Origin: Kappaphycus alvarezii
Lineage: Eukaryota > Rhodophyta > Florideophyceae > Gigartinales > Solieriaceae
Direction of reading: 5' to 3'
Assembly: GCA_002205965.3 (NCBI GenBank)
Contig: NADL03000464.1
Location: 2,108,001-2,172,000, forward strand
DNA: 64,000 bases
Shown: positions 1 through 64,000 of the stretch, in pieces
Position numbering within the stretch: the stretch's first letter is position 1
Layout of the letters: every line of letters begins with the position of its first letter
Notes under the pieces: generated by a model
Databases searched by the model: none
What the model was told of the DNA's origin: nothing
The model's input: only the letters and a program-made list of their open reading frames with translations
Position numbers and translations under genes: made by a program

Positions 1-2
1 TT

Positions 3-541
3 ATTGCAAATGCAAGCGGTGCATCAACTGCACTGCCAGAAATTGCTGAACCTTTGCGGAATGTTAAAACCATTGATGATGCTGTATGTGTGAGAGGGAC
101 AATTTCGACAAGCTCTGCTTCGACACAGGCAAGTACTCACATTATGGGTGTCTTCCACAATCCACCTGGTCCTGAAGAGAGTGTAACATTGCTTGAAAAT
201 GTGCATTTCATTCGCGAATAATTGCAAGCCAAAGAATGAGAGAAGGTAGAGAAAGGGGAAGCAGCCAAGGATCAGGAACGGGTTGCAAAAGAAAAGCTTA
301 AAATTGAGCAACTACAGTAGAGGGAAGCCAAATGACAGCGTTTGTCAGTGGCACGGGAACAACATTGGATTCGATCGCAGGTTGAGATGGATCTAGTTGG
401 AATGGTGCCACGCACTGATCCAGGTCAATCGCGGAATGGCAAGGAAATCCGCTTGATAAGGATCTTTAATGCCGCCAGAATAGCAGCGGTAACGGGTTTG
501 GGGGTGTTTGCTGAAGTAATTGTTGGTACTTTGTAGTGATC
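3..541 (+). pseudogene. Unrecognised degenerate coding sequence, 5' end outside window
   Basis: The frame beginning at base 3 is open for 72 codons to a TAA at 219-221. It continues past that stop with a Lys/Glu/Gln-rich stretch typical of a coiled coil, then further stops and frame changes up to about 541. The open part is Ser/Thr/Ala-rich and then has NPPGPEE and LLENVHF. I do not recognise the family. The pattern of a compositionally normal protein followed by a charged helix and then decay suggests the 3' part of a transposon accessory ORF (gag-like or Myb/SANT-like), but that is a guess. The beginning lies outside the window. Confidence 0.3.
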
Positions 542-1269
542 CCCGCATTTTCGGTGATGGTTCGGTGCCTACAATTAAACTTACAATAAAGTTTGGAGGC
601 CTTATGTTCGTTGTATGGAAAACTGAGCTTTCTGGGAGAAAATGGTCGGAATCTAATCAAGCCACGTCCACGAACATCTTCATTACGTGACAAATCGCAT
701 TATTTGATTTTTTGGCTTATTTCTACTTTTTTCAGATTTTTATGTTAAAGCGTCTATAAAAAAAGTGTACACTCAAGATAAGTAAACATGACATGCAGAT
801 TTGCAACTCCAAATGGGTTCCAGCCAATCCATACATCTCAATAAAGACACCCCCCTTTTCCCCCAGATAAGTAAAGAGTAAAAGATTCTCTCTCCTATAA
901 AATAGCCTTTACGGAAGGTTATATTTCGTTCAGACCTACCTCGTCACAACTCGAGCCCGGTAAATCCAATGGTGGTAAAGACAAGATAAGTGTGACATAT
1001 CGTAGAACAGTGGGTGCATTCAGAAAATGCTAAAATGGTACTTTACCAGATATCAACCAATAAAAACACAGGAAAAACTGGCAAAAGTTGTCCACACAAA
1101 AAACGAGAGCTATGAGCGTCGCTAATTTTATAGTTAATGAAGGTGGAGTGAGAATTGCGGGAGACTCTGAAAAATACTAAGGTTTCTGCATTGATGGGGT
1201 TTGTTGTGTGCTAGTAAAAGTGTTGAGTTTGATCCAGTAGCATTTATCGAGTCGATTTGTACGGTTTAA
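542..1269. other. No gene seen; AT-rich spacer
   Basis: No frame here is longer than about 60 codons and none resembles a known protein. I see no tRNA, terminal repeat or long inverted repeat. Confidence 0.5.
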
Positions 1270-1978
1270 GCGGTCGCTGTCGGCATATACTGGGATATGG
1301 AGCACTTTGACGTAAAAAGGTATTTTATGAATGCGCCACTTAAGTTTGGGCAATACATCTGGATCAAGCTCCCAAAAAACAATAAATTTGATGTCGCCAA
1401 CGATGGATTAATCTGGTTAAATCTCTGTTTGGTTTCCGAAAAGCTCCCGGATCCTGACTAGGCCGCTCGGACGATTTCTTTAAGGTGTTCGGATATTTCC
1501 GATTTTATAATTAACATCAGTACAGATATCATGAGCTTCATTTACTGGGTGCACAAAAAATTGCAAGAGTTAGCAATAACCATTCTCTTGTACTAAGTTA
1601 AGTCGTTACAACAATGAATAAGGTATACAGACCGATAAACTTGGACGACTCGGTTTGTTCCTTAGACCTCAACGAGAATTATTTGGCTTTAATAATTTAC
1701 TTGGCAACAAAACCATGCCTGGAAATCACCAAAGCGCCGTCAGTGCTTGAGAAGTTTCAAAAAAGCCCACCACTGGACCGCTGGCCTTCCCTAAAGCACT
1801 TTTTCATTCATCTCAAAGGTGCGAACGAATAAAGGTTATTCTATATGTACGGAATGCAAGAGTTGACAGTGACTGCAATATAATGATGCGGATCACGAAT
1901 GTGACCTGATTCGCCGAGGCTCCTATTTCGGCCAATTAGTTCAGGAGAAATCCGCTTCAGTCATTTACTACTCGAAGC
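1270..1978 (+). pseudogene. Ty1/copia pol remnant (RT start and RNase H-proximal part)
   Basis: At about 1273-1452 one frame reads MEHFDVKRYFMNAPL, then QYIWIKLPK and DGLIWLNLCLVSEKLPD. This is the copia reverse transcriptase block normally seen as DVKTAFLNG, IYMKQP and LKKALYGLKQSP. After a stop, another fragment at 1614-1832 reads ALIIYLATKPCLEITKA and then PPLDRWPSLKHFFIHLKG. It matches the copia segment just before RNase H (normally YLALGTRPDI and HWAALKRVLRYLKGT). The YVDD catalytic region between them is missing, so the element is internally deleted as well as frame-shifted. The non-LTR fragment that follows cuts off its 3' end. No LTR could be placed. Confidence 0.72.
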
Positions 1979-2690
1979 TTGAGTCTACCACGGCTTTTTA
2001 TGCTACTGAAACTAGGGTTTTCTGCTTCCATTAATAAACAATGGGCTGAAATGGACTATGCAGCAGACCTTTGTAACAATGGTCTCCGGTGGACCAACCG
2101 GCACACCGCAGTTGTGAGAGTACTTGGGAGAGAGCTGTTTAACGCAACAGGAGTTGGCGTCCAATATGAGATCAAATACTTACTCCCCGGACTGAATGCG
2201 CGACCCGCAGATATTCTGGTGCACCCGCTATCTGACGCATTGAACACCCCACTCCCTGTTCCAGTGGCCTACGACATCACCGTATCCTCGCCATTTCAGG
2301 AGTGCTATATGTCAATGGTAGCACGAAAAGCGCGAGCCGTTGCGAACGCAGCAGACAAGCGAAAGAAGAGGGACCTAGCCTCGCAAATGGCTGCCATTTC
2401 TGGCGACGTCCTACCTGGAAGATCAAGATTAGCATGGGATTTTGTGCCGCTGGCTTTCGACTCGTTAGGATCACCTTCTGAGACATCATCAAAGGTCATA
2501 GGGAAATAAGCGCCAGCTGTAGCATCGCGCAGCGGATGTTCTACGGGGGGGATGAAGACCGGCTTATACCAGAAACTAAGCTACGCTTTTGGTCCAGAAG
2601 TGCGGCGTCAGTAATAGGTCGTGCCCCGCAACACGCAGAAGTTAGTCACCCTATTTAAAATTAATTTTGTAGCGACTTCACAGTGGTGCA
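1979..2690 (+). pseudogene. Non-LTR retrotransposon 3' end with restriction-like endonuclease domain (copy A)
   Basis: A 176-codon open frame (1979-2509) carries the signature of the C-terminal restriction-like endonuclease of R2-type non-LTR elements: the CNNG and NRHTAVVRVLGREL region (the RHN-type motif), RPADILVHP (the PD motif) about 30 residues on, AYDITVSSPF (the following catalytic D), a basic helix with KRKKRD, and DFVPLAFDSLGSPSE. Reverse transcriptase is absent, so the copy is 5'-truncated. After the TAA the coding tail continues in shifted frames (LYQKLSYA, then SAASVIGRAP) to about 2650, followed by an AT-rich 3' UTR. The last ~150 bases match minus-strand copy B at 8462-8690. 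The first ~20 codons of the ORF may belong to the preceding copia fragment. Confidence 0.75.
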
Positions 2691-3062
2691 CATGCATATT
2701 GCAGTGATAAAAACAAAACCTAACCAACATAAACGAACTCCAAGATTTTTAAAAAGTCCGAAAACGACACACATCAGGAAGTTTTTGATAACATAAGCTA
2801 AGATCTCTCAAATGTGACTCACGTTGCAATTAGTTAATAAGTGGTCCATCAATCGGTTGAAATAGGCGACATTGCTGTCCACAGAATGGAAATTAACCGA
2901 GCAAAGGAAGTAATGAATGCCCAATTTGAGTGAAATTGTACCACTCGCGAAAAAATTTCAAGATGACTGTCGAATTTCTCGTAAAGGATCCCGCGGGGCG
3001 GCAAGAAGCAACCCCTTGCGGGTCCTAAACCTTGGCCGGCTTCAACGTCTCCACGAGAAGGG
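2691..3062. other. Spacer with possible pol debris
   Basis: 2691-2760 is the AT-rich 3' UTR of the non-LTR copy. A 61-codon frame starts at 2917 but has no convincing match. A GGATCCCGCGGGGCGG block near 2988 is much more GC-rich than its surroundings, and may be the start of the gypsy fragment that follows. Confidence 0.4.
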
Positions 3063-3240
3063 GGAGACGATTGGGTTTGCGACACAACGGTTGACTACCT
3101 GAAGCAGTGTTTGGATGACCTTGTTAGTTGGTTTGTTGTTTTGTAAATCGATGATGTGTTTATTGTGAATGGTACTTGTCGTGATATTTATGCCCATCCC
3201 GCCGTGCTGACTACAATTCTTGTTTGATTTTTTCATTAGC
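3063..3240 (+). pseudogene. Ty3/gypsy reverse transcriptase scrap
   Basis: One frame reads VDYLKQCLDDLVSWFVVL, a stop, then IDDVFIVNGTCRDIYAHPA. This is the palm region of a gypsy RT, in which the metal-binding box (F/Y)xDD stands as stop-IDD because a Tyr codon has become TAA. The following V-N-G-x-C and H-A/L spacing corresponds to the usual FSKTxEEHLxHL. Only about 55 codons are recognisable and no flanking LTR is seen. Confidence 0.5.
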
Positions 3241-4660
3241 TCTTAGTGGTGAGATAATTACATCACCTCTCTTTTGGGTACCTTTGAGTAATGATTTGAA
3301 TCACTCTCAAGTGAACTCACTGATAATCAGCTCACGCACTCTCCCGGGGAAATAAAGTATAATAACCGAACTATGAGTCACCAGTCACTGGAAGGTATGA
3401 ATTCCCTTGAGCATTAGAGATGACAGTGACCGATAAAAATATTCATGTCAAGAAAGCGGATAAACTACCTGTGGAGGGGGCTTTCCAGGATTCGGGTTCA
3501 AATTAATCTCGATCAGGACTCCCTAGTAGGAAATTAATTTCAAATTACTGTAAAATGCTTCCAAAATCAGTTACTCTTCAATGCAAAAGGTTATGTTATC
3601 CACAAAAGGTTATGTTATCCTCACGACAGTAGCATATAGCGTGTGGCTAGAATTACTTCTATGCTTATCCAAAAACTCTTTATGGTTTCTCTTTGAAGTA
3701 ATTAAATGCCGAACAGAAAAGATTTTGAAATATTAGAGTGTATGTTATGGTTGGAAGCCAATAACTCCAGTGAGGCACAATTTAGTTCAAAAAAACTCTC
3801 TACTAGCAATTAAAAATAAATTTTATGGCCGAAATAGCAGAGAATTCCTCAGGGAGACGTCTAGGGGGATTTGGGGTGCTTCACAAGTTAGAGATGTATA
3901 ACAGCTATTTCCAGATTTGTATGGGTCTATACGAAGCTTCGTGTCAGAACAGATAAGTTTAATCGTAATATTGTAAGAATTGGACTAAAGTATAAAGGTA
4001 TATATATCATCGATTCAGAATCCCAACTACGACCTATCAATTTCATTAATCGAAAAGGTAATAATTGCAATTTTTAAACATGAAAAGAAATTCAAGCAAA
4101 TAATACCAACTTTTGCAAAAAATCCTTTAAAGAAGCCGAAAAGCGCCTTATAAGGAATGGAACTGAATTTTTACGGTGCCACAGAACCAATTATTTTGGC
4201 GATTTATCGAAGGTTTTGAATTACCTAAAGGAATTTTTAATTTTTTTCCTGCATGTTGCCGAGAAATTAGAGATACAAAAAAGGTGCTCAATTTTTGCTG
4301 ATTAAGAAAAGTCTGCAAGAAATAAAGTACGGAAAAAACTTTCTCATCTATTCAACATGTGCCTCCAAATATTTCTTAATTGAATTTTTTATCTGCAGTT
4401 ATATCCTCGATAAAATATTCGTATAGGATATAATTTCTCTAGGATTCATGGGATAACTAGTTTAATTTTATATTTTCCGCAACATAAATTTACATACCGG
4501 TAGCATCCATAGAAAACATGAACGAACTGCAGCTCCCGTGATTAAGGGACTTCAGCCCTATTTATTCAAGACTCAAATAAAAGATAGACTCTATTATGTC
4601 TAGTGAATATATTTAATAGTAAAAACATACTTTGACCATATTTCGGGACTTTTTTGATGT
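3241..4660. other. AT-rich region without a recognisable gene
   Basis: No frame exceeds 60 codons. The only structure noticed is a short tandem duplication at about 3583-3620, where an 18-19 base unit containing AAAAGGTTATGTTATCC occurs twice in a row. Confidence 0.5.
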
Positions 4661-5492
4661 AGCACTTGGTGTAGTAGAATGGAATGGAAGGTCCACGCAC
4701 CAGGTGGGGGAATTAGAAGCGAGGCTTCTTCGGGAGACCAGTCTAGCTGGGCTAGACAGCTACGAAAGTAGCAGGGTAGAGCGACCGTAGGTCGCGCTCG
4801 AAAAGGACTAGGAGGACGCCCTCAGATCCTCCAGGTTGGCCTGGAGTGGGGATTTGAGAAGGAAAAAAGGGGAGAAGAGGAGAAAGGAGGTGGGAGATAG
4901 TTAGTTAGGGTAGGCGATCCTACTCCAGGAAACGCCCGAAAGGGTTAGTAAAATGTGACTACTCCGGTCACTGTGTCTACTACGGACACGAGTAGCGCCG
5001 CCTACTTCGGGCGCACACTAGTTGGTCTAGCTGCAGTGATCCCGTGCAGCGCTAGGCTTGCCGGTCATTCAACTAGGCAAAACCTAGACAAACTACACCG
5101 GACTACTCCGGTCTTGGTGGTGCTGGTCAGGGAATTTCGGGGATGGAAGTTGGTCCATTGGTTTTTTGTCGTTTTCTGGTAGGGATCCTAAGGCCGACGG
5201 CCCTAAGTAGTAACGGTGCCACCTACTGTGGCACTGTCAGCTAATTAGTTCAACAATAATTACTAAAATAAAGGGATAATTAAGGGAATAAATGTAATTG
5301 CTTTGGCCCCACACGTGGCCCTAAAACGTGGCAATCACACGTGGCACGAAACGTGTGCCCGGGACAGGGCAGCCTGTCCGTACTGTAGTGAGAAAAGTAT
5401 GCGCGCGCGAAAATAAAAGGCTAGGTTCCCACACTTGGAAATGTCAGTCAAACAATAAGCGTGGGTTTTGCTGTCATTTCTTTTACACATAT
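4661..5492 (+). repeat. GC-rich hairpin-chain repeat, candidate solo LTR or structured noncoding element
   Basis: This block is sharply more GC-rich than the AT-rich flanks and has no convincing ORF. It holds at least ten short perfect hairpins in a row: GTCTAGC/GCTAGAC (4741-4757), GCTAC/GTAGC with a GAAA loop (4759-4772), GCGACC/GGTCGC (4781-4795), CTCCAGG/CCTGGAG (4829-4846), GTGTC/GACAC (4973-4989), CTAGG/CCTAG (5073-5087), ACCGG/CCGGT (5097-5112), GTGCCAC/GTGGCAC (5216-5234), CACACGT/ACGTGTG (5336-5357) and GGACAGG/CCTGTCC (5362-5379). A TG start near 4661 and a CA end near 5492 would suit an LTR, but no target duplication was identified. Part of it recurs at 9772-9840. Orientation is arbitrary. 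Confidence 0.5.
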
Positions 5493-5599
5493 TTCATTTA
5501 AATTAGAGGGGCTTACAAAACACGGATTTACTTTATATTTCAGTTCAAATACATGGATAAAATGTTAATGGAAAAATGGGAAATGAAGTGTGAGGACCA

Positions 5600-5633
5600 A
5601 AGTACGCTCCTGTAGGGTCAAAGGAGCGTACTT
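5600..5633. repeat. Perfect 11-bp inverted repeat (hairpin)
   Basis: AAGTACGCTCC at 5600-5610 and its exact reverse complement GGAGCGTACTT at 5623-5633 flank a 12-base loop. It lies about 100 bases downstream of the hairpin-chain repeat and may be related. Function unknown. Confidence 0.7.
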
Positions 5634-8461
5634 AGTCTACAGTTACTTTTCTGGGAACTGGAAGCTCGAATCTTCTCAGCTACATTTTTTTCTCTTTCAG
5701 GTCATAAATAAATTCCTCCAAATGATTAATTATTTTTCCAAGGAACCAATTTATTAAAATAATACTATTCATACCTCTTTAATTTATTCAAAATGTCAAT
5801 AATACTGCAGAAAAAACGAAGGTCAGGATAGATTTGAGCTTCAGCATCGTTTTTCATCTGTGGAATGATTTTTTGCTAGACCAGAACCTTAATATTGAGA
5901 ATGTCGTGGTGTTTTTAACAAAAATTTCGGTTGGCATTACGGTGCAGTACAATCCGCTCATGGAAGTCCTTATTCAGTTTAATTTTTTCCTTCAAAATCT
6001 CGAATTTTTCGACATCTGACGCCTTCAAAATTGCACTCAGAACAATCAACTAATCTCTTTCATCCATTCAAACTGCACGCTTACGAATTTACCAAGGTTT
6101 ATGTATGAAGTAATCTAATTCCGACTCGAATCTTCTTTTCGTGCTTTGCAATAACTTGATTTTCATATCTCATACCGCTTCTTGCTTCTCTTCTTCTTGT
6201 CTTTATATGCATCAATTCTGCCCATATTTTCTTCTACAAATTAGTTCTTTACTTGCGGCATGTCTCTCCGCAACTGCTCCAGCTCCCAGATTTTAACTGC
6301 AGTCCCAAAAACTTTACTTTTCCAATCGCGCACATCTAAATCATCCAAAAGTTCTCTTTAATCGGTGTTACACATTTTTCAGAGTCAAGGTAAAGAAAAG
6401 AGGGCTATTAATGCCACGAGAATGTACCCCGCGACTGTTTGATCATAATACGCGATATTTAACTGAAACAATAACAGATAATTGGAGGGAATATGGTAAC
6501 TTTTTTCCTTACAATTATATTTTCCTCCCGTATGCTTGGTATTTTTTTCTAAAATGATTTTAACATAGAAAAGTTACAATAAAAAGTGCTGAAGATAAAT
6601 ATAGACGGCGGGGAGTCTAGAAGAGGGAGATATGAGTGAGAATGAAGGATGGGGAGTATATTTGCGCGTTTAAATTATCGTCATTGGAAATAATGGATGG
6701 TAGGATGAGCTTTATGGGTACTACAAGGGATAATGAATGTTCTGTGTGGAGGATATGCCCAACCAATGGCCTGATATGGGTAAAAAATGATCAAGATAAT
6801 CTCACAGCCACTAATGGCTAGCCTTTAAACTCAGAGAAACCCATATATATATGAGTTTGTTAAGAATTTTTCTGCAGAAGAAATGAAGTTTATTGCATCC
6901 TTAGTTTCTCTAACAAGTAAATATTGAAAAAGTTGGGATCATTTGCCAGCGAAAATTCTCTCTTTCTAATTTTTTGCAGCAAATATGCAAATACAGGCAG
7001 ACAAAAAGTCCGAAATAGATTTATTTTGAGCTTTGAAATACTTAAAATCGACAAAACCCTAGTAGAATCTGCAGAAGTACTAAAATATTCAAGAAAACTT
7101 CAATTGATTCCATGAAAGAATTATTATAACCCAGTCGAGTACTAGATGGTTCTGAATAGTCATCATCGTCGTTATTGAATTGCGAAGTCAACCGATTTGA
7201 ACAATTTTAATCCACTGACTTCAATTTGTAAGATGAAATAAAAGCGCCAAGTATTTGGACTGAATAAAGGACAAAGAACTTATTTAACGATGCAGATGTT
7301 CCTATACCGATTTCAAGTTTAATGAGAATCTGGAGTCACGGGAAGATATGAGAAAATATTTCAAAAAGAAATAAGATCCAACTCCTAAAAATTAAAGTTG
7401 TGTCCCTTTTGACTTTGGCCCTCTGGCGGATAGTTTAAACTCAACAGGATGACTATACAATGTCTCATAAAACTGAAGCCTAAAGCGCATTAGTATAACA
7501 AGCCATATCATAGCGAGTCTTTATGCTTCTAAATTATATCAAGTAGAGAGGAATTACACCCAGTTCTTCCAGGGAACCCTAGTATAGTCGAAGATAATGA
7601 AATCTTCTGGGAGTGTTTAACCCCATTTACAATCCTACCTCCCAATTTTGACGGGAAAATGCGGACGTATGAATGGAGAAAAACCAGGTGGATGTGGATA
7701 AAAAAGAATCAATTTGACACAGAATCTTGACCTCCTTGAACTCAATTTTTCTACATGTGGAAGACCAAATGCGCTGGTTTACCGTTTACCTCACTACAAA
7801 TGATTCGACAATAACTATTGGATTAGATATAGAGAGATACTAAAAGATGGGTACTGATGCGCCTTTCTTTACTTGACGCATCATAAACACACAAAGTTCC
7901 ATGTATTGGAGCCCCAAATGTCAATCGCAGCAAACTCTCCACGTGCCTCAGCCTCAAGTAAAGTCAGTCACAAGTTTTGCCTGTACTTTCTAGGCACCGA
8001 AATCAGTATAAATTCTCTGGAAAACATAAAGGAAACCAAGGTGAATCGGGGAGTGAATTAATTGTATTAATCATGCACCACCCGAGCAGATAAGAGATAT
8101 TTCAGTCAACTGATACCCTAGCGAAAGAGCTTGAGAAAGCTATAGATAAAGGCATGTTATTGCTCGACTTGTATGGAATGTCCTAAAGATCAGCGATCAG
8201 TCTGGAAACATTTCTTAGATATGTCCAAACCGTGTTCAATTTTGGCGTTTCAGGTGTACATCGTGAATGAGGATTCATAAGCAAAACAAACATGCAATTA
8301 TCTTTATCACGCAAATTGGTACATCTATATTGAAGCATGAAAATTATCCAAGGAAGATACAGAACATATGGAATAATATTTAAAAATTATTGAAAATGGA
8401 GAAAAGGATAATTTCCTTCGACATCCACCAAAAGGATATACGCAACACATTGTGTCTTTTT
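5634..8461. other. AT-rich region; possible minus-strand coiled-coil relic at 5760-6400
   Basis: On the minus strand between about 6400 and 5760, consecutive frames read like a decayed lysine/glutamate-rich helical protein (WELEQLRRDMPQ, ENMGRIDAYKDKKK, EKFEILKEKIKLNKDFHERI). They are interrupted by several stops. I cannot assign it to a family. The rest of the interval has only short frames with no recognised similarity. Confidence 0.3.
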
Positions 8462-8690
8462 TATCGCTGTAATTATCAGTACGTACTTTATCACTTTAAT
8501 TTGTACGTGAAACAAAGTGAAGTCGCTAAAAAAATAATTTTGAATAGGTTGACTAAATTCTGTCTGTTGCAGGGCACGACAAATTGCAGAGGCCGCACAT
8601 GTGGACCAAATAGCGTAGCTGAGTTTTTGGTACAGACGAGTCTTCACTCCCCCAGTAGAACAGCTGCTGCGTATCATTAATAGTTCAAGG
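8462..8690 (-). pseudogene. 5'-truncated non-LTR retrotransposon 3' end (copy B)
   Basis: Read on the minus strand, this begins with CSTGGVKTRLYQKLSYAIW and then CAASAICRALQQTEFSQPI. This is the same C-terminal tail found after the endonuclease domain in copy A (2520-2650). DNA similarity is high and continues into the 3' UTR, through TAGCGACTTCAC and on to GTGATAAA. Only about 230 bases remain, without the endonuclease domain, as expected for extreme 5' truncation during target-primed reverse transcription. Confidence 0.7.
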
Positions 8691-9771
8691 ACACAGTACA
8701 TCAGCATATAAGGGATACAAAGTCCAAAAATTTAAAGAGTAGAACCATAAACCAACGATGAGACACTTGAGTGTACTAAATAGGCTACTGAGCATCTTCC
8801 AGCCATCATTTACAAACTTTTCTCGCATATCGAGCTATTTAATGATACGGTGCTCAAGTCTGACTAGTTATCGACGTTAAATAGAACAGTTAGAAGGAAT
8901 GAATGCATAAGGGATCGAGAAAAGGTCAGTTAACAATAAAGAGTAGTCTCAGGGATTCATTCATTCCAACTATTCTCTCTAACATATTGGACTTTACTCC
9001 ATTGCTAGAATGGCGAGTAAACACTGGCTTCCGTTAGAGATCGATCTGAAAACTACTCAAGCTCTTAAACTAACTCGGAAAGCTAGTTTATCAGTGAGTT
9101 ATAGTAGTAGAAAGCGTGAAGTTTAAGAGATCAGAAATGGAGTGTGAATTGGGCACCAAAACAGTCTACTTGAAGATCAATACAAACTCTGAGTTCATTA
9201 TACTAATCGAATAAGATTAGAGATTATATCATGGGATTAGAAGCTACATTTTATTTCAACTTCTGTACTGAACTGAACTTTTCACACACTAGGTGGACTT
9301 TTTGAAGCATCTCTTCTTTAGGAAAGCACAACTATATGCGGTGCTGAACTGGTACGGCTGTAGCCAAGTAAGGGAAAAGCATTTTTCACGAGGGCGAGAT
9401 CATTGGATGCCCTAGTATCCTTAGATAAGACCTAGATTGGTACTCAAGAACGGGAAATAATTTAAAAGTTATTATCACAGTATTTAATAATATAGAACTG
9501 ACAGAAAGAGTAAGCAAAGCTTCAATACTCTGTTAAATATGTCGAGTACAGATATGAGAAACTTCGTATACCCCGGACGCCCGATAGGATTTATACCTGA
9601 TTTTATCCTGAACAGCATTAGGTTTATGGTGTTTTGGCTAAGAAAAATTCGTAAAATTTGCCGTGAAGTAATGCAGTTTCGGTGGCGCTGTTCAGAGAAC
9701 TCGTTTTAATCTCATCATATGGAAACTGGGTTCATTGAAAGGGCTCCTATGCACGTCTACTTAAGAGAACT
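8691..9771. other. No gene recognised
   Basis: Short frames only on both strands. No recognisable protein, RNA gene or repeat boundary was seen. Confidence 0.5.
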
Positions 9772-9840
9772 AAGGTGTACCGCCTGATGTGGCACTTTCA
9801 GCTCATCAATAATATATTCGTAAAATAAATAAATGTATTG
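9772..9840 (+). repeat. Partial eroded copy of the hairpin-chain repeat
   Basis: This stretch aligns with 5214-5300 of the GC-rich repeat. Shared blocks in order are GGTG, TGTGGCACT, TCAGCT, CAATAAT, AAAATAAA and AATAAATGTA, with a deletion in between. The stem of the GTGCCAC/GTGGCAC hairpin is mutated here, so this copy is older or under no constraint. Confidence 0.55.
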
Positions 9841-12800
9841 TATTCATCGTAAATCTCAGGATTCAAAAATTCTTCTGTGATGAAAAGTAATGCACTTCGT
9901 ATTGTAGCGTATGATCATTGTATATACTAAAAGAGTACGAAAAAACGCTGGATTCCGACAGGTAATTTGCAAGAAATTTGAAAGAATGATACATGGGGAA
10001 GAGAGTTACATAGTTGTGGGAATGCATTTTCTCTTGGAGCGGAGTATGAGGAGAGGGAGATGGTGTTCCTGCAACAAGCATAAACGCCTGCTGGAAATGA
10101 ACGAGGTCCATCATCATGCCTAAAACCAGAGAAAGTTTAATTCTCGGAGTAGAATGCAACTTTCTCCTGTCCTTACAGCTATAAAACTAGGACAACATTG
10201 GATCCTGTAAGGATTATTTATGTATCGAGGGATTTAATTGATACTACAAGCATCTATGGTTGTTCTCATTATACACAAAGTTATATGAAAAGATTCAGTC
10301 GCAAATATAATCAGTTTCAACGCTGTTATGCTTGAACTGAGATAAATGGAATCTAAAATTTTACATTAAGTTCTGTTTTAACTGCTTTTTCAAAACCATG
10401 TCTTCCTCAATTTCAGCCTGCGGATGAGACGGGTATTATGTTCATACATTTATGCTTCTCGGGACACTATTTTCCAATTTTAAGAATGTTATGCCCGTGC
10501 TTCATCCAATAGAGTGTCAATACATGGAATTGAAACGAGTATGTCATGTCATATGCGCTGCAAAAATCTCAGCAGAGGCATAACTAATCGTTGGTTGGTG
10601 ACATTTAGAGTTCACATGGAATAAAAACCTTCCCAGAACGCAGATTAATTAAGAGATCAAAATTAACTCCAGAATGCCAAGAAAAACGATTAATACCATT
10701 AAAAGGTAGAGAATAGTGCCTCTAACAGTAGTTTCAGATGATTTGGAATTCTTCCGGGAGGAAAAGGGAAACTGTTGCTCGAGTGATACCGGGGTTAAGC
10801 AATTAAAAAGGTTCCAAAATGGGCAGAAATCCAAAGATATGTATGAGAATGAGCATCTTTTGTTCTGGGTACTAAAATGGGCATTTTCAACTCAGAAAAA
10901 CGAGCAGATGTTCTGGGATTCCTATACGTTGGGTGTCAAAAAATGGAGTAAATAAAACTCGTAAATATACGAGAGATGGTTGTAAAAAATCAAAAGAATA
11001 CGTGATATGAATGCAAGCATTCCGTAAAATTAATTTTTGCAAAACGAAGGTGTATTATCATGAAGGAAAAAAGGCGCGGAAGCTGTTCCATGAAGCAGTG
11101 GACGGCAGAACTCATTTTATCTACCGGTATAGAACGAAAAATTTGAAACTATTGTTAAAAAGGTTCAGTTTATATTTTCTTGGATTTAATTTTCACGAAA
11201 GTACTGAAAAATCAGGACACAAATATGACTAAATTGGGACGTTTTAGGAGGCAATGGAAAATCCACAGCTTGCGGTCATAGAAATTTCTCGGTTCCTCTC
11301 ACCCACTAAAAAATGGAGATAGGAAACTAGTGATAGGAAACAGATCATGTACAAACTGCTCGCTTCTTTCCGCCATATCAATGTTGTCAAAAAAGCCGCA
11401 CTTCTATTTATAAGTGGAAAATGCATTTATCATAATAATATTTACTGTAGCTATTTGGATTAAAAATAAGTTACTTTGGCCCATAAATGTTCACTGAGAG
11501 AAATTTCAGAAGCTTTAAATTATATTCAAATAGGTGCCCAGGAGCTTAAAGTCACACAAACTCTGCTAATGTATCCACTTTCATTTACTGAAAGTATAAA
11601 GCATGACAAAATGACACTGAAATCGAATTTTATAGGTTGGTAAAAGTTGATTCGTAGTAGGACCAGCGTTATAATTTCCGATAAAGTTATTTTGATCGAG
11701 CTTAAATACTGTTGAAAGTACATGCCAGATCAACGACAGAAAAAAATTTACCTAATAAAGTTGGTCCTTAACTTTACTCTCACACTGGTACATTTGTCCC
11801 TATATGAAGACAATGGTCCCATAAAAACTAACAGATCCACATCCCAACAGGAGGCTAAAAGTTTTACTAAGTAGAAACATGCACAAAGCTGATGCTTAAA
11901 AATTTATGAAACGGGCAAAATGTATGAATTTCTGTACCATTACACAACAGAAAAGAGAATTCTGTCATCGCTTTCTGTTTTCACTTCTACTTTATATTGT
12001 GCAGCAATATTAGCTTTTCTGCCTTGTGAAGAAACATGCAAAGCGTAGTTTCATCAATTGTTTCAGCCATCCAGCCATCTTTTCAATGATATAGAATTGC
12101 TCTTGATATTCTCCGATTTTAGGAGAGGAGTAATGCTATCAGTCACATCCCCATCAGGATGAGAAGCAGGAATATTTGTTTCCAAAGGTAAAGAATAATT
12201 CTTCAAATTATTTTCTACTTTACCCATTGCTTCTAGTTCTTATATGTTTTTATTCTCTGACGAAGAATCAAAATACACTCACTGCAAAATTCATACTTGG
12301 TAGGATATTTGATTTAAATGTATATTAGTTTGCTGCTGTTATCAGTGCCGGAGAAGCACAGTGTACCAGTAACTACATTATAGTATTCAAATGGTTCGAT
12401 TCATCATCTAACCTACATCCGAGTGTATTTGACCTAAATTATCATATCTACCTGCAAATTTGGTGGCAAAATCGCTGCTTCCTGTGAAATTCTCTTCAAA
12501 TAATCCCTCAAAAACTTAATATTAAGTTCAAAAAGATACCTTCAGCGTCGGGCACACTTTGGTAAACGTTGTAAACAAAATAAAGTTTTACTTGGTTCCT
12601 GACATCAGCAGCCTCTTGCAGTACATGAAGGCTCTCTAAAAGCTCCAAAATATTTAAAGATATAATTTGTCTCTAGCAAAACTTACATATATATATATAT
12701 CCATCAGCTATTCAAGGCGGTGCATCTTAGGGACAAAACAGAACCTTCATTTGACCTTCAGTGATACCTGAGGATAGTCTGTGACTTCTTTTATTATCTA

Positions 12801-12955
12801 GTTTCAATTACAATGGCTCTGAGGTTCACCCCACCGAAAGGAGAATAATTTAATCACCGAGAAATGCACAGTATATGTACACACTTTTTTCACTCGTGCC
12901 TGGTGACAGGCTTCGAGCCAGCCAGTTAGGCACATGACTCTTATTACCCATTATC
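9841..12955. other. AT-rich region without a recognisable gene
   Basis: Frames of 60-100 codons occur (minus 9863-10159, plus 10716-10955 and 11011-11232). Their sequences are low in recognisable motifs and look like chance or very old debris. A short (TA)n microsatellite lies near 12687-12702. Confidence 0.45.
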
Positions 12956-13444
12956 ATGAACATGTCTAGCATACACCGCGGGATAGCTGAACCCCACTTT
13001 TCAAAAAGTAAAGAAACAAATCAATTCCCTTTACTGATTCAATATTTGGTTGCTATCCCATATTTCTTGTCCCTGAATAATACCCCCTTCGAGCCTGAGG
13101 CACTCTATCAGCGCTTGAACCGCCCTTTACCCCCTATTGCAGATACTACAGGTCACCAAGGTGCAAAAAGCCTGGAATAATTGCATTTTGGACAACCGAA
13201 TAAAACTTGTGAGCGCAGAGCCGTATCTTTCCTCTCTGCTCATCGTTTCTCAGTCTCCAAATCACAGTTATTTAAATGCATAAGAATTTATATCTGTTGC
13301 TTTTCACCCTCTATCTTCATCGCTAGGACGCTATCACACGGCGAGAGTATCTCATTAGCAATTGCCACCCATCAAATCTTTCATGGTTCTGTAACGCGAC
13401 CAAGCTTACTTAGAAAAAGTTCCGGTCCCCCATCAATATCATAA
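12956..13444. other. Unassigned, possibly degenerate coding block
   Basis: The + frame from 12956 is open to 13444 except for one TAA at 13178-13180, giving 74 + 87 codons. The minus strand also reads fairly protein-like (LFGCPKCNYSRLF with a CxxC, GGKGRFKR, VPQARRGYYSGT) but has more stops. Base composition is nearer 45% GC than the flanks. I cannot decide the coding strand or the family; an old transposon gag or transposase is the likeliest source. Confidence 0.3.
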
Positions 13445-14298
13445 CAGTCGAGTGGAATGCTTTCGACGAATAGCTACATTTCCCAAGTTGAACGGGCGTT
13501 GAATAATAAAAGTTTATCTATAACTTTGTAATCTATCTCGCTCCTTCCTTAGTAGAATCAAATCCAAAAGTTTTCGTCTCTTGAGTTTAGTGATCATATG
13601 CTCAGTTTCGCGAGCTCTTCGCATTTACGTTTACCTTTTTCCTAACTTATCCGCCCCTCCTCCATTTGAGACATAAAATAACACAAATTTGCCCTGGTAA
13701 ACTGGGGCCCTGCAGTAGTTTCTACAAGTACATCTCGAAGAGCTTCTTTGGCAGTCCAAATCTCTTGTAGGCGACACTTATTCTGTTGGTTTTAGATTCA
13801 AAAGCATGCAACTCAACCTTTTCCCCCAAACATTATCTTTAATGACCTAGTCCTGTACAACAATAAAAATAATAAATGGTCGAAAGCTTGACGCCTTAAA
13901 GTTTGAGACTATACCAGCTTCCAAAAATGTCTGTTCGAAGCGCTGCTTGAGGCAGGAAACTAGCTCTAAACTACCGGCATCACAAGCATATCGCCATAAG
14001 AACAGAAATGTATTAAATGTTGAAATTATGCAGCAACAAAAGCTTTGAAATGCACACTGAACTGGCCAAAACTCGAGGCATATGAACGGTAATGTCTGTC
14101 CTTGGTATGGGCCGGTGTTTCTGCCACCAAGATGTAGTTTTATTGAAACTCAATTTTTACCGAGCTGACCACATCCGCTCTTAATCAGTAATAAAATAAA
14201 ACCATCCAAGACTTAGATCAAAATCTTTTACTCCCTCCCGTACAAAATTATGTACCATTTTTCAAATAAAATTGTCTATACTTGTCTCTATTGGACCG
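13445..14298. other. No gene recognised
   Basis: Only short frames. A minus-strand run near 13970-13640 looks weakly protein-like (KASSFRPFIIFIVVQD) but is broken and unassigned. Confidence 0.4.
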
Positions 14299-14700
14299 TT
14301 GTCCTCATATGAGGACAACTTTTAGCACTTTTTCTATACATTTTTTTTACCTCAGAGCATTTCTTATCCCTCCGCATTAGTTTATGAGTATAGATGGCCG
14401 ATCAAAACAAACTTTTCAAGATTGTTGACCTCGGTAAAGGCTAGAGCAGTTTTCCCTCACCAGTTTCCGCTCTTCGCAAGAAGTTATGAAAACGGCTTCA
14501 TTTTGGAAGGAAATATAGTTAGTATTATCGTGGGGGGTTTTAGAAACGAGGGCGCATGTACAGTAAGAACTGCTGTACTGTAACTTAACAAAAAAAACCT
14601 TTTTTGCAGTAAAACTTTCGGGCTTCCAAAACATTTACCTTTCCAAAATGTAACGGAACCTGTCCTCATATGAGGACAAAGTGTGCCTCATATGAGGACA
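14299..14700. mobile_element. Small non-autonomous element with palindromic terminal inverted repeats
   Basis: The left end is the perfect palindrome TTGTCCTCATATGAGGACAA (14299-14318). Near the right end TGTCCTCATATGAGGACA recurs (14661-14678), and at the very end its shortened form TGCCTCATATGAGGACA (14684-14700). Read inward, the left end TGTCCTCATATGAGGACAAC and the right end TGTCCTCATATGAGGCACAC match over about 23 bases, so they behave as terminal inverted repeats around 400 bp. No transposase is encoded; the 72-codon minus-strand frame inside (14416-14634) has no similarity I can see. This would be a MITE. No target-site duplication was evident. Confidence 0.5.
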
Positions 14701-14832
14701 GTGCTTGGTCAGATAGACACTAGTTATTACCTTATTCCAAAGCATCAATTTTGACTGGAAACGACTGCATTGGGTCCGAAGATCTCGGTTCGGTTTGCTC
14801 CTGAAAAATAGCAGTACCTAGAACATATTCAG
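14701..14832. other. Short spacer
   Basis: Unique sequence between the palindromic element and the solo LTR. Confidence 0.5.
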
Positions 14833-15288
14833 TGAAATAGAGAGGGAAGCAGCTGGGGCTCTGCTAAAGGAACAGTAGAGAAGATGGTAGTGGGTTTCAG
14901 AAAGTTGGGAGCAAAGTGTACCTGGATTCGAAAAAGACTCCAGATGAGGCATCTTTATGTACCTGGATTCGAAAAAGACTCCAGATGAGGCATCTTTATA
15001 TAGATAATACTGTAGCTTTACTCTATAAAGTCTATATTTTGTAAGCTCATTAGAAATTACTAGAAAGTGGAGGTGTAACTATAAAATTATAATATCAAGA
15101 GTATAACTAAGTATATAAGACTCTGACGTGGGGCTCCACGTCAAATGAAAACATTGAAGGAAAATAAAGCTTCTAAATTCATTGAAGACATTGCAGTTTC
15201 TCTGTTACACCACTGTGTAATAGAGAATTGGAATAGCGACAGGGAACAAATCTCTATTACACAGTGGTGTAACAGAGACATTTTTACA
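14833..15288 (-). repeat. Solo LTR of the chromovirus family
   Basis: It aligns end to end with the LTRs at 17376-17804 and 23146-23573, starting TGAAATAGAGAGGGAAG and ending TTTTTACA on the + strand. It is clearly older, with many substitutions. No internal coding region is attached, so it probably arose by LTR-LTR recombination. Flanking pentamers TTCAG (14828-14832) and TTCAC (15289-15293) are a 4/5 match, consistent with a mutated 5-bp target duplication. Conserved internal features are the palindrome TGACGTGGGGCTCCACGTCA (15124-15143) and a perfect 28-bp inverted repeat (15199-15226 with 15251-15278). Confidence 0.8.
14917..14998. repeat. Perfect 41-bp tandem duplication inside the solo LTR
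   Basis: The unit starting TGTACCTGGATTCG and ending GAGGCATCTTTA occurs at 14917-14957 and again, identically, at 14958-14998. The two full-length LTRs carry a single copy of the corresponding segment, so this duplication is specific to the solo LTR. Confidence 0.85.
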
Positions 15289-17375
15289 TTCACCATCAAC
15301 CGGTACTTTAAATAAACACAATAGATTCATGTACTTAAAAGTAATTTCTGTATGAGAGATCGTTTTCATGCCTTCGAAACTACCCGGTGTTTTAGTTTTC
15401 GTTAAAATGTCAGGCGGTTTTAAAAATGGTATCATCCAGTTTGAGTACTTGTTTCCGACTTGCTATTCTTAACTTACTATCGAGGTTGTTTTGTTGAGCG
15501 AAGACACTTCAAAATTTCTGACAGTTAAAAGGAATAGTTCCTGAATTTTCTCCCAATCGAGGACCAATGCGAGATAGCTGGTTTCTGTTGCTTTTGTGGA
15601 ACCCTTCACACCAAAATTTGGAAAATTGTACCTTGATAAAATAATGCGCTATAAACCTTGATGCGTGATGTCTTTGACGTAAAATCACCCTCATAACGTT
15701 ATTTCTGCAGTGGTGTTGAAATCTGCTCACATATTTCTGTTTAATTCTACTAAAACTCGCCAAAATCCCAAATAGAACATGTGGGTTCACTTTAGTGAAT
15801 GAATTTTCTTTCCAAATATTCTATTTATATCTCAGTATCGAAAACTTCGACAGTGGACTAGTTGCGTGCATTACACTATCCCCCGTATCTGCTCTCACAA
15901 ATGTGATCTGGATGACATTTTCTTGAGGTGTGCCAGGCTGTAACTGTGATATTGAGAAGTTGCAAGTGTGGAAAGTTGGTCAATCTACTGCTCTAAAGCG
16001 TTCAAAAGAACCTCTAAAATCCGCTGTTAATCGAAAAGTCGGTCAGGAGGCCCTTCAAATTTACGGCGCAAAACTATAACGGGTAGCGTGATCATCTCCT
16101 CTTTCGTGGCCCAGAATGCCCTGTCTGATCAGTAGTGCTACGCTTCTTTGACCAAATCGAGAGAACTCCTGTTTCTTGTTATTTTGTCAGCTCTGCAGGA
16201 GCAGTTCAGAACCTGAAGTTGATACATCCAACACTGCACTTATGCGAGTATCTTGAACAAGAGAAAAACCATTCTCTGTACTATTCTGCCTACCATTGTT
16301 ACCACCAGCACAATCATCATTACATTGCTCATTTTCAGTCTCGATAACAGCAATTTGACCCTCCGCCGCATGAGCAAGTTTTTAAGCCCTACATCGAGGT
16401 GCAAGGCTGCAGCCAGACTTCATGTGCCTGATTTCAGTTCTCTTGCTGCTGTTTTCAGTCCTCTAGTTGTCTGTGCCGCGGCGAATGCTTAAAATATGGA
16501 TTGTTCCTCAGGAATGACTCCTCATCGTTGTACCAAAGATGCCGGAAAATCATACAAAGGACCGCGAAAATTCTAATACATAGATTAGCACTGAAAATAT
16601 AGCACACATAGGAAGACCTGTGAGCGAAATTCCCCCGTTTGTTTTGCCCGTATAATGCGCAGCATATGGACTCAACTTTTTTTAGTTCATGACCCTGACC
16701 TTGTAAACTCAGGCGTTGGCCCACCTCGCCGTTGAAAGCGTCAAAAGTTTGTTCTTTATACTCTCCGCTAGACTAATCAGATACTTTCCTTCCTTCTTTG
16801 AAAAATCGGGGGCTCGCAAATCATAGGCATTATCCTCAGAATCATCTCACTGTTGCATGCCACCGCCCATAACGACTGAAGTGGCGTGGCTCAATTGATC
16901 ATAAGAAATTTATAACATAATCCTGAGGAAGTCAGAACTTGTTTCAATAGGTTGCGGTAGCTGTGCAGTGATTGAATTACTTCTGGTGACTGTAATACAT
17001 CTCTGCTCTCATACGTTCACCACCCAATAAACGAATTGACCTCTGTTTTTCTTAACCTCCTGGGAGAAGACCTTTTGCTCCACTTGGAAACTGGAAGAGG
17101 TTGTTCTTAGCATTGCATAGTAACCGCATCAAAGCCGCATTCTTTCGATGACAAGCTTTGAACGGGATGCCAAAATAGTTGAGTGGAAAAGGGACCCTTT
17201 GTAATTGTCGTCGATAGTGGAAGCATGGATTTGTTGGCATCTTTTTTCTCTTGTCTTAAAAACTGCGGAATTAATGGTTCATCCTCGTGGTCCAAACCCA
17301 CAATCGAGAGGTATACAGAAGTCAAATCCTATAAGCATTGATCGACCACTTTCATAGAGCATAGTAATCTCCAGA
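15289..17375. other. No assignable gene; minus-strand quasi-coding stretches
   Basis: Minus-strand frames at 15205-15435, 15509-15790, 16455-16724 and 17107-17325 have ordinary protein-like composition and follow one another between stops. This suggests one or more very old minus-strand coding sequences. None has a motif I can name. Plus-strand frames at 16135-16492 are rich in His/Tyr/Ser and look like antisense shadows. Confidence 0.3.
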
Positions 17376-17804
17376 TGAAACAGAGAGGGAGGCAGCCGGG
17401 GCGCTGCTAAAGAAACTGTAGAGGCGATGGTAATGGGTTTCAGAAAGTTGGGGGCAAAGGGTGTATGGAGTGTACCTGGATTCCCACAAGAATCCAGATG
17501 AGCCCCCCCCTTTTATAGACAGTACGGTAACTCTACTCTATAAATTCTATACTCTGTTAGCTCAGTAGAATTTACTAGAAAGTAGAGGTGTAACTATAGA
17601 ATTGTACTATCTAGAATATAACTACGTAAATAAAAACGATGACGTGGGGCTCCACGTCAAATAAAAACATTGAGGGAAAATCAAATTTCTAAAATCATTC
17701 AAGACGATACAGTTTCCCTGTTACACCACTGTGTAATAGAGAACTGGAATAGCGACAGCGAACAAGTCTCTATTACACAGTGGTGTAACAGATACATTGT
17801 TACA
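17376..17804 (-). repeat. 3' LTR of the chromovirus
   Basis: It starts TGAAACAGAGAGGG and ends TTGTTACA on the + strand, so the minus strand reads TGTAACAA...CA. It holds a perfect 25-bp inverted repeat (17718-17742 with 17767-17791) and the palindrome TGACGTGGGGCTCCACGTCA (17640-17659), both in the U3-like part. It differs from the 5' LTR only by AGAG/GCGAG, ATTCCC/ATCCCC and one extra C at about 17512. Confidence 0.95.
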
Positions 17805-17820
17805 CTATTCCCTCCCCCGG
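17805..17820 (-). other. Polypurine tract
   Basis: The minus strand reads CCGGGGGAGGGAATAG, directly followed by the LTR start TGTAACA. This is the expected plus-strand DNA primer of an LTR retrotransposon. Confidence 0.85.
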
Positions 17821-17835
17821 ACTATTGACGTCCTC

Positions 17836-18374
17836 ATCAATGATACTGCGGGAGTATATTATGTTTCCGAATGTACTCTTGGAAAGCTTCCGTTACTACA
17901 GCAGATCCATCCTTCGTAACATCAACGGAGTCCTATGTTGGTTGCCACTCCGCCTCATAACGTGGCACACTACGCATCAGAACCAAGAACTTGAAACGGG
18001 CGTCCAACCTTTTTGTGATCCAAGATAACCTCCACTTTCTGTTCTGGTCCATCAGGCAGCTCAAGCGGTGCAGGTGCAGGAGGAATAGGTAAAGAAATGT
18101 CATTGGGCTGCTCCAAATGTGGTGTGGTGTGAATGATATGAATGACTGGATGGATTTTAAAATGAGCAGGGATATCCAGTCGAACAGTATTCTTACCAAT
18201 TAGCTCCTTAACCACGAATGGCCCATATCTACGTGCACCAAGCTTTTTAGATTCCTGGGACCTAGAATAAACATCTGCAAACAACGAGCGATTGATCCAA
18301 AGCTTTGAACCGACTTTGTAATCTGGAACCTTGTATCGCCTTGAAGCATATGCAGCTTGCCGAGCTTTTGCCAC
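17836..18374 (-). pseudogene. Chromovirus integrase C-terminus and chromodomain (frameshifted)
   Basis: The frame from 18374 continues the integrase after a frameshift. It reads RRYKVPDYKVGSKLW and then RRYGPFVVKELIG, the GPY/F module of chromoviral integrases, followed by a proline-rich linker and KVEVILDHKKVGRPFQVL, the first strand of a chromodomain. A second frameshift near 18000 moves the rest into another frame: PRYEAEWQPT, with the E-A-E-W aromatic motif, followed by an FQEYI helix ending near 17840. Chromodomains steer integration to histone-modified chromatin. Two frameshifts make the product non-functional. Confidence 0.82.
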
Positions 18375-20956
18375 TTGTAGGCAAATTGCGCATCCTCAAG
18401 AGAAACCTTGGGCTTGGCACGAAAGTCTTCCGAGCTTTGAAAGGGTATGCTGCTGCTAGTCAAGAAGTCCAATGGCGATTTAGGTGTCCATCCCAAGTCC
18501 AGCTCAAATGGTGACATACCCAGATCATCGCTCACAGCCGAGTTGTATGCAAATTCTGCAGAAGGAAGCAGTTCATCCCAGTCATCCTGATGACACGAGC
18601 AATAGCAACCGAGATAGTTCTCGATCATCCTATTCATAATCTCAGAAGCGCCATCTGTTTGTGGGTGTCTACTTGTAGACATTCTTAATTTCACCCCACA
18701 AAGATTCATTAGTGTCTTCCAAAACTTTGAAATGAACTTGCTGTCCCTATCTGAGGTCACATCATCAGGCAATATGTGGTTCTTGAATATGTTCGCGAAG
18801 AAGTCTCGAGCCGTGTCCTCAGCAGTATCTGATGTTTTAGATTTAAGAAAATGGACTCGACGAGTAAGTCGATCAACCCAAGTCGTGATCGCATCATGAC
18901 CGCTCCTCGTCAGGGGTAACCTCACAATGAAATCCGTAGCTAATGAACCCCATCTGTGGTCAGGCAATTCCAGTGAAATTAGATCAGTCAACTTTTTTTG
19001 ATCAGAGTCCTTATACTGCTGACACGTGAGACATCCTTCACAATACTTTCGAACATCCCGGCTATTATGTTTACAATGGAAGTTATCTAATCTGGACAGT
19101 GTCTTTGCAAATTTAAAATGTCCACCAACTTTAGAGTCGTGAGCAATTTGCAAAATATCCGAAATTGACCTTCTTGGTATGCACAACTTTCCATTGTAAA
19201 ACAGTCTCGAACCATCTTTTTGGAACATTGGCAGAATTCTTTCAAGTTTCTGCTTCTGAACCATATCCTCTGGCCACTCTCCTTCCATGGCTTTTACCCC
19301 TGGACCAAAGAACTGGTCGTCATCATACCGAGGAATGATCTGATCAACGTCAAGGTAGGGAATTTCAACGTCATTCACTGAGATGTCACGGTCTCCTCCA
19401 GTCACGTGCGGAACTCTGGATAATGCGTCTCCCAAGATGTAAATTCTTCCAGGCTTCAGTGTGATGGGAAAGATTCCGAAGTTACCGAGAGTTTCCAACC
19501 AAAGTGCTTCTTTCCGACTCAGTTTCGGTTTTGTGAAGAAGCTCTTAAGCACTTGGTTGTCTGTGAAAATATCAAATTCAGAACCTTCAAGATAACACCT
19601 GAATCTTCCCAGAAAATTAATCAAAGCCAGAAGCTCTCTGTCATTTGCAGTGTAGTCCGACTCAGCTGGTGAAAGTTTCTTTGAATAGAAAGAAATTACA
19701 CGATCTCTTCCATTCTCATCCAACTGTGTTAGAGTTCCACCGACAGCAAGCTGTGAAGCATCTACATGACCACGAAATGGCTTGTTCCAATTAGGAGCGA
19801 CTAAAATTGGAGCCAACGTCATCGCTTCCTTTAGCTTCTGAAAAGCTTTATCACACTGCTGGTCCCATTTCCCAATACCTCGACTCTTCTTTGTCAGATC
19901 TGTGAGAGGTGCCGCAATTGCCGAGAACTTCTGAATGAACCTACGGAAAAACTGTATTAGACCTAAGAAACTTCTCAACTCCGTTAGTGATTCAGGTTTC
20001 GGCCAAGTTTGTAGGACTTCGACCTTCTCAGGATTGACACGAACGCCATGCTTCCCGACTATTAAACCCAAAAACTCTAGCTCAGTTTGAAAGAAAGAGC
20101 ATTTCTTCGGAGAGATGTACAGCTTGTGGTCCTTAAGTCTCTTTAATACAATTTCCAGATGTTCGTAATGTTCGTCCTCATTCTTACTGAATATAAGAAG
20201 ATCATCCATATAGACAACCAAGAAGACATCGATGCGATCATAGAAGATCTGGTTCATCAAAGTTTGGAACGTAGCAGGAGCGTTGCAAAGTCCCATTGGC
20301 ATAACAAGATATTCAAATTGCCCATACTTTGTATTGAACGCAGTCTTTTCGATGTACTCCGGTTTCACCCTTATCTGATGGAATCCGGTTTTCAGATCAA
20401 GCTTCGAGAAAAATTTCGCATCTCCAAGTCGATCGAACATTTCATCAGAACGAGGGAGTGGAGCATTATTCTCTTTGGTGGTGCGATTCAAAGCGCGATA
20501 ATCGACAACACCTCTAAATTTTCTATCCTTTTCTTTCGCAAAGAAAAGTGGTGCTCCATATGGTGATTTACTGGACCTGATCTTACCTTTCCTCAGAAGA
20601 GGGCTCGACGTACTCTTTTGCTGCCCTAAGTTCGGATGGAGACAACTGGAATAAAGGTCGATGAGGTGCCTTCGCTCTTTCCTCCACTTTGATCTCATGA
20701 TCAACTGATCGAATCGGAGGAAGCCCTCTTGGCAATTCATCCTGAAAGACCATTTGAAATTATCCAGTAATCTGCTCAGTCTTCCATCAAACTTTGAATC
20801 TGTCACTCCTGTCATACTGTGAACTTCAAGTAACTGAAATACTTCGAAGTCACCCCCATGCCTCAGCATTCGTCTAAATTTCTTCAATCCCAAATTGGAC
20901 ACATCAATACGGTTTTCTTCATCGGAATCAATCACTGGAATAGAAGCATCTTTCAA
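18200..20956 (-). pseudogene. Chromovirus pol: RT, RNase H and integrase core
   Basis: A 918-codon frame. RT spans about residues 120-300, with RGVVDYRALN, KLDLKTGFHQI, MPMGLCNAPATFQ and the catalytic YMDD at 249-252. RNase H follows with VDASQLAVGG, the Glu in DRELLAL, and TDNQVLKSF. Integrase has an HHCC zinc site ending CEGCLTCQ and the DDE triad in TDFIVRLP, SDRDSKF and HPQTDGASEIMNR. About residues 68-120 are out of frame: a one-base loss near 20752 and a one-base gain near 20595 cancel, so that segment (normally the linker before RT, with ELPxGLPP) is read wrongly. The frame then shifts at about 18374. The long ORF is therefore misleading; the protein is damaged. Confidence 0.93.
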
Positions 20957-21124
20957 ACATCACAATTCGTTTCCGATAGTCGACACGTGGATTGTGGGCA
21001 AGATGCCACGGCATTCCCAACAGAACATCATACCTGGTTTGGGACACAGCCTTACTAGAAGTATATGTATGTTCGCCTATCTTAATGGTTCCGTTGGAAA
21101 TGATCTAGATACTTCCTCAGTGAC
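20957..21124 (-). pseudogene. Protease-RT linker, broken
   Basis: The region between the protease frame and the RT frame holds at least three in-frame stops in any continuous reading (after CHSQE, after FPTEPLR and before CLKDASIP). The protein between stops still reads as polyprotein (GMMFCWECRGILP, STIGNEL). Confidence 0.6.
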
Positions 21125-21481
21125 TCACTCCTGTGAATGGCAAACAATGACTCCTTCACGCCGAATCTCAAAAAAGATCCTATTTCGCTTCAGGAACTGG
21201 GCTGAAACCACGTTTGTATTGCATCCATCGTCCTTTAGTACTTTGACTGCTATTCCATTCAGTCTACCTTCAAGTACTAACAAAGGCTCCACTGGTATAG
21301 GTCCATCAGTGGGGATGCTGTCATCATGACTAGACGTGATTCCATTAGACTCGGCTTCGGACATTCTCGACTTTTCCCTGTCCTCTGAGAATTTAGCTCC
21401 GGTGATGTCCACAACAGTTTCACTCTGCTCATTGGGACATCTTTTCACACTCACTACTGGTCTCACCTGAGTGTTCACCAA
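21125..21481 (-). pseudogene. Chromovirus aspartic protease region
   Basis: A 118-codon frame with PVEPLLVLEGRLNGIAVKVL followed by DDGCNTNVVS. This corresponds to the retropepsin active site (normally D-S/T-G-A/C-x-x-x-F/V-V). The catalytic triplet reads D-D-G here, an unusual middle residue that may be a mutation. A stop lies upstream (TAG near 21496) and another downstream (TGA at 21125). Confidence 0.72.
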
Positions 21482-21529
21482 GTCTGGTGGACCAACTAGT
21501 TTCCCGAGTCAAAGCTATTCAAATCATTA

Positions 21530-22290
21530 CTGTGTTCTGCCTGCGTATTGTTCGCCGCTATGCGAGTACCACCCCGGTTACCTTTATTCCCATTTCCTTT
21601 TCTGTGTCTCCAAGGTCTACATCTCACCTTATGGCACGTAAAGCATCAGTTCTCCATCAAGTCTTTCTGACGCTGCCCATCGTTTTTACGTTCAAGGTTT
21701 CCGATCTCCATCGGCATAGGACCTGAGGCATTTCGATTGGCGTGAAATGAACCTCTGCCCGTGAAGAAACCTGCGCCATAAAATGCTCCGTCAATGTTGA
21801 GAGCAATGGTAGTCGCAGCTTCAAACTTGGATGGGTTTCCTTTACGAACCTCCAACAGAATGTGGGGTTTGAGACCTTCACAGAACCGCGCCAATTTTTC
21901 CGACTCACTGATACCGGGAATATTGATAATCAAATTCCTGAACTCTGACAGGTACGCAGCCGCACTCGTTTTCTGGCGGATCTTGGTAAGTTTGTCGCGA
22001 GCTTGAATGACACTGTCCTGGGGGACAAACTCTGCCTCAACCAGGAGTTTGAAAGCTTCCCATGTAGGAGGAACAGCATTCTCGGACACAACTGTATACC
22101 ACCAGTTTGCGGCAGTTCCGGCCATGAATGTCGAAGCAAAGTCGATAGCATTCTGGGCACTGATGACTTCTTCATGGCCCACCATAATAAGTCTCAGGTA
22201 TTTTTCGACTGAATGCGACCATGACCGAACTGTTAACGCATCTCGAGTCCCATCGAACAACACAGGCTTATTTGGTTTGAAGAAAGACAT
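21530..22290 (-). pseudogene. Chromovirus gag with zinc-knuckle-like tail after a stop
   Basis: The frame from 22308 (more likely start ATG at 22290, reading MSFFKPNKPVLFDGTRD) is a retrotransposon gag: SWSHSVEKYL, FMAGTAANWWY, TWEAFKLLVEAEF, KIRQKTSAAAYLSEFRNL, and RFCEGLKPHILLEV, the order of the Retrotrans_gag fold. A TGA at 21646-21648 ends it. The frame resumes with CFTCHKVRCRPWRH, spaced like a nucleocapsid knuckle but with the third and fourth ligands as Cys and His instead of His and Cys. Suppression of this stop would be needed for a Gag-Pol product unless the copy is simply dead. Confidence 0.85.
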
Positions 22291-22308
22291 GTTCAACAAA
22301 CCTCTCAC

Positions 22309-23132
22309 TTAAAGCTTTACAATAACACCTAAACTTGAATACAAGCACTTGAAGTTGAAATCTGCAAGGGATTCATCCCTGGACGATGGGTTGGCTCCCT
22401 ACCCGCGAAGAGAGTGACTCACCAGCAGCTTTAACCACACCTACACTCCGCTGTGACTCAGCAATCCGTTCAGGATATCCCCACCAGTCCACTATGTAGA
22501 CCGCGATCGGTGTCCTTACCCTATAGGAAAGCCTCTCAAGCCGACTCTAAGCTAGCGAATAACCAAAGAATACCCTTTCTGAGCACGTACCCCTTAGTCC
22601 AAGTCCAGTCCAAGTCAACCCTATGAAGCGTTACCTCAACCCGTGACCCAGTTGGTGCACCTAGCTAACAGCCAACGAGTGCAATAGGATTGTATAGGAA
22701 TACTGTGAGGGGACCCTCAAATGGGGACTTGGTCAGAAGTACGGCTTTACTAAGGCAACTTAGTTAAGCCTAAATGTCCAGTCTAAGTATTCTGAAAAGG
22801 ATCACGCAGCTTCGTGAGGCCTGCACGCTACCTGCACAGAATAACCTAGAGAACGCAGACTAGGCTGCACCCCAAAGTTCCCGGTTACCTAGTTCTCTAA
22901 TTAGTAACCGCGACCTGCGTAGAACAATGGGGTTTAGAGTACCTGGCACTCTAGCTCGCAGATATACTCCTGTACTTGGCACTCCAGCCCACAAGTACAG
23001 TATATGATATTGCTTACAGTAAACCTGTCAGCAAAATTTTTCCAAAAATTCAACAACCCAAAATAAATACACGTGTAAGAAAACCTCGAACTAGAGCAAC
23101 ACGAAAGCGAAACAGGAGCGGAGCCGGCGAAA
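22309..23132 (-). other. Chromovirus untranslated leader
   Basis: About 840 bases between primer site and gag. It is GC-rich with short frames only, and is presumably the 5' leader carrying packaging signals. Nothing more specific can be read. Confidence 0.6.
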
Positions 23133-23144
23133 GCGATGCTACCA
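23133..23144 (-). other. Primer binding site
   Basis: The minus strand reads TGGTAGCATCGC one base inside the 5' LTR. It is complementary to a tRNA 3' end GCGATGCTACCA. TGGTA is typical of initiator-Met-like primer sites; the exact tRNA is not known from this window. Confidence 0.75.
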
Positions 23145-23145
23145 G

Positions 23146-23573
23146 TGAAACAGCGAGGGAGGCAGCCGGGGCGCTGCTAAAGAAACTGTAGAGGCGATGG
23201 TAATGGGTTTCAGAAAGTTGGGGGCAAAGGGTGTATGGAGTGTACCTGGATCCCCACAAGAATCCAGATGAGCCCCCCCTTTTATAGACAGTACGGTAAC
23301 TCTACTCTATAAATTCTATACTCTGTTAGCTCAGTAGAATTTACTAGAAAGTAGAGGTGTAACTATAGAATTGTACTATCTAGAATATAACTACGTAAAT
23401 AAAAACGATGACGTGGGGCTCCACGTCAAATAAAAACATTGAGGGAAAATCAAATTTCTAAAATCATTCAAGACGATACAGTTTCCCTGTTACACCACTG
23501 TGTAATAGAGAACTGGAATAGCGACAGCGAACAAGTCTCTATTACACAGTGGTGTAACAGATACATTGTTACA
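23146..23573 (-). repeat. 5' LTR of the chromovirus
   Basis: Near-identical partner of 17376-17804. The 25-bp inverted repeat is at 23487-23511 and 23536-23560. The TGACGTGG/CCACGTCA palindrome is at 23409-23428 and would lie in the promoter (U3) part. Confidence 0.95.
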
Positions 23574-24042
23574 TCAGAAGCGTAAGGCATAAGAAATGCT
23601 TGCGAAACAGTGCTAATCGTTTGAAGCAAGCATGCCAAACTGAAACACACTTCTAACGCAAGGTTTGTCATTTCGTGCATTATGCACTGCATCCTCATTC
23701 ACTGAGCCCTTGATAATGCCCTCCGTAGAAATCTTGGAGTTGAAACATACACCAAAAATCCTTAAAACACTCTCTACATGTATATCCTCAGAGATCTCCA
23801 CAGTTCCCAAACCATGCGCTTGGCTAATTTCAAACAAACGGCTCGAATTCTGTTCCACCGGTCAGATTTAAACACTTTTTTCTTACTGTGCGGGAATTGG
23901 GGGGCGATTTAATACTTGAAAGATATGGTCGGTTGTGGGGCGGAATATCCTACAGGGTCCCCGGTGCCTTTGAGTACTTGTTCTCACCGCCGTAAAGATG
24001 TTCTCCCCCCACAAGATGACCAGTAGTACGTCTTAATTTTCC
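23574..24042. other. Flank of the chromovirus; unassigned minus-strand frame
   Basis: A minus-strand frame of 81 codons (23613-23858) includes AHGLGTVEISEDI. It could be a fragment of a copia gag-pol linker, but the match is too short to claim. The sequence is continuous with the region left of 17376, which was split by the insertion. Confidence 0.35.
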
Positions 24043-24392
24043 CTAAAACCCCGGCTCAGGGGCAGCCAACAGGCAAGGTGCTTTGGAAATTGCGGCAGCG
24101 GCAGCGTGCCTTTGAGTAAGCACTGCTTGGACATTGCCATAGGCCTCCATCGCCCTAACGCCCACGTTTCCCTCGACGTCGTTCAGCACCCTATAGGCGT
24201 CTGGGTGTCAACCTCCGACAGTGGATATAGGGATAGGCACGAGCCTACCTCTCATGGAGGTTGCAATAAAAGATTCATATCTGCTATGCTCCGCGGAGAC
24301 GACCGCAATGAGGGAGGTGAGCGGGTTAAACGCGTGGACTCTCCTGTGGGAAGGCGCCAGCGGTTTCACGAACGTATCGTCAAATAACTCCG
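24043..24392 (-). pseudogene. Non-LTR element endonuclease C-terminus (copy C)
   Basis: The minus strand reads FDDTFVKPLAPSH, a helix with SAEHSRYESFIA, RLVPIPISTVGG, one stop, HPDAYRVLND and a final QAVLTQRHAAAAAISKAP, ending at a TAG (24043-24045). This is the terminal part of the R2-type restriction-like endonuclease protein, normally LDVTVxSPL, KxxKY, FIPLVxETxGGWHP and a C-terminal LxxRLxxxLxxxN helix. It is truncated at its 5' side and carries a stop replacing the Trp of GGWHP. It aligns with copy D throughout, at roughly 45-50% protein identity by eye. Confidence 0.75.
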
Positions 24393-24617
24393 TACTGTAC
24401 CTCCGTTGCTCCCCATCGCTCGGATTTCAACACTTGATCATTCAGAATTTTTTCTTGAGCAGAAAAATTACAGCTGTAAACAGAAACAGGCGCTAAGGAC
24501 GCAAAGGAACTAAAAAACTGTAAACAATAAATTTGTACCGGAGCGTAGATATCGTATCATTGTCAAGCCAATTGCGAAACCGTACGATGCGTCGAAAGCT
24601 GTGGATGGCACTCCAAT

Positions 24618-24981
24618 CTACCAGAAGGTGGAAGGGAGGCCAGCCAGCAAACAAGCGGCATTGGAGGTTACTGTCAAAGCGGAGTGCCGCTGTAAAAGAA
24701 TGGCTCTAACCTTCGAAAACCGTTCCATTGCGCGGGTGGCAACGGTTCTCGCGAGTTCCTTGACGACGGAGAACGCCGCCGGATGCCAACCTCCTAGCGT
24801 TGAGATGGGAACAGGAACCAGCCTGTTTCTCCCAGGCAGCTCAGCAAGGAACCCTTGGTATTTCCGCTGCTTCTCTGCGTGAGCTGCGTTGAGGCTTGTG
24901 TGTGGGTTGAAAGCCCTGGCTCTTGCGTGGGAGGGAGCGAGCGGGTTGACAAAGGTTACGTCGAAGTAATCCGTGCCACCG
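24618..24981 (-). pseudogene. Non-LTR element endonuclease C-terminus (copy D)
   Basis: One uninterrupted minus-strand frame to the TAG at 24618-24620. It reads GGTDYFDVTFVNPLAPSHA (catalytic D of the PD-D/ExK nuclease), HAEKQRKYQGFLAEL, NRLVPVPISTLGGWHPAAF, VVKELARTVATR, KVRAILLQRHSALTVTSNA. This is the intact tail of an R2-like endonuclease protein. The sequence upstream of 24981 does not continue into the RHN or PD motifs, so it is 5'-truncated or rearranged. The + strand frames over this stretch are shadows. Confidence 0.78.
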
Positions 24982-26332
24982 GCGGCTCGATGTACTGCAT
25001 GGATCCAAAGGCAGCACCAGGGATACTGTACTCAGCCAACGACTTTTTCCCTGCTTATGTAGGATACACGATAGTTCGCTCTTTGAGAAGGCCCAAATGA
25101 TCCCAACGAGGCCTTACTCCTCTTCGAACGTTGAAGCCGTATACTTGAACGGTGCACAACAAGCCACGTTCCTCCTCTTGAGAGATGCCAATTGCAGAAA
25201 ACACCCAAACTTGCATTTTCCCAGAACCGGTTTTGGCTTGTGCATCCAGCGGTGAAGAAAAGACCTTAACGATGTAGATCCTTTCCTTAGTGGGGAAAGT
25301 TTTGGGTGATTTTACTGTTGGAAGATATACGCGATCTATCTTAAGTTGATTTTTCTGCTGATCCTAGTTTGATACGGCAGCCCTGTTGTATGGCTCAGGT
25401 GGCCCTGTCAAGACCAGAAGCCGAAAGAGTCGCTTGTTGTTTTGTTGTGAAGACAGGTACTGTCATGGCGCAGTCGCAATCAGGTAGAGGGAATGAGTCT
25501 CAGTTTTAGGAATTTGCTGATCAAAGAGAGAATATTATTCGGCTGCTATCTAATAGTGGGGGGCAGGGGGTGAAAAGAGGGGTTTCCTTTACTGTGACAG
25601 ATGTTTTGACTTTAACCCAATATCATTTCATACCTGAGTAATGCATTGCATGCATGTAGTGAGAAACCTCAAAAGGGATCCTCAAGGCCACTCAACAGAC
25701 AGGCTGCATTCGCACGCACATTTACCAGCGTACCAGTTGCGCCTTGTGTTCGTCAGTGGCTAGGTCCATCCTGTCGCGAGCCCCACTGCACGTGACCGAT
25801 TTGGTCCATCCAGTTAGCTCTTAACTGAATATAGTTGGTCAGTCGGTGCACACTCTACATTCGAGAAACTGGGAATTTTTCGGTAGTAAATATCTCTGCC
25901 TTGACATAATCGCCGGTGCCTTATTTTTTTGATTCTGTCCTTGTATCGTGGATTCCACCCTGCGCTCAAGGATTACGAGATTGCTGGTGCCATTGCAGAG
26001 ATATAGGCCCTTTGTTTGGAAGGATGCGGTCGCTTGAAATGATGCAGATTGTCCTTTATTACGTAAAAAATATTGTGCAGTACGGTATTTGCTTAAACTC
26101 TTGGCATTTGAGAAAATTACTAGTCCCGGGAGCTCTTGCATGAGTATTACAAATCCCCCTCTCTCCATGTTCTGTAAATGGGTAATTTATTACTTGCAAA
26201 GTACTGTAATGTCATTTCTTGAAGAGAGGCCACATGTTCCATTAGGGATTGAGGGGAGTAGGTGCGAGCTTACAGTGTTCGGGCTTAGCAGAATGGCCGC
26301 GTCGCCGTAGAAAACGGACCGGAGTATTACAG
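24982..26332. other. Intergenic; two unassigned short coding-like frames
   Basis: On the minus strand, about 25370 to 25085 holds a 97-codon frame with no upstream Met: KIDRVYLPTVKSPKTFP, RIYIVKVFSSPLDAQ, MQVWVFSAIGISQEEERG. It ends in TAA just before copy D. On the + strand, 25465-25641 reads MAQSQSGRGNESQF, one stop, then EFADQRENIIRLLSNSGG, resembling the N-terminus of a transposon accessory ORF. Neither family is recognised. The remainder up to 26332 shows nothing. Confidence 0.3.
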
Positions 26333-26392
26333 TATTTACAGCCATCACTCCACTGTACATACAGTGGGACAGTGGAGTGATGGCTGTAAATA
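26333..26392. repeat. Perfect 24-bp inverted repeat (fold-back) upstream of the kinase gene
   Basis: The left arm, 26333-26356, starts TATTTACAGCCATCAC. The right arm, 26369-26392, is its exact reverse complement and ends GTGATGGCTGTAAATA. The spacer is 12 bases. It lies 227 bases before the first ATG of the kinase gene. It could be a MITE-like fold-back remnant or a transcript-level hairpin. Confidence 0.8.
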
Positions 26393-26618
26393 TAATATAT
26401 TCTATAAATTTAATATAAAAATTAGACATACTGTAGTATATAACATGGAGTAACTTTATGGCATCTGTAAAACAGGCCTGTTGTGTACTGATTTATTTCA
26501 ACGTAGACTGCCGTACACTGCGGTGCTGCGGTGACAGCGCATCCTCCAGCTGTCGCAAGCAACTCTCGTCGCAACACCGATGATCTTCGCGCGGAATGAC
26601 AACCAACTGGCGCCTTGA

Positions 26619-28439
26619 TTGATCTCAAAGTGTCCGTTCTTCACGCCTTCCCCCAGCCGCCGTTACCTCTCCAATCTGCTACAATCGCCCGTCATCCCCG
26701 CCGTCATGTCTTTCCTCCGTGGCCGTCGCCTCCCCCTGTTCGCAGGCACATTGTTGGTCACCACTGCCGCCTCTGTTTCACTCGAACGTCATCCTGGTCT
26801 TCTCGATCACACTCCCTTGGAATCCCCAGCCTCAAGCATCATAGCTATCGTTCGTTTTGCCCGTGCGCTTGGTACCGCCTCTGCTGTCATGGCTGATTAT
26901 CGAATGTTGTTTGCGCGACATTCCGATTACACCTCCGACCATTACCGAGAAGAACGCTCCATCGTCCATCGCCGTTCCGCAAACAGATTGCTGGCATTGG
27001 CACGCCGTCAGGGGGCAGTATACGTGAAAATAGGCCAGCACATTGCCTCGATGAATCATGCAGTACCGCCAGAGTATTCACAGCGCCTGAGGTTATTGGA
27101 GGATCGTGCAGCGTATCGTCCGTATGGACAGATTCGCCGTGCTTTGGCTATGGAGCTGGGAAGGGGAGTCACAGATGTGTTTGAGGAGTTTGATCCAATC
27201 CCGGTAGCTGCAGCGAGTTTGGCACAAGTGCATCGTGCAAAGTTGCGCAGTGGAGACGAGGTGGCAGTCAAGGTGCAGTATCCGGGATTGGAGTCATTGG
27301 TGCAGGGCGACTTAAAGAGTATACAGATGCTGAGCTGGATGCTGTCGTGGGTTTTTCCTTACTTCAACATGGGATGGGTTGTGGGACAATTTCGAAAGAA
27401 CTTGGAGAAGGAGATTGATTTTGAGCTAGAAGCGGAAAGCGCGGAAAGGACTGGGGATTTCTTTGAGGGCGATGGAAAGGTTTGGGTTCCTGCTGTGTTC
27501 AGGGAATTGAGTACAAAGAGGTTATTGGTCATGGAGTATGTGGATGGTTTTCGAGTCGATGACGTGGAAGCGATGGCGCAAGGAGGAATTGATCCTCACC
27601 AAGTCGCGGAAACAGTAGTGAACGCCTTCGCACAAATGATATTTGTGAATGGCTTCGTGCATTGTGACCCACATGCTGGTAACTTGATGGTGAGAAGGAA
27701 GGAGGGTGGACAATTTGATTTGTTCTTGCTAGATCATGGGCTGTATAGACAGCTGGATGATAGCTTCAGACAGAGCTATTGTAAGTTATGGAGGGGCTTG
27801 GTCTTGAGGAGAGATGGCGACGTTGAGGTAGCTTGCAAGGAATTGGGGGCTCCAGGATTTGCCAATGTTTTCTCCGTGTTTTTGCTCAATCGGTCATGGA
27901 GGTTTGCAAAGAAACTGGGGACCGATATTAGGGTGAAAATGAGCAAGGAAGAGCTAAAGCAACTGCGGAATGATCTGAAAGAGGGAGGGTTGCGTTCACA
28001 GGCTGATGTGTCAGCATTTGTGGAGCGTATTCCCGATGATTTGCTGCTAGTCTTCAAGATGAATTCTCTAGTTAGGAATGTGAACAAGGCCCTTGGAGCA
28101 AGTGTCAATCGGTTCAAGGTTAACGCGCGTTATGCGGTCAAAGGCCTGAGGCACTTCAACGGCAATTGGGGGGCAAGGAACGGCGGCTCTGGCAGTGGAG
28201 CCGGAGGCGCCGTTGTTGTCGCTGGAACTCATTCAGAGCTTACGCGTGCTTATGATCGATTCCTGGCCATGGGGAACTGGGTTCGCATGGTAATAGACTG
28301 TGCTTATGTTGAGCTGCACCTGTTCTGTTTGGATGTGGCCCTGCTTGCGGTGAAGTGGTGGTTAGGCGGTAATTTTATGTTGGACCCTGGAGCGGACAAA
28401 AGCCCAACAAACTCGGAGGCGATGAGTTTCATCGGGTAA
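26619..28439 (+). CDS. ABC1/ADCK1-like atypical kinase (UbiB family), probably mitochondrial
   Basis: An intronless 606-codon gene and the only intact host gene seen. The N-terminus has many Arg/Ser and no acidic residues (SPSRRYLSNLLQ), followed from Met30 (ATG 26706) by RGRRLPLF and a hydrophobic segment LFAGTLLVTTAASVSL, as expected for mitochondrial import and an inner-membrane anchor. Family motifs follow: VYVKIGQ (the KxGQ motif, about residue 137), VAAASLAQVH (the Ala-rich loop replacing the P-loop), VAVKVQYPG with the ATP-site Lys, ELSTKRLLVMEYVDG, MIFVNGFVHCDPHAGN (catalytic loop) and LLDHGLY (metal-binding, DFG equivalent). The HGLY form and the overall order are closest to ADCK1 / yeast Mcp2 (Cqd-type) proteins, involved in mitochondrial lipid and coenzyme Q homeostasis. 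A Gly/Ser-rich insertion (about 516-527) precedes a C-terminal helix. ATG 26706 is a plausible alternative start. Confidence 0.93.
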   Translation: MISKCPFFTPSPSRRYLSNLLQSPVIPAVMSFLRGRRLPLFAGTLLVTTAASVSLERHPGLLDHTPLESPASSIIAIVRFARALGTASAVMADYRMLFARHSDYTSDHYREERSIVHRRSANRLLALARRQGAVYVKIGQHIASMNHAVPPEYSQRLRLLEDRAAYRPYGQIRRALAMELGRGVTDVFEEFDPIPVAAASLAQVHRAKLRSGDEVAVKVQYPGLESLVQGDLKSIQMLSWMLSWVFPYFNMGWVVGQFRKNLEKEIDFELEAESAERTGDFFEGDGKVWVPAVFRELSTKRLLVMEYVDGFRVDDVEAMAQGGIDPHQVAETVVNAFAQMIFVNGFVHCDPHAGNLMVRRKEGGQFDLFLLDHGLYRQLDDSFRQSYCKLWRGLVLRRDGDVEVACKELGAPGFANVFSVFLLNRSWRFAKKLGTDIRVKMSKEELKQLRNDLKEGGLRSQADVSAFVERIPDDLLLVFKMNSLVRNVNKALGASVNRFKVNARYAVKGLRHFNGNWGARNGGSGSGAGGAVVVAGTHSELTRAYDRFLAMGNWVRMVIDCAYVELHLFCLDVALLAVKWWLGGNFMLDPGADKSPTNSEAMSFIG

Positions 28440-30045
28440 GGTTCTTCCTGTTTCAGATGATCCTCATATCTTTGTGTTGTGGATCCTCACGAAGGCACCC
28501 TTCAAATCGCTACAGTTTGAAGTACATTTAATCCTTCCCTTTGAATCCTGCAGGAGACTTGGTGAGGGGATGACGGTCCGATATCAGTGACAGAGACACA
28601 GAAACCGGCAGTGACGAACGAGAAATGTGCACAATGGCGATCGCTGAATGCCACTCCGCAGGACTCCATATGGCGCCTGTGAGGGATCATGACACTGATG
28701 TCACACGCGGGAGTAAGAATTTCAGGTTGCTAGGTGGTTCACGTGATCACTGTGACATACCAATCATTCAAAATGCGGTGATTGTAGGTTTACGTCGGCA
28801 GACAAAATTCCAAAGAATGCGAACTTCCCGATAGGAACAAGGTGTGCATCGGTAATCAGCAAGCTCAACAGGACAGGTGCAAACTTCGAACCCATAGAAT
28901 GCAAGCATGTCTCAACTACCCGTTTGCCATTGAATGGCACACCGTGTGCCCTCGTTTCATCCATCATATATGCATCTTAACTCCCTCCATCGTCGCCAAT
29001 CGTGAAACGTCAGGGTTCACGAGCATTTTTGAGCAATATCGGCATACTATCCAAAAGATTTGGTCATAATTTTTGAATCCATGGCTGAGCACGTTCCCTC
29101 ATAAACTTTTAGACAGAAACAACGGCCAGCTAAAAAAGCCGGCTACTTTTTCGAAAGGTGCTACCTGAGCAATTATTGTAAGTGCGATTCTGGTCTAGAA
29201 AATTCCGACGCTACCTTTCGAGGCGCATGCATGTCTGGGATCTGCCGGCGTGCCTGTTGTTTCTTGCCGCAGTGTAGTCAGAGACGCGCAAGCCGAGCTC
29301 TTCATTAGACGTGGGGCGTACACTTCGAATATTGACGCATGGTAGGAGGGGGAACCTGCCCCCTGGTGGGAAACCAGATGAACAATGGACTGCAAGGGCC
29401 GAGAGTTGCTGGTCAGTGCCCTAATGTTGCTGGGCCCCTAACGAGACGCAGTTATGACACAGAAGCATCAACATCCAATTTCAGGTGTCCGAAGTGGTAC
29501 AGCCAATCTTCTAGCGGGACAGACGATCACGTTTCGAGCTTGTAAGACACTTGCAAGGGGGCAATTCGAACGCAGCGTCTGCAAAAGATCTTATGTCGAA
29601 ATATCGACATTCATACAGTAAGTGCATTTCCTGGCTTACACTTGACGAGTAGTGGGACTTCGATCCGGCAGTCAAGTCCAGTAGCGCGGATGACATAGTA
29701 TGCCAGGGCGGTGCGTAGCGAATTGCGGCGGCGGATGCTCTCGAAGCTGGATGGGCTAAGATCGGCAACAAGGTCGCCGAAGTTGTGCACCTGGTGGGTG
29801 CGGTGATGGAATTTGTCTGCAAACGGCTGCCCGTACGAAATGAGCCACCCTGGTGAAAAGTGGACCCGGCACCGGCCCCGGGTGCGGGAAGTTTATTGTG
29901 GTGGTACTCATGCTGTTGACGGAATTTCAGCGGCTGCGGCCTCAAGGAAAACGAACGATCACAGGCCACTGGGTAAGTGGGAGGTGTCGATTCAGTCGCG
30001 AACCCGCAGCAAGGTCACTGATCTGGAACGCAAACTGTCGCGAAG
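28440..30045. other. Region downstream of the kinase gene; no clear gene, possible non-LTR debris from 29200
   Basis: Frames up to 150 codons exist around 29511-29969 on both strands. They read as GC-rich shadows, and no RT motif could be fixed. Probably the decayed upstream part of non-LTR copy E. No canonical AATAAA was seen close after the kinase stop codon. Confidence 0.35.
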
Positions 30046-30240
30046 ACCCCCGCCCCATCCCGACAACCCCACAGAGGCCCCAAACTTCGAGTTCCAACTG
30101 CTGGCTTTCGATTCTCTCGGTTCGCCTTCCCCCGCTAGTATTCTCTTCGTAGAGGATCTCCTCTCGCGCATCGCGGAGAAGTTCGACTCAACAGTTGGAA
30201 TTATCCGAGCTCGAATTTACTATCCCCCTAGAGCTAGTTA
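30046..30240 (+). pseudogene. Non-LTR element C-terminal fragment (copy E), interrupted by the Tc1 element
   Basis: The + frame reads NFEFQLLAFDSLGSPSPAS, matching the DFVPLAFDSLGSPSE motif of copy A. It continues with LLSRIAEKFDSTVGIIRARIYYPPRAS, the usual C-terminal helix (RxFGTTVSxxRARIYY-type). Upstream, ASRKTNDHRPL fits the basic KRKKRD helix. The frame runs directly into the Tc1 terminal repeat at 30241, so the transposon inserted within this fragment. The overall match to copy A is partial, so it is a related but distinct subfamily. Confidence 0.6.
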
Positions 30241-30426
30241 CAGTGCGGTGCAAAAGTATAGACTCAAATGAATTGAGAAAAGTATTAAAATAAGCCAGAT
30301 ATATTGTGTACCATAAAAAACGTCTTTAAAAGCTGAGTAGAACAGCAGCATTTTTTTAAGAGAAAACAAAAGACAGTACGTGTGGGAATAAAAAACGTGA
30401 TTTTACCGGTGCAAAAGTATATACTC
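30241..30426 (+). repeat. Left terminal inverted repeat of the Tc1 element
   Basis: Aligns base by base with the reverse complement of 31581-31764, with roughly a dozen differences by eye. Outer and inner direct repeats share GGTGCAAAAGTATA. Confidence 0.92.
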
Positions 30427-30542
30427 AAGAATTGTTTGAGGTTGTCAAGTGGCGGGAAATGCAAACAGAACGAACAAATGCATACCAAACGACTCTCCTC
30501 ACCTTTCCCAAAGCATCCGTTTCATTTCAATGCATTGCAATC

Positions 30543-31510
30543 ATGCCACGGCAAAAGCCACTCACTGCAGAAGAGCAAGCATCAATTTTAGCCTTGCGCA
30601 ATGCCAAACTCACCACAAGGCAGATCTCCGATCAGTTGAAGCGCTCTCAAACCGTCGTTGCACGCTTTCTCAAAAATCCAAAGTCTTATGGATCCAAAAA
30701 AAGAAGTGGTCGCCCATCCAAGATATCACCCGCCGCGAGGAAGCAAATCATTCGAGAAGCAAAACGATATAGACACAGTGCCAATCGCATCAGACAAGAC
30801 TTGCAGCTTCACGTTTCGAAGCATACCGTGTTAAGAGTACTGCAAAGTAGCCCTGAGCTGGCTTACAAAAAAAATGAGGACTACTTTCTATCTTACAGAA
30901 CATCACAAAAAGTAGAGGTTGAACTGGTGCATGGTGAAAGGGGAGCATGATCATTCTTTTTGGAAGCAAGTCATTTTTTTCCGACGAGAAGAAGTTCAAA
31001 CTGGATGGTCCTGATGGTTGCGCATACTACTGGCATTAACTAGGCGCTGAAGAACGTATTTAAAGTAGCCGTCAGGAAGGTGGTGGTGGTCTCATGGTTT
31101 GGGGGTGTTTTTCTTACTACGGAACTTGTGATCTTGTCTTCGTTGATGGTCGAATGAACTCTACAAGGTATCAAGAGGTTCTCAAGAATTATTTGTTGCC
31201 ATGGGCTGCCATGACACATGGCGAATCTTGGGCATTTCAACAAGACAACTGTCCAATTCATATTTGTAACTCTACCAAGGCCTGGTTTAATGAAAACTCT
31301 GTCAATGTTATGGAATGGCCATCAAGGGCTCCTGACTTGAACCCGATCGAGAACATATGGGGGATCCTCGCTCGCAGGGTTTACCAGGATGGAAAGAAGT
31401 TTTCATCCTTGGTAGATTTGAAAGAGACGATTCTCAAGGAATAGTCCCAAATTTCTGAAGAGCTCCTGCATAATCTCGTGAAATCAATGAAATGTCGTAA
31501 TTTATCTGTT
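30543..31510 (+). pseudogene. Tc1-family transposase (DD34E), broken
   Basis: Starts MPRQKPLTAEEQASILAL. The N-terminal paired-like DNA-binding region has two helix-turn-helix modules (LTTRQISDQLKRSQTVVARF, and RHSANRIRQDL then VSKHTVLRVL) linked by GSKKRSGRPSKIS, the GRPR-like hook. After a frameshift near 30870-30900 the catalytic domain has FSDEKKFKLDGPDG (first Asp), VWGCFSYYG, FQQDNCPIH (second Asp) and, 34 residues later, the Glu of DLNPIENIWG. In-frame stops occur near 31037, 31062 and 31442. About 310 residues would be normal length, so the gene is complete in extent but inactive. Confidence 0.93.
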
Positions 31511-31580
31511 GTTAGCCGTTGTGGGGCAAAAATATCATATTAAGACCTCTAAAGGCGTTTTGATTGAGAATAAATGTGAT

Positions 31581-31764
31581 CGAGTCTATACTTTTGCACC
31601 GGTAAAATCACAGTTTTTATTCCCACACGTACTGTCTTTTTTTTCTTTAAAAAACTGCTGCTGTTATACTCAGCTTTTAAGGGCTTTTTTGTGGTACACA
31701 ATATATCTGGCTTATTTTAATATTTTTCTCAATTCATTTGAGTCTATACTTTTGCACCGCACTG
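31581..31764 (-). repeat. Right terminal inverted repeat of the Tc1 element
   Basis: Reverse complement of the left repeat. It ends TTTTGCACCGCACTG next to TA. Confidence 0.92.
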
Positions 31765-31766
31765 TA

Positions 31767-33018
31767 CTTATACGCTTGGTTGACTTTGGCGAACGCTATC
31801 ATGTGGCGCGCACATGATAGTGCACGTGGCCGACGTGGACGATCCGATTAGCACTTCGCTTTTTCTTCGCTTGCAAAATAGTCGGTTCCTGCACTGGACC
31901 TTTTTGGTTGCTCCTGAAGGGTCCCCAAAAAATCTGCCGTTTTTGACTACTTGTATGATACTTTTTGTTCTCAGTTTTCTATTTTGTCGGCTACTGTAGT
32001 CCAGAGTTATTTATAGTTATTTTCTACAGCATTTTACATATTTTTTAATTATTGTCGGCCTCGCGGCGTGTGGTTCTGGAACGTTTGGCCACACCCGCGA
32101 TTGTCATATAAGCAGTGTTGGCCGTTGGTGGAAGGGGAGGAGCGAGACAGGACACAGCGACAGAACCTCCCCCTTCCCGGGGTCGCTAAAACACTTTTTT
32201 TTAAATTCCCCCTTTTCGACCCTATCAGACCTCTAAAACTGTTTTGATGCCAAAATGCCACGTAGAAATTAACCCTAAAAATATCGCCGGGTCTTTGGGT
32301 TGCTGGGTTCCCGCGAGCTCGGGAGACTATTTGGGAAGAATATTCAACCCACATAGTAAAATATTGCTCGCATAGAAGAAAGGCTATGAGAGACAACTGA
32401 GGGGGTACCTCATTGCCCTCAACACTTGCCACTACTAGTAGTGGCAAGTCAGTTCGTCGATGGGCTTTGTAGTAAGTCGGGGCTTTGGCGATGTAGGATA
32501 GCCTTAGCTCTCGACTGTTGAACGCAGCTTCTTGGTCTTCTGGACCACCGTCGCCGTTCCGTCTACTGCGGTTTGGCGTACGATGTTGGTCTTGGTCGTC
32601 TCCTTCGTGAGGACCGGAACACCAGAGTCGGAGAGTTGAGTGTAGGAGATGTTAACCGGAACGACTTGGAGCTTTACTTGGAACAACCACGCCCTTGCAC
32701 TGTCCCGACGGTGTCGCAGACGGTAGACGATGACCCTTGAAAAGCACGGACAAGAAAGAAGGAAGAGAAAATGGTATGTAAGCTGATGGCCCCTTGACCC
32801 AGTGGGTGGCGTCAGGTCTGGTTTATATAGACTCAAATCAGCACAGGGGGTGTAGAGTTTCTGACTTGGCAGGGTGGTACATGATAGCCTATAAGAAGGA
32901 GAGAAATGGAAATATAGAATTTCTAATAAAAAAATAGATACTGAAACTGGAAATAAAAATGATGTGTACGCTGTCTAGTAGCTGTGCCACACAGCACACT
33001 TAACGTCTCCGTTCCCTA
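31767..33018. other. Intergenic, locally GC-rich; no gene recognised
   Basis: Minus-strand frames at 32049-32447 and 32504-32836 (132 and 110 codons) have no motif I recognise. A TTTATATAGA box (32821-32830) precedes the minus or plus boundary of this block and could be a relic LTR promoter. A 26-bp palindrome sits inside. Confidence 0.35.
32424..32449. repeat. Perfect 26-bp palindrome
   Basis: Half-site ACTTGCCACTACT (32424-32436) is followed immediately by its exact reverse complement, AGTAGTGGCAAGT (32437-32449), with no spacer. Confidence 0.85.
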
Positions 33019-33047
33019 CAGCTGCGCTCGATCTACGCGCTAGGTTA
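33019..33047 (+). repeat. Left copy of a 29-bp exact repeat, candidate LTR remnant
   Basis: A 29-base segment starting CAGCTGCGCTCGATC and ending GCGCTAGGTTA is identical at 38611-38639. Weaker similarity continues for about 20 bases beyond. The two copies bracket the copia element, as the corresponding parts of two eroded LTRs would. Confidence 0.6.
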
Positions 33048-33128
33048 CTAACGTTTACTCCTACTTGCACATTACGGGCTCAGGGAGATGATCTTCGATA
33101 AAGAATCGCGGTCCCTTCGACCGGCTTG

Positions 33129-33960
33129 TTTTCTTTCCAGAACGGGATCTACAGGATTGGAGTCGCAAGCCAGCAAGATGGGTAGACCTAGTCAAAACTT
33201 CCGCAGAGAAAGGGGAAGATAAGATTTATAAGACTGTATTTGCCAAGTTGGCACGCCATCTTTATTATCGCGGCTTGCCAAGTGCACAAAAATCGGTGGT
33301 GGATGAAGCCCAATCAAAAGAAGTCATTAACTACGAGAAGGTAGATCAGATTTGTGGAGTCGAGAAACTGCTTGGCTCGGAAGGGTTCACTTTTTGTGAA
33401 AATTTGATTCTTTTAATGCAACGGCTGTCCTTCATAAATTAAGGGTTTAGCAAAATTGAAACTAAAAGCGCTGTTAGATTAGCTCAGGTTTTTGTAAGGA
33501 GACTCAGCCACTAAATTATATTCCTCGATGTATGTCCTTTATCTCCGAAATTCACTTTTGTTTTCCGTTCGGTCGGCCTAGGATACGATCTTCTCTGTGA
33601 GGCTTGATCCTCGAGCCGTGGCACTTACGGTTACGACCTTTTCAGGTTACGGCACTCTCATCCCTGTAGATGCCGTACAGATATTTGCCACTCCTTTCTT
33701 TTCCCAGTAAATGACGTCGTTGACTGGGATTGATGCACGGGATTTGACACCTGGAAGCCTTTTGTTTATTGGCACTGGGCGTTATCCAGAGGGTGTGGTG
33801 CAATTCACAGCGCGCAATTCTTCTCGTTTAGGAACGGAGCACCGTCAGATAATGAGAAAACAAACACGCACACCAAGACTCACAGGATGTTCCAAGTCCC
33901 CCTTTCTCTTTAAGCACTCTGCGATGCAGTAGCACAGGTCGCCGACGGCAATGAGAAGTG
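33129..33960 (+). pseudogene. Putative gag of copia-2
   Basis: Frames at 33248-33442 and 33711-33932 read as protein (KLARHLYYRGLPSAQKSVVDE, EKLLGSEGFTFCENL), separated by stops. Assignment to gag rests mainly on position, before the protease. Confidence 0.35.
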
Positions 33961-34079
33961 GCGCCGGGAGGGTGGGAGTATCTACTTGGACAGCTGGACG
34001 GTATACTTGTCGTCCGGGTTGCAAGGCCGGACCGTGGTCCGCGGAATGCTAGAACCTTGATAAGGATCGATTACAAAGA

Positions 34080-37000
34080 ACTGCAGACACCAGGAGTATA
34101 ATAATGGAGAATGAACATTTTTTCCATGGATATGGTGAACATTGTGGGGATCCACAAGTCACAGTGGGCACCTGGAATCTAAAGCTTAAAAAATTGTTGG
34201 GAACTGCATTCTAGATCCCATTCTATGTAGCTGAAAGCAATGTCCTGCTCTTACTGGGGAATGATATCATCTCTCAGTCTGACGAATTGTGAAAAAAAGC
34301 TGGTTTCTATCCCTGCCGGTGTTCTCCACGAGAAAGCCCCCTTATTGCCGACTTTTACAGAGACTGTGGAGCCGGTATCTTTGAATGGAAGAAGTACTTA
34401 CTTTCATGCTGTGTACTCAAAGACTGCTTTCTTTGAAACATTCTTCGCTTTTCACCATCAAGTAACTTCTCTTCCGTCTTCTAAATATTTCGGTTCTATA
34501 AACAGACAGATAATTAAAGACGGAGAAGTTACTAGGATATTCGCAATGAAGTTACACACTTATAATCATCCCTTCGTTAATGACATGGTCGAAATCTGTA
34601 GGCATGGAAATTTACTTTCCCCAACTCTGAGGCAATCTTTGCAAGCCACAAGGGACAGGTGCCTCACCAGTCAATCAACAGGAGCACCTCTTCGGTCCAC
34701 GGAGTTATCAATTCCCCGGCTGCTCGTCTCCTTCAATGGACATGTGCAGGTGGACTTTCTGTTCATTCAAGAACCTGCTCACAAGCCCAAACTTTGCATA
34801 GCAGATTACTTAACAGCCTTTTCAGTTGAGAGTATTATCTACTCAAGAGAAATGGACTCTGCAGCTCGATGTTTTTAGATGAACTGGTGCAACATCCATG
34901 GCGTGCCAAAAATATTATCCGGCGATCCAAAGGTCGACAAATGCCCACTTCTTGACGACCTTAGCTACAAAAATATCGATTTTGACAGTGTCATAATAAG
35001 TTGGGAGTAATTGAACGGAAGAATCCTGTGATCATTTTGTTGTTTCAACGTCTACTCAAGGACAGAGACCACTTTCGAAGATCCAGAAATGTTGCCTTCG
35101 ATAACTGTGAATTAATATGCCGCGCAGTTTTCGTCTCAAACGTTCTTATAGGAGGCAAACGAATGAGTTTGTTTGAAATGGTTCGTGGATTTTTACCTGC
35201 CATTGTTGGACTGCAGCAGCGTCCAGTTTCTGCTGACCGACGAGAAGCTCATACGGAGCAGGTCGCAAGACGAGCACTTCAACGCTTGGAAAGAGGCTCT
35301 CTATCGCCTGCAGTTTCTCCTCATCAAATATCCAAAGATCTGGCAATGTATTTTTTCCGCCGTGGAGGAAAGTTTGGCAAAAGGGAGAAGGCATACGTTC
35401 GATCTACAGAGAAGGATGCAGTACTGTTATCTTCTGACATCAAGCATAGGAGGGCGCCAATACGCTCAGCGTACTTGCTTCTAGAATCGCGCCTCAAAGC
35501 CCCCTGCTGCAGGAAATGGACGAATTTGGTTTTTTCTTCCCTAGATCGTACAGAATTTTGGACCTCTGCAACGAATTACGGAGTACTCCGAAAGATATTT
35601 TGGAACTGAGTCGCAAATCATTCAAGATAATGAAACTGGGGATAAAGGTGCAGGTAGCATGGAAGAGGAAGCAAAATACGCCCCAGCTCACCACAAGTCA
35701 ATCCAATTTTTAAGCAGCTCATTGACCCTGATAACCTTCCTGATTTTGCCCTTTCCAGTTCTTCAGAAATTCAAAAACTGTTAGAATCTGAAGAAATATT
35801 GTGGGCTCATTATCAAATTTCGGGAAGTGTACATTTAACAACGCGAACACCTCTTGGCGTCGAGACGAAATGTTACTCGTACCTCAAATCATACTCAAAG
35901 AACATTCGCCATAGGAAGTTAAATATAGGTGATTTTGTCACTGCATTCGAGAAATTAGAGCCATCTCAAACTTAGAAAGGTATTGGATCGACACTAATTG
36001 CTCCAATAACCATTACACCTGTACCTCTTTAGTCCCAAGAACAAGCTATCCTCGTAATACTAAGAGTGTTATTGGCATCCGTTCAGTCCGTGAGAAAGAA
36101 CTCGATTTCGCTCCTCGCTGAGTTGTTGATAAATCGATCAACAATGATAAGCTGAACTACAATCGATGACTCGAAAAAATGCTGTAAAATGCACTCCTTC
36201 GGAACGCTAATAATATTTAAAGCCAACTTTTCTTTCAAGTGAAAGCGGATGGCGAGACTTCGACCTAAAAACTTAAGTTTAGTTTGGTACCTCCCAGCAA
36301 TTAAGACTGTGAGAAGAACCTCATTCCAACTGATTTTATGACTGCACAGTTTCCGATCATAAGAATTTTCCTGCTAATTGCGGTCGTTTTCAACCTGGAG
36401 CTCGCCATAATGGATATAAAAGGGGCTTACCTCCAATCTCAGAATCTCCCCAGGGATTTTTACGTCCGCCCCAGCCGTGTTAGGCTTCGCGACGAAGCAT
36501 GTACTGGAAACTCATCAAGCCAGCTAATGGATTCGCCGATTCTGGCAGACTTTAGCAACTTATAATTGAAACGTGGAAGCGTCGCAAAAAGTTTGAAGAA
36601 GTCTCAGGACTTATATAGCTGTTCTTTCTTCGCAACCAAAATGGTTCCATCTCTCTAGCCATCGCAAAAGTTGTCGATGACTTCCAGCTCGCAGGTGAGG
36701 ACCTCGCCCTCCAATATTTGAGGACATCTCAAGGGCCTTCAAAGTTGGACGCATAATCACATCCAATAATCTGACATTCAACCGACTTCATATCACTAGG
36801 CTGGCTGATGGCTCTGTTCACGTCAGCAAGCAGGAGTTCATAGACCAGATTCTTCCGCTCGATGTGACACCTGCTCACCGGAAGCAATCTAATTATGCAA
36901 CTACGGAGTCGAAATTGTTAAGTTTTACATAAGACTTCCCGAATCTCTTATCTTTCTCAGTCATGTTGGACTCCCACAGGCTTCGTTTGCTGCAAGTTCT

Positions 37001-37654
37001 CTACGACAAGAAGTTGGAACTCGTAAGGTTTTCCACCTGATTACCGGCAGCAAAATCATTACAGAACTCAAGCCCCTTAAGGGTACGCTTCTCTTTGCAC
37101 GCCTACATTCCCCTTCAGTTAACAAAGATTTACTCGCCCACGCCGATGCTGGCTCTGATAAAAAAATCGTATGGCCGGACTGGTTACATCTGTGGGATAA
37201 ACCAGTCTAGAGGGGTGCGGTTAAATACCATCCGATGAATTGTACCAGTGGCAAACAAACAAGTGTAACGTTCTCATCAACAGGGGCAGAGTTTCCCGCC
37301 GCGGCAGCCGCTGCTGAGCGTGTGGTAGAGAGGCTACAATATGTATACTGCACCACCATTAAGTTACCATTCGTTATCACGATCGATTCGTTTGGCCTCT
37401 TCTCAACGATCACGACTCTTCATAACAGCTCCGACTATCTACTACGTTATATCGTCCCTAGGCAAGAGTATGCGTATGAAACGGAGGAAATCGACGTGAT
37501 GCAGTTGATAACAGGCAAGGATAAGCTCGCGGATAGATTAACGATTCGTAATCTAGAATCCCTCAGAGCTCTCAATAATAAGATCGGAGAAGGATCATTG
37601 GACTCCTCAGTTTTCGAACGATGCCGCAGGATATCCTTTGTTACGAAAACCTAG
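34080..37654 (+). pseudogene. Copia-2 pol: protease, integrase, RT and RNase H remnants
   Basis: Protease tail: IPFYVAESNVLLLLGNDIS (34215-34280). The integrase zinc site is near 34540-34690 (KLHTYNHPFVNDMVEICRHG then DRCLTSQSTG, with one Cys lost). Integrase core: HVQVDFLFIQ (D), VPKILSGDPK (D) and GVIERKNPVI (E), then FEMVRGFLPAIVGL. RT: NLELAIMDIKGAYLQSQNL, DFYVRPSR, YWKLIKPANGFADSGRL and VVDDFQLAGEDLALQYL, the copia fingers/palm with the F/YVDD box as VVDD. RNase H: KQTSVTFSSTGAEFPAAAAA, FVITIDSFGLFSTITTLH and LADRLTIRNLESLRALN. At least ten stops or frame changes interrupt it. Confidence 0.8.
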
Positions 37655-37813
37655 TCCTCATTGGATCCTACTTCTACTTGTTTACATACCTTGTGAAACG
37701 TTTCGGCTTTGAATTGTCTCTAATCTTCTTTTTGATCTTTACATAAAAGATATTTTTCATTCTCCTGTTTCAAACTTTTCCTTTCGCCTTGGGATCTATG
37801 TAAGGCTCTTGAT

Positions 37814-38380
37814 TTACTTAATGCTAATCAATCGCGCTCCATCCCCGACGCAAGCGTCCATAGGACGTGGACAAAGACACGGGGCAAACTACTCGCAGCT
37901 ATAAACAAAGAGGCTGAGTCCAGATTCCAAAGCAACTTCGTGGTCAACCTCATCGCCATCTAAATCCACGCTAATCATTCTCGCAAGATATACACCATAA
38001 TTTTGACGGAACAGCCATTCATTAACATCAATCCCTGTTGTGTCAACTGAAAAAAATGCAAACCTACCAAAATTTGTTTGCAACCAAGATAATACTCCAC
38101 CTAGATTCTTCCCTGGCACAGGTCCCAATTGCAGAATCTCCTTGGCAACGCCATCCCGGCTATCAAGTTTAAGCCATTTGCTAAATCTGCTTGGAGACAC
38201 TGACAGGATTATTCCTGGCAAAATTTCTTGTTTTTCCCAATGGATACTCATTGCTAATGGCAATCCAGGTCTGTTCAAATGCAAGAATTTATTTGCATTT
38301 TAGAAACACCAGTTCACAACGGATTGCAAACGCTTTTTGCCATCAACACCTGGTTTCGGGAGGACACAGTTATCACAGAA
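37814..38380 (-). pseudogene. Antisense ORF of copia-2, related to that of copia-3 (possible cysteine-peptidase-like fold)
   Basis: On the strand opposite to pol, tail-to-tail with RNase H. An open frame of 131 codons (38284-37889) continues past a TAG to a TAA at 37814-37816. Upstream of 38284 a stop precedes CDNCVLPKPG. Blocks: KNLGGVLSWLQTNFGRF, GVYLARMISVDLDGDEVDHE, then ExFAPCLCP and DACVG. These match the antisense ORF of copia-3 in order and spacing (NLGQVGGMLQSLGLKF; GVRLVRL; RRVDHYIL; EFFASLLC). VDH followed by a hydrophobic strand resembles the His part of a papain-like or C39-like peptidase. A nucleophile Cys cannot be placed with confidence here. No annotated family name is claimed. 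Confidence 0.6.
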
Positions 38381-38610
38381 GTCCTCAACACCGGATTATA
38401 TTGGATTTTTAGGTGCCGTAGTTTCGAAATCTTGCAGGGATTTATATTCGAAATTGTACACCTGCAATCGTCAGAATGATTCCATCCCACCTTGTTCATT
38501 GCGTGGACAAATTATTGCAACATTCGAACATACGCTAACCCCTTCACTTGATTACGGCCTTTGTCCGCATTTTTCATGCGTTTCGTTGCTTTAGTATCAT
38601 CTAGAAAAAG

Positions 38611-38639
38611 CAGCTGCGCTCGATCTACGCGCTAGGTTA
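38611..38639 (+). repeat. Right copy of the 29-bp exact repeat
   Basis: Identical to 33019-33047. It follows the antisense ORF directly, where the 3' LTR of copia-2 is expected. Confidence 0.6.
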
Positions 38640-38699
38640 ATAAATTTTATTCTTCCTTCCGCCCACGATAAACAACTTTACATTGGCATCCTCTATTTT

Positions 38700-39240
38700 G
38701 AACGCTTTTTTGATTATCTATTCTCTATCCGCAAACTCCCAGAGGAATCAGGAGAATAGAACTTAGGGATGTTCTTCATATCCATGATAAGGGCGACTAC
38801 GCTCATAACATTTGTTCCTCTGGTGAGAGAAGATCTCTACTCATTGCTTTTCTTGACTGTGCACCATGGTTGCCGTGGACTGGCCATCGAAAAGTATGGT
38901 TTCTTAGTGTATCAGATCAGTTCAGACGTTCGATCATTGTTTTAGATTCTTGTGATGAACGACGGACATGTGTTGTGAACATAATCTACCAGCCATTTAA
39001 AATTAGAAACATTCCAGCAATGCGCTTTTCGGAACAGTTTAGCCAGATTTACGCTAACCGGACAGCGGAACTAATGACAGTCCTGCTAGGATTGCCAACA
39101 ACTATTATCAGCGATGCGAAGACCCATTATGGATCTTACTCCTGAGTCTCGCTCTGCCAACAGCCTATGTGTATAAATTTTACTCAATTGTCATTTTCTA
39201 AATTAAAAAAGATTGAATGGTATCCAGACGCCCTGACTCA
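38700..39240 (+). pseudogene. Retroelement integrase core remn. (Ty3/BEL-like)
   Basis: The + frame reads HRKVWFLSVSDQFRRSIIVL (first Asp context, normally VxxVDQFSRW), then RFSEQFSQIYANRTAELMTVL (second acidic site; Glu stands for the Asp of SDxGxxF), GLPTTIISDAKTH and, after a stop, further protein-like sequence. This fits a gypsy- or BEL-type integrase rather than copia-2. No zinc site, RT or LTR is attached. Confidence 0.5.
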
Positions 39241-39555
39241 AGAGGAGTATTCAAACTGGCGGGGCTGCACTACTGTCAACAAGTCGAGCTGTCTTGGCTG
39301 CATCTAGGCCACACCGGCTGCATCTTCTTTACTGCATGCACCTTAAGAGAGCCTATGTAGGCATTTTACCCTTATCGTGGTCAAAAACTTGGAGTGCGAA
39401 CACAACCCGTTGAACAGAGCTACATAACTGCAAAATTGGGAATTTTTGGCTCAAATTCTCGTTCCTAAAGTCTTTTCTCTCTTTCAACTTTCAAACCACC
39501 TCCGGGAGACTTCTTTTTTAGGTAGATATTCACAGACACATCAACAAAATGATAA

Positions 39556-39960
39556 ATGACTCTTTTTACCCCTACCCACCACTCTCCTCTCAGTTCAGTA
39601 TCATCAGCGTCGAGAATAAGGTTTCCAAGAGATCTCCCAGAAATCTTCAACCTCCTTAAGGCCAATTACGGAAACGCAGACACCGCTATAACATCTGCGA
39701 CTTCAGCTGCCGCCGAAGCTCTCTCACACCCGCCTTTTGAAAAATCCCCGTCCGCCATGGAGTCCTTGTAGTTGGGAAGCCTGCGGTTCTCACAGCCAAC
39801 ATTTCTCTTTGAATACTTCGTAGGGAAGTTAGCAGCACGACAGGTTTACGCAGCTATCGGTACTTTTAACAAGTTTCGAAAACCAGCGACTATTGTGCCA
39901 TTCCCCGGCAAGAGACTCACTTCAGAACCTGAAAGTAGAGTTCCAATCTGACAGAATGGG
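39556..39960 (+). pseudogene. Gag-like remnant
   Basis: Consecutive frames read IRFPRDLPEIFNLLKANYG, SHPPFEKSPSAMESL and, after a frame change, VGKLAARQVYAAIGTFNKF and RKPATIVPFPGKRLTSEPES. Composition and the helical repeat suggest a retroelement gag, possibly of the same element as the preceding integrase, but no zinc knuckle is visible. Confidence 0.3.
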
Positions 39961-41272
39961 AACCAGACAGGATCCAATAAAACCCTTATTTAATCGACTG
40001 AAGTAAGAGAAGCTCCATTCTGTAAGTAAAAATACCCTGTATGTAAAAAAAGGCCGAACGAAGCTAACGAAACTGTCCACGTTTTTTACTGGATAAAACG
40101 AAACCTAACGTTGACCAATGGGCTTTTAATGACAATTAAATGTTCTCCTACAACTCTTTCATGTAAAATTCTTTTCTAGAGAAAATAGTTGAGGTAAGTC
40201 AATCTCAATCCGGTTCTAACTGGTTAATTGCCATTGACAGTACTTTTCGACCGAAAACGAGCAAACAGAAGCTTGTATGTATCGTTTTAAAATACTTATC
40301 CGGTGGAGCCATCGAGGAATGAATTTTGAAGTTGATATAGCTTGTCTATATTTACATTTGTTTCGCATCAAGGCCAGTTATCCATCCATCAATAGGTACG
40401 GCAGGAGATTAAGCAAATCAAGCCGTACTGTTCATCTGCTCCCTCGCAGTTTCTCATCATATATTCTAGTGTGCATAATCATGTTGATCCTAGACATAAA
40501 GTATGCTCAACACTGGAAGTGAAATTTACGGAGGGAAACAGGGCAAATATTGGATCAGAAGATTACCACTTCCGTAGGGAACTGATTTCATCTATATCAA
40601 CATACTGGTGTCCTAGACCGGACCGGGATTCCTGGGATATGTTTTTGCCCTAATTTTACTACCTCATTGACTGATATGATTGGATTTTGCTTACTTGTTG
40701 AAGTGACTTTGCCCAGGAATTCAAAATCACCTATTTCAACATCATGAACAATATACTTATCATTGACTGATTATGATAAAGATGATGATGTCAAAACTAT
40801 GAGCAACATCATCGTCAAGGTCTTATATGTTCCAAAAACTGAGCATTATCACATTACGATTTGAATGATGTAATAGACAGGAACTTCAATCAGCCTGACT
40901 ACAGTTACTGAGCATGTAAATCTCTGTCCTTAGGACAATCTCTGCCCTCAGGACAGAGATTTCTCTGATCGGGGCAGTTTCCTGAGGTCAGAGATTTCTT
41001 TGGTCACTAGAGTATCCTGATCAGGATCTATGGTGTGATTATCTTCTGATAGCGGTGATGTTTGTATGGAACTATCCGATGGTTTGAATTTGGTGATTAT
41101 AGATTATGAATGAGACGCGTCAAGCCCATGATTACAATAGCTTTTCGTCATGTCCTTAGAGCATATAAAGGAATCAAAATAAATTGATTTCTCGCTGCAA
41201 TTCCACCACTATCACTTCACAGTTTACCCTTTTTACCAACCTTCACGCTCCAAATCACTAGTTTTACTAATC
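39961..41272. other. No gene recognised
   Basis: One 81-codon frame (40277-40522) has no recognised similarity. A hairpin lies at 40918-40962. Confidence 0.45.
40918..40962. repeat. Perfect 13-bp inverted repeat
   Basis: AAATCTCTGTCCT (40918-40930) and AGGACAGAGATTT (40950-40962) flank a 19-base spacer that repeats part of the arm (ATCTCTG). Another imperfect arm, GGTCAGAGATTTC, follows at about 40977. Confidence 0.75.
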
Positions 41273-43400
41273 ATGGGCAAAATTGAACCGCCTGCAGCAC
41301 TATTTTATGAGAGACCGACCCTAATCGACACCTGAAGACCGAAAAATTTGCCGCCCTGTCGAAGAAAAGGATACTGCTGAATCAATAGTTCGCAGTACTC
41401 TGAAAGGGGATGAAACTAGACTTGATTTGGTGTCAGAAGCATTGTATCAGAGGGAAAGAAGCGTTCGCTTCTAACGCTATAACAGCTATCATATACTCTG
41501 CCACGCAAACTCTCGAAAAGCAGACGGGGTGGCTTGTTTGCAATTTTGACCTATCACGGCATTTTGCGCTCAAATCCGCTGTGAAAAAACTCAACCGAGA
41601 TCAATGTGCATCTAACTTACGGAATTTTAATAAGATTAATGAAAAATCCTGCAGATGAAGGAACTCAGCGATAATGAAAAAGATCAGTGATGGTGCAAAA
41701 CGTAAGTTTATCGGAGTAGCAGTTGAGGCTTCTCGGTTTGGACTTCTGCCTTTAATTTTTACTTAGCACAAGCCCTAAATAGTCCGCTTAGCTAAAGAAA
41801 TAGGTTGAAGCCGGCCATACTTTCCTGATTTCTGATCAGGTCGATATCGAAGATCTATTGTCTAGTTCAACGGTAGTAAAACGGCCTTCGGAGAGGTATC
41901 TCATGCTCACCAAGACCGATTAAAGAATATTGAACGTAAGCATGACCTAAGTGCTGGAGCAGGAGTCACCAGTGATGGGCCAAAGCAATTTGTGACCGGT
42001 AGAACGTATTACGACTTTACCGTAAACTACTTCTCAATAAGTCGTCCAAATCCACTCACGAGGCAAATTGATGTTTCTCTTTCTTCAGTTGTGATTTTTC
42101 TGAAGTCGGTTGATGGGTCAGAGTAAGCTAAAGCACTGAGTGCTACATAAAACAGTGCTTTGGTAGAGAAATGTGGTCTTTGTCTGGGCAGTTTTATGAA
42201 GATCTTTACTTTTCCTACTGAATGCGGAACAACTCTGCCATGCGTAGTTGGTTCATCTGCGTCAACCTGCAGACTTCATTTCTTAGAGAAATGTATTCGC
42301 TGTAATTCGCATATCTTTATCTCTGCAATGAAGCATGCAATATACAACAAGTTTGCAAACGACACACGCTTTTCTGCAGATCTGACTCGCATCAAGATAA
42401 CTATTCGTATGTTTAAGTAATGGAATTGGAATCTGCTTCTTCTTGGTGGGTATTAATCAATATAAGAAGTTAAAACCAGATTTGGAATGACCCATGATGT
42501 CGTTGAACGAGTTCTGAAGTCTGCATCAGATAGTGAATGTATTATCAACAAAAAAAAGTGTCTACAGCAGCTGCTGAAGTATTAGAAGGACTTTTATGTG
42601 AGTTCAGTGTTAGTGGAGATCGTCGCTACCCTGAATTGAATGCAATTGTCAAAGTACTGCAGCTGCCTCTTCATATGCAGACTACACTCGACGCATCAAC
42701 ATTTCCCACCCTTCATTTAGTATTGCCATTGCTATAAACCGCAAGGGATACTCTGTGTAGCCTGATTCAGGGTGCTGTAAAAAGACCTTATTTTGTTCCG
42801 CCATGGCCTCATTACCAACTTCTTGCTAATGTTTTGTTGGCAGAGCTAGATAAGATCACACAATTACATGTGGGTTGCCGGTTGTCTTTTAAATCTGAGG
42901 CTTCGGTGATTGGGATTTTTATGTGACTCAGAGTTGAAACGGCTTTCAAGAGACAAAGGTGGTGCTCTCATCCGTCGTGTTTTCCTTTCGTATTATTCAA
43001 AAAAACCCTTGGAGGTTGAGCTAGTGGAACGATTGGATCATATGCTCGGGCTCAATAATACGGGAAAGGAGGATTTTCGTTTCGAGGATCACTATGACAT
43101 TCCAGACACAAACCACGAAGATAGAGACTCTCTGCCCAAATAACCGAGGCATTTTTTCAATCATGCGGCATTGAATGTACTGTCTGGTCCATTTGGAATA
43201 ATAAATTTCTGGCCATCCCGGGAGAATTCGTTTCCTGACTTATGCAAAGTAGCTTTGCGACTGTTTGCAACGCCTGTATCGTCTTCCTTTCGTGAGAGAA
43301 ATTTCACTGTAGTTATTAAATTTGTGGCCAACTCAAGGACTTGAATAAGGAGTGAACATACGGAAGACCTCCTGTTTGTCCTACCTGGGCTAAACAAGGC
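41273..43400 (+). pseudogene. hAT-family transposase, badly decayed
   Basis: Recognisable in order, across several frames: GRTYYDFTVNYFS after a SDG (about 41970-42040; hAT catalytic block with the first Asp, normally TDGWxxxxxxxYxxFTxHYI), RCNSHIFISAMKHAI (about 42290; the CxxH helix of the RNase H-like insertion), THDVVERVLKSA (about 42490; normally TRWNSTYDMLERLL), DASTFPTLHLVLPLL (about 42693; normally STYPTLSLVLP), and FPDLCKVALRLFATPVSSSF followed by ERNF (about 43235-43310; the C-terminal hAT dimerisation domain with the PxSSxxxERxFS motif). The start ATG at 41273 begins MGKIEPPAALFYE. More than ten stops or frameshifts are present. Terminal repeats were not found. Confidence 0.78.
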
Positions 43401-46395
43401 TGAGCATTAATCAAGAATAGACCCTCTGGATTACTAGATACATCAGAAAATCAAGACTTTTGCATTGTTTTCTGTTCTTCACACATATTTGGTAAAAATC
43501 CTTTTTTATCAGATTGCGTTATTGGAGCGTCCGTTTTCCAGTCCATTTAAATATCTGCATCTGTCTTGATCCGTTTGAAAAGTACCATATTTATGTACCG
43601 AAAGTTCCAGTATAATCTACAAATTCTGTTAAAAATTTTTCCCGACTGCTTGATGACAATAGCGTTCCCATTTCCGTCTGATCATGTCCATTCAGGAATT
43701 TCTGAACGTCCCATGTTAGTCTATTAGAGATTCTCGTGAGGCCTTCAGCCTTCATAGGTACGACCGAAAACGGCACCCATTTGGGAGTTTTGGAGAAAAA
43801 TCCAACCAGTTGGAACCCTACCAGAAAGTTTATCCAAAAGGGTTAGTTCCGTCGATATTCGCGACGCTTGGTGGTAAGTCTAAATGCTCTTTAATATCGG
43901 CAAAAATTGCAAAAAAGAACTCTCCGTCGCCTTCAAAGTCACAGACGCTCTCGCTCTCAAGGATCTTGTCGCCATCACCGAGACCTTTGGATTGCTCAAT
44001 TATTTCCACCGAGCTTCTTACGACCACGTATTGGAACTTGCAGACTTCTTCGGCGACGCCTACAAATCTAGAAGACCGGAGGCTATCCTTTTTGCAGAAT
44101 TATCAACGCGAAAACTACTGCCCATATTTATTGGAGTTGTATGGCTATAAAAAGCAGACGTTAGTAGGATACCGCTCCTACGCTCGCGCATATGATTTTA
44201 ATAAGCAGAAAGATGGTTAAAGAAGACGCATTTCCACCTGTGGGAATGCAAATCACAGGCAGAAAGACCGCTCGCAAATTTAAATGGTCGTCTTCAAGAT
44301 CATTTTTTCCTGTATCGCACATTCTATAGCACGAGACTAAATGTGACGCTCAGTTTTGGTGAAAACCCTTCCACCCCTCGAACTTAGTACCAAGAGCCCT
44401 CCGCTATGGTTTATTCGATGCATCCATCAAAAAGTTCCTTTACAACACTCAGTTCTTTCTCCCTCAAATTCCCATCTTACCGAAAGACTGGTAATTTATT
44501 GAATCAGTCATAAAAAAAATAACTACTTCAGAAAACCTACGTGGAGATTCCTTCAGATACCGGTCGTAAGCTACATAACCCAGGCTATCTAATTTAGCGC
44601 GTTTGCAGTGGTCTACGGAAATAGCAGCGATTTCTCGTCAAATATTTTCGTCAATCAACAATGTTCCATGACATGCCGGTAGCGATGGAAACATTTGAAT
44701 GAATTTCCCTGTAATTCAAGCAGACAGACCTCATGTTCTTTTCGATATTTCAAAGGATACCATAACTTCTTTTTACATCTCAAGGTAAGGATTTTTTTCT
44801 ATTCAAATTCTACAATCGATACTTCCATTGTGTCAACACCTATTCCGGGTGGAAGATTTCCCCAACTTTCTTTGTCAATTTATGCGCCCTATGATTTGTT
44901 AGATCCAAAACCATACTCTAATACGTATCCATTCTTACATGGACTAATTCCTCGTCCCTGCAAGGAGCCGCTTTCGACCATGAAATTCCAAGCACCATAT
45001 CGGCCAGTAGTTGAACACCTGTAGGTTGTTGCGCAAAGAAGACATGGGAAGTAGGACTTGAACACGTGATACAGAGCATCTGGGTTCGTAATGGATATTA
45101 CTCGAATTTCTTTGGAAAAAAGTCTCTATGCACGGAAAAAACCCACTTTATTGAACATCAAATGTAGCAACAATGCTGTCGGAGCAAATGTCTACTCAAC
45201 GGTAGAAATACTCGCAAAAAGAATCGATTTCGTGCTTATGGGCTACTTAGCTCGGCAAATTCAACATTATGTCACTCTTAGACTCCATAAATCACCAGGA
45301 AGCGAAGTCATGGAAACTGATTCGGCCGCTCAACTTTGGAAAGAGGTATATGAAGTTTAAGAATGTTATGAACAAACGTCCACTTGAACAGCAATTTTTC
45401 ACTCCATTCCCTACCATTCCTCTCCACTCTGAGGCGTCCATATAGATCTGAAACTGGATTACTAGGGAGTGATTTGTTATATATTTTCATATTTTATATC
45501 AACCTTCATAATTATTTCAACGTTCATAATTTCCGATAGAAAGAACTCTTTTGTCTCTTGTTATATTTTGAATAAATTATTGTTAATACTCGCAGAAATC
45601 ACTTTATGGGATACGGTAGTATTGTAATGGGATAAGTTCACCATTGCCTAAAGATGGTGCACAAGGGCATGTTTGGAAGAAATCAGTGTACTGTACACAA
45701 GACAGCCCGAGTTATAAGGTCTCCTGATTCATGTCATTCTGAAAATTTTTCCTTTGTATTATTTCACGTTTTTTCAAAAATCAGAGCTATTTTATCATTG
45801 TGGAGGATTTAGAGAAATAGATCCATTTTTTCTTGGATCTTCCCAGAATATGGACACTTAAAAGTAAATTTTAGTTCATTCATGATCGTTTCATTTAAAA
45901 TTCTAATATCAAGGAAATTTACCCAGTAGTATTCATTAGTTCATTAAAATAAGTAAAAACTTTCCTTGGTCATTTTTTTTGGACCGAGACATAGTCTCAC
46001 TTAATATTTTCTTCGTGCGAGGCAATCAATGGGTACTTTTCTCGCAATCTGTATTTCTTTTGCTTCATATGCAGAGTAATTTGTTTTTGATCATAAATAT
46101 TAACTGTATTCAATACGTTAATTTGGAATAGAGCCATGCTGATTCAATATGGTCCTAATACTTTTGGAGGTGCTAACAGTGTCGCTAGTCGTCAATACGT
46201 ATTTTCCAGTGCATTTTTGGTACACCTTTTGAGTCATTTTTGTGGTTTATAAAGATTCATTACAGTTTGAGTACCTAAACTGACATCATCTGTTTAGTTT
46301 GCACGAATTGCTGTCATTTAAATTTCAGGTCTGTATACTTGTATAGCTCCAATATACTCGTTTCACGTGTAGACTCCCTTGGATCCATTATACGG
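43401..46395. other. Unassigned decayed coding-like sequence
   Basis: Short protein-like frames follow each other: minus 43591-43776 (WVPFSVVPMKAEGL), plus 43884-44150 (ALALKDLVAITETFGLLNYF), plus 44695-45024 and plus 45091-45360. I cannot place any of them. Below about 45500 the sequence is AT-rich and empty. Confidence 0.3.
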
Positions 46396-46665
46396 CTACC
46401 TAGCAGTTATATTTTTCTGCAAATCTCCTCTGGATGCTCTGCCTCCAATGATGTCTAAAATTTTTTCATCTTTTACACATACCCCCGTTGCAATAGTGAC
46501 GTGGCGAAAAGCACTGCGGGCACTATTTCGAAGTAAAACGGACACAAGATTAATTACTTTGAGCGCAATCTCTTCTGTCACTCGATATCTTCCTCTATAA
46601 GTTCCTTTTGCATGATGCGGGCCTCTACTGACAACCCATCGGTTTCGATTCTCTACATGCGCCAT
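46396..46665 (-). pseudogene. Unrecognised minus-strand coding fragment
   Basis: An 89-codon frame, higher in GC than its surroundings, reads RVTEEIALKVINLVSVLLRN, SAFRHVTIATGVCVKDEKIL and DIIGGRASRGDLQKN. It looks like a globular domain rather than chance. The family is not recognised; the upstream minus-strand sequence to about 46980 is broken but still protein-like. Confidence 0.3.
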
Positions 46666-49600
46666 ATTTGATAAACCTTTCCTTTTTGGAATAGTATATA
46701 CTGCTAATTTCTTATTGATATCAAAAATATGTTGCTTTAATGTACACTCTCGTCAAATATCGCCTCCCCTTTAGTGTGTGATCACCAATGGATTTTTTCA
46801 TCATTGCTAAGGCTCCCTTGTTAGTTGCTTACTTGGGCTATACATCTAGATTTCAATTAGATTCTTTTACCCAGATCTTCGCCGAACTCAGCAAAGCCTT
46901 TTTGATGATACTCAATTTCAAGGAAAGGTCTGCTACAAACGGTATTACTACGTCAGAGCCGTGCAAGAGATTATAGCCTTGTTCGGAAAAAATCTCTCAT
47001 CTTCGTGGTTACTCACCTCATTGATTCTTACAAAGAGGTCAATTTTTGCAAGGGCAAAATCTATAATTTCTTGAAATTTTATGAGTTAATTTTCGTGAAA
47101 CAGCTGCCGGAAACTTGATGGAAACATATTACACCAGTTAATATCAACTTGGAGAAATACTGTCAATAAAAATGCATGGTAACACCTTTCCCTTTTTCCG
47201 CGTCTCCTCCCAATGTCGAGCATCGTATCATTGCAATGGCAGAGAAACGAAGCAAGGGAAATATGATAGCTCAGAAACATTTACGCTGAAACTGAAATTA
47301 GGCACAAAATACAAATACAAGAACCAAGGGGCTTAGATCTTGATAGCTTTTTATTCGCATTATTAATAAATTACTCTCGGCTAGATCCTATGTACAAATA
47401 TAGGTTTTGGTATGCGAAGCACATTTTATACAGTATAAAGCATATAAATAGTGCACAGGATATATCTGAATCTAATTCTTACTATCGCCTTCGCCGCTTT
47501 TAAAATCTTGAACTTTTTTCATTGATTTTCGCTGGCTAGCTGGGACTGGTAAATGGACTCAATATATAGTCACAAGGGCTTTAAGTGAGTTTTTAGTTGA
47601 CCAGAATGGAATTTGTTTCTTGTTTCATCATTAAAACTTTCAAGAAGTGGCAATGAAACGTAAAACGTAAAATAGTCGATGAAAAGTAAAACGTAAATGA
47701 ATCGCGCTTTCGACGGAAAGAGGCGAAACTTTCTTGCAGTGATGCAGATATCATATTGGTTTTATGCAAACTTCTTCATGTGTAATCGAGAAAAATAAGT
47801 CTTTGTTACTTTCAACTTATCAAAGGACGGTGGACCTCTTCTACTTGGACTTTTTGGTCAAGTCGGATGTGCTCCGGAAACAGACTCCAATTTTTCTTCA
47901 CAAAACCGACTGAAGTGGAAATCTTGGGTAGCAAAGTAGGTTTGTTAATCCATTTTCCTATAGTAAGAGTATATTGAGCTCAGATTTATGTTATGGAGAA
48001 CCAAGTTTAGAAATTCTAAACTTATTTCGTAACTCAAAGGGTTTTTCCTGAGAGAAACGAGCTTTTAATATTAATTTTAAATTTTAAAAGAATTAAATAG
48101 TTATGGGAAAGCCTGCGGAACTATTCGCTTCATAACTCCACCTGTACTCTATACTACCTCTAATCGACATAATTGGTCCTCAAAAGTGGGGAAAATTCTG
48201 TCGCAATGGCGAGATGTCTTTTCGAGAATTTTTTTCGTATTTGAATCTCACTCTTCCAGTCGAGCTCTTTTGCGGAGTCTCGGTAACTTTTCCGTATTTA
48301 GGCGGTTAAATACTCTATGAAGTTTATTAAGCTCGCTATAGACACAATTGATGATTTTGTATTCCATAGGAGGTAAGCATGACCATTTTTGCGATCTAAA
48401 GGCCTTTTTTAATTTCTGGACAAGCTTGCTCAGAGTATTCTCCACTTTTTTAAAATATTCTTGTAACCTATCAATTGCGTCAATTTCAAACAAGAATGGT
48501 ACGTATGAATTGGATATATCAGCCTGGGGGGAGACTCGGGATTATGGACGAGGTACCTGAATGCCAATCGAGTAAATAGCGCGCTGAACGTTTTGTTTGA
48601 AACTTTCATAGGTTTCATTTTTCCGTCATTTTGAATTTCGCGTCAATAAAACGATAATATGTACGGATTTTTTTGAAGACCAATGACTTTTCTTCGTGAA
48701 TTAGTGCCATTGTATTACCCCTGCCATGCATTTTTTATTTTAAGGCTCGAGTATCCTTGGAAGGCTATCAGTAAAATTCTGTGCCTTTTTCAATGAAATC
48801 CGATATGGAGATTGAATTTTGACCTTCTATCGAGAGTAGACGTAGGACTATTTTTTTGGAGAGCAGTATCGAATTAAAACATTTTCATGAGGGAGGGTAA
48901 TTTACTGTTCCTAAGAGAAAATCCGTAGGATCAAAGTCTACAACGAATCTTTCTGTAGCAGGATCCATTATGTCATTATGAAAGATTTAGCGGTAACTAA
49001 TGTTTCTCACTCATTGAGAGCAAAATTTTCCTCACCTTTGTTGGATCATCCGGTTTTCCCTTCGGTGTCATTGAGTGGATCCTGAACGTCTTCATCCTCA
49101 ATAAACATACCATATTTGACTTGTTAGTATTTTACGAATGGCATTTGCTCTGCATGGCAAGTAATTCCGTATAAGTATTTGGTGAGGATATAGATGGCAT
49201 ACAAAGTCTTGGTACGGTCCCGAATGAAATTATTTTTGTCACAACAATTGTTACGACGAATAATATTTCCGAAGCAGTTAAGACTATTTTTAGCAGAAGT
49301 ATCTTGCAGTAACCATTCAAACGATTGGATGTTTCATGTAGTCTTAGAAGTAAAGCGAGAGCGGATGTTAATGATCCTTTTTCAGGATTTTACCGTATAT
49401 TTCATGGTTTAAGTAAAGAAAATGAACATTCAGAAGAGTCGGAGGCGCATTCGGTCATATGGAAGGGTCCGAAAACCCCGAAGTTTTGATTCCCTCTGGG
49501 TTCCTTCTTTTTCTTTCTTATATATCAGCGAACTGGAATAAAAAGAAGAATACAGCGACTGAAAAATCCACCGCATTTTTGCAGATGAGGCATTAGAAAT

Positions 49601-50865
49601 CTATTCTTTAGCCCAAGGTACACCAATAAGGGTTTTATAGAGGTATTCGACGTTTTCTTCCTTAGGCTTATGCAATGGGGGACTCTGCGGAGAGAGTTTA
49701 GTTATTTTCTCCCTTAGCTCTTCCGAAGCCCCAAGCACAGTAAAAGCCTGCCTCAGGTTTATATATTGGATATTCTTATGCTTCGCAATTGTTAAGGAAT
49801 TCGATTCTGACGATTAGAGCTATTGTACTCTTCCCTCATTGGAGACATCGCTGCTGCAAACGTTTCACAGCGCTCAGAGATGTTCTTACGATAAAACTCT
49901 TTCAATTTCGCCGTCAAAAAAGGTTACGTAAGTACTGCAACTTCTTTTCACTAGGAAGTTCTTAGTCCAGGGCGGTAGCTAGGTAGTTGGATATACCTTC
50001 TTTTACATTCCCATCAACTTTACGGCTAAACTTTTCCATACATTTCCAAAAAATTACAAGGTAGCGAGTAACTTTAAAATCATCAACGAATCGGGAGTTC
50101 TCATTAATGTGACGGGGTGAAGAGACTTCATTATGTCTACTCGAACTATTGAGTACGACATAAAATCCTTCCTCGTTCTGTTCCCACCGATAAAGCATGG
50201 ATGGGATTCCCCGGTAAGTGCACAAAAATTTCCGATGTTTCTTTCGTTTCGACCTTTTTCGTAGCAAATAATCGCAAAGAAACCTAAAAAAATACCACAG
50301 GACCAGAAAGAAATTCTGTTTGGCAAAGGAGTTACACGGAGAGATTTTCGCAGAGGCCAAATATAGTATCCTCGTTTGATGGCTGTGGTTGGCATTGGTG
50401 TTAAGATAAGAAAAGCAGCTTTGACTTTATAATGCGACTGGTAAATTGGTATATACGAGGTAATTCATTTGTGGATGTACTCCTGAGTTAAAATTTTGAC
50501 GCGCTCCTTTCAAGGTACCGGGGTGATAGACAAGAAGAACTGAGTGCATAGGATGAAAAAAAAGTGGTTCTTAAGATTTAAAAATGTTTGCTTAAAATTA
50601 CATTAACGAAAGCCGAGGCGGATTCCCTCATAGGCGCTCACTTTCTCGTGATCCATGAGAGCAGAGTAGCAGGCAAATGTAATGAAATTCATCTATTGTA
50701 GGTAGATAATAGCTTCTCTTTTCCGTCAGTGGAAGCCACGGTACCTCTACTGTATGTTTCGAATTATAACATTCTCATCCAGGTGGTGTGTTAAGTAGCG
50801 AACTTAAAATATGATTAACTTAACAGACACCATTAAAGATGGTAAGAGCAAGTAAACTGAAAAAT
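46666..50865. other. AT-rich region; minus-strand quasi-coding stretches, nothing assignable
   Basis: Minus-strand frames at 48248-48493 (a Lys/Leu-rich helix, EYFKKVENTLSKLVQKLKKA) and 49962-50395 are the best candidates for old coding sequence. No motif can be named. No repeats of note were seen. Confidence 0.3.
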
Positions 50866-51558
50866 TCACAAACTTTTCAAATTTATTGCAAACATCTTAC
50901 GAAGTTCAAAAGAATTCTCATCTTGAAGAAAGGAGTAGTTCTCTTGTTGCGCTTTTAGGTCAATATAGACCATACGAGCAGCTCTTTCCTTCCAACTTAA
51001 ATCGGACTTCGAATAGATATGCGTGTGTACTGGAAATGGCAACGCAAACTTAGATTTAGACTCAACCCTGTCAGCATAACGAACACGGTATGCTTTCATG
51101 GCATGTTCAAAGCCCATAAACCGAGGATGATACTTTTGCGTGTTCTTCCCATCTGCAGCAATAAACCACTTCTTGCGAAGCATGGATAAATCATAAAGTG
51201 GCGCAGGCCACCTTACAACTAATTCCACCTCGCGCCCTCCCTAAATTACGCTTACATACAACTTCGCTGCCTTTAAACCCGATCTAAACAAAATTACTAC
51301 TGTCACACAACCAGTTGTAGCGCCTGGCTCGGTCCAGGTACCAATCAAATGTAGAGGATGATACACTTGCGTGGAGTGATTCTCCCTCTTCGGACAATTC
51401 ACTTCATCTGATGGCTCAGATAAGACCTCTGCAGCAGCGTTCGGTTTTCACCTCATCTAAAGTGCATCGCGGCCTCAGGAACAGAGATCCGAGATATAAA
51501 ATAAATTAGATTAAAGTACATAAAAATAAAATTGAATTATAAGAATTGCGCACTTACC
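50866..51558 (-). pseudogene. Unknown gene relic with possible intron
   Basis: A 120-codon minus-strand frame (51228-50866) reads ELVVRWPAPLYDLSMLRKKW, FMGFEHAMKAYRVRYADRV and AARMVYIDLKAQQENYSF. It extends upstream in the same frame through one stop (near 51243) to about 51456 (GTWTEPGATTGCVTVVILFR). Just before that a candidate intron runs from GTAAGT (51557-51552) to a TTTAG acceptor at 51457-51459, about 100 bp. The product is basic and soluble with no known motif. It could be the ORF of an unrecognised transposon family or a captured host gene. Confidence 0.4.
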
Positions 51559-52897
51559 TTCAACTCCCCGATAATCGGCCTTCAACTTGTCAAAATTAAT
51601 TCTAAATTAATCCAGCTCTTGCTCTAGGAAATAAAGTTAGAGCACCAGATTTGTTTGGGGACGGCGTCTGAGGTAATCTCTCTAGAATGATTTTTTTCCG
51701 CAAAAGTTGGACAGCCTTGGACGTTTCGGTGATTTTTTTCGGATATGGTCGCTCGAGAGCAAAAAAGCAACACTGATTATCCAGGTACTCAAGGTTCTCA
51801 TTCCAGTATCTATTGCTTTCGCCGGCCCTCTATCCTTCAAATCTAGAGCAGTGGGACTGCCAGGCTAGCAGGTATGACAGGCGTTCTAGGTAAACGTGAA
51901 ACAGTCAGTGTCTTATCATAAATTAAAGCTTTTCAATAAACATGAAGTCTAATCAGAACCTAGGAATATGCAAAACTATATACCGCTGGCTTTTTTAAAC
52001 TTAAAAAATTTGGTTTCATAAATATTCCTCTGTCTTTTTTATTCAAATAGATCGTTCATTGATTTAGACACGCTGTACCTTTTCCTAGGATAATTTTAAA
52101 TTAAAAAGCTCAATTTAGTTTAACGTTTCATATCGTGCATGTCGCACAGTCAAAAAGTTTGGAACCATGAGCTAGGTATCACTGCTCTGTCCGAATCATT
52201 AAACAACTCAAACTGAGAAATTGAAGCTGTCTTTTCATGGAGAATTTTGGTGCCTTATGTTGACTTCTGTAAACCGCGATAGCAAATATCCGCACTTGTA
52301 CCCTCATATTATCACAATTCAGAAAAAAATAATGAAAACTAGGTTAAACTGATATGATATTCGGCGACCTGAATTCTCGAATTTTCGAGAATTCTTCGAA
52401 ATTTGGCGAACATTTGTTTGTTTTAAATTTTCTTTCTAAATATATAATTTCTCTTTTTTTCTTCCAGTAAGCGAATTACTGAATGGGCCGTTACTTATCC
52501 AGATTCAGTAATAAATATGATTCATATGTGTTCTAGTCCAGAAAGACCGCCGACCCCTGTTTCATAACTAAAAGCTGGTTCGATCTGGCTATAGAACAGT
52601 TCTTAAGCGCTTCAGCCGCTTAATACAGCCGCTTCATAAAGAATATGACACAAAAATAGTCAAAAGTTTCATAATAAGAATCATTTTTGACTGATCATCT
52701 AAAAATAAAAATCACTACTGAAATTCAGACTTTAGTATACAATAAAGTGTCAATTTTTTAATTGAATCATTTCTAATTTGATTGAAAATATCTTTACGTT
52801 ATATGCAACATTTCATTTCAACATAATGGAAAATTTAGGGACCGATCCCTAAGTATGCATTATAAATATAAATCCAAAAGTTGTTTCGCTTTCTATT
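51559..52897. other. No gene recognised
   Basis: Mostly AT-rich. An imperfect palindromic patch at about 52375-52400 (GAATTCTCGAATTTTCGAGAATTC, given here in two overlapping parts: GAATTCTCGAA and TTTTCGAGAATTC) can form a hairpin. Confidence 0.4.
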
Positions 52898-53830
52898 GTG
52901 CCTTATTTGTCTCACGTTAATGTCCGAGAGATGAGTGCAGACCTCTTTCGATTTACAGCTAGGATTTTTTTCTGTGTAAGGTTCTCACACAGTAGAGGAT
53001 CGCCGCCTCCGCGCTGTATTCGGCACTACTCCTGCCTTGACTTCTGTTTAATGGGTATCAGTGAGAAAGAAAGCAGATAGATCGTCACAGCCAATCAACC
53101 TGCTCTGGGCATTGCATTTCTTAAAGAGTTTCACACAGATCATGTCAATTCTCTACTGTGGAATTGTGACGAGGAGACAATTCGGAAGTGATGCGGGCAT
53201 ATTGTTGCTATTATCTCCAAACTGCCAACTGTAAGTTTATTTTTTAAGTTTCTGATTAGCTCGTTTATCTTTTTCCATTTTTACTGACTTTTCTTAAGAT
53301 TTGTTGTAACTCTCAAGTTACATATGGTAAAAAGCTTTTGAGCAATGTGTTCTGCTCTGTAGATGGCACCGATTGCCCAATCAATTAACTGCAACCCTTT
53401 AACACGATGTGGATTTCACATAAATTTCATGGGCCAGGTGTGCAGTATGAAGAAGGATTGGATGTTGACGGTAGGAATATTGTGTGGTGTAATGGCCCTT
53501 ACCCATGTGGGTGGAATAGTGACTTTTTAATTTTCAAAACAAACTGGTCCATTATTTTCAAGAAAACGAGAGGGTCATTGTTGACATTGGCTATCCTCAC
53601 CTAAAAATGTATTATTACTCCGAATTTGTGGATTTTTCTATGAAATAATTACATTTCACGTCTCGGGCTCGTCACGAGACCGAGAACGAGCGCCTCAAAC
53701 CCTTTAATTCTACACATTTCATGTTTAGGCACAATTTACATCTACAAGGTATGGTTTCTCATGCAGTTGGTCGCATAAATGCTTTGATGATATCGGGAAG
53801 TGATCCTCTTTTTATATTGAGAAATTAAAG
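52898..53830 (+). pseudogene. PIF/Harbinger transposase relic 1
   Basis: The + strand reads, across frames, LGIAFLKEFHTDHVNSLLWN then CDEETIRKxCGHIVAIISKL (the helical region before the catalytic domain). After a gap it reads VFCSVDGTDCPI (first Asp of the DDE_4 domain), MWISHKFHGPGVQYEEGLDV, IVWCNGPYPCGWNSDFLIFK (second-Asp region), and a decayed tail to about 53830. A GTAAGT at 53232 and a TTTTCTTAAG at about 53300 could bound an intron between KLPTV and the SVDGTDC exon. Several stops are present. It belongs to a different subfamily from the other two Harbinger copies. Confidence 0.72.
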
Positions 53831-53907
53831 AACTTTCTATTTTATTTATTTTAATGTTCTATTTTGTTTCGCCGCACGGGAGCACAAGCTGCCTTATCGG
53901 CTAACAC

Positions 53908-54210
53908 TATTGTGTTACGTGCCTCTATCAGCTGCAGTTGGAAGACTGTACAATCAGCCTTATCAGTCGACAGCAAGTAAAGGAACTGGAGGAGTAAAAG
54001 GGAGGGTAAGTTGGAAAATTTTATTGGCAAGAAGGGCTGATGCTGTGGTGTGAGGGGAGCTACAGATTCTGCGGAATCAAACGTAGCAATACCTCTTCAT
54101 GATCGGACGGCGAGGAGGGGCTGAGCTCGTAGATATTTAACATGCAAAAGTGTGAAACACTGCGTCTGAGATGTAGTGTGCTCTTGAGCATTACAGTGTA
54201 AAGATTGACA
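53908..54210 (-). repeat. 3' LTR of copia-3
   Basis: Aligns with 58896-59204 over its length. Shared blocks include TGTACAATCAGC, AAAGGAACTG, GAGCTACAGATTCTGC, TTCATGATCGG, GAGGAGGGGCTGAGCTCGTA and AGTGTGCTCTTG. Confidence 0.82.
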
Positions 54211-54224
54211 CTCCCCCCAATCCC
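54211..54224 (-). other. Polypurine tract of copia-3
   Basis: The minus strand reads GGGATTGGGGGGAG, immediately before the LTR start TGTCAATC. Confidence 0.75.
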
Positions 54225-54373
54225 AAACACACCGTTTGCATGGCACTATACAATATGGCAAACAGTAGTTGTGCATGGCACTCCTCCCCCCTTCTCCCCA
54301 CGATCGACGGCTAATCTTCAGGGGGATGCCTGCTTGATCGTGCTGGCCATTCTCCGTACAGCGCTTATTTTCT

Positions 54374-55536
54374 ATGTCCACTTTTTTGATCATGGTGCGC
54401 GCCATGAATACGAGAGCTGCGCACCAAGAAAAAGAAGACGCTGCACGGCGCGTGGGTCCAGACCCCTATATCATTCGTCCACGCAAACAGTCCCGACTCT
54501 CTCTGATAACTGATAGAACTCTGCATTCTCAAGTTTCTCCTCCCACTGTTGGAACTCCAGTGAAGCCAATCGAGGACTGCAATGATTTTTTGCCCTTAAA
54601 TGGGCCAGAATGTGAGCCTGAACCAATAGATGAGACCGTTTTTGCAATTGACCGCACACAGTACGAGATTGGTGGGGTAGTTCTGGGCAATGGCATACCA
54701 GTAGGTATACAGAAACTTAAGAGGGGAACATGGTAGGGATGCCAGACTTCTGTGGGCGATATCAGCTACTTTGAAATTTCACGTCAGTCGTTTACTGCTC
54801 CAGACTGTGGAGCGCGGCCTTTTTTCTTTCGAATAGAGGCACTGTATACGTCCATAGAAGAAGCACCACAGCAATACTCTCTGATAAATCGCCGCACTTT
54901 ACTGCGAGGTGCCATGCAGCATGGAATGAAACACTTTATCCTGGAAAATATCCTGAAATTCAAGCAGAACTCGGGGGTTGCGGTCATTACATGGGGAGGT
55001 GCAGGAAGTCGTACTCCAAATCCAGGGCTTTCGCAGTACAGTATGGTGTGCCAAGCTGCAGTGATATCATCCATGAACAAGGGAACTTGGACTGTGTGCC
55101 GTCCTCAATTGTGAACGCCGTGCAAGATTTTCGAGGGGAATCGAGAGTCAAAATTTCAAAACAAAAACTCCTCAAATCAATGAAAAACCCATCGAATCTT
55201 GGACAAGTAGGGGGAATGTTGCAAAGTCTTGGACTGAAATTTACGTTACGAGAAATAGGGTGTCGAAAGGAACTGCACGCAAGTAGAAGTTGTCGCGCGT
55301 TTGACATAGTTGCTTGACGGAAAAAGGGAGTGCGGCTTGTAAGACTTGTGTGAACTTCTGGGCGGCGAGTGGACCATTATATCCTTTTCAATGCCAACAA
55401 AGGCATTATTTTTGATCCGGCGGAATTTTTTGCTAGTCTTTTGTGCGCGGAGAGTTTGCGCTTATTTTTTGGGTCAAATATCTCTAACCTTGAACTCTCG
55501 GAGTTTAGGGCAATGGTAGAGCAAAATAAAATGTGA
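54374..55536 (+). pseudogene. Antisense ORF of copia-3, cysteine-peptidase-like
   Basis: Encoded opposite to pol and ending 50 bases from the RNase H end (tail-to-tail). The frame from 54374 (MNTRAAHQEKEDAARRV, basic RPRKQSR) crosses a TAG at 54734 and shifts near 55005 into a frame reading YGVPSCSDIIHEQ, NLDCVPSSIVNAVQDF, KLLKSMKNPSNLGQVGGMLQ and SLGLKFTLREIG. It continues through stops at about 55315 and 55351 with SGRRVDHYILFNANKGIIFD, EFFASLLC and LSEFRAMVEQNKM, ending TGA 55534-55536. A Cys at a helix start, a His before a strand and an Asp after it (FDP) are arranged as in C39-like and other papain-fold peptidases. About 385 residues if whole. It is related to 37814-38380. Family assignment is inference. 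Confidence 0.62.
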
Positions 55537-55565
55537 AAAAATGGCACCGATCAAGTAACCTATTC

Positions 55566-58500
55566 CGACCGCACTATCCACTGGTCAGGTACAACCTTCA
55601 GTTCCCCGGTGAGGGTGACTTCTCTGAATATGGCTTTGCTCTTCTTCTCTCAATATGGCTTTGCTCATCACCTTAGCCAATCTATCAGTGATGTTTTCAT
55701 GACTTCGGACGAAACCAATATCCAAAATCACTCTGTCCCTAGCTACTTTTCTCGCGGCCACGATGTCTAGCATTGAACGCTTTTCTGTGGTACGCAAACC
55801 CTTCGATATTACATCGAATAAACCCTTCGATATTACATCGAATAAACTCTCGCTGTCTGTGAACAATTGTAATGGGTATGTTTCTCCCTAAAACTGTTGC
55901 GAATTTCTTCGAAAGCATCACGGCCACATTGAACATATCACTAAACGCGATGACTTCGCCGGGCACCTCTGACCTCGTTATGCGCCTTGACTAGTAATAA
56001 TTGAAAGCGACGGGCTCCATCCTTTAATTCTCATCTGTGAGTAATATAATGTAGCCTCATTGTGATGACAAGTCCGTATTATTTGCATAAGAGGAATCAG
56101 AAAAACCGACTATCTTCATGGAGTCCTTGTACAACTTTCGGCTTTATACTTTATCTCTCCATCGTTGGTCGACTTTATTGCCAACAAAAAGCGTCCGGGA
56201 AGCACAGTACCATCTTGGGGGGTTTACTTTTTCAGAATCACCTTAAAATTCCAATGTTCGATGAGTCCACTGATTTCCTTTCGCTTGGCTTCTTTCATCT
56301 CTGGGCTATGTACCCGCTCGTCAAACTCTTCGATAATCTCAGTTTCCATTATTTCCAGTTCGCACGGCGATCTGAATTACGCTAAACCATTGAAAAGATC
56401 AACCATAAACCCATGTAGCAAATTCTCGGCGGTGTGATACGGCGTAATTTGAGCAACATTAAAGGGGAGGGCCGGACTATTCGGTGGATTGCGAAAGAAT
56501 ACCAATTTTTGTTCATAGTTAACTCTCTCAATCTCGAACGGGCTCAGCCATTCACCAATACGGTTATTGATCTGCTTCTCGCGCTACAAAAGTACTTTGT
56601 CCCCTGGTTGATAACTTATTTCGCAAAATGCCGGCACTTTATGAAGTAGAGCGCGTCGTAACTTCAAGCCATCAATCTGACTCTCCATCTCTTTGCGAGC
56701 TATCTGAGCAGTTTTTGCTCGTTTTGCGGGGGAAAGATGGCTCGAGCGCGATTATAGAGGAATTCGCAAAACACTAGGGCGGATGTGACAAGTCCTTCTG
56801 GTCCCAGGCTGTCGTTCATTGCCTCTAAGCGCACGCAAGAGCTAACTTCTTATAAATATCTGGCTTTGAAGCTCTGATTTTGCGGAACGTCGTTCGCAGC
56901 GGCTCATGTTATCTTTCGCCTAAAACTAGACTTGAGTGAGCTTCTACTCCAGTCTGGCCAACGGCGACATTCGATACTCGTGCAATTTGAAGGAACGTCT
57001 TTCCAAATTGCGAACCTTGATCAGTAATGATCTTATTGGGAAGTCCCGTATGTACAGATGCCCAACACTCAATTATAGTTGTCCAACTATCTTCAGCTGT
57101 CACGCTCGGCAGAAATCTTGCCGCACTGAACCTTGTTCCCTCATCTACGATGTGAATAATCGGTTCATTATCAATATAAATTATGTCCATGATGATACAC
57201 TCATTAAACTTGACGTTCTCAGCTCCCAGGGTAACTTGTAATCTTATCGGAGTGTGCTGAATCTTCTGGAAAGGATCACAGTGCTTTAATAACTCCTGTA
57301 GCGTCTCTGTCTCAGGAGCTGCCTCGTCTGGACGCGATCTCTTGATAAAATTATAGAGCTTTTTCGCCGTGGAATGGACTGCCGGTGTAGTTTCGAAAGC
57401 TGTGATTGAGTAAAGTACATTTCATTAGAGAATCGAATGGGAATATAAAGATGAGGGCTCTGGGACCGAATCATTGGAATTGACCACTCATCAAAGTAGA
57501 CGGTGTTCCCGTTATCAGTGACATGCGGGATCCTTTCCACGAGCCTGTTCGAAACGGTACACGGGGTGAAAGACTCTCTGTCCATAGCGTCCAATCCAAG
57601 CAAGGTCGGAATATCTGCTTCGACAATGTCTAGAGTTACCGTGAATCTTGGTATGCCAGCGGAAGCATCAATATGGAGAATTATTTGGCCCAATGACTTG
57701 TACGGAGAGTCAGAAAAGCGGAACCGGTTTCGAAAAGGCAGAATACACTTCCGGTGGGTTCCAAGAACACTGCCAATCCTGTTATGTTCTTAGCCACCAA
57801 CTACAGAAGATGGTGCTCCGGTGTCGCCAGCATGTGCACGAAATAGTCAGCCTTCTGGGATGTGGGGAGTATCTTTCTGACGAGCACGGACGCCGTACAT
57901 CTGAAGGGTTTCATTGATGTCCTGCGAAATTTCTCCATTGAAATTGTTATCTTTGAACATCTGTCGCACATAATTTACCTTTCGGGAGTCATCTGGCCCA
58001 TAAGGATGACGGTCATTAACATCCGTTGGATTCTGACTAGGATACTAGTCCCTTACTTTGGCGTTTTAATCAAGGTTATCATTTTTCATCTGCTCCCCAG
58101 AGGTTCCCGCCACGTATGAAGTCGCTCCACCAGTGGGAGGAACGCAAAAGGGCGACAAGGTAGATCGTAAATTCCTGTGGATCCTTGAGCAGGAGCTTGA
58201 ACAGCTTCAGCTGGATGGTGAATGACACGGTCACTGCCGTTATTTTGTACCCTTTCTGGGCCGGCTTGGAAACTATTACTGGAACCATGCTGTTCCATAA
58301 ACTTAGCAACCACATCCTGTGTGAACTCATGGGTGCAATTAACGAGATTTCAAAGCCAAATATTGGTGCGAACAGACTTGTCGTTCTTGTCGGAATCCGA
58401 AATCCTAACATCGTCGATAAATTCAACGTAAATCTCCTCGAATCCATAGATTTCGACAACCTTAAACAAGACCTTGATTTTAAAAAGCGGCAATGCAAAA

Positions 58501-58590
58501 TATTTCTCAGCGAAGATACTCTGCGGAGCTGAAAGAAGTTCGGCCATGTACTCAGCAGTATCTTCAGGATCTGGGAGGGAAAAGCTCATT
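55566..58590 (-). pseudogene. Copia-3 gag-pol with RT deletion
   Basis: Gag: 58590-58100 (MSFSLPDPEDTAEYMAELL, DVVAKFMEQHGSSNSFQ). Protease: AGDTGAPSSVVGG at about 57826 (active site DTGA), then LGQIILHIDASAGIPRFTV and EADIPTLLGLDAMD. Integrase core: MDIIYIDNEPIIHIVDEGTR, TGLPNKIITDQGSQFGKTF, GQTGVEAHSSLVLGER (57190-56909), then HEPLRTTFRKI. RT begins with LPGRFLLAIKSTNDGEIKYK (to about 56139) and then jumps, within some 20 bases, to RNase H: KIVGFSDSSYANNTDLSSQ (56116), EVIAFSDMFNVAVMLSK, TDSESLFDVISKG, ILDIGFVRSHENITDRLAK. The order protease-integrase-RT-RNase H is copia. Frameshifts and stops are numerous. Confidence 0.82.
55796..55843. repeat. Perfect 24-bp tandem duplication in the copia-3 RNase H
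   Basis: The unit AAACCCTTCGATATTACATC plus GAAT occurs twice in a row. It is in frame and repeats the residues FDVISKGL of the RNase H block, so length is changed by exactly eight codons. Confidence 0.85.
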
Positions 58591-58895
58591 CAGGCCTCGA
58601 ACCGGATGGCGGATCCGGTATGGCAAAATACTCCAACTAAGCCTTGGCTGCGTTCAATATCTTAACAGGAAGATCATCATTCAAAGAGGATGTGTATAAC
58701 ATATTCAATATCTGATCACACTTCTGCTTGAACTAGTTGCGGGAAAGCGACAACATTTTCAGCGGCCACAAAGCGAACTCTCCGTTGTGTAAATCTTCTC
58801 AAAAGCGACGGCGATATGGACAAGAAGAAAGAAGAGAGGCTACTAAAATCTTGTAGTACGATCTGCTCAATAGAAAGGGGGAAACGAATCCGGAT

Positions 58896-59204
58896 TGTCG
58901 TGTTACCTCTATCAGTGGCAGTTCTAAGTCTGTACAATCAGCTTTATCAGTCAACAGTAAGTTAAAGGAACTGCAGGGGAAGATGGGAGGGTAGGTGAGA
59001 AAATCTTATTGGTAAGAAATGCTGACTCTGTGGCGTAAGCGGAGCTACAGATTCTGCAGAATCAGACGTATCATTACTTTTTCATGATCGGTCGACTCTG
59101 ACAGCGAGGAGGGGCTGAGCTCGTAGATATTTACCATTCAAACGTGTGAAACACGGCGTCCAAGATTTAGTGTGCTCTTGGGCATTGCAGTGTAAAGACT
59201 GACA
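58896..59204 (-). repeat. 5' LTR of copia-3
   Basis: On the + strand it starts TGTCGTGTTACCTC and ends AAAGACTGACA. Pair of 53908-54210. The flanking minus-strand sequence inward (ATCCGGATTCG) is the primer-site position, but it does not match a primer site I recognise. Confidence 0.8.
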
Positions 59205-59621
59205 ACAACCATGCCCTTTTGGTGGTTTTGGGTGCTGTCCTGCAACCATCAGGTTGTGCGCTTCCAAAATTTAGAAAAGATCTCGGGGGCTGTAGGGGCG
59301 GCGCAAGATATTATATCATACAGTAGGTCTCAAAGCCAGTTATTGGATATTTCGCAAAATGGTCGCCTGTATGCGAAAGATGGGAACATCCCAAAAAATA
59401 TCTCTTGAAAATGCCATCATACCGCCGAGTACTACAGAAGCAGAGTCTGCAGAGACCTGATTTGATTAGATTCTAAAAACCTAACTAACATCGCTAGGTC
59501 ACTGATTCATAGTGCAGTCATCAAATTAAAATGCAGTACTCATTGAATTGAGTAAATGATACAGCATTGTACCATACCTTACATTGCTGCGTACAAAAAT
59601 TCGTGCCATGCAAGCAGAACG
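59205..59621. other. Spacer between copia-3 and Harbinger relic 2
   Basis: One 65-codon + frame (59211-59408) without similarity. No repeat boundary was found. Confidence 0.4.
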
Positions 59622-60948
59622 TCACACATCTCCACTTGACTGGCGCCCAATGCGCAAACTTGATGAGCTACGGAACTGAACGTCCATTCTTTCTCTCTTC
59701 TCGCGGCAATAACTTTCCTGTAGCTTTCCTATTTTCTCGGCTGTCGAAACCCCAATATTTAAAAGGCGGTTGTGTATGCGGCAAAAAACATCAAAATCTT
59801 CAATTCTCAAAGGATGCATGCGAAAGTGCAGGTTTGTCAAAACGACGCAAACCTTGAAATAACTGTCGTAACTAGATTCCCCACACCTCCACTTCGATTG
59901 CATTGCAGTCCACAGTCCGAACAATCGTCCGAAATAGTTCTAGACCGAGAGCCGATCTGAATAGATGCGGTCGTTGGGATATTGCTCGGACATTGTTAAA
60001 AATCCATTGTGCCGCTTTTTTCCGGCAGCACTTTTCGCACATATTCTGCAATCCCCTGATACCCCTTATCCGCCAAAACCGCCCATGGACAAGGATGCTC
60101 TTCCGAAAACTCCCAACTGTCTTCCCTAACTTGCTCTTGTCCCTTCTTTTCCAAATTTTCGGCGTGAAAATGGAGGGTGTTTTGAAGTATAGTTACATCG
60201 GTTGTAGACCCTGGATGGTGCTTCGAGCAACCAAGTGCAAGCCCATTCGGCAATACTTGCACCTCTGTCTTGTATCCATACAGTTTATGCTTTCCGCAAA
60301 AATACACTTTTCCCTCCTGCATAGAACCGCTCAGCCTACATGCCTGTTGAAACGTCACATCGGTTGCATATCTCGCGTAGCTGTAATTTTTTAAAAGCGT
60401 CTTTTCGTTCCGCAATTTTTCCATAGAGTACTGCGCACCAACAGCAACAAGTGCTGACTCAAGCATGAAGTCGCTTGCTATGCGAACGAACGTATTGGCC
60501 ATTCCCTCGAATGATGGCCCTTTCCGTCCAAAAACACGAGCCAGAAAATCCCATTGGACTCAATTCTTTTCAACAGTCATCATCATGAAGAATACATCCT
60601 TGCCACCCTCATTACTTTTCCTTCTTCTCCCAGTGTTGTAGTGCGTTGAGACATAGTCTGAAAAAAAGGCCCATATGCATTCAAATTCGGTGGTGTTAAA
60701 ATTAGTCATCTTTAGCACTGCCTCGCTTTCCCCCACTTCAAAGAAGCGATCCAAATGGGGCATTATTTTTCTACTTCTTCGTCAGAGTCCTGCCGTCCGC
60801 CACACCTATAGGAGTTGAAGCCCGCCTCCCGCTCTACAGCTGCTTCGGCAAGGAGCCGGATCCCGTTGGTGGCTTCGTTAATTGACAATAGGGAAGGGGA
60901 ATGGGGCGGGGATGCAGTTTTGGTTGTCTGGTTGGATAGGTGTTGCAT
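59622..60948 (-). pseudogene. PIF/Harbinger transposase pseudogene 2
   Basis: The most complete Harbinger copy. In minus order: MQHLSNQTTKTASPP start (60948), LLAEAAVEREAGFNSYR and GGRQDSDEEVEK, a stop, HLDRFFEVGESEAVLKMTNF, FECIWAFFSDYV, TGRRRKSNEGGKDVFFMM, a TGA near 60557, QWDFLARVFGRKGPSFEGM, then the DDE_4 domain: ARYATDVTFQQACR (first Asp), VYFCGKHKLYGYKTEVQVLP, WAVLADKGYQGIAEYV (second Asp) and, after a frame change, DRIYSDRLSV then NYFGRLFGLWTAM (third acidic position eroded; normally VENFFGRL), LTNLHFRMHPLR, and a basic tail to 59622. Only a few lesions separate it from an open gene of about 430 codons. Confidence 0.88.
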
Positions 60949-61759
60949 GTTGCAGTTGTTGAATCAAAGATCAGGAAAGCAAACCCAGCGGTTTTGTGTT
61001 ATGAGGTGATGGATTTGGATGAATAATACCTTTATTGCGTGGGAGACCGGGTAAAACACTGAACAGACTGTATTTTCAAAAAAAAGGTGGTCCTTTTCTA
61101 TCCCACCTTTTTTGCTTCGAAGTATTCAAATCGCACCAAAAAGTCGGGCCTTCTATTTTCTCAGGTACAAACTTAATAAAACTTGTGAATTGTTTTTTTC
61201 GCAGGTCTATAATGAATTATTTATCTTTACCTAGTAGACCTTTAGTGCAATTATATGCCTCACTCGTACTCACCCTGTCATATACAAATCGAATAGGGAT
61301 ATAACCAAATAATTTGAGTGATCAAATGAAAACTAGGGATGTCATGGAGGAGATATTAATTAAAAAATCAAAATTCTCGCCATTTGTCACGGCGTAAACC
61401 AGGAAATGATTGAGTGTTTGTGCAAACAACAGTTTTCTCCCAGTGAAACCGAGTTATTCCTGAAATCACTGGGTATTCTATGTAATCCCTCCATCTCCTC
61501 CCCTTTTCCGCCGAAAATGCAACATCGATTCCTTCCCCCGAGTGCTCCCGCGTCGCCCATCGATCCTAAGGCCTCAGGAGGCTGTTGTATGTAGTTAACG
61601 CGGGAAATCCCTGGAGGACTTTTAGAGTGGCGCCAAAATAGCGTAAATGTGCAAGCTGCTTGCTTTCATAGTAGTCTAGTAAAATAAAGATAATCGTAAA
61701 GTTCGAAAAAGTCCGCTGTCTGGGCTTCTGTAAATTTGGGAGAGCACACCAATACTACA
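60949..61759. other. Interval between two divergent Harbinger relics
   Basis: Should hold the 5' ends of both elements. An 89-codon + frame (61035-61304) has no similarity. No matching terminal inverted repeats were identified by eye. Confidence 0.4.
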
Positions 61760-63012
61760 ATGGAGACATTGCCGCCGGGAATGAATGTTCTTCGAGTAGT
61801 TGCGGAACTCTAAGCCGATCGCCAAGCCGCACTCAAAGAATTTTTCATCTACCCTCAAGAAACCGAGTCAGAATCAGACAACGGGGAAAGTGTTTCACCA
61901 GTGATTCACATTTTTATTGAGCAAAGTGGGACAACTGCTTCCGTGGAGATGACCAATTTTTCAGTCCCTGAGATGTAGGCGGTTTGGGCCTTTTGAAGCT
62001 GCATTTGGCAAAGAAGTTGAATGTCGGGAGAGGTCGGAAATATCGGCATACTGCTAAGGATACCCTTTTAATAACACTGACTACTCCTGAACACGCGGGT
62101 GCGTGGGAACACAACGGTAGGATGTTTGGGATTAAAGGGCTGACGTATGAGAGAATGATTCTGACGTTTAACGAGAAGATCACGCCAAAGATATATAAGA
62201 CAGCCGTCTCGAATACGGAGCGAAATTCAATTATGGCGCATCTCATTAAGAAGAACGACACATTTCGTAATTACAAGTTTGCATTATAGTCCACGGACGT
62301 CACGTTTCACAACACTAACCGCCCAACCGGAAATCATGACGAGGCCAAACATTACTTCTGCAACAAACACAAACTTTATGGTTACAAAACAGAGGATTCT
62401 GTCTTACCAAACGGATTTGCGATTGGGTGCACGAAGCATGCGCCTGGGTCGGTTTCGGATTTTGCAATTTTCTGTAAGAATTTACGGTTTCATGAGAATA
62501 ATCTCGCCACAACTGAGAATGAGGCGATGGAGATTTCTTATAATGGCTTGTTGGCTGGTTCGTATCGGCATCAATTGGCTGTATTGATGGACAAGGGGTA
62601 TTAGGGTGCTACAGAATATTGCCGTGCCATACATCCAAAGAAGAAACCGAAGGGTGGGGAGCTATCTTTAGAGAAAATTCGGGTCAATCGAGACATAAGC
62701 TAAGATCGTATTGTGGTTGAGAATTACTTTGGAGGGATGTCTACTCTGTGGGCTATTATGAATCACCGCTGGCGTTGGGACGAGAGGAACCATGATGTTG
62801 TTTTCAGGCTTTGTCTAGCCCTCACAAATTTTCATCTCAAATGGCATGCTCCCAGGGATGAAGATGGATCCCCCGCAAGGCTGTATCAGAAAAAACCGTT
62901 AGGGATTGGTATGAGAAAGGCTGAGAAACGTTGGCTCTCCTAGGAGAGGTACCGTGCGAGGAGAAAGGCGCGGATGAATGCTGAGCTCGGGGGCGGGAGG
63001 TCTGCTTCGTAG
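61760..63012 (+). pseudogene. PIF/Harbinger transposase pseudogene 3
   Basis: Start METLPPGMNVLRVVAEL (61760), a stop, SDNGESVSPVIHIFIEQSG, SVEMTNFSVPEM, a frameshift near 61980, NGRMFGIKGLTYERMILTF, a stop at 62287, then the catalytic domain in one frame: STDVTFHNTNRPTGNHDE (first Asp), HYFCNKHKLYGYKTEDSVLP, HQLAVLMDKGY, stop (62602), GATEYCRAIHPKKKPKGG, stop (62701), DRIVVENYFGGMSTLWAIM (Glu of the triad), VVFRLCLALTNFHLKWHAP, stop (62941), ERYRARRKARMNAEL, ending at TAG 63010. Compared with copy 2 it is roughly half identical in the catalytic core, so it is a separate subfamily. Confidence 0.87.
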
Positions 63013-63484
63013 AGTGGAGGCGCGGCAATGTTGGATATGCTTGATGAGTAAGCTGTTATTGTGCAGTCTCATCATCTATACCGGTGGCGTCTGTTTTTCC
63101 TTTTTTACATTGTTTTTGAGTAAAACGTATGTCTTTGCGTATATACACAATCATGTACTCGACCTCCCCAGGCTTTTGAAAAATTACTGCATCGTTTCAG
63201 TTTAAACCATTGACAACTTCGTAACCATTAAGTTACTGACTTAGAGATCTAGTACATATTGTTTTCTTGTATTTTGGGGTTTTACCACACCCCCCCATAG
63301 TCAATTGATAAATCTTGTGTGATGACAACCGTAAGTCAGATTTAATGTTCTTTCAGTAAGAATATTCACAATCGCATGGTTTGCACTGATGCTAACTGTA
63401 TACATTGCCTTATTTCCTGCGAGTTCGTAGATTTCCCGTACGTACTCAATTAGAATTATAGACAACCAGTCATAATGAAGCTGG
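63013..63484. other. Spacer
   Basis: A 75-codon + frame (62978-63205) runs out of the transposase tail and is hydrophobic, but has no recognised similarity. Presumably the 3' region of Harbinger relic 3. Confidence 0.4.
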
Positions 63485-63994
63485 TTGCCAGCCATCAGAC
63501 TAGCTCTCGATGCATTGAATACTTTGGCTATATGTGCTCTTGGTCTTCAATTGAGTAAAAGGAACAAGGTCTTCCTTTTGCAACAGAATGGGATTATGCT
63601 CCAATCTGGCAGGATTCCAGAGAGCCCTGCCAGATTTGGGTCCTTGTGTCGTTGCCTTCATCTTAACACACTCATCACTCTCTGTCTACCGAACCCCTCA
63701 CGCTCATCATCTGTCGATGATGGGAAGCCCTTATCTTCTTCGGGATCCGCCCCCATCACATTCAACCCCGAAGTCACCTATGGGCAAGCGTACACTAGGC
63801 GCGCAGGCGAGGCTATTACGAGCATGGAGACGACCACCGGTTTGCCTCTGCAGGGTCCGTATGGAACTGAGCGCCTGTGGATGCCGGTTAGCTGGATGGA
63901 TTGGTGTGACTCTAATTCTGTGAAAGGCGACGACGTTAATTGGGACGTCGCCGACCCATTAGAGCCAGATTCGATTGAGGACGAGGATCAGTAG
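63485..63994 (+). CDS. Hypothetical 169-residue protein near the window edge
   Basis: An ATG-to-TAG frame. The first half is Leu/Ser/Arg-rich, with NPSRSSSVDDGKPLSSSGS. The second half reads NPEVTYGQAYTRRAGEAITS, WMPVSWMDWCDSNSVKGDD and an acidic tail, NWDVADPLEPDSIEDEDQ. GC content rises to normal coding level from about 63600. No family is recognised. It may be an exon or an accessory ORF of a transposon continuing beyond the window. A 111-codon frame overlaps it in another phase, so coding status is uncertain. Confidence 0.35.
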   Translation: MPAIRLALDALNTLAICALGLQLSKRNKVFLLQQNGIMLQSGRIPESPARFGSLCRCLHLNTLITLCLPNPSRSSSVDDGKPLSSSGSAPITFNPEVTYGQAYTRRAGEAITSMETTTGLPLQGPYGTERLWMPVSWMDWCDSNSVKGDDVNWDVADPLEPDSIEDEDQ

Positions 63995-64000
63995 GTGTTG

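What the first reader, a model, noticed from the sequence alone, without database searches (positions are those of the whole stretch)
54374..55536. Conserved antisense ORF inside a copia element, with peptidase-like Cys/His/Asp arrangement
Seen: within the LTR-bounded element 53908-59204, whose pol is on the minus strand, a + strand coding sequence lies between RNase H and the 3' LTR. It contains NLDCVPSSIVNAV, NLGQVGGMLQSLGLKF, VDHYILFNANKGIIFD and an acidic-to-hydrophobic tail. Known: Cys at a helix start, His before a strand and Asp after it are arranged this way in papain-fold and C39-like peptidases. Known also: a few plant LTR elements carry antisense ORFs near the 3' LTR. Inference: this copia lineage carries an accessory, antisense-expressed protein, possibly a peptidase acting on element or host proteins.
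Basis: partly seen in the sequence, partly recalled or inferred. Interest (0 to 1): 0.88.

Follow-up and report, generated by a model that had tools for sequence, protein, structure and literature searches.

The report
Antisense papain-fold protein in copia
A large family of jumping genes, in what is probably a red alga, carries on its opposite strand a conserved extra gene whose predicted protein has the fold and the catalytic residues of a cysteine protease; whether it is made and what it cuts is not yet known.

Summary
The window copy (ATG 54392 to the stop before 55537, + strand) is an old, broken pseudogene, but the same antisense ORF occurs at the same place in other copies of this Ty1/copia lineage. 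In 20 of 21 loci examined it meets the pol end tail-to-tail; the 21st keeps only a pol remnant there. Two copies have LTR pairs 99.3-99.4% identical, one of them with an intact 330-codon frame. Third codon positions of the antisense frame vary most in 169 of 171 locus pairs: purifying selection on this protein. Template-free AlphaFold2 models of two proteins about 33-37% identical give a papain-like fold: Cys at a helix start, His at a strand start, Asp at the end of the next strand. The best structure matches are AvrPphB (C58), C39 domains, staphopains and Josephins. Pfam and PDB sequence searches find no relative. [quoted passage not shown] Antisense expression, catalysis and substrate are untested; the host, probably a red alga, is inferred. 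Best explanation: an accessory cysteine peptidase, more likely aimed at host proteins than at Gag-Pol.

The parts
53908..54210 (-). 3' LTR of the copia element (element transcribed on the minus strand)
   Evidence: direct repeat with 58896-59204, 82.6% over 299 columns; edges read by eye and from young copies
54211..54391 (+). leader of the antisense gene, 181 nt between the LTR edge and the ATG; begins with the pyrimidine tract that reads as a polypurine tract on the pol strand
   Evidence: 167-181 nt in six copies, 259 in L014; leader alignment of 11 copies
54293..54346 (+). conserved hairpin-forming block in the leader
   Evidence: 10-sequence alignment A6: 133 of 140 cells paired, 3 pairs with changes on both sides; strand not settled
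54392..54733 (+). antisense gene, first piece (N-terminal region, ends at TAG 54734)
   Evidence: matches to relatives
54737..55045 (+). antisense gene, second piece (same frame as the first, up to the frameshift)
55046..55314 (+). antisense gene, third piece (shifted frame; holds the Cys motif NLDCVPSS); start approximate
55354..55536 (+). antisense gene, last piece (same frame as the third; holds VDHYILF...IIFD with the His and the Asp)
55554..57837 (-). degraded copia pol (RNase H end, integrase, protease region); shorter than in intact relatives
   Evidence: tblastn span with relatives' pol (2654-4937 of a stretch that begins at 52901); PF00665
58896..59204 (-). 5' LTR of the copia element

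Best explanation
It is a remnant of a conserved accessory gene of a Ty1/copia lineage, coded on the strand opposite to gag-pol, between the pol end and the 3' LTR. Its product has a poorly modelled N-terminal part and a C-terminal papain-like cysteine-peptidase domain with a Cys-His-Asp triad. Proposed mechanism: an antisense transcript starts in or next to the 3' LTR, runs through a short structured leader and is translated to a protein of about 330-430 residues. Copia elements already have an aspartic protease for Gag-Pol (established knowledge), so this enzyme more likely cleaves or deconjugates a host protein (for example a ubiquitin-like mark or a silencing factor) and so helps the element persist. 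Shown: the position, the conservation, the selection on the antisense frame. Predicted: fold and triad. Inferred: expression, activity, host target. My odds: real selected gene 0.97; papain-like fold 0.9; active peptidase 0.6; host-directed 0.4.
For: Position: tail-to-tail with pol in 20 of 21 loci, gap -12 to 38 nt. The 20 fetched loci were chosen from 93 matches, favouring long open frames. Genome-wide, 75 of 127 scored pol tails have a listed antisense match just past their end on the opposite strand and none on the same strand; the antisense lists are capped, so 75 is a lower bound. Youth: LTR pairs of L014 99.4% and L011 99.3%, L014 with an intact 330-codon ORF; 5-bp target duplications read by eye in 4 of 6 copies looked at. 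Selection: third position most variable in 169 of 171 pairs, sums 16870/13299/26656; L009-L011 dN 0.22, dS 1.75. Fold. Residues, overlapping alignments: Cys 31 of 34 and 31 of 35, His 20 of 20 and 23 of 24, Asp 18 of 18 and 21 of 21; Cys, His and Asp are kept in P0132. Co-inheritance: distances of antisense protein and RT correlate, r 0.53, reached by 3 of 5000 permutations, 18 loci.
Against: No RNA or protein evidence exists here. No Pfam family and no PDB sequence relative. The usual oxyanion-hole Gln before the Cys is not conserved. The Cys ranks only 28th of 256 and 34th of 275 positions, and broken copies have lost it or the His. In a conservative set of usable pairs dN/dS medians are 0.34-0.36 with a range up to 1.2, from only 10 and 9 of 210 pairs, because most pairs are saturated in dS; window against its nearest fetched relative L023 gives 0.57-0.69. 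Nearest neighbours by antisense protein and by RT agree in only 8 of 18 loci. 52 of 127 pol tails have no listed antisense match. Foldseek gives only one PDB match at E <= 0.001 and none in the viral library; model 1 has mean pLDDT 58.7, its first 160 residues being mostly below 50.
Confidence: 0.6

Rival explanations
1. The protein keeps the papain-like fold but is no enzyme: a binding or regulatory module, for instance an adaptor that binds a host protein or nucleic acid, like the regulatory roles proposed for plant antisense ORFs.
For: No conserved oxyanion-hole Gln and a Cys less conserved than its neighbours; the N-terminal region is long, basic in some copies (RPRKKSRF) and conserved (W, C, D, Y columns); reported antisense domains in plant elements are DNA-binding or unknown.
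Against: Cys, His and Asp are kept together across members about 33-37% identical and stand where the triad of papain-like peptidases stands in both models.
Confidence: 0.25
2. The enzyme acts on the element's own products, for example a second processing step of Gag or of itself, rather than on host proteins.
For: It co-varies with RT across loci and is tied to this lineage; an aspartic protease region (DTGAPSS) is kept beside it, so a second protease would be an addition.
Against: The element already has a protease for Gag-Pol processing (by motif; its use is established knowledge for copia). No cleavage site was tested.
Confidence: 0.2
3. The function lies in the antisense RNA, for example regulation of the element by double-stranded RNA, and the reading frame is secondary.
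For: A conserved hairpin in the leader. Regulatory antisense RNAs are discussed for other elements.
Against: The codon-position pattern and kept frames show selection on the protein.
Confidence: 0.05
4. The open antisense reading is a by-product of codon use or composition on the pol strand (artefact).
For: None found; the region does not overlap pol beyond a 12-nt overlap of match ends in one locus.
Against: Third-position variation in the antisense frame, hundreds of related copies, a coherent fold.
Confidence: 0.01

Closest known systems
Antisense additional ORFs between pol and 3' LTR (aORF-3R): Grande gene23, RIRE2, Retand ORF4 (TRP28), PvRetro13, Boty brtn
   Same: Same place, same opposite orientation, present across copies of a family, function unknown (review PMC7264820, parts 1 and 2 of 3 read; Retand PMC11963269, passages; brtn cited in PMC8365987, passages).
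   Different: Those passages report DNA-binding, SMC-like or unknown products, not a peptidase; Retand and Boty are gypsy elements by those papers, whereas this one is copia (RVT_2) and probably algal.
Papain-like (clan CA) cysteine peptidases: AvrPphB (C58), PCAT1 and ComA (C39), staphopain (C47), Josephin
   Different: No sequence match to any family, no conserved Gln before the Cys, eukaryotic retrotransposon context.
Ginger1 transposons with OTU or Ulp1 peptidase domains (PMC2836005, passages)
   Same: A mobile element carrying a cysteine peptidase domain outside its core enzyme set; the authors suggest a role of ubiquitin-like pathways in transposition.
   Different: There the domain is a C-terminal part of the transposase, on the sense strand, of a DNA transposon, and belongs to named families.
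Opposite-strand accessory gene of Sola1-1 in Ectocarpus (PMC12477816, passages)
   Same: Algal mobile element with an accessory gene on the strand opposite to the transposase.
   Different: DNA transposon; product is a ParB-like DNA-binding and methyltransferase protein.
GalEa-like copia elements, which include red algal members (PMC3587641, passages)
   Same: Copia elements in red algae.
   Different: No antisense ORF is mentioned in the passages seen (the term antisense occurs 0 times in the main text); whether the present lineage belongs to GalEa was not tested.

Membership tests
Ty1/copia LTR retrotransposon | copia-type reverse transcriptase (RVT_2) | tested here: met
   PF07727 82.2 bits in L011 and 60.5 bits in L014, cut-off 31.6; relatives only, the window copy is too degraded
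Ty1/copia LTR retrotransposon | integrase ahead of reverse transcriptase in pol | tested here: met
   L014 frame: rve at 138-205 (E 0.0069, below cut-off), RVT_2 at 456-601
Antisense aORF between pol and 3' LTR | opposite orientation, between pol end and 3' LTR | tested here: met
   20 of 21 loci; LTR edges for seven copies
Antisense aORF between pol and 3' LTR | present in all or most copies of the family | tested here: inconclusive
   75 of 127 scored pol tails, lower bound because of capped lists
Antisense aORF between pol and 3' LTR | antisense transcript | not testable with these tools
   no RNA data at hand
Papain-like cysteine peptidase (clan CA) | papain-like fold | tested here: met
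Papain-like cysteine peptidase (clan CA) | Cys at the start of a helix, then His, then Asp/Asn on strands | tested here: met
   C187/H281/D294 in L014, C175/H259/D272 in P0132; conservation. Side-chain geometry not measured
Papain-like cysteine peptidase (clan CA) | oxyanion-hole residue (usually Gln) shortly before the Cys | tested here: inconclusive
   no conserved Gln or Asn at -7 to -1; Q at -7 in 10 of 32 and at -5 in 5 of 33 rows
Papain-like cysteine peptidase (clan CA) | thiol-dependent proteolysis | not testable with these tools
   needs a bench assay
Peptidase C39 | match to the family's profile | tested here: not met
   no Pfam match up to E 10 in six of seven members, one unrelated sub-threshold match in the seventh
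Peptidase C39 | fused to an ABC transporter or next to one | tested here: not met
   stands alone beside copia pol
OTU, Ulp1 or Josephin deconjugating peptidases | match to the family's profile | tested here: not met

The most novel reading that the evidence does not exclude
A Ty1/copia lineage of red algae has kept, through deep divergence, an antisense-coded papain-like cysteine peptidase of a new clan CA family, made from a promoter in or beside the 3' LTR under a structured leader, that cuts or deconjugates host proteins to protect the element: an enzymatic counterpart of the antisense accessory proteins of retroviruses.
Probability: 0.35. Interest if true: 0.88.

Novelty: new variant of a known kind. 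Interest (0 to 1): 0.74.

Why it matters
[quoted passage not shown] A conserved antisense protein with a recognisable enzyme fold and triad, in hundreds of copies with intact members, turns the question 'what are antisense accessory genes for?' into an assay: test the peptidase, find the substrate. If host-directed, it would suggest that retrotransposons without an envelope, not only retroviruses, carry catalytic accessory proteins against the host. It also adds a divergent group to the papain-like superfamily that sequence profiles miss.

Tried and rejected
Chance open frame or shadow of pol: rejected. Captured known gene: no Pfam or PDB sequence relative; the profile search of PDB gave one row, a proteasome subunit at E 0.95, taken as chance. 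Relatives elsewhere: two searches of the protein collection gave 2 and 5 proteins, all from unnamed contigs; P0130 and P0131 look by eye like L020 and L009/L024 copies, so only P0132, best own-genome identity 37%, is clearly divergent, and its context is unknown. IMG/VR and the prokaryote genomes: 35 and 30 pattern matches, none confirmed (one peptide pattern each).

L018 as a free-standing, domesticated copy: rejected. It has an intact 371-codon frame and no pol match at E 1e-4, but the last 11 residues of pol remain beside it (E 0.008) and LTR-like sequence lies on the other side.

Hairpin as proof of an antisense transcript: not accepted. With the structure derived on the antisense strand 133 of 140 cells pair there against 101 on the other strand, but both strands fold better than column shuffles (1 of 300 and 0 of 300 as good), and single-sequence z-scores are weak. 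L014's leader was dropped from that alignment (11 rows to 10).

LTR pairs: searched in 21 loci internally (found in window, L023, L027, L028) and in 19 near/far pairs (clear in L009, L010, L011, L014, L020, L024, L025, L026; several overlapping matches in L021, partial in L022; no LTR pair in L012, L013, L015-L019). Of six copies printed, target duplications were exact in four, off by one base in L020, not readable in L025.

Some VIA rows (YopQ, CdiA-CT, P210 CD lyase, CtaG) I did not classify as peptidases. The N-terminal part was not searched alone.

Host name: Kappaphycus alvarezii is recalled from its genome size only; the paper listing did not confirm it and I opened none of those papers. 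The literature copy lacks most subscription journals. A search of the own genome with PF00665 did not complete.

Full report
What is there. The window lies in a eukaryotic assembly of 336,021,096 bases in 884 contigs. The element at 53908-59204 is bounded by LTR copies 82.6% identical over 299 columns, so it is old. Between the 3' LTR and the pol end, on the strand opposite to pol, is a reading that starts at ATG 54392 and ends at 55536. It is broken by TAG 54734, a frameshift near 55035-55050, and TGA 55315 and 55351.

A family, not an accident. A 180-residue piece gives 93 matches in the own genome. An intact relative (L014) gives 113 matches, 110 of 957 first-look candidates being scored, and a divergent relative 128. 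I fetched 20 loci, chosen with a preference for long open frames. With the window that makes 21: in 20 the antisense ORF lies on the strand opposite to pol and ends next to the pol end, the gap between match ends being -12 to 38 nt. The exception, L018, retains only the last 11 residues of pol at that spot. A search with a pol tail scored 127 loci of 5702 candidates. Of these, 63 have an antisense match just past the pol end on the opposite strand in the lists, and 12 more in that: 75 of 127, with none on the same strand. Because the antisense lists are capped, the 52 without a match are open: they may lack the gene or have a divergent one.

Copia. L011 and L014 carry RVT_2 above Pfam's cut-off, with the integrase core ahead of it. 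Young copies begin TGTCG, end GACA and have 5-bp target duplications, by eye in 4 of 6 copies printed. LTR pairs are 99.4% (L014), 99.3% (L011), 97.1% (L024) and 96.5% (L009) identical. L014 has an unbroken antisense ORF of 330 codons from its ATG.

Selection on the antisense protein. Over 19 loci (two near-identical ones dropped), the third codon position in the antisense frame varies most in 169 of 171 pairs; summed differences are 16870, 13299 and 26656 at positions 1, 2 and 3. L014 against L018: 63, 51 and 168 in 293 codons. dN/dS: L009-L011 dN 0.22, dS 1.75. Most pairs are saturated in dS; medians of the usable pairs are 0.34 (10 of 210) and 0.36 (9 of 210) for the antisense gene, and 0.24 (9 of 170) and 0.44 (7 of 186) for the RT-RNase H part, so the two genes are under comparable constraint. 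The range reaches 1.2, and the window with L023 gives 0.57-0.69, as expected of dead copies. Distances of antisense protein and RT correlate across 18 loci (r 0.53, 3 of 5000 permutations as high), though nearest neighbours agree in only 8 of 18.

Catalytic residues. In two overlapping alignments Cys is kept in 31 of 34 and 31 of 35 rows, His in 20 of 20 and 23 of 24, Asp in 18 of 18 and 21 of 21. Among the 19 loci the Cys is kept in 17 and the His in 16; the losses are in broken copies. Against activity: the Cys ranks only 28th and 34th in conservation, and there is no conserved Gln before it.

Leader. The ATG lies 167-181 nt inside the LTR edge in six copies and 259 in L014. A block in between is conserved and folds into a hairpin in 10 copies (95% of cells paired; 3 pairs with changes on both sides; covariation score reached by 0 of 500 shuffles). 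The alignment pairs better on the antisense strand with the structure derived there, but both strands fold significantly, so I do not use it as proof of antisense RNA.

Where else. Five relatives in the protein collection, all from unnamed contigs; none confirmed in IMG/VR or prokaryote genomes. The pol relatives include one named Agarophyton chilense, a red alga, so the host is probably a red alga; one is named a Chlamydiota bin, which I take for contamination.

Compared with what is known. [quoted passage not shown] The review says that no clear similarities to database proteins had been described, then names SMC and transposase-28 domains; in Retand 97% of clusters have the TRP28 domain, thought to bind DNA (PMC11963269, passages). 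Cysteine peptidase domains are known in other mobile elements: OTU and Ulp1 in Ginger1 (PMC2836005, passages). A survey of papain-like families holds no word starting 'transpos' or 'retro' in its main text (PMC10318531). I found no report of a peptidase coded antisense in an LTR element (searches named under Tried and rejected). So: a new variant of a known kind, with a product of a kind not reported there before, as far as these searches reach.

Mechanism. Shown: conserved gene, position, selection. Predicted: fold, triad. Inferred: antisense promoter in or beside the 3' LTR (as described for HTLV and, upstream of gene23, for Grande in the review), peptidase activity, and a host target, since the copia aspartic protease already serves Gag-Pol. 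The main rival is a catalytically inert binding module.

Noticed in passing
window 54293-54346; L009 3952-4005, L011 3778-3831 and eight other copies: Conserved hairpin-forming block in the leader between 3' LTR and the antisense ATG; strand of action unknown.
   Followed up: partly
window 54225-54245 and inner LTR edge of L009, L011, L020, L024, L025: A box reading about CTTTGCATG lies 20-30 nt inside the 3' LTR edge in most copies; possible promoter or integration element.
   Followed up: no
L031, L034, L044 next to the 5' LTR: The stretch next to the 5' LTR reads CGAATCCGGAT (+ strand), like a tRNA T-arm rather than a tRNA 3' end; an unusual primer-binding site (by eye).
   Followed up: no
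window 18200-22308 (-): Gypsy-like element with a 919-codon open pol frame and a gag frame (by eye).
   Followed up: no
window 26619-28439 (+): Host gene with an ABC1 atypical kinase domain (PF03109, E 2.9e-78) in one 606-codon frame.
   Followed up: no
window 30360-30950 (+) and 59996-60559 (-): Tc1-like and DDE-type (Harbinger-like) transposase fragments, by eye only.
   Followed up: no
L018 4023-5135 (-): Antisense frame of 371 codons still open although pol is gone except its last 11 residues.
   Followed up: partly
L024 2-1363 (+) and L027 7898-9289 (-): Further copia pol matches on the other strand near these copies, apparently of other elements.
   Followed up: no
protein P0088: A relative of the pol is filed under a Chlamydiota bin (39% identity), probably eukaryotic contamination of that bin.
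   Followed up: no
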